From Dyadobacter sp. MSC1_007 (GTDB lineage Bacteria; Bacteroidota; Bacteroidia; Cytophagales; Spirosomataceae), in the NCBI RefSeq assembly GCF_023667495.1, contig NZ_JAMOZL010000007.1, positions 248,001-312,000 of the forward strand: a stretch of 64,000 nt of DNA, in the 5' to 3' direction. This document shows positions 1 through 64,000 of this stretch, one piece after another; the stretch's first letter is position 1, and each line of letters opens with the position of its first letter. The notes under the pieces are model-generated. The model was not told where the DNA came from. It worked only from the letters and a program-made list of their open reading frames with translations, and did no database searches. The translations under genes were made by a program, and so were the position numbers.

Positions 1-2
1 AT

Positions 3-1040
3 CCGCTGGAAACCATTCCCATTCCGGACAATGGACGATACCGGCTGCACAATGAAATGGATGATTGCATTGTGTGCGATAAGTGTGCAAAAGTATGTCC
101 TGTTGATTGCATTGAAATAGAGCCTATCAAGGCTGTGGAGGAAGTTGGACGCGCCTCGGACGGTTCACCGATCCGGTTGTATGCGGCCAAATTCGATATA
201 GATATGGCCAAATGCTGCTACTGCGGCCTTTGTACGACGGTATGTCCCACGGAATGTCTGACAATGACCAAGACTTTCGATTATAGCGAAGTGGATGTCA
301 GGGATATGGTTTACAATTACGGAAACCTTACACCAGCGCAGGCAGAGGAGAAAAAGCAGTTGCTCGAACAATTCCAGAAAGAGAAGGAAGCGCTTAAAGC
401 GGCTGCAAAACCGGCCGTCACCCAGGAAGCTCCCGCACAAGCGCCAACCCGACCTACTTTCAAGCCAACAATCAAACCAAAGCAAACTGAAATAGAGGTT
501 AAGACAGAGGCGCCGGTTGAAGAAACCAGAGCCGAAGCTACAAAACCAGCTGCCAAACCTGCATTTAGGCCTACATTAAAGCCAAAAGCAGTTTCTGATG
601 AGAATGGGGAAAAACCGGCGGCTGAGACGCCGGCAGAACCGATACCAGCTGCGAAACCTGCATTCAGGCCTACATTAAAGCCAAAAGTAGTTGCTGATGA
701 GGATGTGGAAAAGCCGGTTGCTGAAACGCCAACGGAATCTGCACCTCCGGAGCCCGCGCCAGTTGCTAAACCTGCATTTAGGCCGACGATGAAGCCGAAG
801 GTTGTTCCTGATGAAAATGTAGAAAAGCCGGTTGCTGAAACACCTACGGAATCTGCACCTTCGGAGCCCGCGCCAGTTGCTAAACCTGCATTCCGGCCGA
901 CAATGAAACCGAAGGTTGTTCCCGCAGAAAACGCGAAAAAACCAGAAGCCGAAACACCGATAGACTCGGCACCAACGGAGTCGAAGCCCGAAGCCAAACC
1001 CGCATTCCGGCCAACAATGAAACCTAAGCCAAAAGAATAG
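3..1040 (+). CDS. nuoI: NADH-quinone oxidoreductase subunit I, repeat-tailed (5' truncated)
   Basis: Iron-sulfur subunit of a complex I-type enzyme. The reading frame is open to the window's left edge, and the residues before the first in-frame ATG (position 57), ending YRLHNE, match the NuoI family, so the true start lies upstream. Two 4Fe-4S ferredoxin motifs are visible: CIVCDKCAKVCP near the start and CCYCGLCTTVCP about 45 residues later. Such clusters pass electrons towards the quinone site. After a charged helical linker, the last ~200 residues are a Pro/Lys/Glu-rich tail with repeated KPAFRPT(L/M)KPK units. Ordinary NuoI proteins (about 150-200 aa) lack this, and the other NuoI of this window (34837-35430) does not have it. 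nuoJ follows after 20 bp. Family assignment is secure; the function of the tail is unknown. Confidence 0.93.
   Translation, partial: PLETIPIPDNGRYRLHNEMDDCIVCDKCAKVCPVDCIEIEPIKAVEEVGRASDGSPIRLYAAKFDIDMAKCCYCGLCTTVCPTECLTMTKTFDYSEVDVRDMVYNYGNLTPAQAEEKKQLLEQFQKEKEALKAAAKPAVTQEAPAQAPTRPTFKPTIKPKQTEIEVKTEAPVEETRAEATKPAAKPAFRPTLKPKAVSDENGEKPAAETPAEPIPAAKPAFRPTLKPKVVADEDVEKPVAETPTESAPPEPAPVAKPAFRPTMKPKVVPDENVEKPVAETPTESAPSEPAPVAKPAFRPTMKPKVVPAENAKKPEAETPIDSAPTESKPEAKPAFRPTMKPKPKE
547..1037 (+). repeat. In-frame tandem repeats in the nuoI tail
   Basis: Four full copies and one partial copy of a unit of about 33-38 codons (roughly 100-114 bp). Each begins AKPAFRPT(L/M)KPK and continues with an acidic stretch and a KPxAETPxES segment. 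A degenerate copy (RPTFKPTIKPK) precedes them. The middle two copies are almost identical, which suggests recent expansion by slippage or unequal recombination. The encoded sequence is low-complexity and probably disordered. Confidence 0.9.
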
Positions 1041-1060
1041 CGGTCGATACACCACCTGAT

Positions 1061-1582
1061 ATGGAAGCAATCGTTTTTTACATATTTTCGGCGTTGACGC
1101 TTGTTGCCGCTCTCGTCATTCTTTTTTCAAAGAACCTTATTTATGCTGCGTTTTCATTGTTTGTTGCGTTTTTAGGCGTGGCTGCATTGTATGTCCTTGC
1201 CGGAGCTGATTTTTTGGGCGTTTCCCAGATCATGATCTATGTCGGGGGCATTCTCGTCCTGCTGATATTTGGTATTATGTTGACACAGAAAGGCGAAAAA
1301 AGTGACGATTCAAGCAGGCATAATCGTGTGGAGGTGTTGATGAGCCGGGGAATCTGGGGAACTTTGATAGGGGCAGGGCTATTTGTCTTCCTGGTTAAAA
1401 TTATCCTGTCTTCTGATTTCAAACTGGCCGGAGAGGTCAATAGCAGCAAATCCACTATCAAAACTATTGGGGTTGAATTGATGACAAGTCACTTGTTACC
1501 TTTCGAAATTGCTGCAATTTTACTGCTGGTAGCGCTCGTGGGTGCTGCATATCTCGCATTGAACCGTAATCCAGCGTCATGA
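1061..1582 (+). CDS. nuoJ: NADH-quinone oxidoreductase subunit J
   Basis: Membrane subunit of complex I (173 aa) with about five hydrophobic helices. The segment QIMIYVGGILVLLIFGIML is the conserved NuoJ/NdhG third helix. It lies 20 bp after nuoI and overlaps nuoK by 4 bp (ATGA), so translation is probably coupled. It is clearly diverged from the second NuoJ of the window (34285-34803), with a longer loop between helices 3 and 4, so this locus is a separate complex I lineage and not a recent duplicate. Confidence 0.95.
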   Translation: MEAIVFYIFSALTLVAALVILFSKNLIYAAFSLFVAFLGVAALYVLAGADFLGVSQIMIYVGGILVLLIFGIMLTQKGEKSDDSSRHNRVEVLMSRGIWGTLIGAGLFVFLVKIILSSDFKLAGEVNSSKSTIKTIGVELMTSHLLPFEIAAILLLVALVGAAYLALNRNPAS

Positions 1583-1890
1583 CCTCCATTCCAATACAAT
1601 ATTACCTGATCGTAGCAGCTGCATTGTTTTGCATTGGGCTGGCGGTGGCCATCACCAAACGCCACTTTATCGGCATGCTCCTCGGCATCGAACTGATGCT
1701 GAATGCTGTTAATATCAATCTCGTGGCTTTCAGTCGGCATGACCCGGAGAAGCTTAGCGGTCAGCTTTTTGCTTTGTTTGTGATTGTAGTGGCGGCCGCC
1801 GAAGTGACAGTAGCGCTGGCGATCGTGCTTCGGGTGTACAGCCGTTTTAAAACCGTTGACCCGGATAAGGTAAGTGAGTTGAAGAAGTAG
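1579..1890 (+). CDS. nuoK: NADH-quinone oxidoreductase subunit K
   Basis: Small membrane subunit of complex I (103 aa, usual length about 100). Three hydrophobic helices are visible. Acidic residues sit within the membrane segments: GIELMLNAVNINLVAF in helix 2 and AAAEVTVALAI in helix 3, the conserved glutamates of the proton path in NuoK/MrpC proteins. The start overlaps the nuoJ stop. In most nuo operons nuoL follows; here the next gene is an unrelated transporter, so L, M and N must be encoded upstream of the window or elsewhere. Confidence 0.95.
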   Translation: MTSIPIQYYLIVAAALFCIGLAVAITKRHFIGMLLGIELMLNAVNINLVAFSRHDPEKLSGQLFALFVIVVAAAEVTVALAIVLRVYSRFKTVDPDKVSELKK

Positions 1891-1944
1891 AAGGAAGTCC
1901 GGGAGGTTTGATATAACTTCGCTAAAAATGATCTTCTTTCTTCG

Positions 1945-2391
1945 ATGAACTGGATTTTCCTAATTTTTGCTTTTCTGATCGGCATCAGCAATGCCGTCCA
2001 ATCGGGAGTTAATACACAGCTCCGGGAGTCTATCAACAATCCCATTCTGGCAGCAATGACGTCTTTTTTCGTCGGACTCGTCGTGCTGTCGATCGCATTT
2101 GCCTGTTTTAATCAAAACCCAATTCCCTCAATAACTGACCTGAAGCAGGTTTCCTGGACGCGCTTTATGGGCGGTGTGCTCGGAGCGTTTTACGTCATTA
2201 CCGTCATTTTTATCGTCCGTAATATTGGCCCGGCCAATATGATGTGCCTTGTGATCGCCGGGCAAATGGTAACTGTAATGACGATCGATCATTTCGGTTT
2301 TCAGGGCTTTGCTGTGCACCATATGAATCTTCCACGCATTGCCGGCACGGTTCTCCTCATAGCCGGAGTTTACCTTATCCTGAAAAATTAA
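1945..2391 (+). CDS. DMT-superfamily transporter, YdcZ (DUF606) type
   Basis: Small integral membrane protein of 148 aa with about five predicted helices. The opening IFAFLIGISNAVQSGVNTQLRE and the centre GGVLGAFYVITVIFI...GPANMMCLVIAGQM resemble the DUF606/YdcZ family, five-helix half-size members of the drug/metabolite transporter superfamily. Its substrate is unknown. It lies 54 bp downstream of nuoK on the same strand, and a hairpin follows it. Nothing links it functionally to complex I. Confidence 0.82.
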   Translation: MNWIFLIFAFLIGISNAVQSGVNTQLRESINNPILAAMTSFFVGLVVLSIAFACFNQNPIPSITDLKQVSWTRFMGGVLGAFYVITVIFIVRNIGPANMMCLVIAGQMVTVMTIDHFGFQGFAVHHMNLPRIAGTVLLIAGVYLILKN

Positions 2392-2393
2392 GG

Positions 2394-2433
2394 CATAAAA
2401 AAGCGGCAATCCGGATGAATTGCCACTTTTATG
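2394..2433. terminator. Probable bidirectional terminator
   Basis: Imperfect hairpin between two convergent genes. The core GGCAAT/ATTGCC is extended by an A-rich arm on the left and a complementary CTTTTATG on the right, with one mismatch and a small bulge. The flanking A and T runs would let it act in both directions. Confidence 0.6.
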
Positions 2434-2450
2434 TGCTTCTAACGATATCG

Positions 2451-2963
2451 TCAAGGTATTTTGTTGAATACAAAAAGGTCTACAAAAACCCATTTGTTAT
2501 TCTCCATTTTACCGCGCTGGATTACCAGTTGGGTTTGAGAGCGTCTTTCGTAGATAATCCTCACTGAAACGTCGTCTTTTTCAAACAGCGCCTGGTTCTT
2601 TTTAGCTTCAATGAAGTTGTAGCGGTCTGCCACTTCTTTTTCTTCCAATGAGATCATGCCTGGCTTGAAATGCTTCACCATGGCCACAGGGCCTTTTTCT
2701 GTTTGCTCAAAAGCGAAAAGTTCGTAAAGCGCAGGCTTGTCGTCTTTGGTCATTCTGATGAATCCTACAATGCTGTTTCCGGCGGGCGCCGTCCAGGATG
2801 CTTCGATAGGGCCGCCATTATAGGTTCCCAACCAGCGTCCGTCCAGAAAGCTGAGGTCTTTCAGCGTGCCAGTGGATTGTGCATTGGCCCATGTTGCCGT
2901 CAAAAGCATTGCCAGTATCAGACAATTGTTTGTAAAGATTCGGATTTTGTTAAATCGGGTCAT
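2451..2963 (-). CDS. Secreted DUF6265 family protein
   Basis: Exported protein of 170 aa. The N-terminus has a basic start, a hydrophobic core and TWANAQS, a typical signal peptidase I site. The mature part begins LSFLDGRWLGTYNGGPIEASWT and continues with beta-rich segments (SIVGFIRM, ALYELFAFEQ, VRIIYERR). This fits the DUF6265 family, a lipocalin-like small beta barrel whose biochemical role is unknown. It is monocistronic and convergent with the upstream transporter gene. A binding role in the periplasm is plausible by fold only. Confidence 0.75.
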   Translation of the reverse strand: MTRFNKIRIFTNNCLILAMLLTATWANAQSTGTLKDLSFLDGRWLGTYNGGPIEASWTAPAGNSIVGFIRMTKDDKPALYELFAFEQTEKGPVAMVKHFKPGMISLEEKEVADRYNFIEAKKNQALFEKDDVSVRIIYERRSQTQLVIQRGKMENNKWVFVDLFVFNKIP

Positions 2964-3014
2964 TGAGATTTAGGTTGATTTGAGGCGGCAAGATAAATGA
3001 AATGCCAGTAAGTT

Positions 3015-4145
3015 TTATGAAATAAAGTCGAGGTAATTGTCGCGGTTGATAACCTGAAAGCTTGCCTCAGGGTAAGCGTTGGCAAATGCCACTGGAACCT
3101 TCGCACGATCTTCTTTCCATTTGAATTCATAAGCAGATAGTTGACCGTTTTCCATTTCCAGCCAGTCTATTTCTTGTTGGTCGTAGGTGCGCCAGAAATA
3201 ACAATCAACATGCCTTTTGGCATAAGTAAGTGTTTTCACCCTTTCACTGATCACATAGTTCTCCCAAAGTTCTCCGACATCCGTCCGCAGGGATAGTGGC
3301 TTGAAGTCGTTGATGATTGCATTTCTTACCCCGTTGTCATAAAAATACCAGCGGGTGCTTTTTGTTACTTCCTTGCGAAGGTTTTTGCTGAACCCGCCTA
3401 ATCGCCGTAAGATGAAAACTTTTGAAAGCAGGTCCAGGTACTTCTCAACCGTATTTTTGCTCAAATGCAAAGCCACTCCAAGCTCCTGCAACGATACTTC
3501 CTTTCCAGCTTGATAGGCGATCAGGCGAAGCAAGTCTTTTACCTTTTCAGCATTGCGTATGCCTTCAAAAGCGAGTATGTCTTTTAGCAGGTAGGAGTTG
3601 ACCAAATCTTTGAGGTAAGATTCTTTTTCCCGTGATGTTTCAAACTGAAATAATTCGGGATAACTGCCATATATCAGACGATCTTCCAAATGCTGCCTTG
3701 TTTCCAGGGCGTTCTCAAATGGTAAGAGTTCCTGTTGGGCAATTGGATACAGATTGTGAAAATATGCTCTTCCTGTGAGAGGTTCACCGGTTTGTTGGGC
3801 CAGGTCGAAAGCCGACGATCCGGTTGCTATTATCCGGATACCTTGTACATGGTCGACTATAAGTTTCAGTCTTTTACCGATATCCGGAATGGCCTGCGCT
3901 TCATCAATCACAATCAGGTCATAACCGGAAAAAATGCGTTTGTAATTGGCAATACTTGCCGGGGAAAGGAGATTTTGAGCGTCAATATCCTCGCCTTCCA
4001 GAACAAACACTCTGTAATGGGTATTCGCGATTATTTTTTGAACTAAAAAAGTTTTGCCAACCCGCCGGGTGCCAGTGATAACGTTTACTTTGTTAGGCTT
4101 CAGATGGTCAATTACTTGTTGATATAATAGGCGATTTATTTCCAT
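3015..4145 (-). CDS. AAA ATPase with DUF4143 C-terminal domain
   Basis: Predicted ATPase of about 376 aa. The N-terminal half holds Walker A (GTRRVGKTFL, about residues 26-35), Walker B (DLIVIDEAQ, near 80) and a sensor-like IIATGSSAFDL. A winged-helix-like segment (EVSLQELGVALHLSKNTVEKYL) precedes the DUF4143 region. Near the C-terminus, QQEIDWLE followed by AYEFKW matches the D...ExK pattern of PD-(D/E)XK nuclease folds, a feature described for this family. Function is not established. I use the ATG at 4145; a TTG at 4175 would add ten residues lying inside the 60-bp palindrome. The palindrome ends 5 bp before the ATG, so autoregulation or site-specific DNA binding is possible. The gene is monocistronic. 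Confidence 0.85.
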   Translation of the reverse strand: MEINRLLYQQVIDHLKPNKVNVITGTRRVGKTFLVQKIIANTHYRVFVLEGEDIDAQNLLSPASIANYKRIFSGYDLIVIDEAQAIPDIGKRLKLIVDHVQGIRIIATGSSAFDLAQQTGEPLTGRAYFHNLYPIAQQELLPFENALETRQHLEDRLIYGSYPELFQFETSREKESYLKDLVNSYLLKDILAFEGIRNAEKVKDLLRLIAYQAGKEVSLQELGVALHLSKNTVEKYLDLLSKVFILRRLGGFSKNLRKEVTKSTRWYFYDNGVRNAIINDFKPLSLRTDVGELWENYVISERVKTLTYAKRHVDCYFWRTYDQQEIDWLEMENGQLSAYEFKWKEDRAKVPVAFANAYPEASFQVINRDNYLDFIS

Positions 4146-4150
4146 AGCAT

Positions 4151-4210
4151 TAATTCCGTCATTATACTGACGCAATTTAGCTAAATTCCGTCAGTATAAT
4201 GACGGAATTA
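4151..4210. promoter_or_regulatory. 60-bp near-perfect palindrome upstream of DUF4143 ATPase
   Basis: Positions 4151-4172 and 4189-4210 are perfect 22-bp inverted repeats. The 16-bp centre (4173-4188) is itself the palindrome AATTTAGCTAAATT flanked by one C on each side, so all 60 bp are self-complementary except one C/C pair. Each arm holds an internal dyad CGTCA-N6-TGACG (4157-4172 and 4189-4204), 32 bp apart, about three helical turns. It covers positions -6 to -65 relative to the ATG at 4145. No T-run follows, so a terminator is unlikely. A double operator is the simplest reading. Confidence 0.85.
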
Positions 4211-4223
4211 ACATGAATTGGGC

Positions 4224-4256
4224 AAAAAAATAGCCGACCTGTTTTTCAAGTCGGCT
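4224..4256 (-). terminator. Intrinsic terminator of the purF-type gene
   Basis: On the minus strand AGCCGAC and GTCGGCT form a 7-bp stem around an 11-nt A-rich loop, followed by A and seven T. It lies 23 bp after the amidophosphoribosyltransferase stop and separates it from the DUF4143 ATPase gene. Confidence 0.8.
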
Positions 4257-4278
4257 GTCTTAAGAATTGAGAATCCAA

Positions 4279-6171
4279 TCAATAAGCTCTTTCCAGCTTA
4301 CCTTCGTAGGAATTGGCGAATGCTTTGTTTACTACTTTGTTTCCGCCTTGGGTTGGATAATTTCCGGTGAAATACCAGTCTCCCAAATGTCCAGGGCAAG
4401 CTTTGTGCAAGTTTTCAACTGTTTGGAAAACAACGGAAAGTTCCGCATTCAAATCTTTTGGACGGATAATCTCAGCGATTTTCTGAGAAATTTCTTCATC
4501 CGAGAACGGCTCATACAATGCCTTTACAAAGTTGGTATGATACGGATTGCGTGTTGCGATGGATGTAACGCTTTGAGTGTAAACGTCTTCCAGCATATAT
4601 TCCAGATCTCTTTCTTCAAGTAATTTGAGAACAGCGCGGAACGCCACAAAATCCTTCATTCTCGACATATCGATACCATAGCAATCCGGAAAACGAATTT
4701 GCGGCGCCGATGACGCTACTACAATCTTCTTCGGTTTAAGACGATCGAGCATCGTCAAAATGCTCTTTTCAAGCGTGGTACCACGGACAATGGAGTCATC
4801 AATGATCACGACGGTGTCTACATTTTTGCGAACTACCTCAAAAGTGGTATCGTACACACTCGAAACCATATCATCACGCAATGCGTCAGCAGTGATAAAG
4901 GTCCTCGATTTGACGTCTTTGGTTACGAGTTTTTCAATCCTCGGTCGGAATGACAATACCTTTTCCAAGTCGGATTCAAATAGAATGCCTTCCATAATCG
5001 CCTGTTTGCGCTTTTTAGAGAGATATTCTTCCAACCCTTCGATCATACCCAGGAATGCTGTTTCAGCTGTATTGGGTATGTAAGAGAAAATCGTATTTTC
5101 GAGGTCGTAATTGACTTCTTTAAGTATTTGCGGAATGAGCAGCTTGCCTAGTTGCTTGCGCTCATTATAAATATCCGGATCGGTGCCCCGTGAGAAGTAA
5201 ATGCGTTCGAAGCTGCATGACCGTTTTTCCAGGCGTGGCAAGATAGGGAATTCATTGAACTCGCCATTTTTGTCCACGATCAATGCCGAACCGGGTGTAA
5301 TTTCAGTGATCTGGTCGTAATCCACATTGAATGCAGCTTTGATCGCCTGCTTTTCAGATGCAACTACAACTACTTCATCGTCAGCATAGTAGAATGCAGG
5401 ACGAATGCCAGCCGGGTCGCGGATGACAAATGCCGCGCCATATCCTGTAAGCCCGCACATCGCATAACCGCCATCGAAATCACGGCATGATCTGTAAAGC
5501 AAACGAGGCAGGTCGATGTTGTCTTCTATGACGTCCGAAAGTGTAGGATTTTCATAGATTCCTTTGAAACGCTCAAACACCCGCTGGTTTTCTTCATCCA
5601 GGAAATGTCCAATTTTCTCCATCACAGTCACGGTATCCACTTTCTCTTTCGGATGCTGTCCCAAAGAAACCAGTTTACCGAACAATTCGTCCACATTGGT
5701 CATGTTGAAATTGCCCGCCATCACCAGGTTCCGGCTTCTCCAGTTGCTTTGGCGCAACATAGGATGGCAGTTTTCCACCTCATTGGTCCCATGCGTTCCA
5801 TAACGAAGATGTCCCAGCCAAACTTCTCCCGTAAATGCGAGATTTTCCTGCAACCACTGGCCATCTGAGGCGCGGTCACGGTTGTTTTTAAGGCCTTTGC
5901 GGAATTTCTTGTGAATTTTGGAGAAAATGTCCGTAAGTGGTTGAGGCTCTACGGACCTGTATCGGCTGATATAGCGTTTCCCGGGTGGGACGTCTATCTT
6001 GATATTGGCTACTCCGGCTCCGTCCTGGCCCCGGTTAACCTGTTTTTCCATCATTACCGAAAGCTTATGTACTGCGTACAGCGGCGTTTCGTACTTGTCG
6101 ATGTAGTATTGATAAGGCTTTCTAAGACGGATAAGTGCTATGCCGCACTCATGCTTAATGGCGTCGCTCAT
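4279..6171 (-). CDS. purF: Amidophosphoribosyltransferase (long form)
   Basis: First committed enzyme of purine synthesis, converting PRPP and glutamine to phosphoribosylamine. The glutaminase nucleophile is Cys9 (HECGIA), so the first eight residues form a short propeptide that is presumably removed. The N-terminal Ntn domain shows RGQDGAGVA and LGHLRYGTHG. The phosphoribosyltransferase domain carries the PRPP-binding motif TVVIIDDSIVRGTT near residue 455. At 630 aa it is longer than E. coli PurF (505 aa): there are insertions in the glutaminase half and a long C-terminal segment. This appears to be a long form seen in Bacteroidota. It is transcribed alone, divergently from recO, with a TACCTTTG -7 element at 6285-6278. 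Confidence 0.92.
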   Translation of the reverse strand: MSDAIKHECGIALIRLRKPYQYYIDKYETPLYAVHKLSVMMEKQVNRGQDGAGVANIKIDVPPGKRYISRYRSVEPQPLTDIFSKIHKKFRKGLKNNRDRASDGQWLQENLAFTGEVWLGHLRYGTHGTNEVENCHPMLRQSNWRSRNLVMAGNFNMTNVDELFGKLVSLGQHPKEKVDTVTVMEKIGHFLDEENQRVFERFKGIYENPTLSDVIEDNIDLPRLLYRSCRDFDGGYAMCGLTGYGAAFVIRDPAGIRPAFYYADDEVVVVASEKQAIKAAFNVDYDQITEITPGSALIVDKNGEFNEFPILPRLEKRSCSFERIYFSRGTDPDIYNERKQLGKLLIPQILKEVNYDLENTIFSYIPNTAETAFLGMIEGLEEYLSKKRKQAIMEGILFESDLEKVLSFRPRIEKLVTKDVKSRTFITADALRDDMVSSVYDTTFEVVRKNVDTVVIIDDSIVRGTTLEKSILTMLDRLKPKKIVVASSAPQIRFPDCYGIDMSRMKDFVAFRAVLKLLEERDLEYMLEDVYTQSVTSIATRNPYHTNFVKALYEPFSDEEISQKIAEIIRPKDLNAELSVVFQTVENLHKACPGHLGDWYFTGNYPTQGGNKVVNKAFANSYEGKLERAY

Positions 6172-6277
6172 AAGAAGAGTAATGCTTTAGAGATATTTTT
6201 GTTTGCTGGTATGCAAAGCGTATTCCCTGAATATTAGCTTAACGAATTTGTGTTCTTGTTTAGTTCGTTAATTCTTG

Positions 6278-6285
6278 CAAAGGTA
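6278..6285 (-). promoter_or_regulatory. Putative -7 element for purF
   Basis: TACCTTTG on the minus strand fits the Bacteroidota -7 box TAnnTTTG. A TTTG lies 24 bp further upstream (6310-6313), slightly beyond the usual spacing. The start codon is about 107 bp downstream. Confidence 0.45.
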
Positions 6286-6449
6286 CAAATCCTTTGGCTT
6301 AAAAAACTTCAAATCTTCCGATTTTTCGAAGAGCACATCCCCGCTATCCGTTCACCACTCAAGTTTTGTCCGGACAGCCTGACTTTATAAAAAATTAAAC
6401 TACAAATCTTTATAAACCATCACCTGACCATAGCTAACAGAAAGATAGT

Positions 6450-6457
6450 TATTTTTG
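6450..6457 (+). promoter_or_regulatory. Putative -7 element for recO
   Basis: TATTTTTG matches TAnnTTTG and lies 25 bp before the ATG chosen for recO. No clear -33 TTTG is present at the expected distance. Confidence 0.3.
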
Positions 6458-6481
6458 ATTAAATGGATATTAAAAATTACA

Positions 6482-7177
6482 ATGCTTCATAAAACCCGCG
6501 GTATCGCGCTCAGCTACATCCGCTACCGGGAATCTTCTATTATCGCGAAGATTTACACGGAAGCCTTTGGCATACAGACCTATATCGTAAACGGAGTCAG
6601 GAGCAGCAAGTCGAAAACCAACCGGATTGCATTATTTCAGCCCTTAACACTGTTAGATATGGTTGTGTACCACAAAAGCAAGGACGATACGATCCACCGG
6701 ATTTCGGAGCTCAAATGCTACGCGCCGTTCTTTACAATCCCTTTTGATGTATTAAAATCAGGCCTAGCATTGTTCATGACCGAGATTTTAGGAAAAGCTT
6801 TAAGAGAGGAAGAAAATAACGAGCCGCTCTTTCGGTTTATCGAGGAGTCGGTCATGCAGCTTGACCAGGCGGACCGGCATTTTGAGAACTTTCACATCCA
6901 ATTTCTAATGCAGCTGGCTCATTTTCTGGGTTTTGGAGTTGAAAACATCGCTGATCTAGAAAGAGAACTGAAAGACAATCACTATCCGAATTCTTCGGAC
7001 GCACAGGAGCACCGGGCTGCTGAACAACTCCTATTGAGCGATTATGGGCAAGCTATCTTGCTAGACAGGACGAGAAGGATCAATATTCTTGAAAAACTGA
7101 TTTTTTTCTACAAGATCCACATGGATAATCTTGGGGAGATCAAATCGCTGGAAGTATTGAGAGAAGTGCTACGCTGA
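6482..7177 (+). CDS. recO: DNA repair protein RecO
   Basis: RecO mediates loading of RecA on SSB-coated DNA in the RecFOR recombination pathway. The N-terminal OB fold is recognisable: MLHKTRGIALSYIRYRESS followed by KIYTEAFGIQTYIVNGVRSSKSK. The remaining ~150 residues are helical, as in the family; no C4 zinc site is visible, as in many homologues. I start at the ATG at 6482 (231 aa), because the upstream in-frame TTG at 6455 falls within the likely promoter and adds a non-conserved extension. It is a single gene, with its neighbour purF divergent. Confidence 0.9.
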   Translation: MLHKTRGIALSYIRYRESSIIAKIYTEAFGIQTYIVNGVRSSKSKTNRIALFQPLTLLDMVVYHKSKDDTIHRISELKCYAPFFTIPFDVLKSGLALFMTEILGKALREEENNEPLFRFIEESVMQLDQADRHFENFHIQFLMQLAHFLGFGVENIADLERELKDNHYPNSSDAQEHRAAEQLLLSDYGQAILLDRTRRINILEKLIFFYKIHMDNLGEIKSLEVLREVLR

Positions 7178-7242
7178 TGATTCCCAGTTGCACGTGGCAT
7201 AATTTTGATAACGTATAGGGTACTCACAAAAAATCTGTTGCA

Positions 7243-7944
7243 ATGAAACACATTTTGACAACCGCCTTTCTTCTCATGTCAATCCTGGTGACCGCTCAGG
7301 TGCCGAAGGGCGCCTGGAAATCGCAGGAACCAACGGGCAGTGCCTCTTCGCTGATCGTGGCCGACAATTACCTGGTAATTGCTTCCTATAGTATAGGTAA
7401 CAAATATTTCGAACGGACCGAAGGTGGACCCTTCACAATGAGTGGTGATCAGATGACCTACACGCCGGAATTTAACTCCGCGGATACAGCGAAAATCGGG
7501 ATACCGATTGTTTTCACGGTGACCGTAAAAGACGATATTCTCACGCTCCGGTACGAAGAGGCAATGGTCTGGATGCGTGTGGATGACGCTACCAATGTGC
7601 CTATGGCAGGCGCGTGGCATATTACCGAGCGTGCGGATGCGCAAGGTGCGCTGGTGCCGATCCATCAGCAAGGCACGCGAAAAACTTTGAAATTACTATC
7701 GGCAACCCGCTTCCAATGGTTCGCGATCGATCCGGCAGTGAAGGGCTTTTATGCTACGGGCGGAGGTACTTATACAGCTAAAGATGGTAAGTACACCGAG
7801 AATATCCAGTTCTTCTCCAAAGACAACAACCGGGTCGGCTCTTCTTTGAAGTTTGACTTCAAACTGGACAATGGCCGGTGGGACCATAGTGGCAAAAGCA
7901 GCGATGGAAAACCGGTTCACGAGATCTGGGAGAAAATCAAATGA
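7243..7944 (+). CDS. Secreted two-domain lipocalin-like protein
   Basis: Exported protein of 233 aa, signal peptide MKHILTTAFLLMSILVTAQ. The mature part falls into two halves that each begin with a GAW motif: KGAWKSQEPTG near residue 23 and AGAWHITERAD near residue 124. Both contain beta-strand patterns with a central conserved aromatic, suggesting two tandem lipocalin-like domains. The second half resembles the DUF4488 type. Function is unknown. A TAATTTTG box at 7200-7207 could serve as a -7 element. The next gene on this strand is the small Cys-rich gene at 8054. Confidence 0.65.
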   Translation: MKHILTTAFLLMSILVTAQVPKGAWKSQEPTGSASSLIVADNYLVIASYSIGNKYFERTEGGPFTMSGDQMTYTPEFNSADTAKIGIPIVFTVTVKDDILTLRYEEAMVWMRVDDATNVPMAGAWHITERADAQGALVPIHQQGTRKTLKLLSATRFQWFAIDPAVKGFYATGGGTYTAKDGKYTENIQFFSKDNNRVGSSLKFDFKLDNGRWDHSGKSSDGKPVHEIWEKIK

Positions 7945-7999
7945 TGCGTAGGTATCCGGTTATTTATTTAGATTTATTCAAAATAATTTCCTTTCAACA

Positions 8000-8030
8000 T
8001 TTGAATGATTCTAAATAGGTATTACATTTG
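8000..8030 (+). promoter_or_regulatory. Consensus Bacteroidota promoter
   Basis: TTTG at 8000-8003 and TACATTTG at 8023-8030, separated by exactly 19 bp, match the Bacteroidota consensus TTTG-N19-TAnnTTTG. Transcription would begin near 8036, about 18 bp before the small ORF at 8054. This is the best-fitting promoter I found in the window. Confidence 0.8.
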
Positions 8031-8053
8031 TCTGAGTTTTAACAGCAACGTGG

Positions 8054-8209
8054 ATGAGCGCTTTTACCTGTAGTGATTATAGTGCAGTTTCAGACCAGGA
8101 GGTTTCCTGGATGAAAACCTTCGAAGACAGTAGCGAATGTGTGTTTAAGAAGTGTTGTGAGAAGTACAAGAAGAAGGGAAAGCATTGTAAAAAGTGCCCC
8201 AAAAAGTAA
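8054..8209 (+). CDS. Small Cys/Lys-rich protein (51 aa)
   Basis: Short gene lying between the secreted protein gene and lptB. The 51-aa product starts MSAFTCSDYSAVSDQEVSWM. Its second half is strongly basic and Cys-rich: SSECVFKKCCEKYKKKGK, then HCKKCPKK at the end. Six of the seven cysteines, arranged C-x4-CC and C-x2-C, could bind a metal or form disulfides. There is no signal peptide or membrane segment. A consensus promoter precedes it and a hairpin with a T-run follows (8268-8294), so it looks like an independent transcription unit. I do not recognise a named family, though the HCKKCP ending recalls small conserved proteins of Bacteroidota. Function unknown. Confidence 0.72.
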   Translation: MSAFTCSDYSAVSDQEVSWMKTFEDSSECVFKKCCEKYKKKGKHCKKCPKK

Positions 8210-8267
8210 CAATTGCTGTTACACTTTTCGACTAGTAATACAGTTCATGGTGAATAATTGTAAGAGA

Positions 8268-8294
8268 GGGAGTGCCGCCTGAGCGTTCCCTTTT
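8268..8294 (+). terminator. Probable terminator of the small gene
   Basis: GGGAGTGC and GCGTTCCC form an 8-bp stem with two G-U pairs around a 7-nt loop, followed by TTTT. It lies 58 bp after the stop of the 51-aa gene and before the convergent lptB. Confidence 0.6.
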
Positions 8295-8312
8295 CTATGC
8301 TGAAGAGTCTCT

Positions 8313-9044
8313 TTATATCTTCCGTTTCAGCTCGAAGTTCTGTCCCAGGTATACACGCCTTACCACTTCATCTTCTGCCAATTCTTCGGCGGTGCCTTGT
8401 TTTAATATTTTTCCTTCAAAAAGGAGATAGGCGCGGTCGGTGATCGAAAGGGTTTCATTCACATTATGGTCGGTGATGAGAATGCCGATATTCTTGTGTT
8501 TGAGCCTCGCAACGATGCTTTGAATATCCTCTACTGCGATCGGATCGACACCGGCAAACGGTTCATCAAGCAAAATGAATTTCGGATCCACCGCGAGAGA
8601 GCGAGCGATTTCCGTACGTCTCCGCTCACCGCCCGACAGCACCATACCTTTGCTTTTGCGTACGTGCGCGAGGTGAAACTCTTCGATCAGCTCTTCTACT
8701 TTTCGTTTTTGCTCGGTGTGGGTCAAGTCGGTCATTTCGAGCACGGCCCTGATGTTTTCTTCCACCGTAAGTGAACGAAAAACGGAGGCTTCCTGTGCGA
8801 GATAACCCAGGCCAAGCCGCGCCCTTTTGTACATCGGGAGGTTTGTAATGTCCTTATCGTCGAGGTAAACTTTACCGCTGTTTGGCTTCACAAGTCCAAC
8901 CGCCATATAGAATGATGTAGTTTTGCCAGCTCCGTTCGGGCCCAGCAGTCCCACAATTTCACCTTGCTCGACCTGGTAGCTTACATTGTTATTGACAAGT
9001 CGGACACCATATTTCTTTACAAGGTTTTCAGTTCTGAGTATCAT
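8313..9044 (-). CDS. lptB: LPS export ABC transporter ATP-binding protein
   Basis: Cytoplasmic ATPase of the LptBFGC complex that extracts lipopolysaccharide from the inner membrane. The length (243 aa) is typical. Visible motifs: Walker [12 protein letters not shown] near residue 36, the Q-loop in [12 protein letters not shown] (characteristic of LptB), signature LSGGERRR, Walker [13 protein letters not shown], and switch His in ILITDHNV. The first residues, [13 protein letters not shown], support the ATG. recJ lies about 30 bp upstream on the same strand, so the two may be co-transcribed; the membrane partners LptF/G are not in the window. Confidence 0.95.
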
Positions 9045-9075
9045 TGTTCGTTTTAATTCAATGGCTGAGCCCCGC

Positions 9076-10788
9076 TCAGTGCAGCTTAATGTCTTTCAAC
9101 GAAAGCTGTAACGTTTTTTTATCGCGAAAGTTATTTTCTTCAAGGCAGTAACAAATGGAGAACGGCCGGCCGTTGACGATGTCCGGATAGAAATGCCCCA
9201 TTCCAAACCCGATCGCCGTAAATACTGCCGAGTTCTTCTGCTTTACATCGAACTTGATGTGTTTTTCCTTCATCAACGACGGCCTTCCGACCAGCGTTAT
9301 ATCGCCCGACTCGAATATCGGAGTCATATTGCCCGGGCCGAATGGGCCCATTTGTTTCAGGACGTTATAGAATTTGGGTGTGATGTCTTCAAGATCGAGC
9401 ACCATATCCACATTAATCATCGGTACGAGCTGTTCAGGCAGGATGCGGCTACTTACGATTTCGTTGAATCGGGCACGGAATGCTTCCACATTATCCAGCG
9501 GTAATGTAAGCCCGGCCGCGAAAGTGTGGCCGCCATATTGTTCCAGCAGGTCAGCACATTCTTCTATTGCTTCATAAACATCAAATCCCGGAACTGAGCG
9601 CGCAGAGCCAGCTGCTTTACCGTGTGATTGGGTCAGAATAATGGTAGGACGATGGTATTTTTCGATACACCGGCTGGCCACAATTCCGATCACACCTTTG
9701 TGCCAGTCTTCCTTATATAATACGGTACTTTTTGCGCTCGAAAACCATTCATCGTTTTCGATCATAAAAAGAGCCTGCTCGGTAATGCTTGAATCGAAAT
9801 TGCGTCGCTCGCTGTTATGCTTGTTGATTTCCTGAGCAAATTCCATTGCCTCCTCTTCGACTTCCGAAAGTAACAGACGGACAGCTTCTTTGGCATGCTT
9901 GATACGTCCGGCAGCATTAATCCTCGGACCCAGGCCAAAAACCACATTGGTAATGTCCAGCGCACCTGAAATGCCTGCAATTTGTATCAATGCTTTAATC
10001 CCTGTCCGTGGAGCGGTATTCAGTCTCTGCAACCCATAGAATGCAAGCACGCGGTTTTCGCCGGTAATAGGCACAATGTCGGAAGCAATGCTGACCATGA
10101 GCAGGTCCAGGTAATCGTATAAGCTTTCCTGATCCAGTCCTTGATCGATGCAAAATGCCTGTAAAAGCTTAAATCCGACCCCACAACCGGTGAGCTCTTT
10201 ATAAGGATAAAAGCAATCGTCCCGTTTCGGGTCCAGTACAGCTACGGCAGGAGGAAGCTCGTCGCCGGGCCTGTGGTGGTCACATATAATAAAGTCAATG
10301 CCTTTTTCAGCAGCAACTGTTACTTTATCTACGGATTTGACGCCGCAGTCGAGGGTTACAATTAATGTAAAGCCATTTTGTGCTGCCCATTCAATGCCCT
10401 GCCACGAAACACCATAACCTTCTTCGTAGCGGTCCGGGATATAATAGTCGAGATGGTTGTATATTTTTTTCAAAAACCCATAGAACAATGCAACGGACGT
10501 GGTACCATCGACATCGTAGTCACCATATACCAGGATTTTTTCATTGCTGGCGATGGCCTTCACGATTCTGGCTACGGCCAGCTCCATATCCTTCATCAGG
10601 AATGGGTCGTGCATATGGGTTATCTCAGGGCGGAAAAAGTTGCGCGATTGCTCGAAATCGAGAATGCCCCGCTGGACCAAAAGCGTTGCCAGTGAAGGGC
10701 TTACTTTCAGTGATTCTGCTAGTTCCCGCACAACTTGTTGCTGGTCAGGGGTAAAGGGAGGGTGGTGTATCCAGCGCTTTTCAATCAT
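9076..10788 (-). CDS. recJ: Single-stranded-DNA-specific exonuclease RecJ
   Basis: 5'-3' exonuclease on single-stranded DNA, acting in RecFOR recombination and mismatch and base excision repair. DHH-family motifs: [12 protein letters not shown] (motif I), TLDCGV (motif II), [11 protein letters not shown] (motif III) and SIASDIVPI. The DHHA1 part carries GHTFAAGL, and an OB-like domain ends the protein. I use the ATG at 10788 (570 aa, [12 protein letters not shown]), which fits the usual RecJ N-terminus. An upstream TTG at 10848 would overlap the ruvX promoter region. It is divergent from ruvX, and recO is also nearby at 6482. Confidence 0.95.
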
Positions 10789-10873
10789 AAGGCAAAGATA
10801 ATCGGATTCCGTAATGCGCCCATCAAAATGTACGATCGGTCCGGGCAATCAGGAAAAGCTAATGGAAAGGTCT

Positions 10874-10881
10874 TATCTTTG
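10874..10881 (+). promoter_or_regulatory. Putative -7 element for ruvX
   Basis: TATCTTTG fits TAnnTTTG and sits 26 bp before the ruvX start codon. No good -33 TTTG is seen at 17-23 bp. Confidence 0.4.
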
Positions 10882-10907
10882 CAAACTATTAACATTTTTT
10901 AAAATAC

Positions 10908-11321
10908 ATGCCGCGTCTTTTGGCAATCGACTATGGTGCTAAGCGCACCGGCATCGCAGTAACCGATCCACTCCAAATCATTGCCACGGCCTTAGATACT
11001 GTCCGTACGCATGATCTGATGGAGTTTTTAAAAAAATATGCAGGCCAGGAACAAATCGAGGCATTTGTCGTGGGAATGCCTAAGCGGCTGGACAATACAG
11101 CGAGCGAAAATGCAGCAAGAGTTACGGCTTTTGTGAAGACATTGCAAAAAGGATTTCCCGACATCCCTGTCCACCTGCATGACGAACGCTTTACTTCCTC
11201 AATGGCACTTCAATCGATGATCGCCGCGGGCTCGAAAAAAAGCGACAGAATGAGTAAAGGCAATATCGACAAAATCAGCGCGACCATTATCCTGCAATCT
11301 TTTATGGAAAGCAGAAGATAA
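10908..11321 (+). CDS. ruvX: Holliday junction resolvase-like RuvX (YqgF)
   Basis: RNase H-like nuclease of the YqgF/RuvX family, essential in many bacteria and implicated in pre-16S rRNA end processing, with a proposed junction-resolving role. At 137 aa it has the expected size. Motifs are RLLAIDYGAKRTGIAVTD (first catalytic Asp), FVVGMPKRLDNT, VHLHDERFTS (Glu) and KSDRMSKGNIDKISATIIL with the final Asp. def follows on the same strand after 51 bp, so the two may share a transcript. The gene is divergent from recJ. Confidence 0.93.
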   Translation: MPRLLAIDYGAKRTGIAVTDPLQIIATALDTVRTHDLMEFLKKYAGQEQIEAFVVGMPKRLDNTASENAARVTAFVKTLQKGFPDIPVHLHDERFTSSMALQSMIAAGSKKSDRMSKGNIDKISATIILQSFMESRR

Positions 11322-11372
11322 GCCGCCATCAAACCGCAATTACAGAACGAATCAATAAAAGTCTAATATAAT

Positions 11373-11960
11373 ATGATCTATCCTATAGTAGCATACGGTG
11401 ACCCTATTCTGAGAAAGCCAACACGATTTATCGAAAAAGATGAAATCGATCTGAAAAAACTCTCTGAGGATATGTTTGAAACCATGCATTCTGCTAATGG
11501 AGTGGGACTTGCTGCCCCGCAGATTGGAATGAATATCCGTGTTTTCGTAGTAGACGGTACTCCTTTCGCCGAACGCGATGAGGAGGATGACGACGACGAG
11601 CCGGATCTTTCCCTGGTCGATTTCAAAAAGACATTTGTCAATCCCGAGATATTGGAAGAAACCGGGGAAGAGTGGGCATTCGAAGAAGGCTGCCTGAGCA
11701 TTCCTGGAATCCGCGGTGACGTATATCGCCCCGAAACATTGCGGATCCGTTACCGCGATACCGAGTGGAACGAATACGAGGAGGAATACTCTGGCATGGC
11801 GGCCCGCATCATCCAGCATGAATACGATCACCTGCTTGGCAAGTTGTTTGTTGATTATCTGCCTACATTAAAGAAGCAGTTCATCAAGAAAAAACTGACC
11901 GATATTTCGAAGGGTAATGTAGATGCTGATTACCGCATGCGCTTTCCCAACCGCAGATAG
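11373..11960 (+). CDS. def: Peptide deformylase
   Basis: Removes the N-formyl group from new proteins. The three metal-site motifs are intact: GVGLAAPQIG (about residues 43-52), EEGCLSIPG (near 105) and QHEYDHLLG (near 150), giving the Cys and two His ligands. The length is 195 aa. An unusually acidic insertion (ERDEEDDDDEPD, about residues 67-78) lies between motifs 1 and 2; it is probably a surface loop. The ATG context is clear. ruvX lies upstream and the nitrilase-family gene downstream on the same strand. Confidence 0.95.
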   Translation: MIYPIVAYGDPILRKPTRFIEKDEIDLKKLSEDMFETMHSANGVGLAAPQIGMNIRVFVVDGTPFAERDEEDDDDEPDLSLVDFKKTFVNPEILEETGEEWAFEEGCLSIPGIRGDVYRPETLRIRYRDTEWNEYEEEYSGMAARIIQHEYDHLLGKLFVDYLPTLKKQFIKKKLTDISKGNVDADYRMRFPNRR

Positions 11961-11986
11961 CAACTTCAAGCCAATTGAACATTGAA

Positions 11987-12781
11987 ATGCAGGACAAACA
12001 AGCCGATAGCCAGCTTAACGTCGCATTAATGCAGGCCGATCTTTACTGGGAGGATGTAACGGCCAATCTGTCGTCATTCGAGGAGAAGATAGCAAACCTT
12101 GCTGAGGCGGTTGACGTGATAGTGCTGCCCGAAATGTTCAATACAGGGTTTACAATGAACACCGCCGTTGCCGAGCCCATGAACCTTACCACCACGCGGT
12201 GGATGAAGCAGGTTTCGAAGCAAGCCAATGCACTAATAATAGGTAGCTTCCCCGTGCGGGAAGGGGGCCGTTATTACAATCGCCTGCTGTGCGTCGCACC
12301 CGACGGTTCATATAGTCAAAACGACAAGCGCCACCTGTTCAGTTACGGAAGTGAGCATCTGACCTATTCTCCCGGTGCGTCCCGATTGGTCGTTGAATGG
12401 AAAGGGTGGAAAATATGTCCGCTTGTTTGTTATGACCTCCGTTTTCCGGTTTGGAGCCGGAATGTGGTTTCGGATCCCTATGACCTGCTGATCTACGTTG
12501 CCAACTGGCCGGCCAGGCGTACACACGCATGGGAAACGCTTCTTAAAGCCCGAGCGATAGAAAACCAGACTTACGTGGTTGGGGTTAATAGAATTGGAGT
12601 GGACGGCAATGGCCTGGAATACCGCGGCGACTCCGTTGCACTCGATTACCTGGGAGAGCCGCTGAACTTGCTTGGTTCCGCCGAGGTCGAAAAGGTGGTG
12701 CATTTTTCTAAAAACGACCTGAATGCATACCGCCGCAGTTTCCCTGCGCTCGCGGATGGAGATGCTTTTGAATTGCTTTGA
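11987..12781 (+). CDS. Nitrilase-superfamily omega-amidase (YafV-like)
   Basis: Carbon-nitrogen hydrolase of 264 aa. The catalytic triad is visible: Glu in IVLPEMFNTGF, Lys in QNDKRHLFSYGSEH, Cys in CPLVCYDLRFPVWSRN. The sequence around them matches the omega-amidase branch (YafV/Nit2), which hydrolyses alpha-keto acid amides such as 2-oxoglutaramate in metabolite repair. The ATG at 11987 lies 27 bp after the def stop, consistent with one operon; a TTG four codons earlier is less likely. Substrate is inferred from the family only. Confidence 0.85.
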   Translation: MQDKQADSQLNVALMQADLYWEDVTANLSSFEEKIANLAEAVDVIVLPEMFNTGFTMNTAVAEPMNLTTTRWMKQVSKQANALIIGSFPVREGGRYYNRLLCVAPDGSYSQNDKRHLFSYGSEHLTYSPGASRLVVEWKGWKICPLVCYDLRFPVWSRNVVSDPYDLLIYVANWPARRTHAWETLLKARAIENQTYVVGVNRIGVDGNGLEYRGDSVALDYLGEPLNLLGSAEVEKVVHFSKNDLNAYRRSFPALADGDAFELL

Positions 12782-12807
12782 GTAGGTATCGGGCACTGTG
12801 CCCACAC

Positions 12808-13095
12808 TTACTCAATCACTTTGGGTACCTTTATATATATGTCATCTTTTGACGGCGCATTCGATAGGGCATCTTTTCTGCTCAGGGTGTTCGAGCCGAT
12901 ATCTGAACGCCAGTTATTTTCCTCGTCCAGCACGTGTGTTAGGGGTTCTACGCCCTCTGTATCGATTTCGTTGAGCTGATCCATCCATGTAAGGACGGAA
13001 TCCATACTTTTCAACAGAGCAGCTTTTTCTTCCGGCTTGATCTCCAGGCGCGCAAGGTGCGCAATCTTTGTCAGCGACTCGTTGTCAATTTTCAT
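12808..13095 (-). CDS. gatC: Glutamyl-tRNA(Gln)/Asp-tRNA(Asn) amidotransferase subunit C
   Basis: Small stabilising subunit of the GatCAB amidotransferase that converts mischarged Glu-tRNA(Gln) to Gln-tRNA(Gln). At 95 aa it has the usual size. Family signatures are KIAHLARLEI near the start, ILTWMDQLNEIDTEGVEPLTHV in the middle, and the C-terminal DDIYIKVPKVIE. gatA and gatB are not adjacent, as is common outside Firmicutes. The gene is monocistronic, convergent with the nitrilase-family gene. Confidence 0.95.
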   Translation of the reverse strand: MKIDNESLTKIAHLARLEIKPEEKAALLKSMDSVLTWMDQLNEIDTEGVEPLTHVLDEENNWRSDIGSNTLSRKDALSNAPSKDDIYIKVPKVIE

Positions 13096-13721
13096 CGTAT
13101 TTTAAGAATTTGTTAAGTTAGTGGCCCGTCATCGATGGAAAGGCAAAATTACCGGATTTTTGTCATTCCGCTTACACTATTGGGGAGGGAAATTGCGTAA
13201 GGGGTATGAGCATGGGCTAAAAATCGGGGTATAGGGGCGCATTGATTTAATCAAATTCTGCCTGCCGGGCGAAAACGGCCATGCTCAAATTTTAAAATTG
13301 TTGTTTAGACACATAGTAGGAGAAAAATAATATTTGCTTTTCTGGGGTAATGTTGAAATATTTTGAAATGCAAATCTCCTTACCAAAAAACATGTTAGCA
13401 GTAATGGGCGAAAAGAGTACAAATTAACACCTGTTTGCTGTAAGTGGGTATTTGCCTATCAATCAGTATTAAAACTAGAAAATCTACTAAAATAGAGAGG
13501 AAGACGTTCTTTAAATTATGCAATTTTTAATCGGTTCTGCGAAAAATCTGAGAAAAAATCTGACGAAATGCTTGCTTTTTTTTAAAAGGAAAACTCATAC
13601 TTTTGTAGATGTCGATTATCTGAAAAGCATTCAAAATTTTATTTTACTAAAACCAGTTTTAACCAAAAGTTTTATTTAATTCACAACCAAAATCTCAATT
13701 TAACCTTTAAAAGTAAGTCTG
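13096..13721. other. Long leader/intergenic region before the TonB operon
   Basis: 626-bp AT-rich stretch between gatC and exbB. I see no ORF or RNA gene. It contains a promoter-like pair at 13572-13605, leaving a leader of about 110 nt before the exbB start. The upstream 400 bp hold no clear hairpin. Confidence 0.6.
13572..13605 (+). promoter_or_regulatory. Putative promoter of the exbB-exbD-tonB operon
   Basis: TTG at 13572-13574 and TACTTTTG at 13598-13605, 23 bp apart, fit the loose Bacteroidota pattern TTG-N17-23-TAnnTTTG. It is the best candidate in the long upstream region. Confidence 0.5.
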
Positions 13722-14561
13722 ATGGAAAAGAAAGCTACAAGTCCGGCACCAGCTCCAAAGCCTGCTGCGGCAGCAACAAAAGGCAAAGGCGGTTTGAACC
13801 CGGCATTGGTAATCCCTCTACTATTTGCGATTGCACTATGCGTTTACATTTTCGTGTTGGGAGCTCCCGAGCACTTTAAGGATGGCGATCACGCAAAAGG
13901 CCCAATCGATGGAGATTACTACGGAATCGTTTACAAAGGAGGTCCTATCGTACCGATTTTGATGACATGTTTCCTGATCGTATTAACTTTTACAATCGAG
14001 CGTCTGATCACTTTGAACAAAGCAAGCGGCTCAGGCAGCATCGATTCATTTGTTCGTAAGGTAAGAGGCCTGCTTGACAAGAACCAAATCGACGAGGCAA
14101 TCAAAGAATGCGACAGACAAAAAGGCTCAGTTGGTAATGTTATCAAGGCTGGTCTTTTGAAATATAAGCAATTGACTACTGAGACTGCTCTTGACAAAGA
14201 GCAAAAATTGGCGGCTCTTCAGAAAGAAATTGAAGAAGCTACTACGCTTGAACTTCCAATGCTTCAGAAAAACCTTACCATTATCGCTACACTAGCGGGT
14301 GCTTCTACTCTTTTGGCACTTCTTGGAACGGTAATCGGTATGATTAAAGCGTTCGCGGCACTTGGTACATCAGGTTCTCCTGACTCTGCTGCACTTGCAA
14401 CTGGTATCTCTGAGGCCCTTATCAATACCGCTCTTGGTATCGGTACTTCGGCTATCGCGACGATCTCTTACGCTTACCTGAACAGCCGTGTTGACGATCT
14501 TACTTACAGCATTGACGAAATTGGCATGAGCCTTCAGTCAAACTTTGCTGCACACTATTGA
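13722..14561 (+). CDS. exbB: MotA/TolQ/ExbB proton channel family protein
   Basis: Inner-membrane component that, with ExbD, uses the proton motive force to energise TonB. It has 279 aa. A Lys/Ala/Pro-rich N-terminus precedes TM1 (PALVIPLLFAIALCVYIFVL), TM2 (GPIVPILMTCFLIVLTFTIE), a cytoplasmic helical region, then TM3-TM4 (TIIATLAGASTLLALLGTVIGMIKAF and ISEALINTALGIGTSAIATISYAYL), the conserved ExbB/TolQ channel segment. First gene of an operon with two exbD genes and tonB, which supports ExbB over TolQ or MotA. Confidence 0.92.
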   Translation: MEKKATSPAPAPKPAAAATKGKGGLNPALVIPLLFAIALCVYIFVLGAPEHFKDGDHAKGPIDGDYYGIVYKGGPIVPILMTCFLIVLTFTIERLITLNKASGSGSIDSFVRKVRGLLDKNQIDEAIKECDRQKGSVGNVIKAGLLKYKQLTTETALDKEQKLAALQKEIEEATTLELPMLQKNLTIIATLAGASTLLALLGTVIGMIKAFAALGTSGSPDSAALATGISEALINTALGIGTSAIATISYAYLNSRVDDLTYSIDEIGMSLQSNFAAHY

Positions 14562-14623
14562 TAGTTCTTTGAACTAAATAATAGTGAAGTTTCGTTAATA
14601 TAAAAAAAACTTATATATTTGCT

Positions 14624-15238
14624 ATGGGAAAGGTAAGACCTAAGAAGCACGCCCCGCATACTGATATGACGGCGATGACTGACGTAGCGTTCTTACTATT
14701 GACGTTCTTCATTATGACGGCAACCTTTAAGTCGAATGACGCGGAGATAACCACTCCAACGTCCATTTCGCAAATTAAAGTGCCAGATGATGATATAATG
14801 GTCATTAGTATAGACAAAGCGGGAAAGGTGTTCTTCGGAGTGGATGCACAACCTGTCAGGGCAGCAATGCTTGATAATATCGGACAGGCAAAAGGCATCA
14901 CATTTACAGATACGGAGAAAGCAAAATTTGCACTGCAGTCGAGTTTCGGATTTCCGTTGAACCAGTTGAAGCCTTGGCTTAATATGCCAAAGGACCAAAT
15001 GTCTCAGGTGAAACAACCTGGTATTCCTGTGGATTCAACAGGCGCCAGCGAACTTGCTGACTGGGTATATGCTGCACGTAAGGCCAACAGCCAATTGCGT
15101 ATCGCTTTGAAAGGGGACAATTTTTCTAAATTCCCTGTTTTTAAAGATGTACTGGCTAACCTTCAGTCGCAGAATATCAACAAGTTCAACCTGATCACAG
15201 GTAGCGAACAAGCACCGGCCGGTTATACAAACGAATAA
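14624..15238 (+). CDS. exbD: ExbD/TolR family biopolymer transport protein (first copy)
   Basis: Single-pass inner-membrane protein of 204 aa. It has a short basic cytoplasmic N-terminus (KVRPKKHAPHTDMTAMTDVAFLLLTFFIM) with the membrane-embedded Asp required for proton use in ExbD, followed by a periplasmic domain. The C-terminal part (PVFKDVLANLQSQNINKFNLITG) resembles the ExbD periplasmic fold. It is 62 bp after exbB and 25 bp before a second, distinct exbD, so the motor probably contains two different ExbD proteins. Confidence 0.92.
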   Translation: MGKVRPKKHAPHTDMTAMTDVAFLLLTFFIMTATFKSNDAEITTPTSISQIKVPDDDIMVISIDKAGKVFFGVDAQPVRAAMLDNIGQAKGITFTDTEKAKFALQSSFGFPLNQLKPWLNMPKDQMSQVKQPGIPVDSTGASELADWVYAARKANSQLRIALKGDNFSKFPVFKDVLANLQSQNINKFNLITGSEQAPAGYTNE

Positions 15239-15263
15239 TGTTATCATTTAATAATTAGAAGAA

Positions 15264-15848
15264 ATGGCAGCAATTGAAGAATCCGGTGGTGGTGGGCATG
15301 GTAAAGGTGATGGTAAGGTTCGGGCCAAGAAAATGTCCACCCGTGTGGACATGACTCCAATGGTAGACTTAGGATTTTTACTTATTACGTTTTTCATGCT
15401 AGCGACAACTATGTCAAAGCCGACATCTATGACGTTGGCAGTGCCTGATAAAACGGATGAGGAGGATAAAGAGAAAACCGAACCTTTGAAAGCATCGAAA
15501 GTGCTTACCCTATTCATGGGTGCGAATGACGACGTATATTATCTGGATGGAGTTGCAGCTGATGATGACAATGCAGCGACGTCCCTGAAAACTACCCGTT
15601 ATGGCTTCGATCTCAGAAGTGTGATTTTTGCTTCTGCAAAACGGATCAACGCCGCTAACCCCAAGGATGAAAAAGGTAACGAGCCTTTTGTGGTTGTAAT
15701 CAAGCCGACGGCCGTCTCCACCTATAAGAACATGGTGGACGTACTGGACGAAATGGCAATTACCAAATCAAAAAGGTATGCGCTTGTAGAGACACTTACT
15801 GATGCAGAAAAGAAGCTATTGGGCGATAAAGTAATACCGAAAAATTAG
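15264..15848 (+). CDS. exbD: ExbD/TolR family biopolymer transport protein (second copy)
   Basis: Second ExbD paralogue, 194 aa. A Gly-rich N-terminus is followed by KMSTRVDMTPMVDLGFLLITFFML, again with the conserved Asp in the transmembrane helix. The periplasmic domain ends in YKNMVDVLDEMAITKSKRYALVETL. It differs considerably from the first copy outside the membrane helix, so this is an old duplication. The gene sits between exbD1 and tonB, 27 bp from tonB. Confidence 0.92.
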   Translation: MAAIEESGGGGHGKGDGKVRAKKMSTRVDMTPMVDLGFLLITFFMLATTMSKPTSMTLAVPDKTDEEDKEKTEPLKASKVLTLFMGANDDVYYLDGVAADDDNAATSLKTTRYGFDLRSVIFASAKRINAANPKDEKGNEPFVVVIKPTAVSTYKNMVDVLDEMAITKSKRYALVETLTDAEKKLLGDKVIPKN

Positions 15849-15875
15849 TTTTAAATCAAAATCAATCAAAGCGCC

Positions 15876-16700
15876 ATGGCAGAAATAGGCCCGAATGCGA
15901 CACTTGATGATATAGTGTTTGCTGATCGTAATAAGGCGTACGGAGCTTTTTCTCTTCGTCAGGGATATCGTAGAGATGTGACGAAGGCCACTTTAATCGG
16001 AGCTGCTCTTTTTGTTCTTGCAATGTTTACACCGTCAATTATCAACAAATTGACAGCAGGCAAGGAAGACGAGGAAGTAATGGTAGAAGTGGATTTGATG
16101 AAGATTCCGCCGCCACCAATTGACCCGGCAGAACCACCTCCACCACCACCACCACCGGTTGAACAACCGAAGGTGAACACGGTGAAATTCTTGCCACCGG
16201 AGGTGAAAAAGGATGAAGAGGTTCCCGAAGAGGTACCACCACCAACAGTTGAAGAAATTAAAGAAGCTGTTGTTGCCGATAAAACGGTAGAAGGTGATCC
16301 GAATGCGAACGAAATCATTGTAGCTCCTGAGGCAGTTGCAGCACCGAGCAAAGGAACTGTGGTAGAAGCAGCTCCTGAACCTGAAAAGGTTTTTACAGTG
16401 GTTGAGCAGCAACCTGAGTTCCCCGGAGGTACCGCAGAAATGTACAAATACCTCGGAAAGAACATCAAGTACCCAAGTGCAGCATCCCGTGCTAACGTTT
16501 CCGGAAGGGTTTTTATGTCCTTCGTTGTTAACATTGACGGAAGTATTCAGGATGTACAGGTTTTGAAAGGATTGGGTTTTGGTTGCGATGAAGAGGCGAT
16601 CCGTGTTGTGAAAGCAATGCCTAAATGGAAGCCAGGAAAGCAGTCAGGACGTGCAGTTCGTGTAAAATATAACCTGCCGATCAACTTCCAACTGGAGTAA
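15876..16700 (+). CDS. tonB: Energy transducer TonB
   Basis: Periplasm-spanning protein of 274 aa that links the ExbBD motor to outer-membrane receptors. An N-terminal cytoplasmic segment (DIVFADRNKAYGAFSLRQGYRRD, typical of Bacteroidota TonB) precedes the single TM helix (ATLIGAALFVLAMFTPSII). A proline-rich spacer begins with repeated P8 and E-P-P motifs. The C-terminal TonB domain reads QPEFPGGTAEMYKYLGKNIKYP...GRVFMSFVVN...MPKWKPGKQSGRAVRVKYNLPINFQLE. Fourth gene of the operon; the 72-aa gene follows after 3 bp. Confidence 0.95.
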   Translation: MAEIGPNATLDDIVFADRNKAYGAFSLRQGYRRDVTKATLIGAALFVLAMFTPSIINKLTAGKEDEEVMVEVDLMKIPPPPIDPAEPPPPPPPPVEQPKVNTVKFLPPEVKKDEEVPEEVPPPTVEEIKEAVVADKTVEGDPNANEIIVAPEAVAAPSKGTVVEAAPEPEKVFTVVEQQPEFPGGTAEMYKYLGKNIKYPSAASRANVSGRVFMSFVVNIDGSIQDVQVLKGLGFGCDEEAIRVVKAMPKWKPGKQSGRAVRVKYNLPINFQLE

Positions 16701-16703
16701 CTC

Positions 16704-16922
16704 ATGAGGGAGAAACCATTGCATGAGAAGATCGGTGATCTGACCTCTGTGGTAATGGCTCTGGCATACATAGGAGGAGGGGTCTTTTTGATCCTCTCCT
16801 CCTTCTCTTTTAGATTGTTGCCGATCGGGAGCATATCCAGGTATGCGTTTGCTGGCACACTTATTTTGTATGGAGCCTACAGAGGCTACCGGGTTTGGAG
16901 AAGAAATCAGGAAGAGTCATGA
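16704..16922 (+). CDS. Small two-helix membrane protein
   Basis: 72-aa protein with two hydrophobic segments (SVVMALAYIGGGVFLILSSF and YAFAGTLILYGAYRGYRVW), ending in a basic tail. It starts 3 bp after tonB, and its TGA overlaps the ATG of the downstream PstS-like gene by 4 bp, so all three are probably translated together. I do not recognise a named family. Its conserved-looking position suggests an accessory of the TonB motor, but that is inference. Confidence 0.75.
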   Translation: MREKPLHEKIGDLTSVVMALAYIGGGVFLILSSFSFRLLPIGSISRYAFAGTLILYGAYRGYRVWRRNQEES

Positions 16923-17875
16923 AAGATAGAGCAGGGAGTTTGTTGTTGCTGGCGGGTCTCGCACTTGCCGGCCTTCTCGGATGTACGTCTTCAACCGGAG
17001 AGCTGGACAATCCAAGACAAGGTACCATTACCATCGCCGCGGACGAATCCTTCAAGCCTTTGGTTGGCGCCCTAACAAATGCCTACGAGGGGATTTATCC
17101 GAATGCGCATTTCAAGATCGACTACAAACCTGAGCAGGAGGCTGTAAGGCAGCTATTGAACGACAGCGCCCGCATTATTTTTGCTACGAGGCAGCTTAAT
17201 GATAAAGAACTCGAGATCATTAAGAAACAGAAAAGCAGCCAGCGGTTTCAGCACATTGCGACTGACGGGCTGGCACTTGTGATCAGCAAGAGCAACCCGG
17301 ACAGTCTCATTACCATGCCGGAATTGAAAGCAATTCTGGAAGGAAAACTGACAGATTGGTCGCAATTGAAACGGGGAGGACAAACAGGCTTAATAACGCT
17401 GGTATTTGACAATGCTAATTCCAGTAACCTCAATTTTGTGCTGAACAAGTTCGGTATCAAGGATATACAGGGGCTGAGAATCATTTCGGCAGGGTCCAAT
17501 GAAAAGGTGATCAAGGATGTCAGGGAAAATCCACAACATCTTGGATTTATAGGAGTCAACTGGATCAGCGACGGTCATTCCCTGGCTTCGGAAGAGCTTT
17601 CAAAAGGCATACACGTCATGGGCGTAGCCAAGAATGCAAATCCAGGCTCGATATCGGAATACATTCAGCCATTCCAGGCGGGACTCGAATTCAAAAGATA
17701 TCCCTTGCACCGCGATCTGTACATTATTAGCAGAGAAGGGTATTCGGGGTTAGGAGGTGGGTTAATGACCTATATTGCAAGGGATGTGGGAGGGCTGATT
17801 ATTCAGAAAATGGGTTTGTTACCCACGGTCCCTTACCCTCGTGAACTTGAAATAAAGAGCACAAGAGACCTTTAG
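16919..17875 (+). CDS. PstS-like phosphate-binding lipoprotein in the TonB operon
   Basis: Substrate-binding protein of 318 aa, type II periplasmic-binding fold of the PstS family. The N-terminus is a lipoprotein signal ending LAGLLGC (lipobox). The mature part shows TITIAADESFKPLVGALTNAYEG, IIFATRQLND (TR in the phosphate-loop region) and the second-lobe segments LKAILEGKLTDWSQL and DNANSSNLNFVLNKFG. I start at the ATG overlapping the previous stop (ATGA). No pstC/pstA/pstB is nearby, so it is unlikely to feed an ABC importer. Its place between tonB and a TPR gene suggests a role with the TonB system. Confidence 0.85.
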   Translation: MKDRAGSLLLLAGLALAGLLGCTSSTGELDNPRQGTITIAADESFKPLVGALTNAYEGIYPNAHFKIDYKPEQEAVRQLLNDSARIIFATRQLNDKELEIIKKQKSSQRFQHIATDGLALVISKSNPDSLITMPELKAILEGKLTDWSQLKRGGQTGLITLVFDNANSSNLNFVLNKFGIKDIQGLRIISAGSNEKVIKDVRENPQHLGFIGVNWISDGHSLASEELSKGIHVMGVAKNANPGSISEYIQPFQAGLEFKRYPLHRDLYIISREGYSGLGGGLMTYIARDVGGLIIQKMGLLPTVPYPRELEIKSTRDL

Positions 17876-17954
17876 TGAGAGTAAACAGTTTAATAGATTT
17901 GGAGCTTGTTATTGAAAAGCCAAATTTTTTATCATTATTTTAACCGGGTAAAAA

Positions 17955-19718
17955 ATGAACAGAAACATGAGAATGAAATTAGTAGCATTGGTATTTGGTT
18001 TATTAGCGTTTGTTAACTTACACGCACAGACGGTACAGGATGGCTTGGCATTGATTCACGGCGAACGTTATAATGACGCAGGAGCGCTGTTTAAGAAACT
18101 TGCCGAAGGAACCCCTTCTGCTGATAACCAATATTACCTTGGTTATTACTATATAAAAACCAACCAATTGGACGAGGCGCAAAAGGCTTTTGAAAAAGGG
18201 CTTCAGCTTGACGAGAAATCGTATTTGAATCAGGTGGGACTTGGAACGATCGCACTATCTAAAGGCGACCGTGCGAAAGCCAAAGAATTGTTTGATACCG
18301 CTGAGAAGAAGAAAGGCAAGGATGCGGAAGTTTTGTACAGAATAGGTGAAGCTTACACACTTTTCGAGAAAAACAACGATCCTGCCGAAGCTATCAGACT
18401 ATTGGATGCGGCAGTTAAAAGGGATAAAAACCTTGCGGATGCATACATTGCGAAAGGCGATGCCCTTATGCTTCGTAACGAAGGCGGTAATGCGGTAACA
18501 GCTTATGAGTATGCACTTACAGCAAAACCAAACTATGCAGTAGCTCACAACAGCATTGGCCAGATTTACCTGCGTGGTAAAAACTACAACCTGGCTCTGG
18601 AAAACTACAAAAAGGCGATCGAAGCGGATGCAAACTTTGCTCCTGCCTACAAAGATCTCGCAGAGCTTTACTTCCTGGCTCAGCAATACAAAAAGGCTGC
18701 TGAAAACTTCGACTTGTATATTCAGAAAAGCGGAACTACTGACCCTGAAATGAAGTTGCGTGCGGCTCAGTTTGCATTTACTGCAGATGACTACACGAAA
18801 TCACTGCAATTGCTGGAAGACATCAAAGGCAAGATCAATAACCCGATCACGCTTCGTATGTATGGCTGGTCATATTTCAAAACTAACGAGCCTGACAAAG
18901 CCATCCAGAACCTTGACCAATTCATGAAAACCGCACCGGACAAAGTGATTGGTGACGACTACAAATACCTTGGTCGTGCCTATAATCAAAAGGCAACTGA
19001 CGGTAAAGGTTACGACTCGCTCGGGATGGTTTACATTATGAAAGGTGCAGATCTTGACACAAGCAAAACACAGGCTGCTGCTACTTACAAAGAAGTAGCT
19101 GGTCTGTACTACGCTGCGAAGGATTATCCTAAGGCTGCTGCGGCTTACAATAAGGGAAATAGCCTGGATACTGCCAAAGCAACGGCGAATGATTACTACT
19201 ACGAAGGTTTGGCTAACTTCCAGACTGCTTCGAGTATTGTTGTTCCAAAATCAGGTGATCCTAATTTTGCTGACAGCACCAAAATTGCTGCCGACAAGAA
19301 GAATCTTTATTTGAGGGCTGATTCAATTTTCGCTACGGTGACACAAAAGCTTCCTGAATGGCCATACGGGTACTATTGGAGAGCAAGTACGCTTTACAAT
19401 GCGTACGACAGACAGGAGAATGTGGACAAAGGTATCTCTGCTCCATATTATCTGAAGCTCACGGAGCTTGCTGAGAAAGATCCCGATCCAAACAAGTATA
19501 AGTCATACCTGAGGCTGGCCTATGGTTACCTTGCATTCTACAACCAAACTACGTTGAAAGACGCTGCTAAGGCCAAGGAATACTGGGAAAAGCTATTGGC
19601 GATCGATCCGGATAATGCTGCTGCAAAAGAAGCATTGGGACTCGCTGTTGCGCCCGCTGCCCAGCCAGCGGCTACTGCGCCTGCTGCCAAGGCTAAGCCT
19701 GCTACAAAGAAGAAGTAA
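17955..19718 (+). CDS. Periplasmic tetratricopeptide-repeat protein
   Basis: 587-aa exported protein with signal peptide MRMKLVALVFGLLAFVNLHAQ. Most of the chain consists of TPR units: for example NQYYLGYYYIKTNQLDEAQKAFEKGLQL, YAVAHNSIGQIYLRGKNYNLALENYKKAIE and FAPAYKDLAELYFLAQQYKKAAENF. The C-terminus is an Ala/Pro/Lys tail. TPR proteins act as scaffolds for protein complexes. It follows the PstS-like gene by 79 bp on the same strand and ends in a strong terminator, so it is the last gene of the TonB operon. A partner role for the PstS-like or TonB proteins is inferred from position. Confidence 0.85.
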   Translation: MNRNMRMKLVALVFGLLAFVNLHAQTVQDGLALIHGERYNDAGALFKKLAEGTPSADNQYYLGYYYIKTNQLDEAQKAFEKGLQLDEKSYLNQVGLGTIALSKGDRAKAKELFDTAEKKKGKDAEVLYRIGEAYTLFEKNNDPAEAIRLLDAAVKRDKNLADAYIAKGDALMLRNEGGNAVTAYEYALTAKPNYAVAHNSIGQIYLRGKNYNLALENYKKAIEADANFAPAYKDLAELYFLAQQYKKAAENFDLYIQKSGTTDPEMKLRAAQFAFTADDYTKSLQLLEDIKGKINNPITLRMYGWSYFKTNEPDKAIQNLDQFMKTAPDKVIGDDYKYLGRAYNQKATDGKGYDSLGMVYIMKGADLDTSKTQAAATYKEVAGLYYAAKDYPKAAAAYNKGNSLDTAKATANDYYYEGLANFQTASSIVVPKSGDPNFADSTKIAADKKNLYLRADSIFATVTQKLPEWPYGYYWRASTLYNAYDRQENVDKGISAPYYLKLTELAEKDPDPNKYKSYLRLAYGYLAFYNQTTLKDAAKAKEYWEKLLAIDPDNAAAKEALGLAVAPAAQPAATAPAAKAKPATKKK

Positions 19719-19731
19719 AAGCAGACCGTTT

Positions 19732-19776
19732 AAAAGAAGAAAGCCGACCGGAATTTCCGGTCGGCTTTCTTCTTTT
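19732..19776. terminator. Strong intrinsic terminator
   Basis: Perfect 21-bp stem (19732-19752 with 19756-19776) around a 3-nt loop. The core is AAGCCGACCGG with its complement, and the arms are A-rich and T-rich, so it can end transcription in both directions. It closes the TonB operon and the convergent small gene at 19804. Confidence 0.93.
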
Positions 19777-19803
19777 AATACTGGCTCTTGATGTTATATT
19801 TCG

Positions 19804-20007
19804 CTATAAAGTTGATAGCCGTTCAAAACAAGTGTTTAGAACGGGCAGATGAACAGTTGCATAATGGTCGTAACACCATTGTCGTAAACGCTTGATTTCG
19901 GCAGGCATCAACATACGTATTGCCTTCCGAAGTTCTTTTTCAAATAATTTGCGGTCGAAGCTGACTTTTTGGAGAATAATTTTAATGTATTCAAGCATCG
20001 AGGCCAT
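19804..20007 (-). CDS. Small conserved-type hypothetical protein
   Basis: 67-aa protein rich in helix formers: MLEYIKIILQKVSFDRKLFEKELRKAIRMLMPAEIKRLRQWCYDHY. It has no signal peptide or membrane helix. The opening KVSFDRKLFEKELRKAI resembles small proteins I associate with Bacteroidota genomes. The start could also be the internal ATG three codons later (MLEYIK). It is monocistronic, flanked downstream by the strong bidirectional terminator. Function unknown. Confidence 0.65.
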   Translation of the reverse strand: MASMLEYIKIILQKVSFDRKLFEKELRKAIRMLMPAEIKRLRQWCYDHYATVHLPVLNTCFERLSTL

Positions 20008-20111
20008 AGTATTATGTAGTTTTGTGGTTTAGGGACGAAGAAAAGTTAGTTGGGAACAGCTCGATACGCTCCGCGCTGAGCAATTCCTAATAAAGATAAC
20101 GAAAAATTCCA

Positions 20112-21512
20112 ATGAAATTATATGCGTTATTGAATATTTTTTTGTGTTTTTCGGGTATCGCTTTTTCACAGTCACCTGAGAACCTTGCCACGATAGAATT
20201 TGGCTCGAAAAATCTGACGCTCGATCAACCGTTCCTGATCTCTGTCGTGCTCCGGGACGCGGAAACCAGACCGCCTGTTATATTCCCTGAAATTAAGGAT
20301 CTTGAAAAGAGGAGTAAGTCGGCAACAAGTTCCGTTAGCACTGTGGACGGGCGTAAGGTTGTTATTCAGACTATCACACAAGAATATTACGCATTAAAGG
20401 CAGGCAACTACGTTATTCCCGGGTTTACCCTAAACGTAAATAACCTGCGACTCCGGTCAGAGGAAACGATGGTGGTGTTTGCAAAAACGGACGATGTGGC
20501 AGGGACCAATACAACGCAGGAAAACCTGTCCCTGACCGAGATCGACGACAACAGCCAGGCGGTGTTTTTGTCCGTTCAGACAGATAAAAAGGATGTGTAT
20601 ATCCGCCAGGGCTTCGCAATGCGCATTTCGCTTTACATTGCAGAAAATGCGCCTGTCGAGATGGAATTTTACCAGTTCAACGAGCAGTTTCAGTCTATAT
20701 TGAAGGTGCTGCGACCTGTTAATTGCTGGGAAGAGAATATCGGCGTAGAGGAGATTATCAAGCGAAAAGTCACGATCCGGGGGCGAAAGTATGCCGAATA
20801 TAATATGTACCAAGCCAGGCTGTTTCCAATCACGACAGAAGACATTGTGCTACCCTCCATTAAATTGGAGATGCTGGTTACAGATAACAGCGGCGCTGTC
20901 AATGTCGATAAAAAGCTGATCAAGGCATTCAGGTCAAAGCCGGTCAGGATAGCAGTGCGACAATTACCGGACCATCCGCTACGCGATCAGGTGGCTGTCG
21001 GGCAATATAGTTTACGTGAAAGGCTCTCGAGCAACCTTGTTTATCCGGGTGAAAGCGTACGATATATGTTCAAAGTAGAAGGGGTGGGCAATATAGCAGC
21101 CATTCCCGGACCTGTCATCCAGGCCAGTTCGTCGTTTGACATTTATCCGCCGGAAGTGAGCCAGGTGATCAGGCGAAGTTATCAGAGTGTGATTGGAGAG
21201 AAAACTTTTGATTACTTTGTTGTACCCAGGAAAGATGGCCAATTTCCGTTGGGAAGGTATTTTCAATGGGTGTATTTTGATATAGAAAAACAAAAGTATG
21301 ATACGCTCAGGTCAGCGGCATCGCTGGAAGTAAGGGGCGACGATTATAAGCTGGCCAACCTTTCTTTGTCAGGTTCAGCAGGGCTGTACGACAATCTGGA
21401 AAACCTGGATAGCAGCCGTGAAAGTATTGACTATAAGAAGATTTTGAAAGATTTGACCAACATAGCAGTCGTATTGCTGCTGGTCACGATGATTTGGATA
21501 TTTAGAAAGTAA
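20112..21512 (+). CDS. batD: BatD family protein (aerotolerance-type)
   Basis: 466-aa envelope protein. Signal peptide [21 protein letters not shown], a large periplasmic beta-rich region ([45 protein letters not shown]), and one C-terminal TM helix ([16 protein letters not shown]). This matches BatD, a component of the Bat system originally linked to aerotolerance in Bacteroides. The other Bat proteins (MoxR, BatA/B/C/E) are not nearby, so this may be a stand-alone paralogue. aroC follows after only 5 bp. Confidence 0.8.
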
Positions 21513-21517
21513 ACGGA

Positions 21518-22597
21518 ATGGGTAGTACATACGGAAAGATATTTAAGATAGCGACGTTCGGTGAATCGCATGGTGTAGGTATAGGTGTAGTGATTGAAGG
21601 ATGCCCCGCCGGTGTGAATTTTGACAGCGATTTTATCCAAAGCGAACTTACCAGAAGGAAGCCAGGACAATCCAGGATTACCACACAGCGTAAGGAAGCG
21701 GATGAGTTTGAAATCTTATCGGGCGTTTTTGAAGGTAAAACAACCGGCACACCGATTGCATTGATCATCCGGAACGAAGATCAGCGCAGCAAGGATTATT
21801 CGCATATAGCAGCTCAATACAGGCCTTCTCATGCCGATTATACTTATCAGGCGAAATACGGCATCCGTGATTATCGCGGGGGTGGAAGGAGCTCTGCGCG
21901 CGAGACGGCTGCGCGTGTAGCTGCTGGTGCGCTTGCCAAGCTTTTGCTGGCAGACCTGGGTGTAAATGTGCAGGCGTATGTATCGCAAGTAGGGGCGATG
22001 AAGCTCCAAAAGGAATATCAGGATCTCGATCTAAGCGAGACTGAAAACAATGCAGTACGCTGCCCAGATCCCGAAATGGCACAGCAAATGTTCGATTACA
22101 TTGACAGTGTGAGAAAGCAGGGCGATTCTGTTGGCGGGCTGGTGAATTGCATCATCAGAGGCGTGCCTGCCGGATGGGGAGAACCTGTTTTTGATAAACT
22201 CCACGCAGAACTTGGAAAAGCAATGCTGAGTATCAACGCCGTGAAGGGTTTTGAATATGGCAGCGGATTCGAAGGGGTTAATCTGCTCGGTTCGCAGCAT
22301 AACGATGCCTTTTATACCGATGAAGCTGGCAATGTGCACACCAGAACAAACCACTCAGGTGGCATTCAAGGCGGTATTTCGAACGGCGAAGACATCTATT
22401 TTAAGGTGGCATTCAAACCCGTAGCCACCATAATGCAGGACCAGGAGAGTGTAGACCAGGACGGCAATATAGCGATTGTGCAGGGTAAGGGCCGACATGA
22501 TCCTTGCGTAGTGCCAAGGGCTGTGCCGATTGTGGAAGGAATGGCTGCTATTGTTCTGGCAGATTTTTATCTCAGGAATAAAACAAGCAGAGCTTAG
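21518..22597 (+). CDS. aroC: Chorismate synthase
   Basis: Last common step to aromatic amino acids: conversion of EPSP to chorismate with reduced FMN. At 359 aa it has the normal length. All signatures are present: [18 protein letters not shown] near the start, [36 protein letters not shown], and near the end [18 protein letters not shown]. The start ATG lies 5 bp after batD, so co-transcription is likely though the functions are unrelated. Confidence 0.97.
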
Positions 22598-22612
22598 GCT
22601 TTGGATGCGGTA

Positions 22613-22807
22613 TCAGGCCTTATTGCGTCCACGGCGTTGATTCAGGCTTAAAACGAGCCATATTGTGCCGAGGAACTCGATCGCGAGACCAGTAAGGATC
22701 ACGGGATCGCTGAATTGCATTTTTGAGGAGTTTAAAAATGACCCTGTGGCCAGTACGAGCATACCAGCCAATAATATGAGCAGCGCATTTCTTAGACCAA
22801 GTTTCAC
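22613..22807 (-). CDS. Small two-helix membrane protein
   Basis: 64-aa protein with two hydrophobic stretches (ALLILLAGMLVLATGSFL and VILTGLAIEFLGTIWLVLSL) and a basic C-terminus (NQRRGRNKA). The pattern of two short helices with a polar break recalls the N-terminal pair of GldL-like proteins, but it is too short for a confident link. It is convergent with aroC (15 bp apart). Function unknown. Confidence 0.6.
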   Translation of the reverse strand: MKLGLRNALLILLAGMLVLATGSFLNSSKMQFSDPVILTGLAIEFLGTIWLVLSLNQRRGRNKA

Positions 22808-22890
22808 TGAATGTATCTTTCGTTACACAATAGCTAACCCGGGAATTTCCCTAATCGAATATAGATATTCCCTTTGACAAATACTACAAA

Positions 22891-22923
22891 ACAAAAAATG
22901 GCTCGCGAGGAGCCATTTTTTGT
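22891..22923. terminator. Bidirectional terminator
   Basis: Perfect 14-bp stem: the arm ending AAAAAATGGCTC pairs with GAGCCATTTTTT around a 5-nt loop. It has A and T runs on both sides. It ends the minus-strand Gfo/Idh/MocA gene, whose stop lies 14 bp away. Confidence 0.88.
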
Positions 22924-22936
22924 TTAACAGGGTATG

Positions 22937-24280
22937 TTATATTACCTGGGTTTTTCCTGGAATTGCCACAGGATAAAGTCCATCCGGGCCAGGCAGAATC
23001 TTTGGAGACGCGTCCCAAGCCAGTTTATCAGGGAAAAGGTTGATATCTGAATTCAACGCTTCGTCCCATTTGATCATCTTGCCGGAATAAGTCGCCATAC
23101 GGCCCATAATAGCCGTCATAGTACTTTTTGCTCCATTTTCAGCATCAGCGAATTTGTATTCACCTTTTGCAATGGCCGCAAACAATTCGTCGTGCTCTAC
23201 CTGGTATGGGTTTTTATCGCCCTTATCGTCGTGCTGGTAAATCACACCGCCTTTGTAATCTTTAAGAGCTGTTTTCTTGCCATCGAAGCTATCAATGCGG
23301 CCTTTTGTTCCTACAAATGCTTCGTCAACGCGGTTCCAGGTTCCTTCAAACTGGCGGCATTGGCTGGAAATAACTGTTCCGTCGGCATAAACGAGGTCAA
23401 GAGTGTGGTGATCGAAAATTTCACCATAAGCTTTACCGGTGCGCACCTGGCGTCCGCCTGAGCCCTGGATTGTTACAGGATAACCTTTTTTCACCCAGTT
23501 GGCCACGTCGATATTGTGAACGTGCTGCTCTGAAATGTGGTCGCCGCAAAGCCAGTTGAAATAATACCAGTTGCGCATCTGATATTCCATCTCAGTCTGG
23601 TTCGGCTGGCGTTCTTTCATCCAGGGGCTGCTTCCTACCCAGTAAACCTGTCCGCCAACGATATCACCAATAGCGCCATCATGAATGCGTTTGATCGTTT
23701 CGCGGTAGTTAGCCTGGTAGTGGCGTTGCAGACCTACGACAACGTTCAATTTCTTTTTCTTAGCTTCTTCTGCGATTTCAAGCACTTTGCGAATACCCGG
23801 CGCGTCTGTTGCTACCGGTTTTTCCATGAAAATATGCTTGTTGTTTTTAACAGCTTCTTCGAAATGCGAAGGACGGAAGCCCGGAGGTGTCGCCAGGATA
23901 ACCACATCTACATCTTTCAAAGCGATCGCTTTTTTGAATGCATCGAAACCGACAAACTTCCGGTCATCAGGAACGTTCACCTTGGTTTGAATATCAACCA
24001 AAGCACCTGCTGCATTTTTATATTTTTTTGAAGTCAGGTTTTTGTAAGAGTCATCGAGACGGTCCTTAAAAGCATCGGCCATTGCCACGATCTGCACATT
24101 TTGAGTCGTGCTAAGCGCTTGTGCAGCAGCACCGGTTCCACGTCCACCGCAACCGATAAGGGCCACTTTGATCGTTTCGTCAACAGAATTGTTGAAGCCA
24201 TATCCTGATAAGGGGTTCAGCATAGCACCTCCTGCGATCAGGCCCGATGCTTTCAGAAAATTACGTCTGTTTTGTTCCAT
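22937..24280 (-). CDS. Gfo/Idh/MocA family oxidoreductase, Tat-exported
   Basis: NAD(P)-dependent sugar-type oxidoreductase of 447 aa. The N-terminus NRRNFLKASGLIAGGAML is a twin-arginine signal, so the folded, cofactor-loaded enzyme is exported. The Rossmann motif VALIGCGGRGTGAA follows, then HIFMEKPVATDAPG with the catalytic-type Lys (EKP). The C-terminal half is the usual alpha/beta domain (GGQVYWVGSSPWMKE, HVHNIDVANWV). It is 28 bp downstream of the formylglycine-generating-enzyme-like gene on the same strand. The substrate is probably a carbohydrate, but cannot be told from sequence. Confidence 0.9.
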   Translation of the reverse strand: MEQNRRNFLKASGLIAGGAMLNPLSGYGFNNSVDETIKVALIGCGGRGTGAAAQALSTTQNVQIVAMADAFKDRLDDSYKNLTSKKYKNAAGALVDIQTKVNVPDDRKFVGFDAFKKAIALKDVDVVILATPPGFRPSHFEEAVKNNKHIFMEKPVATDAPGIRKVLEIAEEAKKKKLNVVVGLQRHYQANYRETIKRIHDGAIGDIVGGQVYWVGSSPWMKERQPNQTEMEYQMRNWYYFNWLCGDHISEQHVHNIDVANWVKKGYPVTIQGSGGRQVRTGKAYGEIFDHHTLDLVYADGTVISSQCRQFEGTWNRVDEAFVGTKGRIDSFDGKKTALKDYKGGVIYQHDDKGDKNPYQVEHDELFAAIAKGEYKFADAENGAKSTMTAIMGRMATYSGKMIKWDEALNSDINLFPDKLAWDASPKILPGPDGLYPVAIPGKTQVI

Positions 24281-24308
24281 TACTTTAAAATTAAGAGTTT
24301 AAATATGA

Positions 24309-25292
24309 TCAGTAGTCTTCAATCAGTTTAGGGCTGTAATAAGCCTTAATTTCTTCTGGCGATGGCGTTTTCAATGGTCTTACAACCCTGAAACCAACAA
24401 ATGAGGCGCTGGTCATCCACCATTCGCTTTTAGGCAATTGCGGATCGAGGACTTTCCATTCAGGTTTGGAAGCGGTACGCGCAGCACTGCGGAGGTCTGC
24501 GGCTTCGTCATCCCATGAGCCGCCGCGAACAGCAGTCGGGTAAAGTTCGGTTACAGGTGCGAATGCTTCGCCGGCCGGTTTTTTAGAGTAGTAGTCAGGA
24601 ATATATTGGTCCAAAGTCCACTCCATTACGTTTCCGTGCATATCGTGCAACCCCCAGGCATTGGGTTTTTTGGTACCAATTTTTTTGTAAGATGCATCGC
24701 TGTTTTTGCGGTACCAAGCATATTCATTGATTTTTGATTCATCACCAAAAGAATATGGAGTCTTTGAACCTGCGCGGCAGGCATATTCCCATTCTGCTTC
24801 GGTTGGCAGACGGTAAAAGATGCCTGTTTTTTCATATAGCCATTTACAGAAAAGAATAGCGGCATATTGGGTCATATTAATGGCCGGATAGCCCTCTCTT
24901 CCCATTCCAAAGGACATATCTACATAAGGTGGGCTTGGACGGGTGCTTGCGTCGGTTTTCTGAACGCTTTTGTCGGGATCGGGGTGGCGTGCGCCCATTT
25001 CCTTTTCCATGTTTTTGAAAGCGTAGAGATCATAAATATCCCAGACTACTTCGTGTTTGCCCATCCAGAAAGGCTCGATTTTCACCTTATGCTGAGGGCC
25101 TTCGTCGGCTCTGCGGCCTTTTTCGCTGGCAGGGCTGCCCATCATAAATTCGCCCCCGGGGATGGCGACCATATCGTACACCTGAGGACTTCCTCCAATT
25201 TTTTGCGTATAACTCTTAAAATTACTGTCCTGCGCTACTGCATTAAAACAAAGAAAAACGGTTGAGAATAGGTAAAAGAATTTTTTGGACAT
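24309..25292 (-). CDS. Formylglycine-generating-enzyme (SUMF1) family protein
   Basis: Exported protein of about 327 aa, signal peptide MSKKFFYLFSTVFLCFNAVAQ. The FGE-sulfatase fold is clear: MVAIPGGEFMMGSP near residue 40, YPAINMTQYAAILFCKWLYEKTG, RLPTEAEWEYACRAGS, NAWGLHDMHGNVMEWTLD and RGGSWDDEAADLRSAAR. The family includes sulfatase-maturing enzymes and also non-enzymatic proteins such as GldK/GldJ. No sulfatase gene is adjacent. I prefer the ATG at 25292, which starts directly with the signal peptide, over the ATG at 25319. Probably co-transcribed with the Gfo/Idh/MocA gene. Confidence 0.85.
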   Translation of the reverse strand: MSKKFFYLFSTVFLCFNAVAQDSNFKSYTQKIGGSPQVYDMVAIPGGEFMMGSPASEKGRRADEGPQHKVKIEPFWMGKHEVVWDIYDLYAFKNMEKEMGARHPDPDKSVQKTDASTRPSPPYVDMSFGMGREGYPAINMTQYAAILFCKWLYEKTGIFYRLPTEAEWEYACRAGSKTPYSFGDESKINEYAWYRKNSDASYKKIGTKKPNAWGLHDMHGNVMEWTLDQYIPDYYSKKPAGEAFAPVTELYPTAVRGGSWDDEAADLRSAARTASKPEWKVLDPQLPKSEWWMTSASFVGFRVVRPLKTPSPEEIKAYYSPKLIEDY

Positions 25293-25376
25293 GATAATGA
25301 ACGTGTTCAATGGAACCATCTAACAAAATATAAGCGGCAATATTAGCCTATTTACCCTATGAAAACGAATTTTTTC

Positions 25377-25405
25377 TTTGTTGTTTGATATCTGTCCTAA
25401 CTTTG
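25377..25405 (+). promoter_or_regulatory. Putative promoter of the ABC-F gene
   Basis: TTTG at 25377-25380 and TAACTTTG at 25398-25405, spaced 17 bp, fit the Bacteroidota promoter. The start codon of the ABC-F gene is 26 bp downstream. Confidence 0.6.
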
Positions 25406-25430
25406 CAAATACGGATTTTTACTTTTAATC

Positions 25431-27317
25431 ATGAATTACCTTTCAGCAGAAAATATAGCCAAGTCATTTGGAGATCAGTGGCTTTTTAAAAATATCAATT
25501 TTGGGATTAGTAAGGGGGATAAGGTCGCGCTCATCGGCACGAATGGAACCGGAAAGACTACTTTTCTGAATATACTTACCGGCAAAATTCCGGCCGATGA
25601 AGGAGAAGTCAGCATCCGGAAAGACATCCGGGTCGGCTATCTCGACCAAAGTCCGGCGTTTGATGAAAGCCTTCCGGTACTGGAAGTGATCTTTTCGTCG
25701 GACAACCCGGTTGCGCAGGTGGTGAAACGGTACGAGCACGCCATCGAAACCGATAATCACGACGAGCTCGCAGATGTGATGGAGGATATGGACAAGCTGA
25801 ATGCATGGGATTTCGAATATCGGACCAAGGAAATTCTTGGCAGGCTCGGCATTCATCATACGGATAGCCTATTTGGTACATTATCCGGCGGCCAGCGGAA
25901 AAGAGTAGCGATGGCCAAAGTGCTTCTCGAAGACCCGGATCTGTTGATCCTCGATGAACCCACCAACCATTTGGACCTCGACACCGTCGAATGGCTGGAA
26001 AATTACCTCAATACTTCGAATACAACCATTCTTGTCGTGACCCACGACCGGTACTTCCTGGATACTGTTTGTAACCAGATGCTGGAACTCGACCACGGCT
26101 CAGCTTACACATATAAAGGCAATTATTCCTATTTCCTTGAAAAAAAGGCAGAAAGGGAGGAAATGGAAGCGGCGGGCATCGATAAGGCCAGAAACCTGAT
26201 GCGCAAGGAGCTGGACTGGATCCGGAGACAACCCAAAGCGCGGGGTACCAAGGCAAGATACCGCGTCGACGCATTCGAGGAGCTTAAAGAACGTGCGAGT
26301 CAGAAGAAATTCGATGTTCAGATGGAACTGAATGTGCGCACTTCGAGGCTGGGAAGCAAAATCATCGAACTGGAAAAAATCAGCAAGGGATTTGGTGAGC
26401 GCGAACTCATCAAGGATTTTGAATATACCTTCCGTCGCGGTGACCGCATCGGTGTCGTTGGCCAGAATGGGATGGGCAAATCGACGCTTCTGAACATGAT
26501 TACCGGCGAGTTGGAACCTGATAAAGGCAAAATCTCAACCGGGGAAACGGTACAGTTCGGTTACTATAAGCAATCGGATCTGGTGTTCAATGAAAACCAA
26601 CGCGTGATCGATATCGTCAAGGATGTAGCCGAAGTGGTGCAACTTGGAACCGGTGAAACGGTGACGGTTGGGCATTTGTTACAGGCATTCCTTTTTTCGC
26701 CTTCAAAACAATATGATTTTATTTCAAAACTCAGCGGTGGCGAGAAAAGGCGGCTGCAACTTCTTTTGATCCTCATTAAACAGCCCAACTTCCTGATCCT
26801 CGATGAACCTACGAACGATCTGGATATTGCCAGTCTGAACGTATTGGAAGAGTTTTTGCTCAATTTCCCAGGCTGTCTGATGATCGTTTCCCACGACCGG
26901 TACTTCCTGGACAGGCTTGTGCAGCATATTTTTGTTTTTGAAGGAAATGGCAAGATCAGCGATTTCCCCGGGAACTATACCGAGCTGCGCGAGTTTCAGG
27001 ATGAGCAGGAAGCAGAGAAGAAGGCTAATGCGGCGGCAGGCAACAAATCCGTTGCAACTCCAGCGCCGCAGCCGAAAGAAGAGACACCTGTTGCGACTGT
27101 TGCCAAGCGAAAACTGAGCTACAAGGAGCAGAAGGAAATGGAGCAATTGGAGAAAGATATAGCCGATATGGAGAAGAAAAAGGTACAATTGGTGGCAAAT
27201 CTCAACAAAGGCGGTTCACATGAGGAGCTGGCAAAATGGTCGAAGCAGATTGAGGAGCTTACGGACAGCCAGGCAGAGAAGGAAATGCGCTGGCTGGAAC
27301 TATCGGAAAATGCTTAA
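25431..27317 (+). CDS. ABC-F family ATPase
   Basis: Soluble protein of 628 aa with two ABC domains and no membrane part, i.e. the ABC-F group that acts on ribosomes. Domain 1: Walker A GTNGTGKTTFLN, signature LSGGQRKRVAMAK, Walker B LLILDEPTNHLDL. The linker region between domains contains RKELDWIRRQPKARGTKARYR, the ABC-F interdomain hallmark. Domain 2: GQNGMGKSTLLN, LSGGEKRRLQLL, LILDEPTNDLDI. A charged C-terminal coiled coil (KEQKEMEQLEKDIADMEKKK) is as in Uup-type members. A translation-related role is likely; antibiotic resistance cannot be inferred. Confidence 0.9.
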   Translation: MNYLSAENIAKSFGDQWLFKNINFGISKGDKVALIGTNGTGKTTFLNILTGKIPADEGEVSIRKDIRVGYLDQSPAFDESLPVLEVIFSSDNPVAQVVKRYEHAIETDNHDELADVMEDMDKLNAWDFEYRTKEILGRLGIHHTDSLFGTLSGGQRKRVAMAKVLLEDPDLLILDEPTNHLDLDTVEWLENYLNTSNTTILVVTHDRYFLDTVCNQMLELDHGSAYTYKGNYSYFLEKKAEREEMEAAGIDKARNLMRKELDWIRRQPKARGTKARYRVDAFEELKERASQKKFDVQMELNVRTSRLGSKIIELEKISKGFGERELIKDFEYTFRRGDRIGVVGQNGMGKSTLLNMITGELEPDKGKISTGETVQFGYYKQSDLVFNENQRVIDIVKDVAEVVQLGTGETVTVGHLLQAFLFSPSKQYDFISKLSGGEKRRLQLLLILIKQPNFLILDEPTNDLDIASLNVLEEFLLNFPGCLMIVSHDRYFLDRLVQHIFVFEGNGKISDFPGNYTELREFQDEQEAEKKANAAAGNKSVATPAPQPKEETPVATVAKRKLSYKEQKEMEQLEKDIADMEKKKVQLVANLNKGGSHEELAKWSKQIEELTDSQAEKEMRWLELSENA

Positions 27318-27372
27318 ATTTGAAATGATCCAAACACAGGATCGGGTGCGGCCATTTCTTTAATATGCTCTT

Positions 27373-28005
27373 ATGAATTCAATTGTCGAGTTTTTTCAAT
27401 ATATACTTAACTCAGAAGAAATTATCCGTACGGGAGGGTTATTGGTAATCACATTTATTGTATTTGCTGAAAACGGACTTTTTTTCGCGTTTTTCCTTCC
27501 CGGTGATTACCTCGTTTTCCTCGCCGGGGTCTTTTGCGGAACTGGTATCCTGGATGTTCCGATTGCTATTTTATTGATATGCATGTTCACAGCGGCCGTA
27601 TTGGGGTCGCTGGTTGGATATATTTTCGGGAAATATTTTGGAGATATGTTCGAAAACCGGCCGGATTCTTTCTTTTTCAAAAAGAAACACATAGAAACCA
27701 CCCGCACTTACTTTGAAAAATACGGCAGCCGAACATTGATCATTAGCCGGTTTCTTCCGGTTGTCCGTACGTTCGCGCCTATCCTGGCCGGACTCGTAAA
27801 AATGCCTTTCCCGTCGTTTCTGATTAATAACGTAGCAGGAGGAGCCATCTGGATCGGTGCATTAACGGGCGGCGGCTATCTCTTCGGTGAGCGCTTTCCC
27901 TGGATCGTCGATTACGTTCAATACATTATTCTTTTCTTCCTTGCGATTACCACTTTTACTGTGATCAAAGGATATTTGAATGCAAGGAAGGAAATGGCGG
28001 AGTAA
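27373..28005 (+). CDS. DedA family membrane protein
   Basis: Integral membrane protein of 210 aa of the DedA/SNARE-associated family, linked to lipid carrier flipping and membrane homeostasis. Characteristic segments: FAENGLFFAFFLPGDYLVFLAG (the ENG..(F)PG motif), GSLVGYIFGKYFG, and FEKYGSRTLIISRFLPVVRTFAPILAGLVKMPFPSFL (the F-x3-G..x..RFxPxxR motif). About 5-6 hydrophobic helices. It is 55 bp downstream of the ABC-F gene on the same strand. Confidence 0.92.
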   Translation: MNSIVEFFQYILNSEEIIRTGGLLVITFIVFAENGLFFAFFLPGDYLVFLAGVFCGTGILDVPIAILLICMFTAAVLGSLVGYIFGKYFGDMFENRPDSFFFKKKHIETTRTYFEKYGSRTLIISRFLPVVRTFAPILAGLVKMPFPSFLINNVAGGAIWIGALTGGGYLFGERFPWIVDYVQYIILFFLAITTFTVIKGYLNARKEMAE

Positions 28006-28035
28006 AGCTGCTTACTGGATACTGCCCGGCGGATA

Positions 28036-28560
28036 CTAGGCTTTTTCCTCGTCCCTGAACCAACCGGAATAAGTAATGTAGTTGTTCGCTGTGCGGTCGA
28101 TGGCTGCATTCAGTTCCGGGGAGACGTCTTTGAGGTATTTTGCTGGGTTGCCTGCGTAAATTGTTCCGGGCGGGACCTTGGTGCCCTGGGTTACAATGGC
28201 GCCCGCCGCGATAATAGCACCTTCCCCGACAACAGCTCCATCCATCACGATCGATCCCATTCCGATCAGGACGTGGTCTCCAATAGTACAGCCGTGTACG
28301 ATGGCGTTGTGTGCAATAGACACATAGTTGCCGATTGTGGTCGCAAAACGCTGGTAAGTACAATGGATAACAGCCCCGTCCTGCACATTGGAATGATGCC
28401 CGATGCGGATGCTGTTCACATCGCCACGAATGACTGCGTTAAACCAAACAGTGCAATTTTCGCCCATCACCACATCTCCCACAACAGTCGCATTTTCAGC
28501 AAACCAGCAGCTTTCATCGAAGGATGGGTGATGTCCGCGGACAGATTTTATCAGTGCCAT
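28036..28560 (-). CDS. Gamma carbonic anhydrase family protein
   Basis: 174-aa left-handed beta-helix protein with hexapeptide repeats ([LIV]-G-x4 pattern throughout). Metal-binding His residues occur in the expected places: HHSNVQDGAVIHC and SIAHNAIVHGCTIGDH. It resembles YrdA/PaaY type proteins. Some members have CO2 hydratase activity, others are only structural homologues. It is monocistronic and divergent from the AlgH-family gene, with 90 bp between. Confidence 0.9.
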   Translation of the reverse strand: MALIKSVRGHHPSFDESCWFAENATVVGDVVMGENCTVWFNAVIRGDVNSIRIGHHSNVQDGAVIHCTYQRFATTIGNYVSIAHNAIVHGCTIGDHVLIGMGSIVMDGAVVGEGAIIAAGAIVTQGTKVPPGTIYAGNPAKYLKDVSPELNAAIDRTANNYITYSGWFRDEEKA

Positions 28561-28650
28561 GATCTTATTTTTATTATATTTTGGGCAATATCCGCTTTTC
28601 AGTGCGAAAAATAAATATATTTCGTTTTTGAATTAGTAATCTGCCAGATT

Positions 28651-29211
28651 ATGCCGTCAGCCGTGAAAGTTTCAAAAGGAAGCTTGCTTATCGCCAAACC
28701 TTTTTTGGGAGATCCCAATTTTGAAAGGGGCGTGATCCTTATGTGCGAGCATAACGAACAGGGAAGTTTCGGTTTTGTGCTTAATCAAACTACCGACCTG
28801 TTTCTGGGCGATGTACTGGACGAAACCATTTACCAGGATATCATTTTACACCTTGGTGGTCCGGTTGAGAAAAACACCCTTCATTTCATACATCGCCGGC
28901 CCGACCTTGTGACCGGAGGAACCGAAATCATGAAGGATGTGTATTGGGGAGGGGATTTTGACAATGTCAAAAAACTCCTGAATCTAAATACCCTGAAACA
29001 GGAGGACGTCATGTTCTTTATAGGGTATTCGGGATGGAGCGGTGGTCAGCTCGACGACGAGATCCGGCAGGACTCGTGGATTATTTCCAATACCAACTCC
29101 GATTTCCTGTTTTCAACACCTCCCGGCAACTTCTGGCGCGAAATCCTGCGCAATATGGGCGGCGAATATCGCTCCATCGCGCATTATCCTATCGATCCGC
29201 GGTTGAACTGA
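28651..29211 (+). CDS. YqgE/AlgH family protein
   Basis: 186-aa cytoplasmic protein of the UPF0301 (YqgE/AlgH) family. Typical segments are KGSLLIAKPFLGDPNFERGVILMCEHNEQGSFGFVLN at the N-terminus, GGPVEKNTLHFIHRRPDL, and FFIGYSGWSGGQLDDEI. In Pseudomonas AlgH affects alginate regulation, but the molecular function of the family is unclear. Its stop is 4 bp from the stop of the convergent small gene at 29216. Confidence 0.92.
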   Translation: MPSAVKVSKGSLLIAKPFLGDPNFERGVILMCEHNEQGSFGFVLNQTTDLFLGDVLDETIYQDIILHLGGPVEKNTLHFIHRRPDLVTGGTEIMKDVYWGGDFDNVKKLLNLNTLKQEDVMFFIGYSGWSGGQLDDEIRQDSWIISNTNSDFLFSTPPGNFWREILRNMGGEYRSIAHYPIDPRLN

Positions 29212-29215
29212 GCAA

Positions 29216-29437
29216 TTAGTTAGGGCGATTTAAGCCATTAACCGATTCATAGTCGGATTTGATCCGCGCGACTTCGTAGGTAAGGAAATGCTGCAATTCT
29301 TCATTGAAAATCTTCTTTTCGTCCTCAGGCAGCGAAGCATACAAGTCTTTTAATTCCTGATTGATCTCCGCTCTTTCCTGATCGGATCCCGCATTCATCG
29401 AGCGAATGTGGAATCTCTTGAAATCGTATTTAGGCAT
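29216..29437 (-). CDS. Small helical hypothetical protein
   Basis: 73-aa soluble protein, highly charged and helical: SDQERAEINQELKDLYASLPEDEKKIFNEELQHFL. No signal or membrane segment. It begins MPKYDFKRFHIRSMN. It looks like a small conserved protein of Cytophagales rather than an ORF by chance, because composition and codon use resemble its neighbours. Convergent with the AlgH-family gene. Function unknown. Confidence 0.65.
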   Translation of the reverse strand: MPKYDFKRFHIRSMNAGSDQERAEINQELKDLYASLPEDEKKIFNEELQHFLTYEVARIKSDYESVNGLNRPN

Positions 29438-29605
29438 AACTGATATAGATAAGGTACAAAAATACCGAAAACCACTTATCCGCGGAAATTTACCTTCGGC
29501 CCAGGTGTGAAGCCATTACTGTACATTCATGAATTATCCGGTACAATCCTGAACGTGAATGGTTTTGCCGGTGTTTGTCGTTGATATGACAACTATCATT
29601 TTAAA

Positions 29606-30862
29606 ATGAACAGAACCTTCTTTTTTATCATACTTACATTCATCCTTTTTGCCATTGACTGGTATGTCTGGCAAGGCTTGAAACTGGCCATTCGCGGCCT
29701 CACACCCTTAACACAACGCTGGATCGGAGGGGCATACTGGTCGCTGACACTCCTCACACTCGGAGCTTACATCGGAATGCAATTGCTTCCGCCGGATTAC
29801 TTCAAAAGCAGTACACGTACGTTTGTCGTTGCATTCATCGCCATTCCCTATCTCTCGAAATTGCTGGCAGTGTTCATCCTGCTGGTGGATGATGTCCGCC
29901 GCTTTTTTCAATGGATCATCAGTTTTTTTGCTCCCTCAGTGGCTACTTCTTCGCCCGAAACCGGCGAACCTACGATTCCCCGTTCGCAGTTTCTGGCCAC
30001 AACCGCAGTTGTGGCCGGTGCGGGGCTAATGGGGACATTTGCATATGGCATTTTGTCGGGAGCGCACGATTATCGCATCAGAAGGGTGAAAGTGCCTTTG
30101 AAAAATCTGCCAAAGCAATTTCACGGCATGAAAATCGCGCAGCTTTCGGACATTCACTCGGGTAGTTTCTTTAATAAGACCGCTGTGAAGGGTGGCGTGG
30201 AAATGCTGATGAACGAAAAGCCGGATATCGCTTTCTTTACGGGTGACCTGGTTAACGATCGGGCCAAAGAAGTGAAAGACTACATCAATATTTTCGATAA
30301 GGTAAAAGCACCGCTTGGTGTGCATTCCATTCTCGGAAACCATGATTATGGAGATTATTTCCAATGGCCGGACATCCATGCAAAAACGAGGAACCTCGCT
30401 GATCTGCGAAAAGCACACGAATTGCTGGGTTGGAATTTAATGCTGGATGAAAACCGCGCAATTACGGTGGATGGCGAATCAATCGGATTAATCGGCATTC
30501 AGAACTGGGGCGCGGGGAATTTTGCCAAGTATGGTAATCTCGAAAAAGCATATCAGCACACCGATGACTTTCCTGTGAAAATATTGCTTTCTCATGATCC
30601 GAGCCACTGGGAGGCGCAGGTTTTGCCTAAATACAAAGACATCGATCTTGCGCTGGCAGGCCATACGCATGGAATGCAGTTTGGGGTCGAGATCGGGAAG
30701 CTACGGTGGAGCCCGGTGCAATACCGGTACAAGCAATGGGCCGGTCGGTATGAGGAAAACGATCAGTTTTTGTATGTCAACAGAGGATTTGGCTACCTGG
30801 GATATCCGGGCAGGGTGGGTATTTTGCCGGAAATAACCATTCTTGAATTGGTAAAAGCCTGA
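29606..30862 (+). CDS. Membrane-anchored metallophosphoesterase
   Basis: 418-aa protein with three to four N-terminal hydrophobic helices (residues ~1-105), a linker, a further hydrophobic segment (FLATTAVVAGAGLMGTFAYGIL), then a calcineurin-like phosphoesterase domain. Its five metal motifs are intact: KIAQLSDIHSG, FTGDLVND, LGNHDYGDY, LSHDPSHW and LAGHTHGMQFG. This is the architecture of YkuE-like enzymes, thought to act on lipid-linked phosphate compounds at the membrane. Substrate unknown. Monocistronic. Confidence 0.9.
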   Translation: MNRTFFFIILTFILFAIDWYVWQGLKLAIRGLTPLTQRWIGGAYWSLTLLTLGAYIGMQLLPPDYFKSSTRTFVVAFIAIPYLSKLLAVFILLVDDVRRFFQWIISFFAPSVATSSPETGEPTIPRSQFLATTAVVAGAGLMGTFAYGILSGAHDYRIRRVKVPLKNLPKQFHGMKIAQLSDIHSGSFFNKTAVKGGVEMLMNEKPDIAFFTGDLVNDRAKEVKDYINIFDKVKAPLGVHSILGNHDYGDYFQWPDIHAKTRNLADLRKAHELLGWNLMLDENRAITVDGESIGLIGIQNWGAGNFAKYGNLEKAYQHTDDFPVKILLSHDPSHWEAQVLPKYKDIDLALAGHTHGMQFGVEIGKLRWSPVQYRYKQWAGRYEENDQFLYVNRGFGYLGYPGRVGILPEITILELVKA

Positions 30863-30950
30863 AATTTTCGGAACATTGTGAAAGGCAATGCCGCGCATAC
30901 CGGATCGCCGCTGTTTTACGTTGCATATTTAACTGTTGACGATCGATAGC

Positions 30951-31163
30951 ATGAAAACGATAAAAAAAATTACTCCCTGGCTACTGGTATTCGCATTAAT
31001 ATGCAGTATATCTATCGTAGAACCGGCGTCTGCGAGTCCTTCCGCTTCAAAAGTTGAACTCTTTGGTAAAAAAAAGAAATACAAGGGTTACAAGAAGCCA
31101 CGGTCGAAGAAATTCCTGGGAATATTCAAACGGAAAACAGATTGCGGTTGTCCTAATCACTAG
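30951..31163 (+). CDS. Small exported Lys-rich protein
   Basis: 70-aa protein with a signal peptide (TPWLLVFALICSISIVEPASAS) and a short mature part that is extremely basic: LFGKKKKYKGYKKPRSKKFLGIFKRK, ending TDCGCPNH. About a third of the mature residues are Lys or Arg. I start at the ATG at 30951; a TTG at 30936 is less likely. The mature peptide is too short to be an enzyme; binding to nucleic acid or anionic polysaccharide is only a guess. It lies between the phosphoesterase and gcvP. Confidence 0.7.
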   Translation: MKTIKKITPWLLVFALICSISIVEPASASPSASKVELFGKKKKYKGYKKPRSKKFLGIFKRKTDCGCPNH

Positions 31164-31243
31164 GAACTTCCTGATTTAACATTTTGTACATATTCAAGAG
31201 TAAGCACAGCAATCAATCTCTAAAAGATTCGGTTGGATTTGCT

Positions 31244-31251
31244 TACTTTTG
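31244..31251 (+). promoter_or_regulatory. Putative -7 element for gcvP
   Basis: TACTTTTG fits TAnnTTTG and lies 43 bp before the gcvP start codon. No TTTG is at the right distance. No glycine riboswitch fold is apparent in the 130-bp leader. Confidence 0.4.
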
Positions 31252-31294
31252 TATTTTAAAATCACCTAATAGCGGCATTCTCAGCCTAACTTGA

Positions 31295-34189
31295 ATGAAA
31301 GTTAATCTTCGAAACCAGGATAAATTTGAAAACCGTCACCACGGTAAAGACGAGCAGGAATTGCAGGAAATGTTGAAAGCCATTGGTGCTGCATCGCTCG
31401 ATGAATTGATCGATCAGACGCTTCCCCCGGCCATCCGCTTATCGAAACCCCTGAATCTTCCCCGCCCGAAATCAGAGCAGGAGTTTTTGCAAGGAATCAG
31501 AAAGGTGGCATCCAAGAATGCGGTTCTCAGGTCCTATATCGGGACGGGTTATTACGACACCATCACACCGAATGTAATTTTACGCAACATCCTCGAAAAT
31601 CCGGCTTGGTACACGGCTTACACGCCTTATCAGGCAGAGATTGCACAAGGCAGGCTGGAAATGCTCTTGAATTTTCAAACCGTCGTGACGGACCTGACCG
31701 GAATGGAGATTGCCAATGCATCTCTTCTCGATGAAGCGACTGCTGCTTCTGAGGCGATGACGATGCTGCACAGCGCACGTGCAGGAGTGAGGAAGAAAGC
31801 CAATACGTTTTTTGTATCTGAGCTCTGCCACCCGCAAACCATCGATTTGATTTACACCCGTGCTAAACCGGTTGGTATAGATGTAGTCGTAGGAAACCAC
31901 GCAACACTCGACCTTACCGACGAAAATATCTACGGCGTACTGGTGCAGTACCCTGCAACTGACGGAGAAGTGATCGATTACACCGATTTTATCGCTTCTG
32001 CACACGACCTGGGAATTTCAGTGGCGGTTGCTGCTGATCTGCTGGCATTGGCATTGCTGAAATCGCCGGGAGAAATGGGCGCGGATGTGGTAGTTGGTTC
32101 TTCGCAGCGTTTTGGCGTGCCGATGGGTTACGGCGGTCCGCATGCGGCATATTTTGCTACAAAAGATGCTTTCAAGCGTCAGATTCCGGGCCGTATTATC
32201 GGCGTATCGGTGGATGGTGAAGGCAATCGTGCATTAAGAATGGCGCTGCAAACGCGTGAGCAGCATATTCGGAGAGAAAAAGCTACTTCAAATATTTGTA
32301 CAGCACAGGTGTTGCTTGCGGTTATCGCGGGAGCATATGCTGTATATCACGGGCCGGAAGGAATTAAGAGCATTGCAGCACGTGTGCATGGCCTTGCGCG
32401 GTTGTTTGTTGATACAGTTAAGAAATTTCATTATGATGTCGTTACCGAGAACTTCTTTGATACGGTAACTATCCAGACGCCATTGACGCGCAAGTTGCGT
32501 GAGCAGTCGCTTAAATTTGGCATCAATCTAAGATATAACGGAGAAGAAAGCGTTAGCATTTCCTTCGATGAAGCCAAGACTTTTGACGACGTGATCGCGC
32601 TGTTGAATGTTTTTGCGGAAGTATCAGGCTTCCAGGGTGAAATGGTGATCGACGAAGACATGGAATTCTCAATCGTAGAAAATCTGGCGAGAACGTCAGA
32701 ATATCTCACGCATCCCGTCTTCAATACACACCATACCGAGCATGAAATGTTGCGGTATCTGAAATCTTTGGAAAGCAAAGACCTTTCGCTGGTGCATTCA
32801 ATGATCTCATTGGGAAGCTGTACAATGAAGCTGAATGCAACCGCCGAAATGATCCCGTTGACGTGGCCGGAATTTGGTGCTATTCACCCGTTCGCACCAA
32901 CCAATCAGGTAGGAGGTTATGCACAGCTCGTAAGCGAGTTGAATACCTGGCTTTGCGAAATTACAGGTTTTGCTGCAATGTCATTTCAGCCAAATTCGGG
33001 AGCTCAGGGAGAATATGCAGGATTAATGGCCATTCGTGCCTACCACGAAAGCCGTGGTGATTTCCATAGAAATGTGGCATTGATCCCGTCATCTGCGCAC
33101 GGAACGAACCCCGCTTCGGCAGTAATGGCCGGAATGAAGGTGGTGGTTACCAAATGCGATGAAAGAGGTAATATCGATGTCGAAGATCTGAAAGCGAAGG
33201 CGGAACAGTACAGCAATGAGTTGTCCTGCCTGATGGTAACTTATCCTTCGACGCACGGTGTTTATGAAGAAAGCATTATTGAGATCTGTGCCATGATCCA
33301 TTCATTTGGAGGCCAGGTTTATATGGACGGTGCAAATATGAACGCTCAGGTTGGGTTGACAAGCCCAGCGACTATCGGGGCAGATGTATGCCACCTTAAT
33401 TTACATAAAACATTCTGTATCCCTCACGGCGGTGGCGGTCCGGGTGTTGGCCCGATCGGCGTTGCAGAACACCTGATGCCATTCTTGCCGGGACACGTTA
33501 ATTTCAATACTCAGCCGGAACATTTGCCAAATGGTCAGGCAGGAGCTGTTTCCGCAGCACCATACGGAAGCGCAAGTATTCTAACGATCTCATACGCATA
33601 CATTGCGATGATGGGCGGCGAAGGACTTACGAATGCAACGAAATATGCGATATTGAATGCGAATTATATCAAGGAGCGTCTGAGCGGCCATTATGAAGTA
33701 CTTTATACTGGTACAAACGGACGGTGTGCGCATGAAATGATCCTGGATTGCCGGTCGTTCAAAGCGGCTGGTGTGGAAGCCGAAGATGTTGCCAAGAGGT
33801 TGATGGATTATGGATTCCACGCACCAACACTTTCATTCCCGGTTGCTGGTACATTGATGATCGAACCTACTGAATCGGAATCGAAGGCAGAACTCGACCG
33901 TTTCTGCGACTCGATGATCGCTATTCGTAATGAAATCCGCGAAGTGGAAGAAGGCGTTGCAGATCGTGCCGATAATGTACTGAAAAACGCGCCGCACACA
34001 TCCCGCGTGCTATTAAGCGAAAACTGGAACCGGTCTTACAGTCGTGAAAAAGCGGCATTCCCGCTTCCGCATTTGCGTTTTAACAAGTTCTGGCCAAGTG
34101 TAAGCCGCGTTGACAGCGCTTATGGTGATCGTAACCTCATATGTTCGTGCATTCCGGTTGAGGCCTACTCAGAAGTAGAAGAGGCCTGA
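31295..34189 (+). CDS. gcvP: Glycine dehydrogenase (decarboxylating), P-protein
   Basis: PLP enzyme of the glycine cleavage system; it decarboxylates glycine and transfers the aminomethyl group to the H-protein. At 964 aa it is the fused, homodimeric form. N-terminal half: [33 protein letters not shown]. The C-terminal half contains the PLP lysine in [24 protein letters not shown]. gcvT and gcvH are not adjacent, which is normal in this group. Ends in a strong terminator. Confidence 0.97.
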
Positions 34190-34208
34190 TCATACCGATG
34201 GACACCAT

Positions 34209-34238
34209 GCAAAAGAGGCTCGAAAGAGCCTCTTTTGC
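34209..34238. terminator. Bidirectional terminator (gcvP)
   Basis: 13-bp perfect stem GCAAAAGAGGCTC/GAGCCTCTTTTGC with a GAAA tetraloop. It lies 20 bp after the gcvP stop. Confidence 0.9.
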
Positions 34239-34241
34239 GTA

Positions 34242-34263
34242 ACCCAGGCTTTTAAGCCTGGGT
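34242..34263. terminator. Second hairpin at the gcvP/nuoJ convergence
   Basis: ACCCAGGCTT and AAGCCTGGGT form a 10-bp stem around two T, directly after the gcvP terminator. It lies 22 bp beyond the nuoJ stop on the minus strand and, together with the neighbouring hairpin, would end the nuo operon. Confidence 0.75.
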
Positions 34264-34284
34264 GTGGACGATGTGTCTCGTATC

Positions 34285-34803
34285 CTAGAAGTGGCGTTCG
34301 CCGATCTCTCTCTTTCCCAACATCACCGCTCCTACCATCGCAACTAGCAACAGAATGGAAGCAAGCTCAAATGGCAGCAGGTAGTCGCGGAAGAGCAGTT
34401 TACCCAAACTTTCAATCATCCCTACCTGCGAATCATATTGCTCCGGATTAAATGGCGCAATGGCTGTTTTGCGATAAGCTCCAAAAAGGATCACAAAAAC
34501 AGTCCCGCCGACAATTGTAGCGGCAATCTTGGTCAGGTTGGTTTTGGACTCTTCGTTATCCTGTTTCATATTAAGGAACATGATGACGAACAGAAAAAGC
34601 ACCATAATGGCCCCCGCGTACACGATGATATTCACCGCTGCCAGAAACTGTGCATTCAACAGGATATAATGCCCTGAAAGCGTAAAGAATGTCAGGATCA
34701 GGTAAAGAACGCTGTGAATAGGGTTACGGGAAACTACAACCATGACCGCGCTTAAAACGGTGAGGAAGGATAAAAAGTAAAAGAATGATACGGTCGAATT
34801 CAT
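34285..34803 (-). CDS. nuoJ: NADH-quinone oxidoreductase subunit J (main operon)
   Basis: 172-aa membrane subunit with five hydrophobic helices; the conserved helix 3 reads VNIIVYAGAIMVLFLFVIMFLNM. It is the last gene of the minus-strand operon, 33 bp after nuoI. Downstream come only two terminator hairpins and the convergent gcvP, so the operon stops here: nuoK, L, M and N are absent from this locus. It differs strongly from the other NuoJ (1061-1582). Confidence 0.95.
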   Translation of the reverse strand: MNSTVSFFYFLSFLTVLSAVMVVVSRNPIHSVLYLILTFFTLSGHYILLNAQFLAAVNIIVYAGAIMVLFLFVIMFLNMKQDNEESKTNLTKIAATIVGGTVFVILFGAYRKTAIAPFNPEQYDSQVGMIESLGKLLFRDYLLPFELASILLLVAMVGAVMLGKREIGERHF

Positions 34804-34836
34804 AATCTTAATAACTGCTGACAGTTTAGGTTAACC

Positions 34837-35430
34837 TCAGGGAATAGCTCTTGGAACAACGTTGGTCACTTCACCGCTGGCTCTTTTCGCATCCAGGGCT
34901 TTTGCTTCTTCTTTGGTCCAAGCTTCACGGGTATAGCGGCTGTTCATGTCCTCTACGAGCAGGTCTTTTCCCCAGATTACCTGGTCACGTTCGGTAAATA
35001 CAGGCACAAACTCATCGTGACGCAAATAAACAGCTTGTTTTGGGCAAGCTTCTTCGCAAAGGCCGCAAAAGATACATCTAAGCATATTTACCTCGTATAC
35101 AGCCGCATATTTTTCTTCGCGATAGAGGTTTTCTTCTCCTTTCTCACGTTCCGCCGCGACCATTGAAATCGCTTCTGCGGGGCAAGCTACGGCACAAAGT
35201 CCACATGCTGTGCAACGTTCACGACCTTCTTCGTCTCTTTTTAGAATATGTCTTCCCCTGAAAACAGGTCCGAGGTAACGCTTTACTTCAGGGTATTGGA
35301 TAGTTACTTTTTTAGAGAAAAAATGCTTGATCGTAATCGCCAAACCTGTTGCAATAGCCGGCAGGTAGGCGCGTTCCATCAGCGTCATTTCTTTATTGCT
35401 TACTTGCTTTGAGCGATTTGTCAATTGCAT
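34837..35430 (-). CDS. nuoI: NADH-quinone oxidoreductase subunit I (main operon)
   Basis: 197-aa iron-sulfur subunit. Two 4Fe-4S motifs, CTACGLCAVACP and CIFCGLCEEACP, carry electrons (clusters N6a and N6b) towards the quinone. An amphipathic N-terminal stretch (AIATGLAITIKHFFSKKVTIQYPE) is typical. The C-terminus is short, without the repeat tail of the NuoI at the left edge of the window. It sits 18 bp downstream of nuoH. Confidence 0.96.
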   Translation of the reverse strand: MQLTNRSKQVSNKEMTLMERAYLPAIATGLAITIKHFFSKKVTIQYPEVKRYLGPVFRGRHILKRDEEGRERCTACGLCAVACPAEAISMVAAEREKGEENLYREEKYAAVYEVNMLRCIFCGLCEEACPKQAVYLRHDEFVPVFTERDQVIWGKDLLVEDMNSRYTREAWTKEEAKALDAKRASGEVTNVVPRAIP

Positions 35431-35448
35431 GGCAATACGATTTTGAAA

Positions 35449-36528
35449 TTAATTCAACCACGCGGTAACGAGGGGCTTCAAGAAAAGCACGGCCGCACCG
35501 GTGATAATGATGTTAAAAATAGCAAGAGGTATCAGCTTTTTCCAGCCAAGGTTCATCAACTGGTCATAGCGGAAACGTGGGATCGTCCAGCGCACCCACA
35601 TGTAGAAGAATATGAAGAACAAGGCTTTGCCAAAGAAAACAGCCGTTCCGATCAATGTCGCTACGTTATGGCCTGTATCAGCACCCAGCGCTTTAACCAG
35701 CTGCTGGTAAACAAAGTCCATTCCCGGATAATTGTAGCCGCCAAAATAGAGCACTGAAATGATCGCCGAGGAAATGAACATGTTGATGTATTCCGCAAAC
35801 AGGTAGAAACCCAGCTTCATACTTCCATATTCTGTGTGGTAACCACCTACAAGTTCCGTTTCACATTCAGGCAAATCGAATGGTACACGGTTACATTCAG
35901 CGAACGAGCAAGTGATGAAAATAATGAACCCGAGCGGCTGGTAAAAGATATTCCAGTTCATACCGTGCTGCTGCGCCACGATCTCGCCCAATGAAAGCGA
36001 GCTGCTCATCATCAGGATTGCGATTAGCGAAAGGCCCATCGCAACTTCATAACTGATGTTTTGAGAAGCTGCACGGATCGCCCCAAGCAATGAAAATTTA
36101 TTGTTGGAAGCCCATCCACCGACCATAATGCCGTAAACACCCAAAGCCACAACGCCAAAAACGTACAGGATACCGATATTGGATTCAACGCCTTGCATGG
36201 CTACTTCATGCCCAGCCACTCGAATGGTACTCCCAAAAGGTATTACAGCACTTGCAAGCATTGCCGTAAGCATCGCGAGGCTAGGCCCGGCTATGAACAG
36301 CCACTTGTTGGCGAGGGCCGGAATGAAATCCTCTTTAAAAAACATCTTTCCCGCATCGGCCATTGGTTGCAAAAGACCACCCCAGCCCGCGCGGTTAGGT
36401 CCGCTACGATCCTGAATAAAGCCCGCGACCTTTCTTTCGGCCCATGTGGAGTACATGGCGATGACGAGGGTAAGCACAAAAACAACAAATATTGTTGCGG
36501 TTTTAACAAGAAACTCGGTTAAATCCAT
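35449..36528 (-). CDS. nuoH: NADH-quinone oxidoreductase subunit H
   Basis: 359-aa membrane subunit that forms part of the quinone chamber. About eight to nine helices are seen. Conserved loops: AERKVAGFIQDRSGPNRAGWGGLLQPMADAGKMFFKED (start), FAECNRVPFDLPECETELVGGYHTEYGSMKL (the acidic E-channel loop) and FFIFFYMWVRWTIPRFRYDQLM. The order G-H-I is the standard one. The gene is 37 bp downstream of nuoG. Confidence 0.97.
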   Translation of the reverse strand: MDLTEFLVKTATIFVVFVLTLVIAMYSTWAERKVAGFIQDRSGPNRAGWGGLLQPMADAGKMFFKEDFIPALANKWLFIAGPSLAMLTAMLASAVIPFGSTIRVAGHEVAMQGVESNIGILYVFGVVALGVYGIMVGGWASNNKFSLLGAIRAASQNISYEVAMGLSLIAILMMSSSLSLGEIVAQQHGMNWNIFYQPLGFIIFITCSFAECNRVPFDLPECETELVGGYHTEYGSMKLGFYLFAEYINMFISSAIISVLYFGGYNYPGMDFVYQQLVKALGADTGHNVATLIGTAVFFGKALFFIFFYMWVRWTIPRFRYDQLMNLGWKKLIPLAIFNIIITGAAVLFLKPLVTAWLN

Positions 36529-36565
36529 TTGAAAGCAAGTTAATTAGGCTGCTTTGAACTAATAA

Positions 36566-37681
36566 TTAATTATTCTTCGCCAATAACGAACGGTGGTTCG
36601 CCTTGTCGTTATTTTCAATGCTTTGCTGGCGGATCGTTTCTTCGTCCGTCACATAAGGCCGTGAATCGTCGATTTTTTTGTATTGGGTTGCAGCCAGTTT
36701 CAATGCGAAATCAGGCTTCTTCACAAGATCAGCGCGGTATTTGTTGGCCGAAATAACCGAACTGCGCTTTACTTTGGTAGGCCCTTCGAGCACCCATTCG
36801 CTGGTGTTCTTCTTTTCAAAACGGCATGTGTTGCAAATGAAATCGGTTGCCTCTCCCCATGTATTTTTCCGGGCAGTTACGCGGAGCACTTCGTCGCCGC
36901 GGTACCATAATGTCACTTTTCCGCAGCATTTGTCGCAATTCCGATGTGCGTCCTCCGGTTTGGTGAACCATACGCGGTTTTTGAAGCGGAATGTTTTATC
37001 AGTCAATGCGCCAACCGGACAAACGTCGATGACGTTTCCAGAGAAGTCGTTATCAATCGCTTTTTCAATATAAGTACTGATTTCCGAGGCATCCCCGCGG
37101 TTCATTACACCATGCACGCGCTTGTCGGTGATCTGGTCGGCCGTGTAAACGCAACGATAGCAAAGAATGCAACGCGTCATGTGCAACTGCACATGCGGAC
37201 CGATATCTATTTTATCAAAAGTCCTTCTCTCTTCCTCGTAACGAGTCTTCGCGGAACCATGCTCAAATGCAAAATCCTGCAAATGACATTCGCCAGCCTG
37301 ATCACAAATGGGGCAATCGAGCGGGTGATTGATCAGCAGAAATTCGACAATGCTCTTACGGGTATCCAATACGCCCTGGTTGGTCGTATTCTCCACGACC
37401 ATCCCGTCCTGAACCTGCGTAATGCAGGAAGGAACTAGTTTAGGCATCGGGCGGGGATCTTTGGCAGAACCCGCAGACACTTTAACCAGACAAGCACGAC
37501 ATTTACCTCCGGAAACCGGCAGCGGTTTATAATAGCACATCGCGGGAGGAACCAGATGCCCCTGACTCTCGTCGGCTTCGGCGATCTTGCGCGCAGCCTG
37601 CATGATGGTCGTTCCGGGCTCTACTTCTACCTCGATGCCATCGAATGTAATTTTCAACAATTGGGGTTTAACCTCTTCCAT
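36566..37681 (-). CDS. nuoG: NADH-quinone oxidoreductase subunit G, short form
   Basis: 371-aa iron-sulfur protein. The N-terminal 2Fe-2S domain shows the CYYKP...GGKCRAC...C pattern. The His/Cys3 site (HPLDCPICDQAGECHLQD) and a 4Fe-4S site (RCILCYRC...DVCPVGAL) follow. A further four-Cys region (NCDKCCG...ICNTC) begins the molybdopterin-type domain, but the protein ends about 110 residues later. E. coli NuoG has about 900 aa; most of the large catalytic-fold domain is therefore missing. The frame is clean to the stop, so this is a real short form, as I believe is usual in Cytophagales. Confidence 0.93.
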   Translation of the reverse strand: MEEVKPQLLKITFDGIEVEVEPGTTIMQAARKIAEADESQGHLVPPAMCYYKPLPVSGGKCRACLVKVSAGSAKDPRPMPKLVPSCITQVQDGMVVENTTNQGVLDTRKSIVEFLLINHPLDCPICDQAGECHLQDFAFEHGSAKTRYEEERRTFDKIDIGPHVQLHMTRCILCYRCVYTADQITDKRVHGVMNRGDASEISTYIEKAIDNDFSGNVIDVCPVGALTDKTFRFKNRVWFTKPEDAHRNCDKCCGKVTLWYRGDEVLRVTARKNTWGEATDFICNTCRFEKKNTSEWVLEGPTKVKRSSVISANKYRADLVKKPDFALKLAATQYKKIDDSRPYVTDEETIRQQSIENNDKANHRSLLAKNN

Positions 37682-37713
37682 GCCAAATTCATGTACAATG
37701 TTCTGAAATGTGA

Positions 37714-39054
37714 TTACACCAGGGCCATTTCACCCATATAGACCGCTCCTGGCTGGGTAGCTTCGTGCGGATGGGTGATATGCCATACAAATTCGTCCCG
37801 GAAGTGGCGGATCGCGCTGGCCACAGGCCATGCAGCGGCGTCACCCAGCGGACAAATGGTGTTACCTTCTATTTTCTTTGAAATATCGACCAGCAGATCG
37901 ATGTCATGCATGCTGCCGTGGCCATGCTCGATGCGGTGAAGTACTTTCTCCATCCAGCCGGTCCCTTCGCGGCATGGGCTGCATTGTCCGCACGATTCGT
38001 GATGGTAAAAGCGCGAGAAATTCCAGGTGTTGCGGACGATACAAGCTGTTTCATCAAAAACAATAAAACCACCTGAACCGAGCATGGTGCCAGTCGCGAA
38101 ACCGCCATCGGAAAGTGATTCGTAACTCATCAGGCGGTCTTCTCCATTGGCTGTTTTCGTAATGAGATGGGCAGGAAGAATGGGTACGGACGATCCGCCG
38201 GCAACCAATGCTTTCAAATAGTGCCCTTTCCGGATACCGCCGCAATATTCATCCGAATTCAAAAATTCGTCTACACTCACACCCAGCTCAATTTCGTAAA
38301 CGCCCGGCTTTTGAATGTGGCCCGACGCCGAGATCAACTTCGTTCCCGTACTGCGTCCTATTCCGATCGCTGCATACGCGTCGCCGCCATTGTTAATGAT
38401 CCACGGCATATTCGAGATCGATTCCACATTGTTCACAACGGTAGGACTTTGATAAAGTCCTTTCACGGCGGGGAATGGCGGTTTGTTTCTCGGGTTACCT
38501 CTTTTTCCTTCCAGTGATTCCAGCAATGCAGTTTCCTCACCGCAGATATATGCGCCGCCACCAGGCTGTACTACCAATTCAAGGTCGTAGCCGGAGCCCA
38601 GGATATTTTTACCTAAAAATCCTTGTGCTTTTGCTTCCTCAATGGCTTTTTCCAGAATGCGGATCACATACATGAGCTCACCGCGCACATATATGAACGA
38701 CTTGTGGGCGCCCAATGCAAAGCTGGAAATGATCATACCCTCGATCAACAGGTGAGGGATGCATTTCATCAAATGATGATCTTTGAATGTACCCGGTTCG
38801 GATTCGTCGGCATTGCAGACGAGATAGCGGGGAACACCCTCAGGCTTGGCCAAAAAGCCCCACTTCATCCCCATTGGGAATCCTGCACCACCACGACCGC
38901 GCACGCCTGATTTTTTTGCTTCTTCCACTACCTCTTCCGGGGTCATGGTTTTGATAGCTTTTTCAACGGCAGTATAGCCTCCTTGTTTGCGGTAAACGTC
39001 GAAGGTTTCGATACCCGGGACATTAATATGCTCCGTTAAAATTTTTCTAGCCAT
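37714..39054 (-). CDS. nuoF: NADH-quinone oxidoreductase subunit F
   Basis: 446-aa flavoprotein that oxidises NADH. Motifs: GRGGAGFPMGMKWGF (NADH/FMN site), NADESEPGTFKDHHLM, GAYICGEETALLESLEG, and the 4Fe-4S (N3) ligands ESCGQCSPCREGTGW with the fourth Cys in TICPLGDAAAWPV. It is preceded by nuoE (30 bp) and followed by nuoG, the standard order for the NADH-dehydrogenase module, so this operon encodes a true NADH-using enzyme. Confidence 0.97.
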   Translation of the reverse strand: MARKILTEHINVPGIETFDVYRKQGGYTAVEKAIKTMTPEEVVEEAKKSGVRGRGGAGFPMGMKWGFLAKPEGVPRYLVCNADESEPGTFKDHHLMKCIPHLLIEGMIISSFALGAHKSFIYVRGELMYVIRILEKAIEEAKAQGFLGKNILGSGYDLELVVQPGGGAYICGEETALLESLEGKRGNPRNKPPFPAVKGLYQSPTVVNNVESISNMPWIINNGGDAYAAIGIGRSTGTKLISASGHIQKPGVYEIELGVSVDEFLNSDEYCGGIRKGHYLKALVAGGSSVPILPAHLITKTANGEDRLMSYESLSDGGFATGTMLGSGGFIVFDETACIVRNTWNFSRFYHHESCGQCSPCREGTGWMEKVLHRIEHGHGSMHDIDLLVDISKKIEGNTICPLGDAAAWPVASAIRHFRDEFVWHITHPHEATQPGAVYMGEMALV

Positions 39055-39084
39055 TTGAGGATAATATTTTCAGCTTAAAAAAGC

Positions 39085-39582
39085 TTATTTACTTAACTCT
39101 TCTATAATTTGATCGACCTTGTCATTGGTCAGGTTCATGTAGAACTGCTCGCGGATCTGGAAAACAGGGCCCCATCCACATGCAGCCAAACATTCGACTT
39201 CTTTCAATGTGAAAAGCCCGTCGGATGTCGTTTCACCGGCGTCGATACCCAGCTTGTTTTTCAGGTGGCCGTACACATCTTCACCGCCCATGAGGCAGCA
39301 GGGGCCTGTACGGCAGTATTCGATCACATGCTTACCGACCGGGTCGAGGTGGTACATGGTATAAAAAGTCGCAACTTCATATACCTCCACAGGCTCGATG
39401 CTTAAAATTCCCGCGACATAATCCATCACTTCGCTGCTCAGCCAGCCCCATTGTTCCTGAGCGACGTGCAAAACAGGCAAAAGAGCCGATTTCTGGCGGC
39501 CCTCAGGATAACGTGCGATAATTTCTTTTACTTTTTCAAGTCGTTCGGGTGTGAACGCAACCAGATTGGGTGATTCGGTCAT
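39085..39582 (-). CDS. nuoE: NADH-quinone oxidoreductase subunit E
   Basis: 165-aa thioredoxin-like 2Fe-2S subunit (cluster N1a). The ligands are in EYCRTGPCCLMGG (C-x4-C) and VECLAACGWGPVFQI (C-x3-C). The helical N-terminal part includes HVAQEQWGWLSSEVMDYVA. The length is typical. It lies 24 bp downstream of nuoD. Confidence 0.97.
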   Translation of the reverse strand: MTESPNLVAFTPERLEKVKEIIARYPEGRQKSALLPVLHVAQEQWGWLSSEVMDYVAGILSIEPVEVYEVATFYTMYHLDPVGKHVIEYCRTGPCCLMGGEDVYGHLKNKLGIDAGETTSDGLFTLKEVECLAACGWGPVFQIREQFYMNLTNDKVDQIIEELSK

Positions 39583-39606
39583 TTCTAATTAGATCTTTAA
39601 CAAACT

Positions 39607-40833
39607 TTAAGCGTCCAGCTCACCTGCAATTACATTCAGGCTACTCATTGTCAGGATCGCATCTGACAGGGACGAACCTTTGCACATTTCAGGATAAGCC
39701 TGATAGTAAATAAAGCTTGGCCTGCGGAAATGCAGACGGTATGGTGCCCTGCCGCCATCGCTGATGAGGTAGAAACCCAATTCGCCGTTTCCTCCTTCCA
39801 CAGCATGATAAACTTCGCCGGCTGGTGCATCTATTTCTCCCATTACAATTTTGAAATGATAGATCAATGCCTCCATATTTTTGTAAACCTCGTCTTTGGG
39901 AGGAAGGTAATATTCAGGAGCGTCGGCGTAATATGGTCCTTCGGGAAGGTTATTAATGGCTTGCTCCACAATCCTGAGGCTTTGCCACATTTCTTCATTA
40001 CGTACCATATACCGGTCGTAAGTATCGCCATTCTGTCCGATGGGGACGTCGAATTCGAAATCCTGGTAGGACGAATAAGGGTTCATAACCCTCACATCGT
40101 AATCAAGGCCCGCTGCACGGAGGTTTGGACCTGTAAAACCATATGAAAGAGCCCTTTCCAATGAGATAGGACCTACATTGATCGTACGGTCCATGAAGAT
40201 CCGGTTCCGGTTGAGCAGTTTTTCAAGCTCTCTTAAAACCGGTGGAAAGGATTTGATGAATTCGTGGATCTTGCGGATCGCCGTGCTGGAAAGATCGCGT
40301 TCCATTCCACCCAGCCGTCCCATATTGGTGGTCAGACGTGCACCGCAGACTTCCTCATAAATTTCATACACCTCTTCGCGTTTTTGCATGACATACAAAA
40401 AGCCGGTAAATGCACCGGTGTCAACGCCAAGAATACTGTTGCAGATGATGTGGTCGGTGATGCGCGCCAGCTCCATCATGATCACGCGGATGTATTGCGC
40501 TCTCTTAGGGACTTCTACGCCCAAAAGCTTCTCGACAGTCATGTGCCATCCCAGGTTATTAATCGGGGACGAACAATAGTTCATGCGGTCGGTCAGCGTT
40601 GTAATCTGGTAAAAAGGCCTTCTTTCGGCTATTTTCTCAAACGCCCGGTGAATATATCCGATGGTTTGCTCGCCTGAAACGATCTTTTCCCCATCCATTT
40701 TCAGGATGTTCTGGAAAATACCGTGGGTGGCAGGGTGCGTCGGGCCGAGGTTGAGGGTTGTCAGTTCTTCAACGAGCTCAGGAAGCTCACTTTGAGAAGG
40801 GACATTATGTGGTAACAATTCAATATCTGCCAT
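39607..40833 (-). CDS. nuoD: NADH-quinone oxidoreductase subunit D
   Basis: 408-aa subunit of the quinone-binding module, related to the large subunit of NiFe hydrogenases. Signatures: LGPTHPATHGIFQNIL, GYIHRAFEKIAERRP, TDRMNYCSSPINNLGW and the C-terminal DAILTMSSLNVIAGELDA. I use the ATG at 40833 (MADIELLPHN); a TTG at 40845 would nearly touch the nuoC stop. C and D are separate genes, not fused as in E. coli. Confidence 0.96.
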   Translation of the reverse strand: MADIELLPHNVPSQSELPELVEELTTLNLGPTHPATHGIFQNILKMDGEKIVSGEQTIGYIHRAFEKIAERRPFYQITTLTDRMNYCSSPINNLGWHMTVEKLLGVEVPKRAQYIRVIMMELARITDHIICNSILGVDTGAFTGFLYVMQKREEVYEIYEEVCGARLTTNMGRLGGMERDLSSTAIRKIHEFIKSFPPVLRELEKLLNRNRIFMDRTINVGPISLERALSYGFTGPNLRAAGLDYDVRVMNPYSSYQDFEFDVPIGQNGDTYDRYMVRNEEMWQSLRIVEQAINNLPEGPYYADAPEYYLPPKDEVYKNMEALIYHFKIVMGEIDAPAGEVYHAVEGGNGELGFYLISDGGRAPYRLHFRRPSFIYYQAYPEMCKGSSLSDAILTMSSLNVIAGELDA

Positions 40834-40851
40834 AATCTTACTCAATATAGG

Positions 40852-41352
40852 TCATCGGCCGAAAAGGGCGTCAATTTTGTCTTCACGGGTAGCATCCTCC
40901 ATCGGATATTCTTTACGCATCGGGAAATAATCCATTTCGTCAATGTTCAGAATGCGTTTCAGGTTCGGGTGCCCGTCAAACAAGATACCAAAAAAATCGT
41001 ATGTTTCACGCTCCATCCAGTTGGCGCTGGCGAACAGGCCGGTGGCGGTAGGAATGTGAATATCTGCTTCTGAAAGCGCCACTTTAATCCGCAGACGGAA
41101 GTTGTGGATAAAGCTGTGCATATGATAAACCACTACAAACTCCTGCCCTGCATTGTCGGGATAGTGAATGCCTGTGATATCGGTCAGGAAAATGACCTGA
41201 TAGGTTTTATGGTCTCTCAGGAACTCCATCGCCGGGATGATCTCTTCGCGGGTCGTTGAGAATGTTAAGAGCCCATAGGGTTCTTCAAAGTCGAAGACCT
41301 GGCTTCCAAATTTTTCCAAAAGCCCTTCGGCTACCTCCTGGTTAGTAAGCAT
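40852..41352 (-). CDS. nuoC: NADH-quinone oxidoreductase subunit C
   Basis: 166-aa peripheral subunit (30-kDa family). The signature is near the C-terminus: SANWMERETYDFFGILFDGHPNLKRIL...PMRKEYPMED. The N-terminus contains VIFLTDITGIHYPD. It starts 7 bp after nuoB, suggesting tight translational linkage. Confidence 0.96.
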   Translation of the reverse strand: MLTNQEVAEGLLEKFGSQVFDFEEPYGLLTFSTTREEIIPAMEFLRDHKTYQVIFLTDITGIHYPDNAGQEFVVVYHMHSFIHNFRLRIKVALSEADIHIPTATGLFASANWMERETYDFFGILFDGHPNLKRILNIDEMDYFPMRKEYPMEDATREDKIDALFGR

Positions 41353-41359
41353 AGGGGGG

Positions 41360-41902
41360 TTACTGAATATTATAAGATGCCAATAGTTCCTGATATTCGT
41401 CCGTATTTCTGCGACGAAGTTTTTCGTTCTGAGCGAGATACTGGATCTGCATCAAGCCGTCGATGATTTGTTCGGGACGCGGAGGGCAGCCGGGTACGTA
41501 TACATCTACAGGTATAATGCGGTCTATTCCCTGCAATACGCTGTAAGTGTCAAAAATACCGCCACTCGATGCACATGCACCAACCGCCATAACCCAACGG
41601 GGTTCAGCCATTTGCAGATAAACCTGCTTAACAACCGGGGCCATTTTCTTGGCAATAGTGCCCATTACCATCAGAAGATCGGCCTGGCGTGGGGAGAAAC
41701 TCGGGCGCTCAGACCCGAAACGGGAGATATCGTAGTGCGCACCCATGGTGGCCATGAATTCGATTCCGCAGCAAGACGTCGCGAAAGGGAGCGGCCAGAG
41801 TGAGTAACTACGCGCCAAACCGATTGCTTCGTCGAATGAAGTTGCAAAAAAACCAGATCCGCTATGTCCTTGCGGAGCCTCCACTATCTTTACTTCTTTC
41901 AT
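41360..41902 (-). CDS. nuoB: NADH-quinone oxidoreductase subunit B
   Basis: 180-aa subunit holding the terminal cluster N2. Ligands are the adjacent cysteines in FATSCCGIEFMA, then VGACASSGG and VPGCPPRPEQIIDGL. The middle contains RFGSERPSFSPRQADLLMVMGT. The order A-B-C-D is canonical, with nuoA 27 bp upstream. Confidence 0.97.
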   Translation of the reverse strand: MKEVKIVEAPQGHSGSGFFATSFDEAIGLARSYSLWPLPFATSCCGIEFMATMGAHYDISRFGSERPSFSPRQADLLMVMGTIAKKMAPVVKQVYLQMAEPRWVMAVGACASSGGIFDTYSVLQGIDRIIPVDVYVPGCPPRPEQIIDGLMQIQYLAQNEKLRRRNTDEYQELLASYNIQ

Positions 41903-41929
41903 AATTCTTTGTATTTCAATGTTCGAAGC

Positions 41930-42304
41930 CTATTCCTCCCAGTTAAGCACCCCTTTGCGGATGACATAGTAAAAACCAGAAAGCAGCAAGGCCATGAACA
42001 ATAACATTTCAATGAAGCCGAACATTCCCAAACTCTTGAAATTGACAGCCCAGGGGTACATGAAGATCACCTCGACATCAAAAAGGACAAAGAGAATTGC
42101 CACCAGGAAGTATTTGACGGAAATAGGCGTACGGGCGTCTCCAACCGACTCGATACCGCATTCAAACGGATCATCTTTCAGTTTGCTTTTCCGGCTCGGG
42201 CCGATCAAATGGGTGACGATCATTGTCCCGCCGATGAATCCGGCAGCCAGAATAAATTGAACTATGATGGGCAGGTAATCGGAAGGAAGATATGTACTTT
42301 TCAT
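41930..42304 (-). CDS. nuoA: NADH-quinone oxidoreductase subunit A
   Basis: 124-aa membrane subunit with three helices; the loop SKLKDDPFECGIESVGDARTPISVKYFLVAILFVLFDVEVIFMYPWAV is the family hallmark. I use the ATG at 42304 (MKSTYLPSDYLP); a longer form from an upstream start at 42406 would begin close to the promoter. First gene of the ten-gene nuoA-J operon. Confidence 0.95.
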   Translation of the reverse strand: MKSTYLPSDYLPIIVQFILAAGFIGGTMIVTHLIGPSRKSKLKDDPFECGIESVGDARTPISVKYFLVAILFVLFDVEVIFMYPWAVNFKSLGMFGFIEMLLFMALLLSGFYYVIRKGVLNWEE

Positions 42305-42394
42305 TGTTGTTGGTCTGTTACGATCCGGAACGTTTACCCTAAAAAATGTTGCCTGCGGGTTACTTTCTTTCCAGTTTCTCAAAATTAGCCTTTG

Positions 42395-42402
42395 CAAATT
42401 TA
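42395..42402 (-). promoter_or_regulatory. Putative -7 element of the nuoA-J operon
   Basis: TAAATTTG on the minus strand fits TAnnTTTG and lies about 90 bp upstream of the nuoA start. A matching -33 box is not evident. Confidence 0.4.
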
Positions 42403-42444
42403 TCAATCAAATTCTTTACTTTTTCTTTTGTCTAATTAGTATCA

Positions 42445-42482
42445 TACTAAATAAGCCCCGTGATGGCGGGGCTTATTTAGTA
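42445..42482. terminator. Hairpin terminator of the downstream SGNH gene
   Basis: 16-bp perfect stem with core AATAAGCCCCG and its complement and a 6-nt loop. It lies 20 bp after the stop of the minus-strand gene 42502-44673 and before the nuoA promoter. The AT-rich outer part could supply the U-tract in either direction. Confidence 0.85.
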
Positions 42483-42501
42483 ACTAAGAAAGAAAAAATG
42501 G

Positions 42502-44673
42502 TTATCTGATGACAATTTGTTTGGTCAGGCTTTGCCCTTGTCCGGTTACGCGGAGGATGTATTTGCCTGTTGGTAAGAGACCTACATCGATCTGCACCCT
42601 GCTGTCGAGCAACTTGGGAAAAGTCGTCTTAATGACCCGTCCGTAGATGTCGAAAAGCGTCACGACGGCATCCTTAATATTGTCTCTTGATTCGATGTAA
42701 ATGTAAGTGCCCTGACTTGGGTTAGGATAGATAACCACGTCGTTCTGCTCGTTCGTTTTGAACTCTTTGGAAGCAGTATCCGAGTAGCAAACCAATGAAT
42801 TACTATCTCCAATCGTGTAAACCACCCTGGCTTTGGTAGAATATGTGCCTGATTTAAGTATTTTGACCAGCGTAGCCGTAGTGTCGGTTTCGGAACCTGG
42901 TCTTCTCCACAGGAAGGTTTCATTCACTTCCGGACCTTCCAAAATGCTTGCCGAAACGCTGAATGGTCCGGAAGCCTCGATAACAGGCTTGGAAACTTTG
43001 GTGCGGATGATCAGCGAAGAAGGTGCTGAATTCTCTGAAACGCATCCGAAAATATTCTGGCTTTTTACAAAATAATTACCGCTCTCTCCAATTTTAGCAG
43101 TAATACCCGTAGCGATCGGCGTTGTGCCGCCTTGCTTATACCAGCTGTAAATGTCCGTTCCCGGAGCTACTGAAAACTGAAATGAAGAGTCTGCACAAGC
43201 TTGTTGTTGTCCTTGTTGTTGGATCGTTGGCTGAGCAGGTTTGGCATCCGTATCCAGAACGACAACGGAAGTGAGCGTCGAATTTCCAAATGCGTCGCGG
43301 ACTGTTGCGCTATAAGTTCCCGCTTTCGTTACCGTGATTGTGCTTCCTTTTTCCTTGGTGTTCCACTCGTAGGATGCGTAACCAGCAGGAAGCGAGATCC
43401 TGACGGCATTGTTTTCGGTCACACAGGAAGCTGTTATGGCCGGTATTTCGGCTGGTGCGGCTGGTGGCACTGTCGAGAAGAAGTTAACATCGAGGCTTTC
43501 GTTCCAGGCATTAGCCAGAATTCTCAGGGCATTGACGGTACCTTCAATATCAGATGGGTCTTTGCCTACAAAGTGAGTTCCATCACCGCGATTGGTTACC
43601 AGGTTATCCGTTTCGGGCCCTGGATATGTTGGGTTAAATGGTGTAGCAAGAACAGCATTTTGTGCTGCAATGATCGTTGGATTTACACTTGAATTAGTAG
43701 TATTGGCTGGTGAGGTTCGGCTGGTTCTTGCAATAACCCAGGTTATCCTCTTATTTGTTTCAGCAGAAAGCCTTGTGATAAGCAACTGCAGATTGTCACG
43801 GTAGAAGGACAGTGGAGTTTTGAATAAAGCATCTGCCTCTCCCTGCATCCAAAGCACAGCGCGGACGCCATACTGGTTGGCATAATTCCTGGCCGCAATG
43901 CGCAGGTTAGCATACGGCATTCCTGGTTTATAAGTGAAACCGCCGTATTTGTTTTTCGTGGGTATGCCCTGGGCGCTAAATGACCAGTTTTCGATCGCAG
44001 TACCTTCCCATGCAGTATTAATAAACAACACAGGTACGTTCAGCTTTTGCACAAGCAAGTCGCCCAGCATACCCCAGCACCACGCTGTCTGGCCGCGTGG
44101 CGACATGAATTTCATATTGTTTGATATTTTTTCGAAGGTCGGAGGGACGGGATCCGTCAGAAGGTCATTGTACATGCCTTCTTCGTCATTCTGATAGTTG
44201 TTAACATACAAGACGCGGTCGTCCTGCGCGGAAGGTCCCCAGGGATAGCCCTTCAAGCCCTGCGCATTGGATTGGCCCGCGATCAGAAACACCTCGCCAA
44301 TCCCCACGCGGGATAGCACGTCTCTTCCTACAATTTTTCCGTCGGAAACAGCCCTTACTTCCAGCGTATACCAGCCGCCGTGAAGAGTAATCTTCCCCGC
44401 GAAAACGCCACCTTTGGGGGCAACTTGAAGGGGCTCCCACGGTAAGTCTATACCCTGACCCTGGGCAGCGGGTACCGCCCTTACTTCGACCTTGTCCATT
44501 GGAACGGTGAATGTCCCCGACACGGTTATCTCTCTTTGTCCGCTAACTTCACGTTGGTACACGGCCTGGAAAGTAGGAGAAGTAATTTTGATCTGAGAGA
44601 AGACCGTAGAGGAAATAAGAGAAACCAACAGCAACGCCTTTGCCACTACCGGAAGAATAAATCTATAACGCAT
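42502..44673 (-). CDS. Secreted SGNH/sialate-O-acetylesterase-like protein with sorting domain
   Basis: 723-aa exported protein. Signal peptide (VVAKALLLVSLISSTVFSQ), a beta-rich N-terminal domain, then an SGNH hydrolase domain: GEVFLIAGQSNAQGL (Ser, block I), NTAWEGTAIENW, VLWMQGEADA (block III region) and GDGTHFVGKD (His). Two or three Ig-like modules follow. It ends with a type IX secretion sorting domain (DVVIYPNPSQGTYIYIES...LLPTGKYILRVTGQGQSLTKQIVIR). The family includes esterases that remove acetyl groups from carbohydrates. It is a tandem paralogue of the larger gene upstream (44833). Confidence 0.88.
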   Translation of the reverse strand: MRYRFILPVVAKALLLVSLISSTVFSQIKITSPTFQAVYQREVSGQREITVSGTFTVPMDKVEVRAVPAAQGQGIDLPWEPLQVAPKGGVFAGKITLHGGWYTLEVRAVSDGKIVGRDVLSRVGIGEVFLIAGQSNAQGLKGYPWGPSAQDDRVLYVNNYQNDEEGMYNDLLTDPVPPTFEKISNNMKFMSPRGQTAWCWGMLGDLLVQKLNVPVLFINTAWEGTAIENWSFSAQGIPTKNKYGGFTYKPGMPYANLRIAARNYANQYGVRAVLWMQGEADALFKTPLSFYRDNLQLLITRLSAETNKRITWVIARTSRTSPANTTNSSVNPTIIAAQNAVLATPFNPTYPGPETDNLVTNRGDGTHFVGKDPSDIEGTVNALRILANAWNESLDVNFFSTVPPAAPAEIPAITASCVTENNAVRISLPAGYASYEWNTKEKGSTITVTKAGTYSATVRDAFGNSTLTSVVVLDTDAKPAQPTIQQQGQQQACADSSFQFSVAPGTDIYSWYKQGGTTPIATGITAKIGESGNYFVKSQNIFGCVSENSAPSSLIIRTKVSKPVIEASGPFSVSASILEGPEVNETFLWRRPGSETDTTATLVKILKSGTYSTKARVVYTIGDSNSLVCYSDTASKEFKTNEQNDVVIYPNPSQGTYIYIESRDNIKDAVVTLFDIYGRVIKTTFPKLLDSRVQIDVGLLPTGKYILRVTGQGQSLTKQIVIR

Positions 44674-44832
44674 TGGTAATTCTGATACAGGTAAAGTTTT
44701 TATCGGCTAACGATTGAGGTTTTTAATTTTGTTAATGTGTTCTATTACAAAACGGTCACAAATGTAAATGATTATTTTGGCTAAAATAGCACTATTCCGG
44801 TTTTTTGATTAGTCGGCGGGCAATGTGCCCGC

Positions 44833-47800
44833 TTAGCGTACAATAATGAGCTTTTGAGTGGCTGTTAATGAAGGTGAGCTGATCCGGATGATATAAATGC
44901 CGCTGGAAAGACCGGTGAGATTAAAGAACTGGCGGCTGTCAAACTTCGCTACTTTGAATGTCCTGTGGATAACACCACGGCTATCGATAATCTGAACGTC
45001 CGCATTGACTATATTGGACAAAGTCTCCACCGTGACTTTATCGGTCGCATTCGGGTTTGGATAGGCTACAAAACCTGAGTTCTCGGTGTCAAGATAGAAC
45101 ATGAAGGGCTCCGAGAATTCCGATGAACAAGTCAGCGTCGGGCTGTATACAATGGTGTTGTTAACCACATAGTTACCTGCGCGTACAGCTTTTAAAGTAG
45201 CGGTGTTTTCCGAAAGTTCTGTTCCGTTGTACTTCCAGACATGGTCTCCTGCATTCAGGTTGTTTTCCGCGAACAGCGTGTAAGTACCTATCTTCTTAAT
45301 TGTCGGGGCAGTCGGAGATGGTTTTACATCGATGGCAATGGCTGCTGAATAGGGCGAAAAGCAACCCTGATCATCCTTGATGCGCGCAGCATAACCCCCG
45401 GTTTTAAATACCTCAATAGTTTCTCCCTCTAACCCATTGGTCCAGAAGAACGCATTACCGTTCGCGGCTTTCAATAAAATCGTATCCCCATCGCAGAAGG
45501 TTGTCGGTTCTAATGCCGTCACGATCGGCGACGGAGGCAATGCGAGTGTTTGTGTCGAAATCTGGTTACTTGGATCGGAGTAGCATTGGAACTGGTTGAT
45601 AGTCTGGACAGAAAACGTTCCGGCCGTTGTTACTTTGAGCGTTTGGCTCGATGAGCCGTTGCTCCACAGAAACCCGGCGGCGTTCGAAGATGAAAGGTTA
45701 ACGCTCAGATCAGCACAGAAAGTGGTTGGGCCGTCGGCCGTGATTACAGGTGTCGGCGGCAGTGGGTTCGAGACAACTTGCACGACCGGAGAAACCGGAG
45801 AAACGCAGCCATTTTCATCTTTCGCCGAAATTGTAAAATTACCCGAAGTTCTGATCTCTATTTCGCGATTTGTCGAACCATTGCTCCAAAGGTAGGAGAA
45901 TGCTTCGCTGCTGCGCAATGTCGTGTAGTCCCTGTCACAGAATGTAGTAGGGCGAAGCGCAGTAATAGCCGGAGTTGCCGGGAGCGGGTTTACTTTTACA
46001 GCAATTTCATCGGAAACAGACTCGCAACCGTTGCCATCACGCTGTTTCAATGTGAATTTACCGGTTGCTGCCACGGCTATGGATTTGGTGGTGGCGTTGG
46101 TACTCCAGATGTTGCCGGTGTCATAGCTGGAAGTCATGGTTACATTACCGCCCTGGCAGAATGTCGTTTCTCCACTCAATGCAATGGCGGGTTTCGCTGG
46201 AAGGGGATTAACTTTCACCGTTACCACGTCAGATTCCGGTGAGTAACATCCCACGTCGTCCAGCGCCCGCACGCGAAAATCGCCGGAGTTTGCAACGGTG
46301 ATCGTAGCGTTGGTAGCTCCGTTGGACCACACATTCTTTACTTTGGAATCGGAAGTTAGATTCACTTCTCCGCCCTGGCAGAAAGTAAGTAGGCCGGACG
46401 CAGTGATTTTTGGTTTATCTGGCAGGGGGGAAGTAAGCACTTTCATGCTCACCACATCCGAACTGGCTTCGCAGCCATATACATTTCTGATGGTCACGAA
46501 ATAATCGCCGCCTGCTGTTACCGGTAGCCTGTCGCCTGTTGCGCCTGTGTTCCACCGGGCGTTTTGAGAACTGTTTGAAACCAGGGTCGCAGTGTTTCCA
46601 AGGCAAACGGGGTTGCTTCCTTCAATCGAAATAAAGGGCCGGTTGGGTTGGATTTGTTCAAAAATACGTATCTCCGGCGACCAGATAAGGTTGTTGCGGT
46701 CATCCCGCGCAGTAACGCGATACGATCCGTTGCCGACTTGGATGCTCTGGGAATTGCCTCCATTATTCCAGCTAAATGAGTTGAGGCCCACGCCTTCCGC
46801 GGTTAATGTCACATTGCCATTTCCGGCACACGTAACTTTTACGTTCAAAGGTGTTAAACCCTGGTAAGGTTCGGAACGGGCAAAGTAATCGTCATTCAGC
46901 CTGTCGTTCCATGCATCTGCAAGTTGAGCCAGGCCATCCTGCATGAAATGCACTCCGCTCGGATCAATCCGTGGAATTTGTATCAGATCGGTCAATGGCC
47001 CTTGAAATACATTAGGCACATTATTAATAACCCTCGTCTGACCATCGGTAACCTGGTTATCTGTTCCGTTCCTATTATTGTAAGATGTGAGGGATACCAT
47101 CCATGAAATGTTCCTGCCGGATTCGTTCCTGGATGCTTCGATGACTGTTTTCAAGTCATTGAAATAGCTGTCAGAACTGGTATTGTTATCGTTATCCGCT
47201 TCCCCCTGCAACCAGAGAATTCCCCTTAATCCGGTAAGCGAGGTATAACGGCGGATCACATCGCGCATGTTACCATAAGGCATTCCGGCAGGTTGAAAAT
47301 ACTGATCGGCATAAATCGATTTCGGAGAAGCACCCGAAATACTTTCCCTCCATGCAGCAATGTGACTTCCATACCACCCGACATTGTAAAACAGTACCGG
47401 TACGCCCAGTTTAGCCACCAGCTTGTCGCCCAACCTCCCCCAGCACCAGGCCGACCTGCCCCGCGGAGCGATATCAGATTGAGAATCAACGTGTATAAAT
47501 GACGGATACGGAAAATCGGACCCAGCGCTTGGAAGGCCTTCCGTTGTCTGGACATTCATGTGGTTTACCGCACTAACGCGGTCGTCTCCGGCCCCCTGAG
47601 CGCCCCAGTCCGTATATGGCTTGCCTGGCTCGTCGTTCCGGTATCCTTCTGCATTTGATTGCCCGGCGATCATAAACACTTCGCCAACGCCTACGTGATC
47701 CACCTGGGTAGGGCCGATCATCTGGCCGTTACGCCATCCACGTACTTCAAGCTTATACCAGCCGCCTTCCGCGTTCAGACTTCCGGAAAAGAAACCGCCC

Positions 47801-48042
47801 TGTGGATTGTCGTGGATAGTTTTCCATTCAATGGTCACGCCCCCGTTCATGGCACCCAACCTTGCTTCGATTTTGTCAACAGCCTGGTTAAAACTGCCTG
47901 AAATGTAGATGTTTGCTCTATTGCCTTTATCCCGCTGGAAAACGGCGCGATCCGAAGGGAAATCGATGGAGATTTGTCCGTGTGCAGTGAAAGAAATAAT
48001 GCTTAATCCTACCCAAAACAAGTACGGTAGATAGTGTTTCAT
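44833..48042 (-). CDS. Large secreted SGNH/sialate-O-acetylesterase-like protein with Ig-like repeats
   Basis: 1069-aa exported protein. I use the ATG at 48042 (MKHYLPYLFWVG), which begins the signal peptide. The N-terminal domain and SGNH domain match the neighbour: GEVFMIAGQSNAEGY, NVGWYGSHIAAWRES, ILWLQGEADNDN and DPSGVHFMQDG. Then come about eight ~80-residue Ig/PKD-like modules, several with a conserved TTFC...WSNG...GC core, and a C-terminal sorting domain (SGFVAYPNPNATDKVTVETL...GIYIIRISSPSLTATQKLIIVR). The two adjacent genes arose by duplication and differ mainly in repeat number. Substrate unknown, perhaps acetylated glycans. Confidence 0.88.
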   Translation of the reverse strand: MKHYLPYLFWVGLSIISFTAHGQISIDFPSDRAVFQRDKGNRANIYISGSFNQAVDKIEARLGAMNGGVTIEWKTIHDNPQGGFFSGSLNAEGGWYKLEVRGWRNGQMIGPTQVDHVGVGEVFMIAGQSNAEGYRNDEPGKPYTDWGAQGAGDDRVSAVNHMNVQTTEGLPSAGSDFPYPSFIHVDSQSDIAPRGRSAWCWGRLGDKLVAKLGVPVLFYNVGWYGSHIAAWRESISGASPKSIYADQYFQPAGMPYGNMRDVIRRYTSLTGLRGILWLQGEADNDNNTSSDSYFNDLKTVIEASRNESGRNISWMVSLTSYNNRNGTDNQVTDGQTRVINNVPNVFQGPLTDLIQIPRIDPSGVHFMQDGLAQLADAWNDRLNDDYFARSEPYQGLTPLNVKVTCAGNGNVTLTAEGVGLNSFSWNNGGNSQSIQVGNGSYRVTARDDRNNLIWSPEIRIFEQIQPNRPFISIEGSNPVCLGNTATLVSNSSQNARWNTGATGDRLPVTAGGDYFVTIRNVYGCEASSDVVSMKVLTSPLPDKPKITASGLLTFCQGGEVNLTSDSKVKNVWSNGATNATITVANSGDFRVRALDDVGCYSPESDVVTVKVNPLPAKPAIALSGETTFCQGGNVTMTSSYDTGNIWSTNATTKSIAVAATGKFTLKQRDGNGCESVSDEIAVKVNPLPATPAITALRPTTFCDRDYTTLRSSEAFSYLWSNGSTNREIEIRTSGNFTISAKDENGCVSPVSPVVQVVSNPLPPTPVITADGPTTFCADLSVNLSSSNAAGFLWSNGSSSQTLKVTTAGTFSVQTINQFQCYSDPSNQISTQTLALPPSPIVTALEPTTFCDGDTILLKAANGNAFFWTNGLEGETIEVFKTGGYAARIKDDQGCFSPYSAAIAIDVKPSPTAPTIKKIGTYTLFAENNLNAGDHVWKYNGTELSENTATLKAVRAGNYVVNNTIVYSPTLTCSSEFSEPFMFYLDTENSGFVAYPNPNATDKVTVETLSNIVNADVQIIDSRGVIHRTFKVAKFDSRQFFNLTGLSSGIYIIRISSPSLTATQKLIIVR
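45310..46640 (-). repeat. Tandem Ig-like repeat region
   Basis: Protein-level repeats of about 80 residues, each running L-P-x-x-P-x-I-T-A, then TTFC, then WSNG and a D-x-x-GC segment. At least five are well conserved and two or three more degenerate. The DNA copies have diverged, so they are not recent. Confidence 0.85.
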
Positions 48043-48117
48043 AATGACCTGAAATTCTATAATATAACTTCTTGGACACACAATATGCACCGAAAGGTTG
48101 CCTCTTTCAAGAAAATA

Positions 48118-49125
48118 TTATTTTACGGGGAACGGGGAATTGATGAGTTCCCATATCTTGTCTTTTAATTGTTCAATGCCTTCTTGAGTAATTGCAGAAA
48201 TTAAAAGTGTGGGAATACCGTTAGGTAGATTTTTGCGCAGTGTAACCCTTTCTTCATCAGAGAGTACATCTACTTTTGAGATAGCCAGAATGCGGCTTTT
48301 ATCGAGGAGGGAGGGATTGTAAAGGCGGAGTTCCTGTACCAGGGTCTGATATTCGGCTTCGATATCTTCGCTATCGGCCGGTACCATGAAAAGCAGGATG
48401 GAGTTACGTTCAATATGTCTCAGAAAGCGAAGACCGAGGCCTTTACCTTGTGAAGCACCTTCGATGATGCCCGGAATATCGGCCATTACGAAGGATTTAT
48501 AGTCGCGGTAAGCGACCACACCCAGGTTCGGCACAAGGGTGGTGAAAGGATAATCTGCGATTTCAGGCTTTGCTGCTGATACAACAGAAAGCAATGTCGA
48601 TTTACCTGCATTAGGGAAGCCTACCAATCCTACGTCTGCAAGGACTTTGAGTTCCAGGATTACCCATTCTTCCAGGCCGGGCTCGCCGGGCTGGGCATAT
48701 TGTGGCGTCTGGTTTGTGGCCGATTTGAAATGGTCGTTACCCATTCCACCGCGACCACCACGAAGCAGGATCACCTCCTGGCCGTCTTCGGTAATTTCAA
48801 AAAGCTGTTCTCCTGTCTCCGCATTTTTGGCGGTTGTGCCCAGCGGCACTTCCAGGATAATATCTTTACCAATAGCACCGCTTCTGCGGCCGCCTTCGCC
48901 GCCTTTACCGTCGAAGGCTTTGATGTGTTTGGTATATTTCAAATGCAGCAACGTCCAGAGCTGGGAATTGCCTTTCAATATAACATGACCGCCCCGTCCG
49001 CCGTCGCCACCGTCGGGCCCGCCTTTCTCGACGTGTTTTTCACGCCTGAAATGCATAGAACCGGCTCCGCCAGCGCCTGAGCGAACATTAATTTTAACGT
49101 AGTCAATGAAGTTAGAGGAGGCCAT
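48118..49125 (-). CDS. obgE: GTPase ObgE
   Basis: 335-aa ribosome-associated GTPase of late 50S assembly. Glycine-rich Obg domain at the N-terminus ([34 protein letters not shown]), then the G domain: G1 [29 protein letters not shown]3 [12 protein letters not shown]4 ISKVD. The C-terminal OCT extension found in some Obg proteins is absent. adk lies 24 bp upstream on the same strand, so they may form an operon. Confidence 0.97.
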
Positions 49126-49148
49126 GTGAGTATAGTGAAAAATGGAAA

Positions 49149-49730
49149 TCAGGCAGGGGTAACCCGTGAAATCGCCTTGGAAATCTCTTCGAAAATGAAG
49201 TCGATCTCACCAATCCCGTTGATAGCGACAAACTTGTCCTGGCCTTGATAATAGTCGGCAACAGGTTTTGTTTTACTGTTATATTCCTGAATGCGCTTAC
49301 TGATCAGCTCTTCGTTCTGATCGTCGGGGCGGCCGGAAGTTTTGCCGCGGTTCAGCAGGCGTGCCAGCAGTTCATTGTCATCCACAACCAATGCAACCAT
49401 AACCGAAATGCTTTCGCTGTAACTGGCCAGCAAAGTATCCAATGCTTCGGCTTGCTTTACTGTTCTTGGAAAACCATCGAAGATAAAACCGGCAGCGTTG
49501 CGGTGCTCTTTCAGCTTGTTGTCGATCATCCCGATCACCACTTCATCAGGAACCAGAATCCCTTTATCCATAAGCGTTTTGGCTTGTAGCCCTAGCTCGG
49601 ATCCTGCTTGTATTTCTGAACGAAGCAAGTCCCCTGTCGAGAGGTGGATCAGATTATATTTGGCAATGATTTTTTCACTTTGGGTACCTTTTCCGGCGCC
49701 GGGAGGGCCAAACAGTATAAGATTCAGCAT
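49149..49730 (-). CDS. adk: Adenylate kinase
   Basis: Interconverts ATP+AMP and 2 ADP. P-loop [17 protein letters not shown]-binding [24 protein letters not shown], and [23 protein letters not shown] with a short LID, so this is the small, zinc-free form. I choose the ATG at 49730 (193 aa, [11 protein letters not shown]); the TTG at 49778 adds a non-conserved segment. obgE follows after 23 bp. Confidence 0.95.
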
Positions 49731-49827
49731 AGTTGCTTCAAAAATTGATGTCGCTGTAGATTGGTGAATATCCCGCAAATTTACAATTCTTACTCTATGT
49801 CAGCGAAATTGTTGCATAATTTTTACA

Positions 49828-49862
49828 ATAAAAATCCCCTCCGTTATTTCTAACAAAGGGGA
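49828..49862 (-). terminator. Terminator of the secreted protein gene at 49888
   Basis: On the minus strand, TCCCCTTTGTTA and TAACGGAGGGGA pair over 12 bp (two G-U pairs) around a GAAA tetraloop, followed by TTTTTATT. It starts 26 bp after the stop of the secreted protein gene. Confidence 0.88.
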
Positions 49863-49887
49863 CCCGCCATTAACAATGTGGTATCGA

Positions 49888-50703
49888 TCAGGGAATAACG
49901 ACCCTTTTCACCGCTCCGTCTTCATTTTGTACCACGGTTACGAACAGCGTTCCTTTTGTATTTTTCTTAAGTTCGATCTGGCCTACGAATTCTCCTTCAA
50001 AGTCTTTAATGTCCTTTTTGCCGACTTCGCGGCCCTTGGTATCGGTAACCGTTACAGTCACGTCGCCTTTTTCGGGGACTGCAAAACGTAGGTTGAGCAC
50101 ATCATCGGCCGGGTTATTTGCATAAGCACTCAGGGAGCGTACGTTGGCTGCTTTGCCCATTTCCTTACCATCCCAGATATCGCCCATCCGGTTTCCGAAT
50201 TCCTCCATATCCCGCATCATGATCTTAGCCTTGGGTTTGAAGTCCCGTTCGATGTGTTTGAAATGCTCACGGAACTTGTCGGAATCCCAGGTCATGTCAT
50301 GTTTGAAATCACCGTCCCACAGAAATGCAGTCGGTTCACGGTCGTCGCGATGGTCGATGATTACTTTTTTGCGCTTTTTCATCGAGATCACGTCGTCGTC
50401 ACCATCATCGATTGTGATTGAAATGGCTTGTTTCTTCTTTTTATCCACACCCAGCGAATCCAGAACCTTATCGACAAACTTCTGCCTTTCTTCATCGGTA
50501 AGTGCGCCTACCTTGTACGATTTCTCGATGTCGCGGGTCTTGCCGTCCACATCCTCGGTAACCCTGATCCGGATGCTGGCTTTTTTGTCGTCATCGTCGG
50601 ATTTCTTGATTTTGTCGGATTGGGCCTGTGCAAATGTGAACATTGCCGGTCCGGCCAGCAACAGCAGCGACCATGTCAGTTTTTTGAATAAATCGGTTCT
50701 CAT
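49888..50703 (-). CDS. Secreted highly charged protein with C-terminal sorting-like domain
   Basis: 271-aa exported protein, signal peptide MRTDLFKKLTWSLLLLAGPAMFTFAQAQ. The central part is rich in Lys and Asp (KKSDDDDKKASIRIRVTEDVDGKTRDIEKS; SMKKRKKVIIDHRDDREPTAF). The last ~75 residues (LNLRFAVPEKGDVTVTVTDTKGREVGKKDI...GTLFVTVVQNEDGAVKRVVIP) resemble a type IX secretion sorting domain. I use the ATG at 50703. It is divergent from a histidine kinase gene 170 bp away, so the two may be co-regulated, or this protein may be the kinase's target. Function unknown. Confidence 0.75.
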   Translation of the reverse strand: MRTDLFKKLTWSLLLLAGPAMFTFAQAQSDKIKKSDDDDKKASIRIRVTEDVDGKTRDIEKSYKVGALTDEERQKFVDKVLDSLGVDKKKKQAISITIDDGDDDVISMKKRKKVIIDHRDDREPTAFLWDGDFKHDMTWDSDKFREHFKHIERDFKPKAKIMMRDMEEFGNRMGDIWDGKEMGKAANVRSLSAYANNPADDVLNLRFAVPEKGDVTVTVTDTKGREVGKKDIKDFEGEFVGQIELKKNTKGTLFVTVVQNEDGAVKRVVIP

Positions 50704-50808
50704 AAATGTTTTTTTGTTTTGTGAATGAATGAATTGCAAAACACTGTGCATGTTGCTTCCATGGCTGTTAAATAATGTTAAAAACACCGGCGACCGGGGC
50801 CTAAGCAT

Positions 50809-50816
50809 TAAATTTG
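50809..50816 (+). promoter_or_regulatory. Putative -7 element for the histidine kinase
   Basis: TAAATTTG matches TAnnTTTG and is 58 bp before the kinase start, within the shared divergent region. Confidence 0.35.
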
Positions 50817-50873
50817 TTAACGGTAAAATGTCGGGAACAACGGCGGGTGCGTTGCATAGGGGAACTGAAAATT

Positions 50874-52694
50874 ATGAGCAGAAGGAAAATACAAATCATA
50901 GTAGGCCTGATGTGCCTGGCGCTGATCGGGCTGATCGGTTTCCAGTGGTACTGGATCAGGGAGGCGATCGCCATCCGCAATGACCAGTTCAACCAAAAAG
51001 TGTCGGAATCGGTGCAGGAAGTGGTGCACCGGCTCGAAAAGCAGGAAATGATGTACCTGCTTCAACGCAGGATTGAAACCGAGCAGCAGAAAAGCCGGCT
51101 CGACCGGATTACGCAATTGCGCAATATGCCTGTGAAGCGCACATCACCCCCGAACCCGAAACCTGCGCGTGAGGCATTAGCACACGTGCAACCGCGGATG
51201 GAAGTTGCCATTGGGCCGAATGGCGAGGAAATACATTATCAGATCATCACCGAAGCGGTGCCTACCGACGTCCTTAGCCCCAATTTCAGGGTCATGGTCG
51301 ATCATCAGCAGCGTATTATGGAAGAGTTTTTCCAGGCGCAGCAATACGGAATGGCTGGGATTGACGAATTTATGAGAAGACGGCTCGAAGAGGAGCGGAA
51401 GCTGGGTAATGCAATCCGCGGCGTAGCCGACCCGGAAGCCGGAAAAGGAGGGAATGAGTGGATCAGGAAAGACTCTGTGAAACGCAATGTGGCCAACCGT
51501 AAAGTGGCATTGCCGAACGGCACCAAAGGAGAAAGGCTGAAATCGCGTGCCCTTATCAATGCCGGGGAGCCGGACCGCGCAGAACTTCTGAAAGAGGTAA
51601 TGAAAGATTTTATTTATACAAAAAGACCGATTGAACAACGTGTGAACCGCTTTTTATTAGATACACTGCTAAAAAAGCAACTGGTACAAAACGGCATTAC
51701 GTTACCTTACGAGTTTGCCGTCAGAGGGCAATCCGACGACAGCCTTATTTTTTCGACCACCGTATTGAGGCCGGGCGAATGGGAAGAAAAATCCTATAAA
51801 GCTTCTTTATTTCCGAACGAATCGGTGAATGCGCAAAACGCGTTATATGTGTTCTTTCCCGATCAGCAACGTTACATTCTTAGCAATATGGGGGTGATGT
51901 TCGGGGGCTCGGGTGTGCTGATTATCGTGATCATGGCCTGCTTCTACATGGCCGTTACGACGATTTTGAGGCAGAAAAAGCTTTCTGACATCAAGAATGA
52001 CTTCATCAACAACATGACGCACGAATTCAAAACGCCCATTTCAACGATTGCACTCGCAGCTGAAATGGCGCAGGAGAATTCGACTTCCATGCCCGAAACG
52101 GTCAAAGGTTCGCGGCTCGATCGTTACCTGGGCATTATCATGGAAGAGAATAAGCGGCTGGGGACCCACGTGGAAAAAGTACTTCAGATGGCTTTGCTGG
52201 ATAAAGGGCATGTCAAACTGAAAATAAGTGATGCCAACATCCATGACCTGATCGGAAAGGCATTAAATGGGCAAAGCGTTCAGATAGAGCAGAAAGAAGG
52301 CGACGTAGATCTTGATTTTGAGGCCGAAGAAGACGTGGTAGCGGCGGACGAGGTACATATCTCGAATATCCTCAATAACCTGATCGATAACGCCATTAAA
52401 TATTCGCTTGACAAGCTGCACATCGCGGTTTCGACCCGAAATGAAAACGGAGGCATTGCGATATCCATCAGAGATACCGGTATCGGCATGAGCCGCGAGC
52501 AGCAGCAACGTATTTTCGATACGTTCTACCGTGTTCCTACGGGTAATGTGCACGATGTCAAAGGTTTTGGCCTTGGATTGAGCTATGTTAAAAAGATGGT
52601 TGAAGCGCATGAAGGCACCGTTCGCGTGCAAAGCAAGCCCGGCGAAGGCAGCACGTTTACCGTTTGGTTGCCTACCCGCAAAGAGGAGCAATAG
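50874..52694 (+). CDS. Orphan sensor histidine kinase
   Basis: 606-aa inner-membrane sensor kinase. I start at the ATG at 50874. TM1 (IIVGLMCLALIGLIGFQWYWI), a long periplasmic region (about residues 30-340, with coiled-coil-like and basic stretches), TM2 (GVLIIVIMACFYMAVTTI), then the kinase core: H-box NNMTHEFKTPIS, N-box NILNNLIDNAIKYS, G1 RDTGIGMS, G2 GFGLGLSYVKKM. No response-regulator gene is adjacent; valS follows 84 bp downstream. Signal and partner are unknown. Confidence 0.92.
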   Translation: MSRRKIQIIVGLMCLALIGLIGFQWYWIREAIAIRNDQFNQKVSESVQEVVHRLEKQEMMYLLQRRIETEQQKSRLDRITQLRNMPVKRTSPPNPKPAREALAHVQPRMEVAIGPNGEEIHYQIITEAVPTDVLSPNFRVMVDHQQRIMEEFFQAQQYGMAGIDEFMRRRLEEERKLGNAIRGVADPEAGKGGNEWIRKDSVKRNVANRKVALPNGTKGERLKSRALINAGEPDRAELLKEVMKDFIYTKRPIEQRVNRFLLDTLLKKQLVQNGITLPYEFAVRGQSDDSLIFSTTVLRPGEWEEKSYKASLFPNESVNAQNALYVFFPDQQRYILSNMGVMFGGSGVLIIVIMACFYMAVTTILRQKKLSDIKNDFINNMTHEFKTPISTIALAAEMAQENSTSMPETVKGSRLDRYLGIIMEENKRLGTHVEKVLQMALLDKGHVKLKISDANIHDLIGKALNGQSVQIEQKEGDVDLDFEAEEDVVAADEVHISNILNNLIDNAIKYSLDKLHIAVSTRNENGGIAISIRDTGIGMSREQQQRIFDTFYRVPTGNVHDVKGFGLGLSYVKKMVEAHEGTVRVQSKPGEGSTFTVWLPTRKEEQ

Positions 52695-52777
52695 TTTAGA
52701 AATATCGTCTGCAAACCCTAACTTGCCGTCTTTTTAAGATGACCAGCCGACAGTTACGGTAAATTTCAGACTACACA

Positions 52778-55420
52778 ATGATTTCCAAAACTTATGCCCC
52801 CCAGGAGATAGAGGATAAATGGTATTCCTACTGGATCGATAACAAGTTCTTCCATTCGAAACCCAATCCTGACAAAGAACCCTATACCATCGTGATCCCG
52901 CCGCCGAACGTCACAGGCGTGCTGCACATGGGGCATATGCTCAATAATACCATTCAGGATATTCTGGTCCGTAAAGCCCGCATGGAAGGCAAGGAAGCCT
53001 GCTGGGTGCCCGGTACCGACCACGCTTCCATTGCAACGGAGGCCAAAGTGGTGGCGATGCTCAAAGAGCGCGGCATCAGTAAGCGTGACATTACCCGCGA
53101 CGAGTTTTTGGAATATTGCTGGGAATGGACGCACAAATACGGCGGTATTATCCTGAAACAACTACGGAAACTCGGCGCTTCCTGCGACTGGGACCGTACG
53201 AGGTTCACGATGGAGCCCGACTTGTACGATTCCGTTATCGACGTTTTCATCGACCTATATAATAAAGGAGAGATTTACCGCGGTCACCGGATGGTGAACT
53301 GGGACCCTCAGGCGCGTACAACCGTGTCCGATGAGGAGGTGATCATGAAAGAGGTGAACCAGAAGTTGGTTTACTTGCGATATCCTCTTGTTAAGGAGAA
53401 TGGAGGAGGGAGTATGGAGGACGGCGTTGTGATTGCTACTACCCGGCCGGAGACGATTATGGCCGATGTGGCTATTTGTGTGAACCCTGCGGATGAGCGT
53501 TACCAGCATTTGATCGGTAAGAAAGTGCTTATTCCGTTGATCAACCGTGCTATTCCAATTATTGCGGATGATTATGTGGAGATGGAGTTCGGTACAGGCT
53601 GTTTGAAGGTAACTCCGGCGCATGATACCAACGACTATGAACTTGGCAAGCGCCACGATCTGCCGATCATCGATCTTTTAAATGAGGATGGTACATTAAA
53701 TGACAAGGCGCAAATCCTGGTAGGGGAAGACCGTTTTGCGGCCCGGAAAAAGATCATCAAGATGCTGGAAGAGTCTGGTAACCTGGTGAAAGTCGAGGAA
53801 TACAAATCCAATGTGGGCCATTCGGAGCGCACCAATTCGGTGATCGAGCCGAGGCTTTCGGAGCAATGGTTCCTGAAAATGGAGAAGATCAGCAAGCCGG
53901 CATTTGAGAATGTGATGAACGATACTGTGCAGCTGATTCCGGCGAAGTTCAAAAATACTTACCGGCATTGGATGGAGAACGTTCGCGACTGGAATATCAG
54001 CCGCCAGCTTTGGTGGGGCCACCGCATTCCCGCTTATTATCTCAACGACGGAACGATCATCATCGCCAAATCGAAGCGGGAAGCGCTGCGCAAAGCCCAG
54101 CATGAATACCAGCTTTTTGCATTAACGGAAGAAGACATTACGCAGGATCCCGACGTGCTCGATACGTGGTTTTCGTCGTGGCTGTGGCCTATGTCGGTTT
54201 TTAACGGCATTAAAGAGCCAGACAATGAAGATATCAATTATTATTATCCTACCAATGACCTGGTAACTGCTCCCGAAATCCTCTTTTTCTGGGTGGCGCG
54301 GATGATTATCGCGGGTTATGAATACCGTGGGCAATATCCGTTCAAGAATGTGTATCTGACGGGTATCGTGCGCGATAAACAGGGTAGGAAAATGTCGAAA
54401 TCGCTAGGCAATTCGCCCGATCCGATCGATTTGATCGATCAATATGGTGCCGATAGCATTCGTACAGGCATGCTTTTCAGTTCCCAGGCGGGCAATGACC
54501 TGCCTTATGACGATAAGCTGATTGAGCAGGGAAGAAATTTTGGTAATAAAATATGGAATGCATTCCGTTTGGTCAAAGGCTGGACTGTGGACAGCGAGCT
54601 TCCCGTGCCCGAAGGTTCTCAACTGGCAGTTCAATGGTTTGAAAGCAAATTGAACCAGACTTTGGCGGAAGTACAGGATCATTTTTCCAAATTCCGTATT
54701 TCGGACGCATTGAATTCAGTTTATAAATTGATATGGGATGATTTCTGCGCCCAATATCTCGAAATGATCAAACCAGGCTTCGAGCAGCCGATCGATTTGT
54801 CGACCTACGATTCGACACTCGATTTCTTCGACAGGCAAATGCGCCTTTTGCATCCATTCATGCCCTTTATCACCGAGGAGATCTGGCAAAATATCATTGA
54901 GAGAAAAGCTAACGATTCAATTTGTATCGCGCATTTCCCACAGGCTGGAAATATCGATCAGACGTTGTTAAATGATTTTGAAATCCTGTTTGAGCTCGTA
55001 TCGTCAATACGGAATATGCGTAATGCGAAAGGTATCAGTCCAAAAACGGCGTTACCACTTGCCATCAGGACCGATTCCGCCGACCGCTATAACAGCCTTA
55101 CTCTATTGATTGAGAAACTGGCAAATGTGGAAGGCATCAGCTATGTGACAGGCGAAGCCGAGGGCAACTCATTCCGTGTAAAATCGGACGAATTCTTTGT
55201 GAACCTTGCCGATGAACTGGATGTGGAGGCAGAACGCGAAAACCTGCTTCGTGAGTTGGAATATACCAAAGGCTTCCTGGATTCGGTAGCAAAGAAGCTT
55301 TCCAACGAACGCTTTGTCCAGAATGCGAAAGGAGATGTAGTGGAGAAGGAGCGCCAAAAACAGGCGGACGCCGAAGCGAAGATTGCTACGCTGACAGAAG
55401 CATTGGAAAGGCTTAAATAG
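52778..55420 (+). CDS. valS: Valyl-tRNA synthetase
   Basis: 880-aa class I synthetase attaching valine to tRNA(Val). HIGH box PPPNVTGVLHMGHML (about residues 45-55), editing (CP1) domain TTRPETIMADVAICVNP, KMSKS box GRKMSKSLGNSPDP near residue 535, an anticodon-binding domain and a C-terminal coiled coil (ENLLRELEYTKGFLDSVAKKLSNERFV), which is typical of ValRS. Complete and collinear with the family. Confidence 0.98.
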   Translation: MISKTYAPQEIEDKWYSYWIDNKFFHSKPNPDKEPYTIVIPPPNVTGVLHMGHMLNNTIQDILVRKARMEGKEACWVPGTDHASIATEAKVVAMLKERGISKRDITRDEFLEYCWEWTHKYGGIILKQLRKLGASCDWDRTRFTMEPDLYDSVIDVFIDLYNKGEIYRGHRMVNWDPQARTTVSDEEVIMKEVNQKLVYLRYPLVKENGGGSMEDGVVIATTRPETIMADVAICVNPADERYQHLIGKKVLIPLINRAIPIIADDYVEMEFGTGCLKVTPAHDTNDYELGKRHDLPIIDLLNEDGTLNDKAQILVGEDRFAARKKIIKMLEESGNLVKVEEYKSNVGHSERTNSVIEPRLSEQWFLKMEKISKPAFENVMNDTVQLIPAKFKNTYRHWMENVRDWNISRQLWWGHRIPAYYLNDGTIIIAKSKREALRKAQHEYQLFALTEEDITQDPDVLDTWFSSWLWPMSVFNGIKEPDNEDINYYYPTNDLVTAPEILFFWVARMIIAGYEYRGQYPFKNVYLTGIVRDKQGRKMSKSLGNSPDPIDLIDQYGADSIRTGMLFSSQAGNDLPYDDKLIEQGRNFGNKIWNAFRLVKGWTVDSELPVPEGSQLAVQWFESKLNQTLAEVQDHFSKFRISDALNSVYKLIWDDFCAQYLEMIKPGFEQPIDLSTYDSTLDFFDRQMRLLHPFMPFITEEIWQNIIERKANDSICIAHFPQAGNIDQTLLNDFEILFELVSSIRNMRNAKGISPKTALPLAIRTDSADRYNSLTLLIEKLANVEGISYVTGEAEGNSFRVKSDEFFVNLADELDVEAERENLLRELEYTKGFLDSVAKKLSNERFVQNAKGDVVEKERQKQADAEAKIATLTEALERLK

Positions 55421-55447
55421 GATATTGAATTGTTTGAATTTTGAGAG

Positions 55448-55478
55448 GCACAGGACATCAGCGTCTTGTGCTTTTTTT
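55448..55478 (+). terminator. Intrinsic terminator of valS
   Basis: GCACAGGAC and GTCTTGTGC pair (one G-U) around a 6-nt loop, followed by seven T. It lies 27 bp after the valS stop. Confidence 0.92.
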
Positions 55479-55685
55479 GTTATGCAAGAACACTTTTATT
55501 GTCGGTCAGACATTTAAAAAGTGCAACGTGACGACTGCTTAATGTGCTCACCCTTAGGATTAATCAATGAATTTATGGAGATAAAATTATATTAATTTTT
55601 AAAAAATTTTATTAGGTTAAACTGTTTGGAAATACTAAAATTCCGGGTGTAAATTTCCCTCCAATCTGATGTAAATCAATTTACT

Positions 55686-56681
55686 ATGGCAACGAAAACA
55701 GCACAGGAACTTGCCCTGCCGGTGGGGGTTACCCTCGACCGGTTCATTATGCACAGCCAAAGTGCATTCCCTTATGCGACGGGTGAACTCTCGCAGTTAT
55801 TGCGTGATATCGCGATGGCCGGGAAGATCATTAACCGGGAAATAAACAGGGCCGGGCTGATCGACATTGCGGGCGGAAACGGCACGGAAAATGTGCAGGG
55901 AGAAAACCAGCAAAAGCTCGATATAGTCGCCAATATCCGCTTCATCCGTGCTTTGAAAAACGGCGGGGAGGTTTGCGCCATCCTTTCGGAAGAAGAGGAG
56001 GACATTATCCATACTGGCAACAACCACGGCAAATATGTGGTAGCTATGGATCCGCTCGACGGCTCCTCGAATATCGATGTAAATGTGTCTATCGGCACTA
56101 TTTTCTCTATTTACCGTCGCGTTACCCCGATTGACGGTCCCGCTTCGATGGAGGACTTTCTGCAAGGCGGGCGCAAGCAGGTTGCGGCAGGTTACATTCT
56201 CTACGGCTCATCGACAATGCTGGTTTATTGCACCGGTGATGGTGTCAACGGGTTCACTTACGACCAGTCGTTGGGTGAATTTATATTATCCCACAAAAAC
56301 ATCAGTTCTCCGGCGACGGGCAGCATTTATTCGGTTAATGAGGGGCATTATCACAGTTATCCGCCATTTGTGCAGCAATATATAGCGCAATGCAAATCGA
56401 GGAATTTCAGCGCGCGGTATATCGGTTCGTTGGTCGGGGATTTTCATCGTAATATGCTCAAAGGCGGCGTCTATCTTTATCCATCTACCAAAAAAGACCC
56501 GAAAGGGAAGCTCCGTTTACTCTATGAATGCTACCCGCTGGCATTCATTGCCGAACAATCGGGTGGAAAGGCGAGCGATGGCTTTGGAAGCATTCTGGAC
56601 ATTATTCCTAATTCATTTCACCAGCGTTCTCCACTATATATCGGGTCGGCTGCGCTTGTCGACGACGTTGTGAAAGTCTGA
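55686..56681 (+). CDS. fbp: Fructose-1,6-bisphosphatase class I
   Basis: 331-aa gluconeogenic phosphatase that hydrolyses fructose 1,6-bisphosphate. Metal-site motif [16 protein letters not shown] near residue 120, [11 protein letters not shown] upstream, GTIFSIYRR, and the C-terminal [20 protein letters not shown]. The order of motifs is that of class I FBPase. A 265-bp AT-rich spacer separates it from valS. Confidence 0.96.
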
Positions 56682-56706
56682 CCGATGCCGACCGTTATAG
56701 TTTTCG

Positions 56707-56714
56707 TACCTTTG
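56707..56714 (+). promoter_or_regulatory. Putative -7 element of the DEAD-box gene
   Basis: TACCTTTG fits TAnnTTTG but sits only 4 bp before the start codon, so a transcript starting here would be almost leaderless. Treat as tentative. Confidence 0.25.
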
Positions 56715-56718
56715 CCAC

Positions 56719-58056
56719 ATGCAGACTACGCAAAACTTATTCGAGCAATTCAAACTCAACCGTCAATTGCTCAATGCCATTGAGGAGGCGGGTTATACCG
56801 AACCAACACCGATCCAGGAACAGGCTATCCCGCTGGCTTTGGCAGGCCAGGACATTCTGGGCATTGCCCAAACAGGCACGGGAAAGACCGCCGCTTACAC
56901 ATTGCCATTGCTGATGCGCATTAAATATGCCCAGGGAAAAGACCCCCGGGCGCTCATTATGGCACCAACCAGGGAATTGGCCATGCAGATTTCCGAGGCA
57001 ATCATGCAGCTCGGGAAATATACCGATATCCGGACCGTCGTACTATATGGCGGCGTAGGCCCGAAGTCACAGATTGAAGCATTAAGGAAAGGGGTCGATA
57101 TCATCGTTGCGACGCCTGGCAGGTTTATGGACCTGTATTTTCAGGAGGAAATTGTGGTCAAATACCTGAATGCAATGGTGCTCGATGAGGCGGACAAAAT
57201 GATGGATATGGGCTTTATGCCGCAGATCCGCAAGTTGCTCGAAATCATCCCGACCAAACGGCAGAATATGCTTTTTTCGGCGACATTTTCAGAAAAAGTA
57301 GAACGCCTTTCGCACGAATTCCTTGAATTTCCCACCCGCATTGAGGTAACACCGCAGGCCACTACGGCCGAGATGGTTTCCCAATGCCTCTATGAAGTCC
57401 CCAATTTCCGGACGAAAATCAATCTGCTAAGCTATTTGTTGGAGGACAAAGAGACGTTTAACCGCGTGCTTATTTTTACAAGAAGCAGGGAAGTGGCCGG
57501 ACTTGTACATCAGAACCTTCTGAACAGAGTAGTTCCTGAGGCAGAACTTCGGGTGATCCATGCCAATAAAGGTCAGAATACGCGGATCAATGCCATGGAA
57601 GCATTCCGGGAGGGATCTATACGCGTCATGGTGGCGACTGATGTCGTAGCCCGCGGGATCGATATCACGGAAGTTAGTCACGTTATTAATTTCGATGTTC
57701 CGTTAATTTATGAAGATTATGTGCACCGGATAGGACGTACCGGCCGCGCCAATAACATCGGGCAGGCGATTACCTTTATGACCGTCGCTGACGAATACCA
57801 TATCCGCAAGATCGAAAACATGATCCGGATGGAGATTCCAAGAGAGGAATTGCCGGATGACCTTGAAATAGTTCAGACGCCGCAGTTGGAAAACCAGGAT
57901 ATGCTCCGGGAAATCGACAACCAGCGCCGACGGGAAGACCCGACTTTCAAAGGCGCCTTTCATGAGAAGAAAAAAGTGTATAGGCCAGTTACAAAATCGC
58001 CCGGAAAAGAGGGGAAAGGCCGCAGGGGTGCTGGTGGGAGAAGTAAACGGAGATAA
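56719..58056 (+). CDS. DEAD-box RNA helicase
   Basis: 445-aa ATP-dependent RNA helicase of the RhlE/DeaD type. Motifs in order: Q motif (GYTEPTPIQEQAIPLAL), I AQTGTGKTAAY, Ia PTRELAMQ, Ib ATPGR, II LDEADKMMDMGF, III FSATFS, IV RVLIFTRS, V VARGIDITEVSHVINFDVP, VI HRIGRTGR. A basic C-terminal tail (KSPGKEGKGRRGAGGRSKRR) follows, as in many members, and likely binds RNA non-specifically. fbp lies 37 bp upstream. Confidence 0.95.
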   Translation: MQTTQNLFEQFKLNRQLLNAIEEAGYTEPTPIQEQAIPLALAGQDILGIAQTGTGKTAAYTLPLLMRIKYAQGKDPRALIMAPTRELAMQISEAIMQLGKYTDIRTVVLYGGVGPKSQIEALRKGVDIIVATPGRFMDLYFQEEIVVKYLNAMVLDEADKMMDMGFMPQIRKLLEIIPTKRQNMLFSATFSEKVERLSHEFLEFPTRIEVTPQATTAEMVSQCLYEVPNFRTKINLLSYLLEDKETFNRVLIFTRSREVAGLVHQNLLNRVVPEAELRVIHANKGQNTRINAMEAFREGSIRVMVATDVVARGIDITEVSHVINFDVPLIYEDYVHRIGRTGRANNIGQAITFMTVADEYHIRKIENMIRMEIPREELPDDLEIVQTPQLENQDMLREIDNQRRREDPTFKGAFHEKKKVYRPVTKSPGKEGKGRRGAGGRSKRR

Positions 58057-58123
58057 TGCAATACAATTCCAATAAAACCGTTTAACTTGGACAATAGAAA
58101 CCTATCTTCTATTAAAGTTATTT

Positions 58124-58864
58124 ATGAAAGAGTCTGTTGTAATTTGGCTTGCTATCATGATACCTGTATTGGGCTTAGCCCAAAATACGCATCTGGCAAG
58201 CGCGGGTCCAAGCACAGATACAAACGTTGCCCCCAAAAGACCACTTGACCTAAAAGAAAGGCGCATTTTGCCGCTTTTTGGAGAAGTAAGCAAGACCTCA
58301 GAACAAATCGATGAAGAAATCCGGTTTCTGAGCGAATGCGACAAATCCTTTTCCAGCCGTGCCGAAGCCAGCAGTTTTTTTGCTACCCGGGCCTGGGAAT
58401 ACCTTCAGGAGGGGTCGCTGGATACTGCCTGTTACCGATTCAACCTGGCCCATCTGCTGAACGACAAAAATGTAGAAGCGTACTGGGGCCTCGGAGTAAT
58501 CTCTTATCAGCGTGAAAACTGGGTGGATGCGAAACGGATGCTGAGCAAGGGAGTAAGTCTGGCGGGAAACAATGTGCCGCTGCTTGTTGACCTATCGACT
58601 GTGGAATTGAAGCTTTACGCGATCACGAGCAGAAAGGAAGAACTGGACGAAGCGTCGGAGCTTTTGAAACATGCAACTTCCATCGATTCTACTTATGCAT
58701 TAGGGCAATATAACCTCGCACTTTTGCATTATAATCTGGACGAGCTCGACAAATCCTGGGATCATTTACACAAAGGCCGAACGCTCGATTTCTCGCAGTT
58801 AAACCTCGATTTTGTACAATTACTGAAAGCCAAGATGCCGGATCCGCAAGGGTTTTTCAAGTAG
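58124..58864 (+). CDS. Exported TPR-containing hypothetical protein
   Basis: 246-aa protein with an N-terminal signal-like segment (VIWLAIMIPVLGLAQ). The C-terminal two-thirds contain TPR-like helical pairs: DTACYRFNLAHLLNDKNVEAYWGLGVISYQRENWVDAKRM and STYALGQYNLALLHYNLDELDKSWDHL. The middle segment FGEVSKTSEQIDEEIRFLSECDKSF is unique. It probably mediates protein contacts in the periplasm. It is 67 bp after the DEAD-box gene and ends before a strong terminator. Confidence 0.72.
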   Translation: MKESVVIWLAIMIPVLGLAQNTHLASAGPSTDTNVAPKRPLDLKERRILPLFGEVSKTSEQIDEEIRFLSECDKSFSSRAEASSFFATRAWEYLQEGSLDTACYRFNLAHLLNDKNVEAYWGLGVISYQRENWVDAKRMLSKGVSLAGNNVPLLVDLSTVELKLYAITSRKEELDEASELLKHATSIDSTYALGQYNLALLHYNLDELDKSWDHLHKGRTLDFSQLNLDFVQLLKAKMPDPQGFFK

Positions 58865-58877
58865 GCAAAAAGAAATT

Positions 58878-58917
58878 AAAAGGAAGGCTGTCACGTAACC
58901 GGGACAGCCTTCCTTTT
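58878..58917. terminator. Bidirectional terminator
   Basis: 15-bp perfect stem AAAAGGAAGGCTGTC with its complement around a 10-nt loop, with A and T runs on the two sides. It serves the TPR gene on the plus strand and the BtuG-like gene on the minus strand. Confidence 0.93.
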
Positions 58918-58935
58918 TTATTTGAAACCTGATAT

Positions 58936-60021
58936 CTACTTGAAGAAGAAACCAGTCGGCGACACTCCAACTTTCACGGAATCAACCAAACTGCCATCCG
59001 CACGGTACCGCACCGCGTATCCCGCCTGAGCGAGCGAAGGTGTAACACCCGCATACAGGAGCCCTTGTGTAGGATCCACAGCCAGGCCGGTGAAATTTCT
59101 CTTGATGAATGGAGTATTTACGTTAACCTGAGAATCGGTGATAGCAAACTTGTAGGTATTGCCATGAGCAGCAAAACTCGCGTCATACCACGTCAATACG
59201 AAGAAAATGGATTTCAGATCGGCGCTGAGCGTGAAGTTCGTTGGTATTTTCGAAGCGTCTGTACCGATGGGAAGTGTCGCTTCCACTGCGTAAGAATCCG
59301 GGCTCATCTTCAATGCGCTGATACCCGCGCTTACCCAAAGCTTTCCATTAGCGTCGATGCCGATCGGCGTAACGGTGCCATTCAGTGGGATGGATTTTGC
59401 CACTTCATCATTGGTGGTTGAAATCACCGTCAGCGTTTTGCCAGTAGAGAAGGTGGTCGTTCCTACAAATATCTTTCCGTTACTATAAATGAGGTTTTCC
59501 GGACCTTTCGCGATATCGATTTTTTTGATAACCTTTTTGGTGCTCAGGTCTATTACAGCAACATAGCCTGTGCTGAAAGTATAAGCTGGGTTGGTTCCCC
59601 AACAAGTTACATAAGCCTTTTTATTGGCAATAACCACTTCTCTCGGATTCTCGATGTCGGGTGCGCCGATGCTTCCTTCGGTTTTGAAGGTGTTGCTATT
59701 TACAAACTGAACTTTGTCCATTCCAGCCGCCGAATTATCGATCAGGATAATGCCGGTGCCTTCGAACGCGGTGTAATCCTGTACGCCACCGCCTAATGCC
59801 GACCCGTTGGCGTCTGCGAAAATTTCGGCCTCGGCAGTGCTCTGTTCGCGGGTGAAGTAAGAAATGCCACCATTATTTTGTAAAAAATTCCCCTCGTTCA
59901 TCACAAAAACCCCCTGTACATAATCTCCTTTCGGGGCCGGATCGCTTTGGTTACAAGACCATGCCAAAATGGACAAAAAGGCTGCTGCTACTACACTGGA
60001 TAACTGTCTTTTCATTTTCAT
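58936..60021 (-). CDS. BtuG-like beta-propeller surface lipoprotein
   Basis: 361-aa lipoprotein (lipobox LAWSC; acidic residues follow the Cys, in line with surface export in Bacteroidota). The body is a YncE/DUF5074-type beta-propeller: repeated blades such as GYVAVIDLSTKKVIKKIDIAKGPENLIYSNGKIFVG and VISTTNDEVAKSIPLNGTVTPIGID. It starts 4 bp after a TonB-dependent receptor gene and lies under a cobalamin riboswitch. In Bacteroides, BtuG propeller lipoproteins bind B12 tightly and sit on BtuB. By position and fold this is a BtuG homologue; binding is inferred. Confidence 0.82.
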   Translation of the reverse strand: MKMKRQLSSVVAAAFLSILAWSCNQSDPAPKGDYVQGVFVMNEGNFLQNNGGISYFTREQSTAEAEIFADANGSALGGGVQDYTAFEGTGIILIDNSAAGMDKVQFVNSNTFKTEGSIGAPDIENPREVVIANKKAYVTCWGTNPAYTFSTGYVAVIDLSTKKVIKKIDIAKGPENLIYSNGKIFVGTTTFSTGKTLTVISTTNDEVAKSIPLNGTVTPIGIDANGKLWVSAGISALKMSPDSYAVEATLPIGTDASKIPTNFTLSADLKSIFFVLTWYDASFAAHGNTYKFAITDSQVNVNTPFIKRNFTGLAVDPTQGLLYAGVTPSLAQAGYAVRYRADGSLVDSVKVGVSPTGFFFK

Positions 60022-60025
60022 TGAT

Positions 60026-61948
60026 TTATTGAGAATCGTAACTAAAGGTTAAACTTAATGCAAAACTTCTTCCCGGCATTGCATTGTTTCTGACATTTAA
60101 ATAAAACGCATTGCCGACATTGAAGACCTGTCCCTGAAAACGCAGGGCGACTTTCTGTACTTTTATGGTGGACTCCGCAAGGATATTAACGAGCATATAA
60201 CCGTCCAGATACTGTGAATTATCAAAGGTCGTGTAACGCTTATCCACCGCCAGCACTTGTCCGGTCAGCCTGACCGATTTATAACTCACAAAAGCGTTCA
60301 CATTACCGCTTTGGAGGGGCACGAAAGCCAGCTGTTTTCCGATGATGTCAGAAGAATAAGCGTCATATGCCCTTTCCTGGCTACTTTTATTGAATGCATA
60401 GCCGCCATTAATGCCAGCACCCAAGATAGCCGAGTGGTATTGGTAGCCTGCCTGCACCTCGACTCCCCGAGCCAAAACCTGTTGCAGATTTTCGACATGA
60501 TAACTCATCGCCGGGTTCCAGTACGTCCAGTCTTTGACCCGGTTGTGATATACTGTGACCGAAGAATTGAATGAATGGTTCGCAAATGGTTTGTATTTAT
60601 ATTCAATGCCCGCTTCCTTGTTCCAGCCGTTTTCAGGACGGACGTCGGGATTGCCGAGGTCTTTCCAATGGCGTTCATTCAGTGTAGGAGCGCGGTAACT
60701 CCTTGCATAAGACCCTTTCAGACTTAGGCGATAGTTTTCTTTTTGAACCAACTGATATTCGGCGCCGAGAGAAGGTGTGAAAGGCGGATCATAACCTGTT
60801 ATAAATGCCTGCCGGAGATTCAGTGACACAACAAGGCGTGGGCTGGCTTGCCAGCGAGTGAGCAGGAAAAGGTCAGCTCGGTTTTCTGTAATAGCCGGTC
60901 GGTCATAGCCTGCCACACGGGTCCGATAGTATATCCATTCGCCACCTGCTTTGAAATGGATATTGGCAAGTCCAGGCGTAAGGCCGAGGTTGAAATCTTT
61001 TTCGATCCTGTTGGAAAACCGGTCGGTAGTCGCATGATCGGGTTGGGAGAAATCACCTTTGGCATAATCTATAATGTCCCTCACCCACGCAGTCCTGACT
61101 GTAAACGTCCGAATCCGATAGCGCAGCATGGTCCTGTACGCCTCAGTAAGCGTCAATTCACGACCTGCAAGATCTTCGGGCGTAAGAACGAGCCGGTTGC
61201 GGGTCAGCCATACATGCGCTGAAATCTCCTGATCGTCTTTGGATTGGAAAAACAAATCCTGAACCAGGCCTCTTTGGCCTGATTGCGAGGGGAGCAATGC
61301 ATAGCCCCGCCGCTCCGCGTAAGGGAAATCGTTGTTCAGGCGGCCGTCATAAGCATTGGTTTTTCCCGACCAGCTCCATTTTTCATTGATAACGGAGCCG
61401 TACCGCGCACCAACTTGCCCCTGATAATTGTTGAAACGTTCATAATGCGCTCCCGCGGACACATGAAGCCCGGGTGCGGGTGCATTGCTTCCCAACAAAA
61501 TACTTCCGCCCACCGCATCCGTCCCGACGACGCTCGCCGCAGAACCATACTGGACGGAAAGCTGATCAAAACCGGCAACGGGTATCGTGGAAAAATCAGT
61601 TTGTCCTAATGTTGGCGCATTGATATTCAATCCATTCCAGAGAACAGCAGTATGATTAGCCGACGTTCCGCGGAATGAAGCGGTATTTAACTGACCCGGC
61701 CCGTAGTTTTTAAATGCGATCGGCGTGTAAAGCGCCAGCAGTTCGCTGATGTTTTGAAAGCGATATTGGATTAATGTAGCAGAGTCGATGCGTTGTATTT
61801 TAAGGCCGCTCATGAATTTTTCAGGAACAAAACCTTTGACAATGGCCGGCGCGAGATCGATGGTGTCGCTTTGGGCATGGGCGGACGAGGCAGGCAAGGC
61901 CAAAGCCACCATTCCCGATAATATCACCAAAAACCCTCTGATAGTCAC
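60026..61948 (-). CDS. BtuB-like TonB-dependent receptor
   Basis: 640-aa outer-membrane receptor. The signal peptide ends SSAHAQ; a plug domain follows (RIDSATLIQYRFQNISELLALYTPIAFKNYGPGQLNTASFRGTSANHTAVLWNGLNINAP, then GSAASVVGTDAVGGSILL), then a long beta barrel ending in the aromatic strand RSFALSLTFSYDSQ. The start is a GTG at 61948; no ATG lies upstream in frame. The AdoCbl riboswitch directly upstream indicates that it imports cobalamin or a related corrinoid. Co-transcribed with the BtuG-like gene. The TonB/ExbB/ExbD proteins of this window could energise it. Confidence 0.9.
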   Translation of the reverse strand: MTIRGFLVILSGMVALALPASSAHAQSDTIDLAPAIVKGFVPEKFMSGLKIQRIDSATLIQYRFQNISELLALYTPIAFKNYGPGQLNTASFRGTSANHTAVLWNGLNINAPTLGQTDFSTIPVAGFDQLSVQYGSAASVVGTDAVGGSILLGSNAPAPGLHVSAGAHYERFNNYQGQVGARYGSVINEKWSWSGKTNAYDGRLNNDFPYAERRGYALLPSQSGQRGLVQDLFFQSKDDQEISAHVWLTRNRLVLTPEDLAGRELTLTEAYRTMLRYRIRTFTVRTAWVRDIIDYAKGDFSQPDHATTDRFSNRIEKDFNLGLTPGLANIHFKAGGEWIYYRTRVAGYDRPAITENRADLFLLTRWQASPRLVVSLNLRQAFITGYDPPFTPSLGAEYQLVQKENYRLSLKGSYARSYRAPTLNERHWKDLGNPDVRPENGWNKEAGIEYKYKPFANHSFNSSVTVYHNRVKDWTYWNPAMSYHVENLQQVLARGVEVQAGYQYHSAILGAGINGGYAFNKSSQERAYDAYSSDIIGKQLAFVPLQSGNVNAFVSYKSVRLTGQVLAVDKRYTTFDNSQYLDGYMLVNILAESTIKVQKVALRFQGQVFNVGNAFYLNVRNNAMPGRSFALSLTFSYDSQ

Positions 61949-62007
61949 GTATGCACTTCTTAATTGGCGGTCAACCTGTCATTTTTCCTCCGAAAACGAC
62001 AAAGTTC

Positions 62008-62176
62008 CTTGCTCTGGCAGGTCTCCTGGCTCGTCTCTGGGTCCGTCGCCTTCCCGTTGTAGAACAGTGGCATTGAAGATCGGACCGGTACTACAGACTT
62101 ACAGTTGCGGGGACAGCTTCCGGTTCAACGGAATTCCCTATTAAGCCTTATCGCTGAACAGAAGCAGCTTATGGCA
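62008..62176 (-). promoter_or_regulatory. Adenosylcobalamin riboswitch
   Basis: On the minus strand the leader contains, in order, the conserved cobalamin-riboswitch elements: AATAGGGAATTCCG, the core CTGTCCCCGCAACTGTAA, GCCACTG followed by GGGAAGGCG, and the B12 box GCCAGGAGACCTGCC near the 3' end. It lies about 60 nt upstream of the receptor start. In the usual mechanism, AdoCbl binding lowers translation or transcription of downstream uptake genes. Outer limits are approximate. Confidence 0.95.
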
Positions 62177-62186
62177 CCAAGCGTCG

Positions 62187-62194
62187 CAAAGTTA
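62187..62194 (-). promoter_or_regulatory. -7 element of the cobalamin-uptake operon
   Basis: TAACTTTG on the minus strand fits TAnnTTTG and sits just upstream of the riboswitch, giving a start site near 62180. A -33 box is not obvious. Confidence 0.55.
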
Positions 62195-62232
62195 GGCATT
62201 TCCACCGACTTTCGACTCTGTGGGATATCCCC

Positions 62233-62240
62233 TATATTTG
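62233..62240 (+). promoter_or_regulatory. Putative -7 element of the EamA transporter gene
   Basis: TATATTTG fits TAnnTTTG. It points away from the riboswitch and lies 18 bp before a TTG start candidate at 62258 and 75 bp before the ATG at 62315. Confidence 0.45.
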
Positions 62241-62257
62241 CCCAAATTTCCATCCGG

Positions 62258-63190
62258 TTGGCCGCAGATACTGAACATTTCCCGAATACTTCTTCCCAAA
62301 AAGGCATTTATCTGATGCTGGGCGCTGCTTTTTTCTTTTCGCTTACTTCGGCTATTTCAAAGTGGCTTGGTAAAGATTTTCATATTGTCGAACTGGTATT
62401 CTTCCGGAATATCGTAGGGGTGATCTTCGTCGTTTCCAGCATCCGGCGGAGGCCTTTGCGGCAGGAGGGAGGCAAACTCGGATTGCTTATCTTTCGTGGA
62501 GTAGTAGGCACATTGTCGCTCTACATGCTCTTTTATGCGATCCAGACGCTCGGACTCGGGCGGGCTTCTACTTATCAATATACTTATCCGATCTTTCTTG
62601 CACTGCTATCATGGCTGCTGATTGGCGAAACGCTAAATCCGCGGGAATGGATGGCGATATTCGTCGGCTTTACCGGAATTCTCTTCGTTTTCCGTCCCGA
62701 CCTGTCAATTTCACTTCGCGATAATGCGCTTGGGCTCGGTAATGCGTTGCTTACCGCCATATCTTATTTGTCCATCCGGCAGCTCGGGGTTGTATATGAT
62801 ACGCGGGCCATTATTCTTTCCTTTATGTTAAGTGGAATTGTAATGCCGATTCTTTCCATGTTGGTCGGGACCTATTATCCGATGGAACACCTCGATTTTC
62901 TAATCGGAACTTTCAAATGGCCTGACAATGCATATCAATGGCTGGGTTTTCTGGCATTGGGACTTACAGCATTGCTGGGGCAGCGGATGCTGACCCAGTC
63001 ATTCACACATGACAAAGCAGGACGAGTGGCGGCTGTGGGTTATTCTAATATCCTTTTTTCAGTGTTAATCGGCTTTTTGATGGGAGAAGCATTCCCGTCT
63101 TTGTCGACGCTGACAGGTATGGTGCTGATCGTTGCAGGAGGTATATTGGTTTCTTTTGCCAAAAAGAGGAATGTGAAGGCCATTCGGTAA
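62258..63190 (+). CDS. EamA/DMT family transporter
   Basis: Membrane protein of about 310 aa with ten predicted helices in two EamA repeats: KGIYLMLGAAFFFSLTSAISKW and FFRNIVGVIFVV in the first, LRDNALGLGNALLTAISYLSIRQL and MLTQSFTHDKAGRVAAVGYSNILFSVLIGFLMGE in the second. I propose a TTG start at 62258, which gives about 13 residues before the first helix, as in the family; the ATG at 62315 would cut into helix 1. An ATG at 62171, in the antisense of the riboswitch, is rejected. Substrate unknown. Confidence 0.82.
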   Translation: MAADTEHFPNTSSQKGIYLMLGAAFFFSLTSAISKWLGKDFHIVELVFFRNIVGVIFVVSSIRRRPLRQEGGKLGLLIFRGVVGTLSLYMLFYAIQTLGLGRASTYQYTYPIFLALLSWLLIGETLNPREWMAIFVGFTGILFVFRPDLSISLRDNALGLGNALLTAISYLSIRQLGVVYDTRAIILSFMLSGIVMPILSMLVGTYYPMEHLDFLIGTFKWPDNAYQWLGFLALGLTALLGQRMLTQSFTHDKAGRVAAVGYSNILFSVLIGFLMGEAFPSLSTLTGMVLIVAGGILVSFAKKRNVKAIR

Positions 63191-63279
63191 ATGCAAGTAT
63201 TTTTTATAATCAGATCGACTTGCGAATCAATTATTTAGTCACAAGATTTGTTTACTAAAAAGAAATCAAAAAGATAACC

Positions 63280-63840
63280 ATGAAACGGTTCTTGTCATCG
63301 CTCGTAATATTTTCCGCACTAATAACTTTTCTTACAGGTTTTAGAGCCGATTCAGTGCAAAAACCGGCGGAAGGGATACAATGGCTTACCATCGAGGAAG
63401 CATTTGCGAAAATCCAGAAAGAGCCCCGCAAAGTGCTGATCGATGTTTATACCGACTGGTGCGGCTGGTGCAAAGTAATGGACCGGGAAACTTTTAAGGA
63501 CAAGGCGGTTACCGAATATATCAACAAGAAATACTACGCCGTGAAATTGGATGCTGAGCAAAAGGAGGCTATCACATTAGGCGATAAGAAATTCAAGTAC
63601 CTGGCCCAGGGCGGCCGCGGCATCAATGAGATCGCATTAGCGCTCACGAATAATCAGCCCAGTTATCCTACTACAGTGTTTCTGGATGACAAATTCAATA
63701 TGATCCAGCCGCTTCCCGGCTATCTGAAAGCTAAGGAATTTCACCAGATCATCACTTTTTTTGGAGAAGATTATCACAAAAAACAAGACTTCGAAAGCTA
63801 TAAAGCCAAGACTTACGGTGAGTTGTATCCTGCGAAATAG
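63280..63840 (+). CDS. Exported thioredoxin-fold protein
   Basis: 186-aa protein with a signal peptide or N-terminal anchor (LSSLVIFSALITFLTGF). The thioredoxin motif WCGWCK is at residues 60-65, within KVLIDVYTDWCGWCKVMDRETF, and the cis-proline region is NNQPSYPTTVFLDDK. The CGWC active site suggests disulfide reductase or isomerase activity in the periplasm, similar to DUF255/thioredoxin_7-type proteins. It is downstream of the EamA gene by about 90 bp, probably a separate unit. Confidence 0.85.
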   Translation: MKRFLSSLVIFSALITFLTGFRADSVQKPAEGIQWLTIEEAFAKIQKEPRKVLIDVYTDWCGWCKVMDRETFKDKAVTEYINKKYYAVKLDAEQKEAITLGDKKFKYLAQGGRGINEIALALTNNQPSYPTTVFLDDKFNMIQPLPGYLKAKEFHQIITFFGEDYHKKQDFESYKAKTYGELYPAK

Positions 63841-63950
63841 TTAGTTTAAGTTTTCCTACTCACGTCCTTACGTAAAATATATGATGTAGAAGAAGCCCGT
63901 TCTCGAGTACCTCCTTGCGACAGCTCTTTGATAAAATTAGTTATCTATCT

Positions 63951-64000
63951 ATGAAGAGCAACGAGCTTTTAAGGATGCTGAGAAAGGACGGCTGGTACGA
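63951..64000 (+). CDS. hicA: HicA-type toxin gene, 5' end only
   Basis: The window ends 16 codons into this frame: MKSNELLRMLRKDGWY. This matches the N-terminus of HicA toxins (MKSxELxxxLxKDGWY), whose catalytic GSHHxF motif would come next, beyond the window. HicA is a small dsRBD-fold mRNA interferase, normally paired with a downstream hicB antitoxin. Only a fragment can be seen, so pairing and integrity are unverified. Confidence 0.7.
   Translation, partial: MKSNELLRMLRKDGWY

Follow-up and report, generated by a model that had tools for sequence, protein, structure and literature searches.

Structure of the palindrome

The window, that is, the whole stretch of 64,000 nucleotides from Dyadobacter sp. 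MSC1_007 that was analysed, carries on its minus strand (3015..4145) the gene of a DUF4143 ATPase (P0001, 376 aa), which combines an AAA_14 domain, a winged helix and a PD-(D/E)XK-like domain and corresponds to PADLOC PDC-S01. Its start codon is preceded by an inverted repeat (4150-4211) with 31-nt arms, 97% complementary, and a spacer of 0. The near-perfect 60-bp palindrome that a preliminary description had placed 5 bp from the ATG (4151-4210, ATG at 4145) was thereby confirmed, as were its two CGTCA-N6-TGACG dyads, the starts of which are spaced by 32 bp. Upstream, a purF-like gene (4279-6171) is followed by a terminator-like hairpin (4232..4256, minus strand), situated between this gene and the palindrome; a similar hairpin was readable at the equivalent place in relatives. 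An Rfam scan of the window returned nothing besides a cobalamin riboswitch (RF00174, 61998-62196, minus strand), away from the palindrome.

The palindrome is real, but its unit is smaller than the single 60-bp element first described: four half-sites make up a 58-bp lattice in which one dyad centre follows another at 16-bp intervals. This predicted operator array (4152..4209, minus strand) consists of four 10-bp half-sites AATTnnGTCA of alternating orientation, with 6 bp between each, and leaves 6 bp to the ATG of the ATPase gene. The half-sites are AATTCCGTCA at 4152..4161 (plus strand), which belongs to a stretch matching the 26-bp pattern used below without mismatch, AATTGCGTCA at 4168..4177 (minus-strand reading), AATTCCGTCA at 4184..4193 (plus strand) and again AATTCCGTCA at 4200..4209 (minus-strand reading). 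The sole mismatch of the palindrome sits in the unconstrained 'nn' of the second of these, and one dyad centre of the lattice is formed by the 14-bp palindrome in the middle, AATTTAGCTAAATT.

Scans of the 7.45-Mb genome located the 17-bp dyad form, with 0-1 mismatches, at this locus only; at 2 mismatches, 20 further places appeared, which is about the control rate. The 26-bp dyad form (0-1 mismatches) was likewise confined to this locus. Occurrence of the palindrome at unrelated loci, which the preliminary description had proposed as a refutation of its reading, was therefore not observed for either form, and the many dispersed copies typical of REP/RAYT systems were not found in these scans. 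A chance or dispersed palindrome was ruled out by this uniqueness together with the upstream repeat tests against controls reported below.

The DUF4143 ATPase

P0001 gave AAA_14 and DUF4143 Pfam matches above the cut-off, and matched the PADLOC profile PDLC04789 (PDC-S01, a single-gene phage-defence candidate) with E = 9.2e-157. An NCBIfam search with five proteins returned no match, and a PDB sequence search gave weak P-loop matches only. The AAA_14 ATPase domain covers residues 18-141 (3723..4094, minus strand), with conserved Walker A (K31) and Walker B (D81, E82) residues. It is followed by a predicted winged helix at residues ~205-245 (approximate limits; 3411..3533, minus strand), where residues ~205-237 match Pfam HTH_11 with E = 0.0011, under the curated cut-off, and where weaker matches to GntR, IclR and MarR_2 were also obtained. 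Its SKNTV stretch presumably corresponds to where the recognition helix begins in winged-helix domains; the first three of these residues, S229-K230-N231 (3453..3461, minus strand), predict the letters of the half-sites.

The D...ExK-like pattern noticed earlier in the C-terminal region (D327 ... E340-x-K342; 3120..3167, minus strand) held up in an alignment of 75 sequences. K31, D81, E82 and D327 were invariant, and E340 and K342 were kept in at least 90%. The ATPase and PD-(D/E)XK motifs of P0001 thus appear intact, the nuclease activity being putative, and P0001 may act as a defence effector of the ATPase-nuclease type. One report ranks PDC-S01 as the fourth most common defence in prokaryotes and describes most such candidates as not yet validated (PMC12988326). 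In another, a Thermus AAA_14-DUF4143 gene was 6.6-fold up in the presence of a plasmid, in an Argonaute-encoding strain (PMC4406477). The genome studied here holds seven DUF4143 genes.

Conservation of the array among homologues

Within the subfamily of the window's gene, upstream regions follow a common grammar: AATTnn-WWWW units, WWWW being a four-letter word that differs among members, alternate in orientation 6 bp apart and yield a 32-bp period. A template score was defined as the sum of AATT matches and palindromic pairs, with any WWWW and a maximum of 16, and it was drawn after viewing these sequences. Scores of at least 14/16 were reached by 67 of 78 named homologue upstreams vs 15 of 257 upstreams of neighbouring genes, and the full 16/16 by 39/78 vs 1/257; two homologues with short upstream sequences (L180 and L186) were left out of the 78-homologue tests. 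In a set scored after the template had been fixed, 27 of 36 loci reached 14 (22/30 without six loci identical to earlier ones). A generic repeat test was passed by 50/78, fewer than with the motif test, vs 19/257 controls. Template-free counts of 5-bp arms peaked at a loop of 6 in 60/78 homologues (controls 68/257) and at a loop of 16 in 67/78 (controls 71/257). According to record titles, the homologues came from Bacteroidota and from metagenome-assembled genomes of Nitrospiraceae, Verrucomicrobiota, WOR-1, Omnitrophota, Chloroflexi and others, labels which may err for such assemblies.

Upstream repeats extended to other DUF4143 subfamilies. All seven DUF4143 genes of the genome had a repeat or dyad before their start (p <= 0.01, from dinucleotide shuffles of each upstream sequence), the arrays differing among paralogues. 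With the same threshold, a direct or inverted repeat within 150 nt upstream was found for 69 of 81 DUF4143 genes vs 5 of 109 control ORFs. This set was drawn from the genome and from 17 relatives, where 88 matches had been obtained; 82 were taken, six short fragments being left out, and L081, which has no P-loop, was dropped. A conserved dyad upstream of homologues, the lack of which the preliminary description had named as a refutation of its reading, is present. With L121 and L130 left out, the same repeat test was passed by 17 of 27 phylum-wide homologues and by 1 of 8 plasmid homologues, dyads being readable by eye in some others of the latter.

Ten loci (L001, L028-L031, L033, L035, L037, L040 and L047) displayed tandem direct repeats (~22 nt, ATGTAATTTCAAA) upstream instead of dyads, and the inverted-repeat score was low in most members of this subfamily. 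On plasmids of Shinella, Dinoroseobacter and Granulicella (L246, L248 and L249), the DUF4143 gene adjoins repA, repC or RepA genes.

Co-variation of half-sites and recognition helix

The four-letter word of the half-site changed together with residues 229-231. With a first half-site caller, column 230 was K for all 53 GTCA, 7 GCTA and 3 GCAA sites, and R for all 17 TTGA and 6 TTCA sites; when identical proteins were counted once, these numbers became 52 GTCA-K, 7 GCTA-K, 3 GCAA-K, 13 TTGA-R and 6 TTCA-R. One assignment of this caller was rejected: L183, called TTGA, should be TTCA, as its protein reads SRN and AATTnnTTCA half-sites are readable upstream. The triplets correspond to the words as follows: SKN to GTCA, SRN to TTCA, DRN to TTGA, DKN to GTGA, SKD to GCTA and AKQ to GCAA. 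When S/D229 and K/R230 are combined in all four ways, the half-sites run through all four combinations of C/G at base 3 with G/T at base 1.

A second caller, blind to the protein, called 108 of 137 sites and left 29 uncalled; proteins identical to another one or below 46% identity were left out of this count. Among called sites, agreement reached 60/62 for SKN-GTCA, 10/10 for SRN-TTCA, 11/11 for DRN-TTGA, 4/4 for SKD-GCTA and 1/1 for DKN-GTGA, while K230 occurred with a base 1 other than G at 7 called sites, part of which are evident mistakes of the caller. Rules fixed beforehand were applied to newly fetched loci, duplicates L251, L268, L274 and L298 being dropped, and 22 of the 26 rule-covered loci were right. 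Removal of L255 (missed) and L295 (right), both known genes under other ids, left 21/24, where 20 of the 21 correct loci belonged to the commonest class, SKN-GTCA, and one was SRN. As for the misses, the predicted half-site was readable yet uncalled in L255 and L282, and L293 and L294 have ~40% identity.

A FastTree tree built without columns 226-240 served to count switches. Residue 230 changed 11 times, 7 of these being K/R switches, and base 1 flipped between G and T on the same branch in 7/7 cases, out of 18 base 1 changes in total. When 321 alignment columns were ranked, K230 came first for base 1; S229 and N231 ranked first and second for base 2, and in reverse order for base 3, and none of the residues 229-231 led for base 4. 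Restriction to supported branches left 4 independent K/R pairs for residue 230 and 5 for residue 229, all agreeing, numbers too few for a sign test at 0.05. About half of the independent pairs agreed for residue 231 vs base 2. Among more distant relatives, D229 together with K231 accompanied GGA/TCC arms in 12/12 cases vs 8/24 for other residues. This co-variation of half-site and recognition helix indicates, indirectly, that the protein itself very probably reads the site.

Arrays outside the gene start

In 12 same-genus relatives (L302-L313), tblastn detected no DUF4143 gene in the stretch fetched around the purF site. Eleven of them had neither array nor gene, and L302 (G003, 3' flank of purF, dyad at 1376) lacked the gene as well but carried four half-sites, which were read by eye within the 230 nt downstream of purF. 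Of 101 family genomes, 9 contained the exact 26-bp pattern, at 16 places altogether (reversed control pattern: 0), 11 of which lie at a DUF4143 gene. The other five were L322, L324, two at L331, and L323, the last inside an ORF; no DUF4143 gene was found around them within ~1.5 kb on each side (less in L322).

The solo arrays of L331 and L324 (position 1501), from two genomes of one genus, lie where two ORFs converge, and in both genomes the ORF whose 3' end they adjoin is the same regulator-like one, which we take to be DeoR-like; these arrays are either relics or functional sites. In two genomes, matching arrays stand on both sides of a DUF4143 gene (L325/L332 and L327/L334). At least two half-sites of the gene's own type were also found 3' of 8 of the 107 genes with a called site, and a downstream dyad score of at least 14 was reached by 11/136, near the upstream control rate (15/257).

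A pure operator does not account for the 3' and solo arrays, and movement of arrays is a possible source of those that are solo or flanking. The array could be part of a mobile element, either because gene and palindrome move together or because the protein helps palindromes to move in the manner of REP/RAYT pairs. The gene-less arrays at the purF site of L302 and in L322, L324 and L331 would fit such a mobile element, as would the genes flanked on both sides, the patchy distribution and the plasmid copies. It is nevertheless an unlikely explanation: there is no second copy in the Dyadobacter genome, exact sites are restricted to few family genomes and mostly accompany the gene, and 3' dyads are a minority. 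Moreover, recombination between two flanking arrays could delete the gene and spare one array, and such gene loss accounts equally well for the solo arrays. As regards the 'self-contained module' suggested in the preliminary description, the pairing of gene and array is conserved in homologues, but the gene-less arrays of relatives call for some reserve about self-containment.

Promoters and neighbouring genes

A sigma-70 scan of 4050-4320 on the strand of the gene, by a method that does not cover Bacteroidota promoters, gave no promoter-like site. Among 19 non-Bacteroidota loci, 13 had their best sigma-70-like promoter overlapping the best dyad; this count has no chance control, and some overlap would arise by chance in 150 nt. 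L178, L189 and L190 have near-consensus sigma-70 promoters whose -10 box lies inside the dyad. TAnnTTTG, presumably the Bacteroidota -7 box, was found in 35 of the remaining 59 loci, nearly all of them Bacteroidota by title, vs 53/257 controls. The conserved dyad expected of an autorepressor thus seems to be in place, both at the start of the gene and at its promoter. Among ORFs of 150 aa or more, no neighbour or partner family recurred in more than 5 of 77 loci; the search for a partner of the two-gene toxin-antitoxin kind covered this size range and found none there. A cognate methyltransferase, expected nearby in a restriction-modification system, was not encountered among neighbour families, which were surveyed by their recurrence across loci.

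These data bear on the earlier suggestion that the palindrome is either the gene's own operator or a recognition/cleavage site. In the latter case, the PD-(D/E)XK-like domain would recognize or cut the array in a restriction- or homing-like way and the promoter position would be incidental. Conservation of D327, E340 and K342, the suitability of palindromic sites for symmetric nucleases and the own-type half-sites found 3' of a few genes are consistent with cleavage. Yet specificity follows the winged helix and not the nuclease-like domain, a cuttable site in the own chromosome would be harmful and no conserved neighbour gene is at hand, and the site is tied in position to the gene start and, in homologues, to the promoter. 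Cleavage, with no positive support beyond the D...ExK-type residues, is therefore quite improbable, and the operator half of the suggestion is favoured by the promoter overlap in homologues.

Binding of the array by a host-encoded regulator instead of the ATPase, for which no direct support was found, is very improbable, given that the site shifts with three residues of the ATPase, that it is the same across phyla while neighbours vary and that no other such site exists in the genome. A role of the palindrome as RNA, a leader hairpin controlling translation, is likewise very improbable: the hairpin would be very stable (folding z = -9.2 vs shuffles for 4120-4215 as single-stranded RNA) and ends close to the ATG, but the dyad covers the -10 box in several homologues and would be at most partly transcribed, the tandem-repeat subfamily mostly has low inverted-repeat scores, and the half-site tracks a DNA-binding helix.

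Proposed function of the array

The array is conserved, unique in the genome and co-variant with the recognition helix, and we consider the palindrome to be most probably the operator from which the DUF4143 ATPase gene is controlled and to which its product binds through the winged helix. Direct binding of the array by P0001 is very likely, since the site varies with the helix of the protein, is kept across phyla amid changing neighbours and is found in this genome at the gene alone. With half-sites AATTnn-WWWW alternating every 16 bp, neighbouring protomers would bind as inverted pairs over ~5.5 helical turns. Residue 230 would read base 1 of WWWW, Lys with G and Arg with T, and residues 229 and 231 would read bases 2 and 3. 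Autorepression is likely: P0001 on the array would block RNA polymerase and keep its own gene low. These assignments were drawn from comparison of sequences. More speculatively, release from the array, perhaps upon infection and coupled to ATP, may serve as a defence switch and provide more of the ATPase-nuclease effector. The data therefore point to a real, conserved and probably self-recognised operator array of the DUF4143/PDC-S01 ATPase with a readable helix code.

A broader proposal, which we regard as tentative and rather doubtful, is that a one-protein immune system is switched by the array. Bound to its private lattice as an ordered oligomer, each PDC-S01 ATPase would be inactive and would repress its own gene, and infection would free it so that expression and nuclease activity rise together. 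The helix code (229-231 vs WWWW) would prevent cross-talk between paralogues, and gene-less arrays would be footprints of gain and loss.

The array offers a computable DNA target and a simple binding test for members of the subfamily. The code makes a prediction at the level of single letters, namely that K230R should turn the GTCA preference into TTCA. It may also indicate how one cell carries seven DUF4143 genes without cross-regulation, and where the trigger may be sought. Finally, a winged-helix code with seven natural switches can be useful for protein-DNA recognition in general.

Comparison with known systems

RAYT transposases and REP sequences also associate a single gene with a cognate palindrome. 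Unlike these, the sites described here are not dispersed in the genome, and the protein is an AAA ATPase and not a Y1 transposase. In archaeal Orc1/Cdc6, an AAA+ ATPase, the winged helix binds inverted origin boxes that often lie beside its own gene. P0001 differs by its nuclease-like C-terminus, by the location of the array at the start codon and by occurring as several paralogues in a genome, every one of which has a separate site. As to PDC-S01, P0001 matches the profiles of this family, and none of the open PubMed Central titles, abstract openings and passages covered on PDC-S01/DUF4143 genes mentions an upstream self-recognised array. CapW and BrxR, autoregulated WYL/winged-helix repressors of defence loci, are reportedly proteins separate from what they control, whereas ATPase, winged helix and putative effector are here found in one polypeptide. 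They reportedly resemble the present locus, as interpreted here, in having an operator of palindromic form and a winged-helix repressor that guards a defence locus (PMC9122588, PMC9122589).
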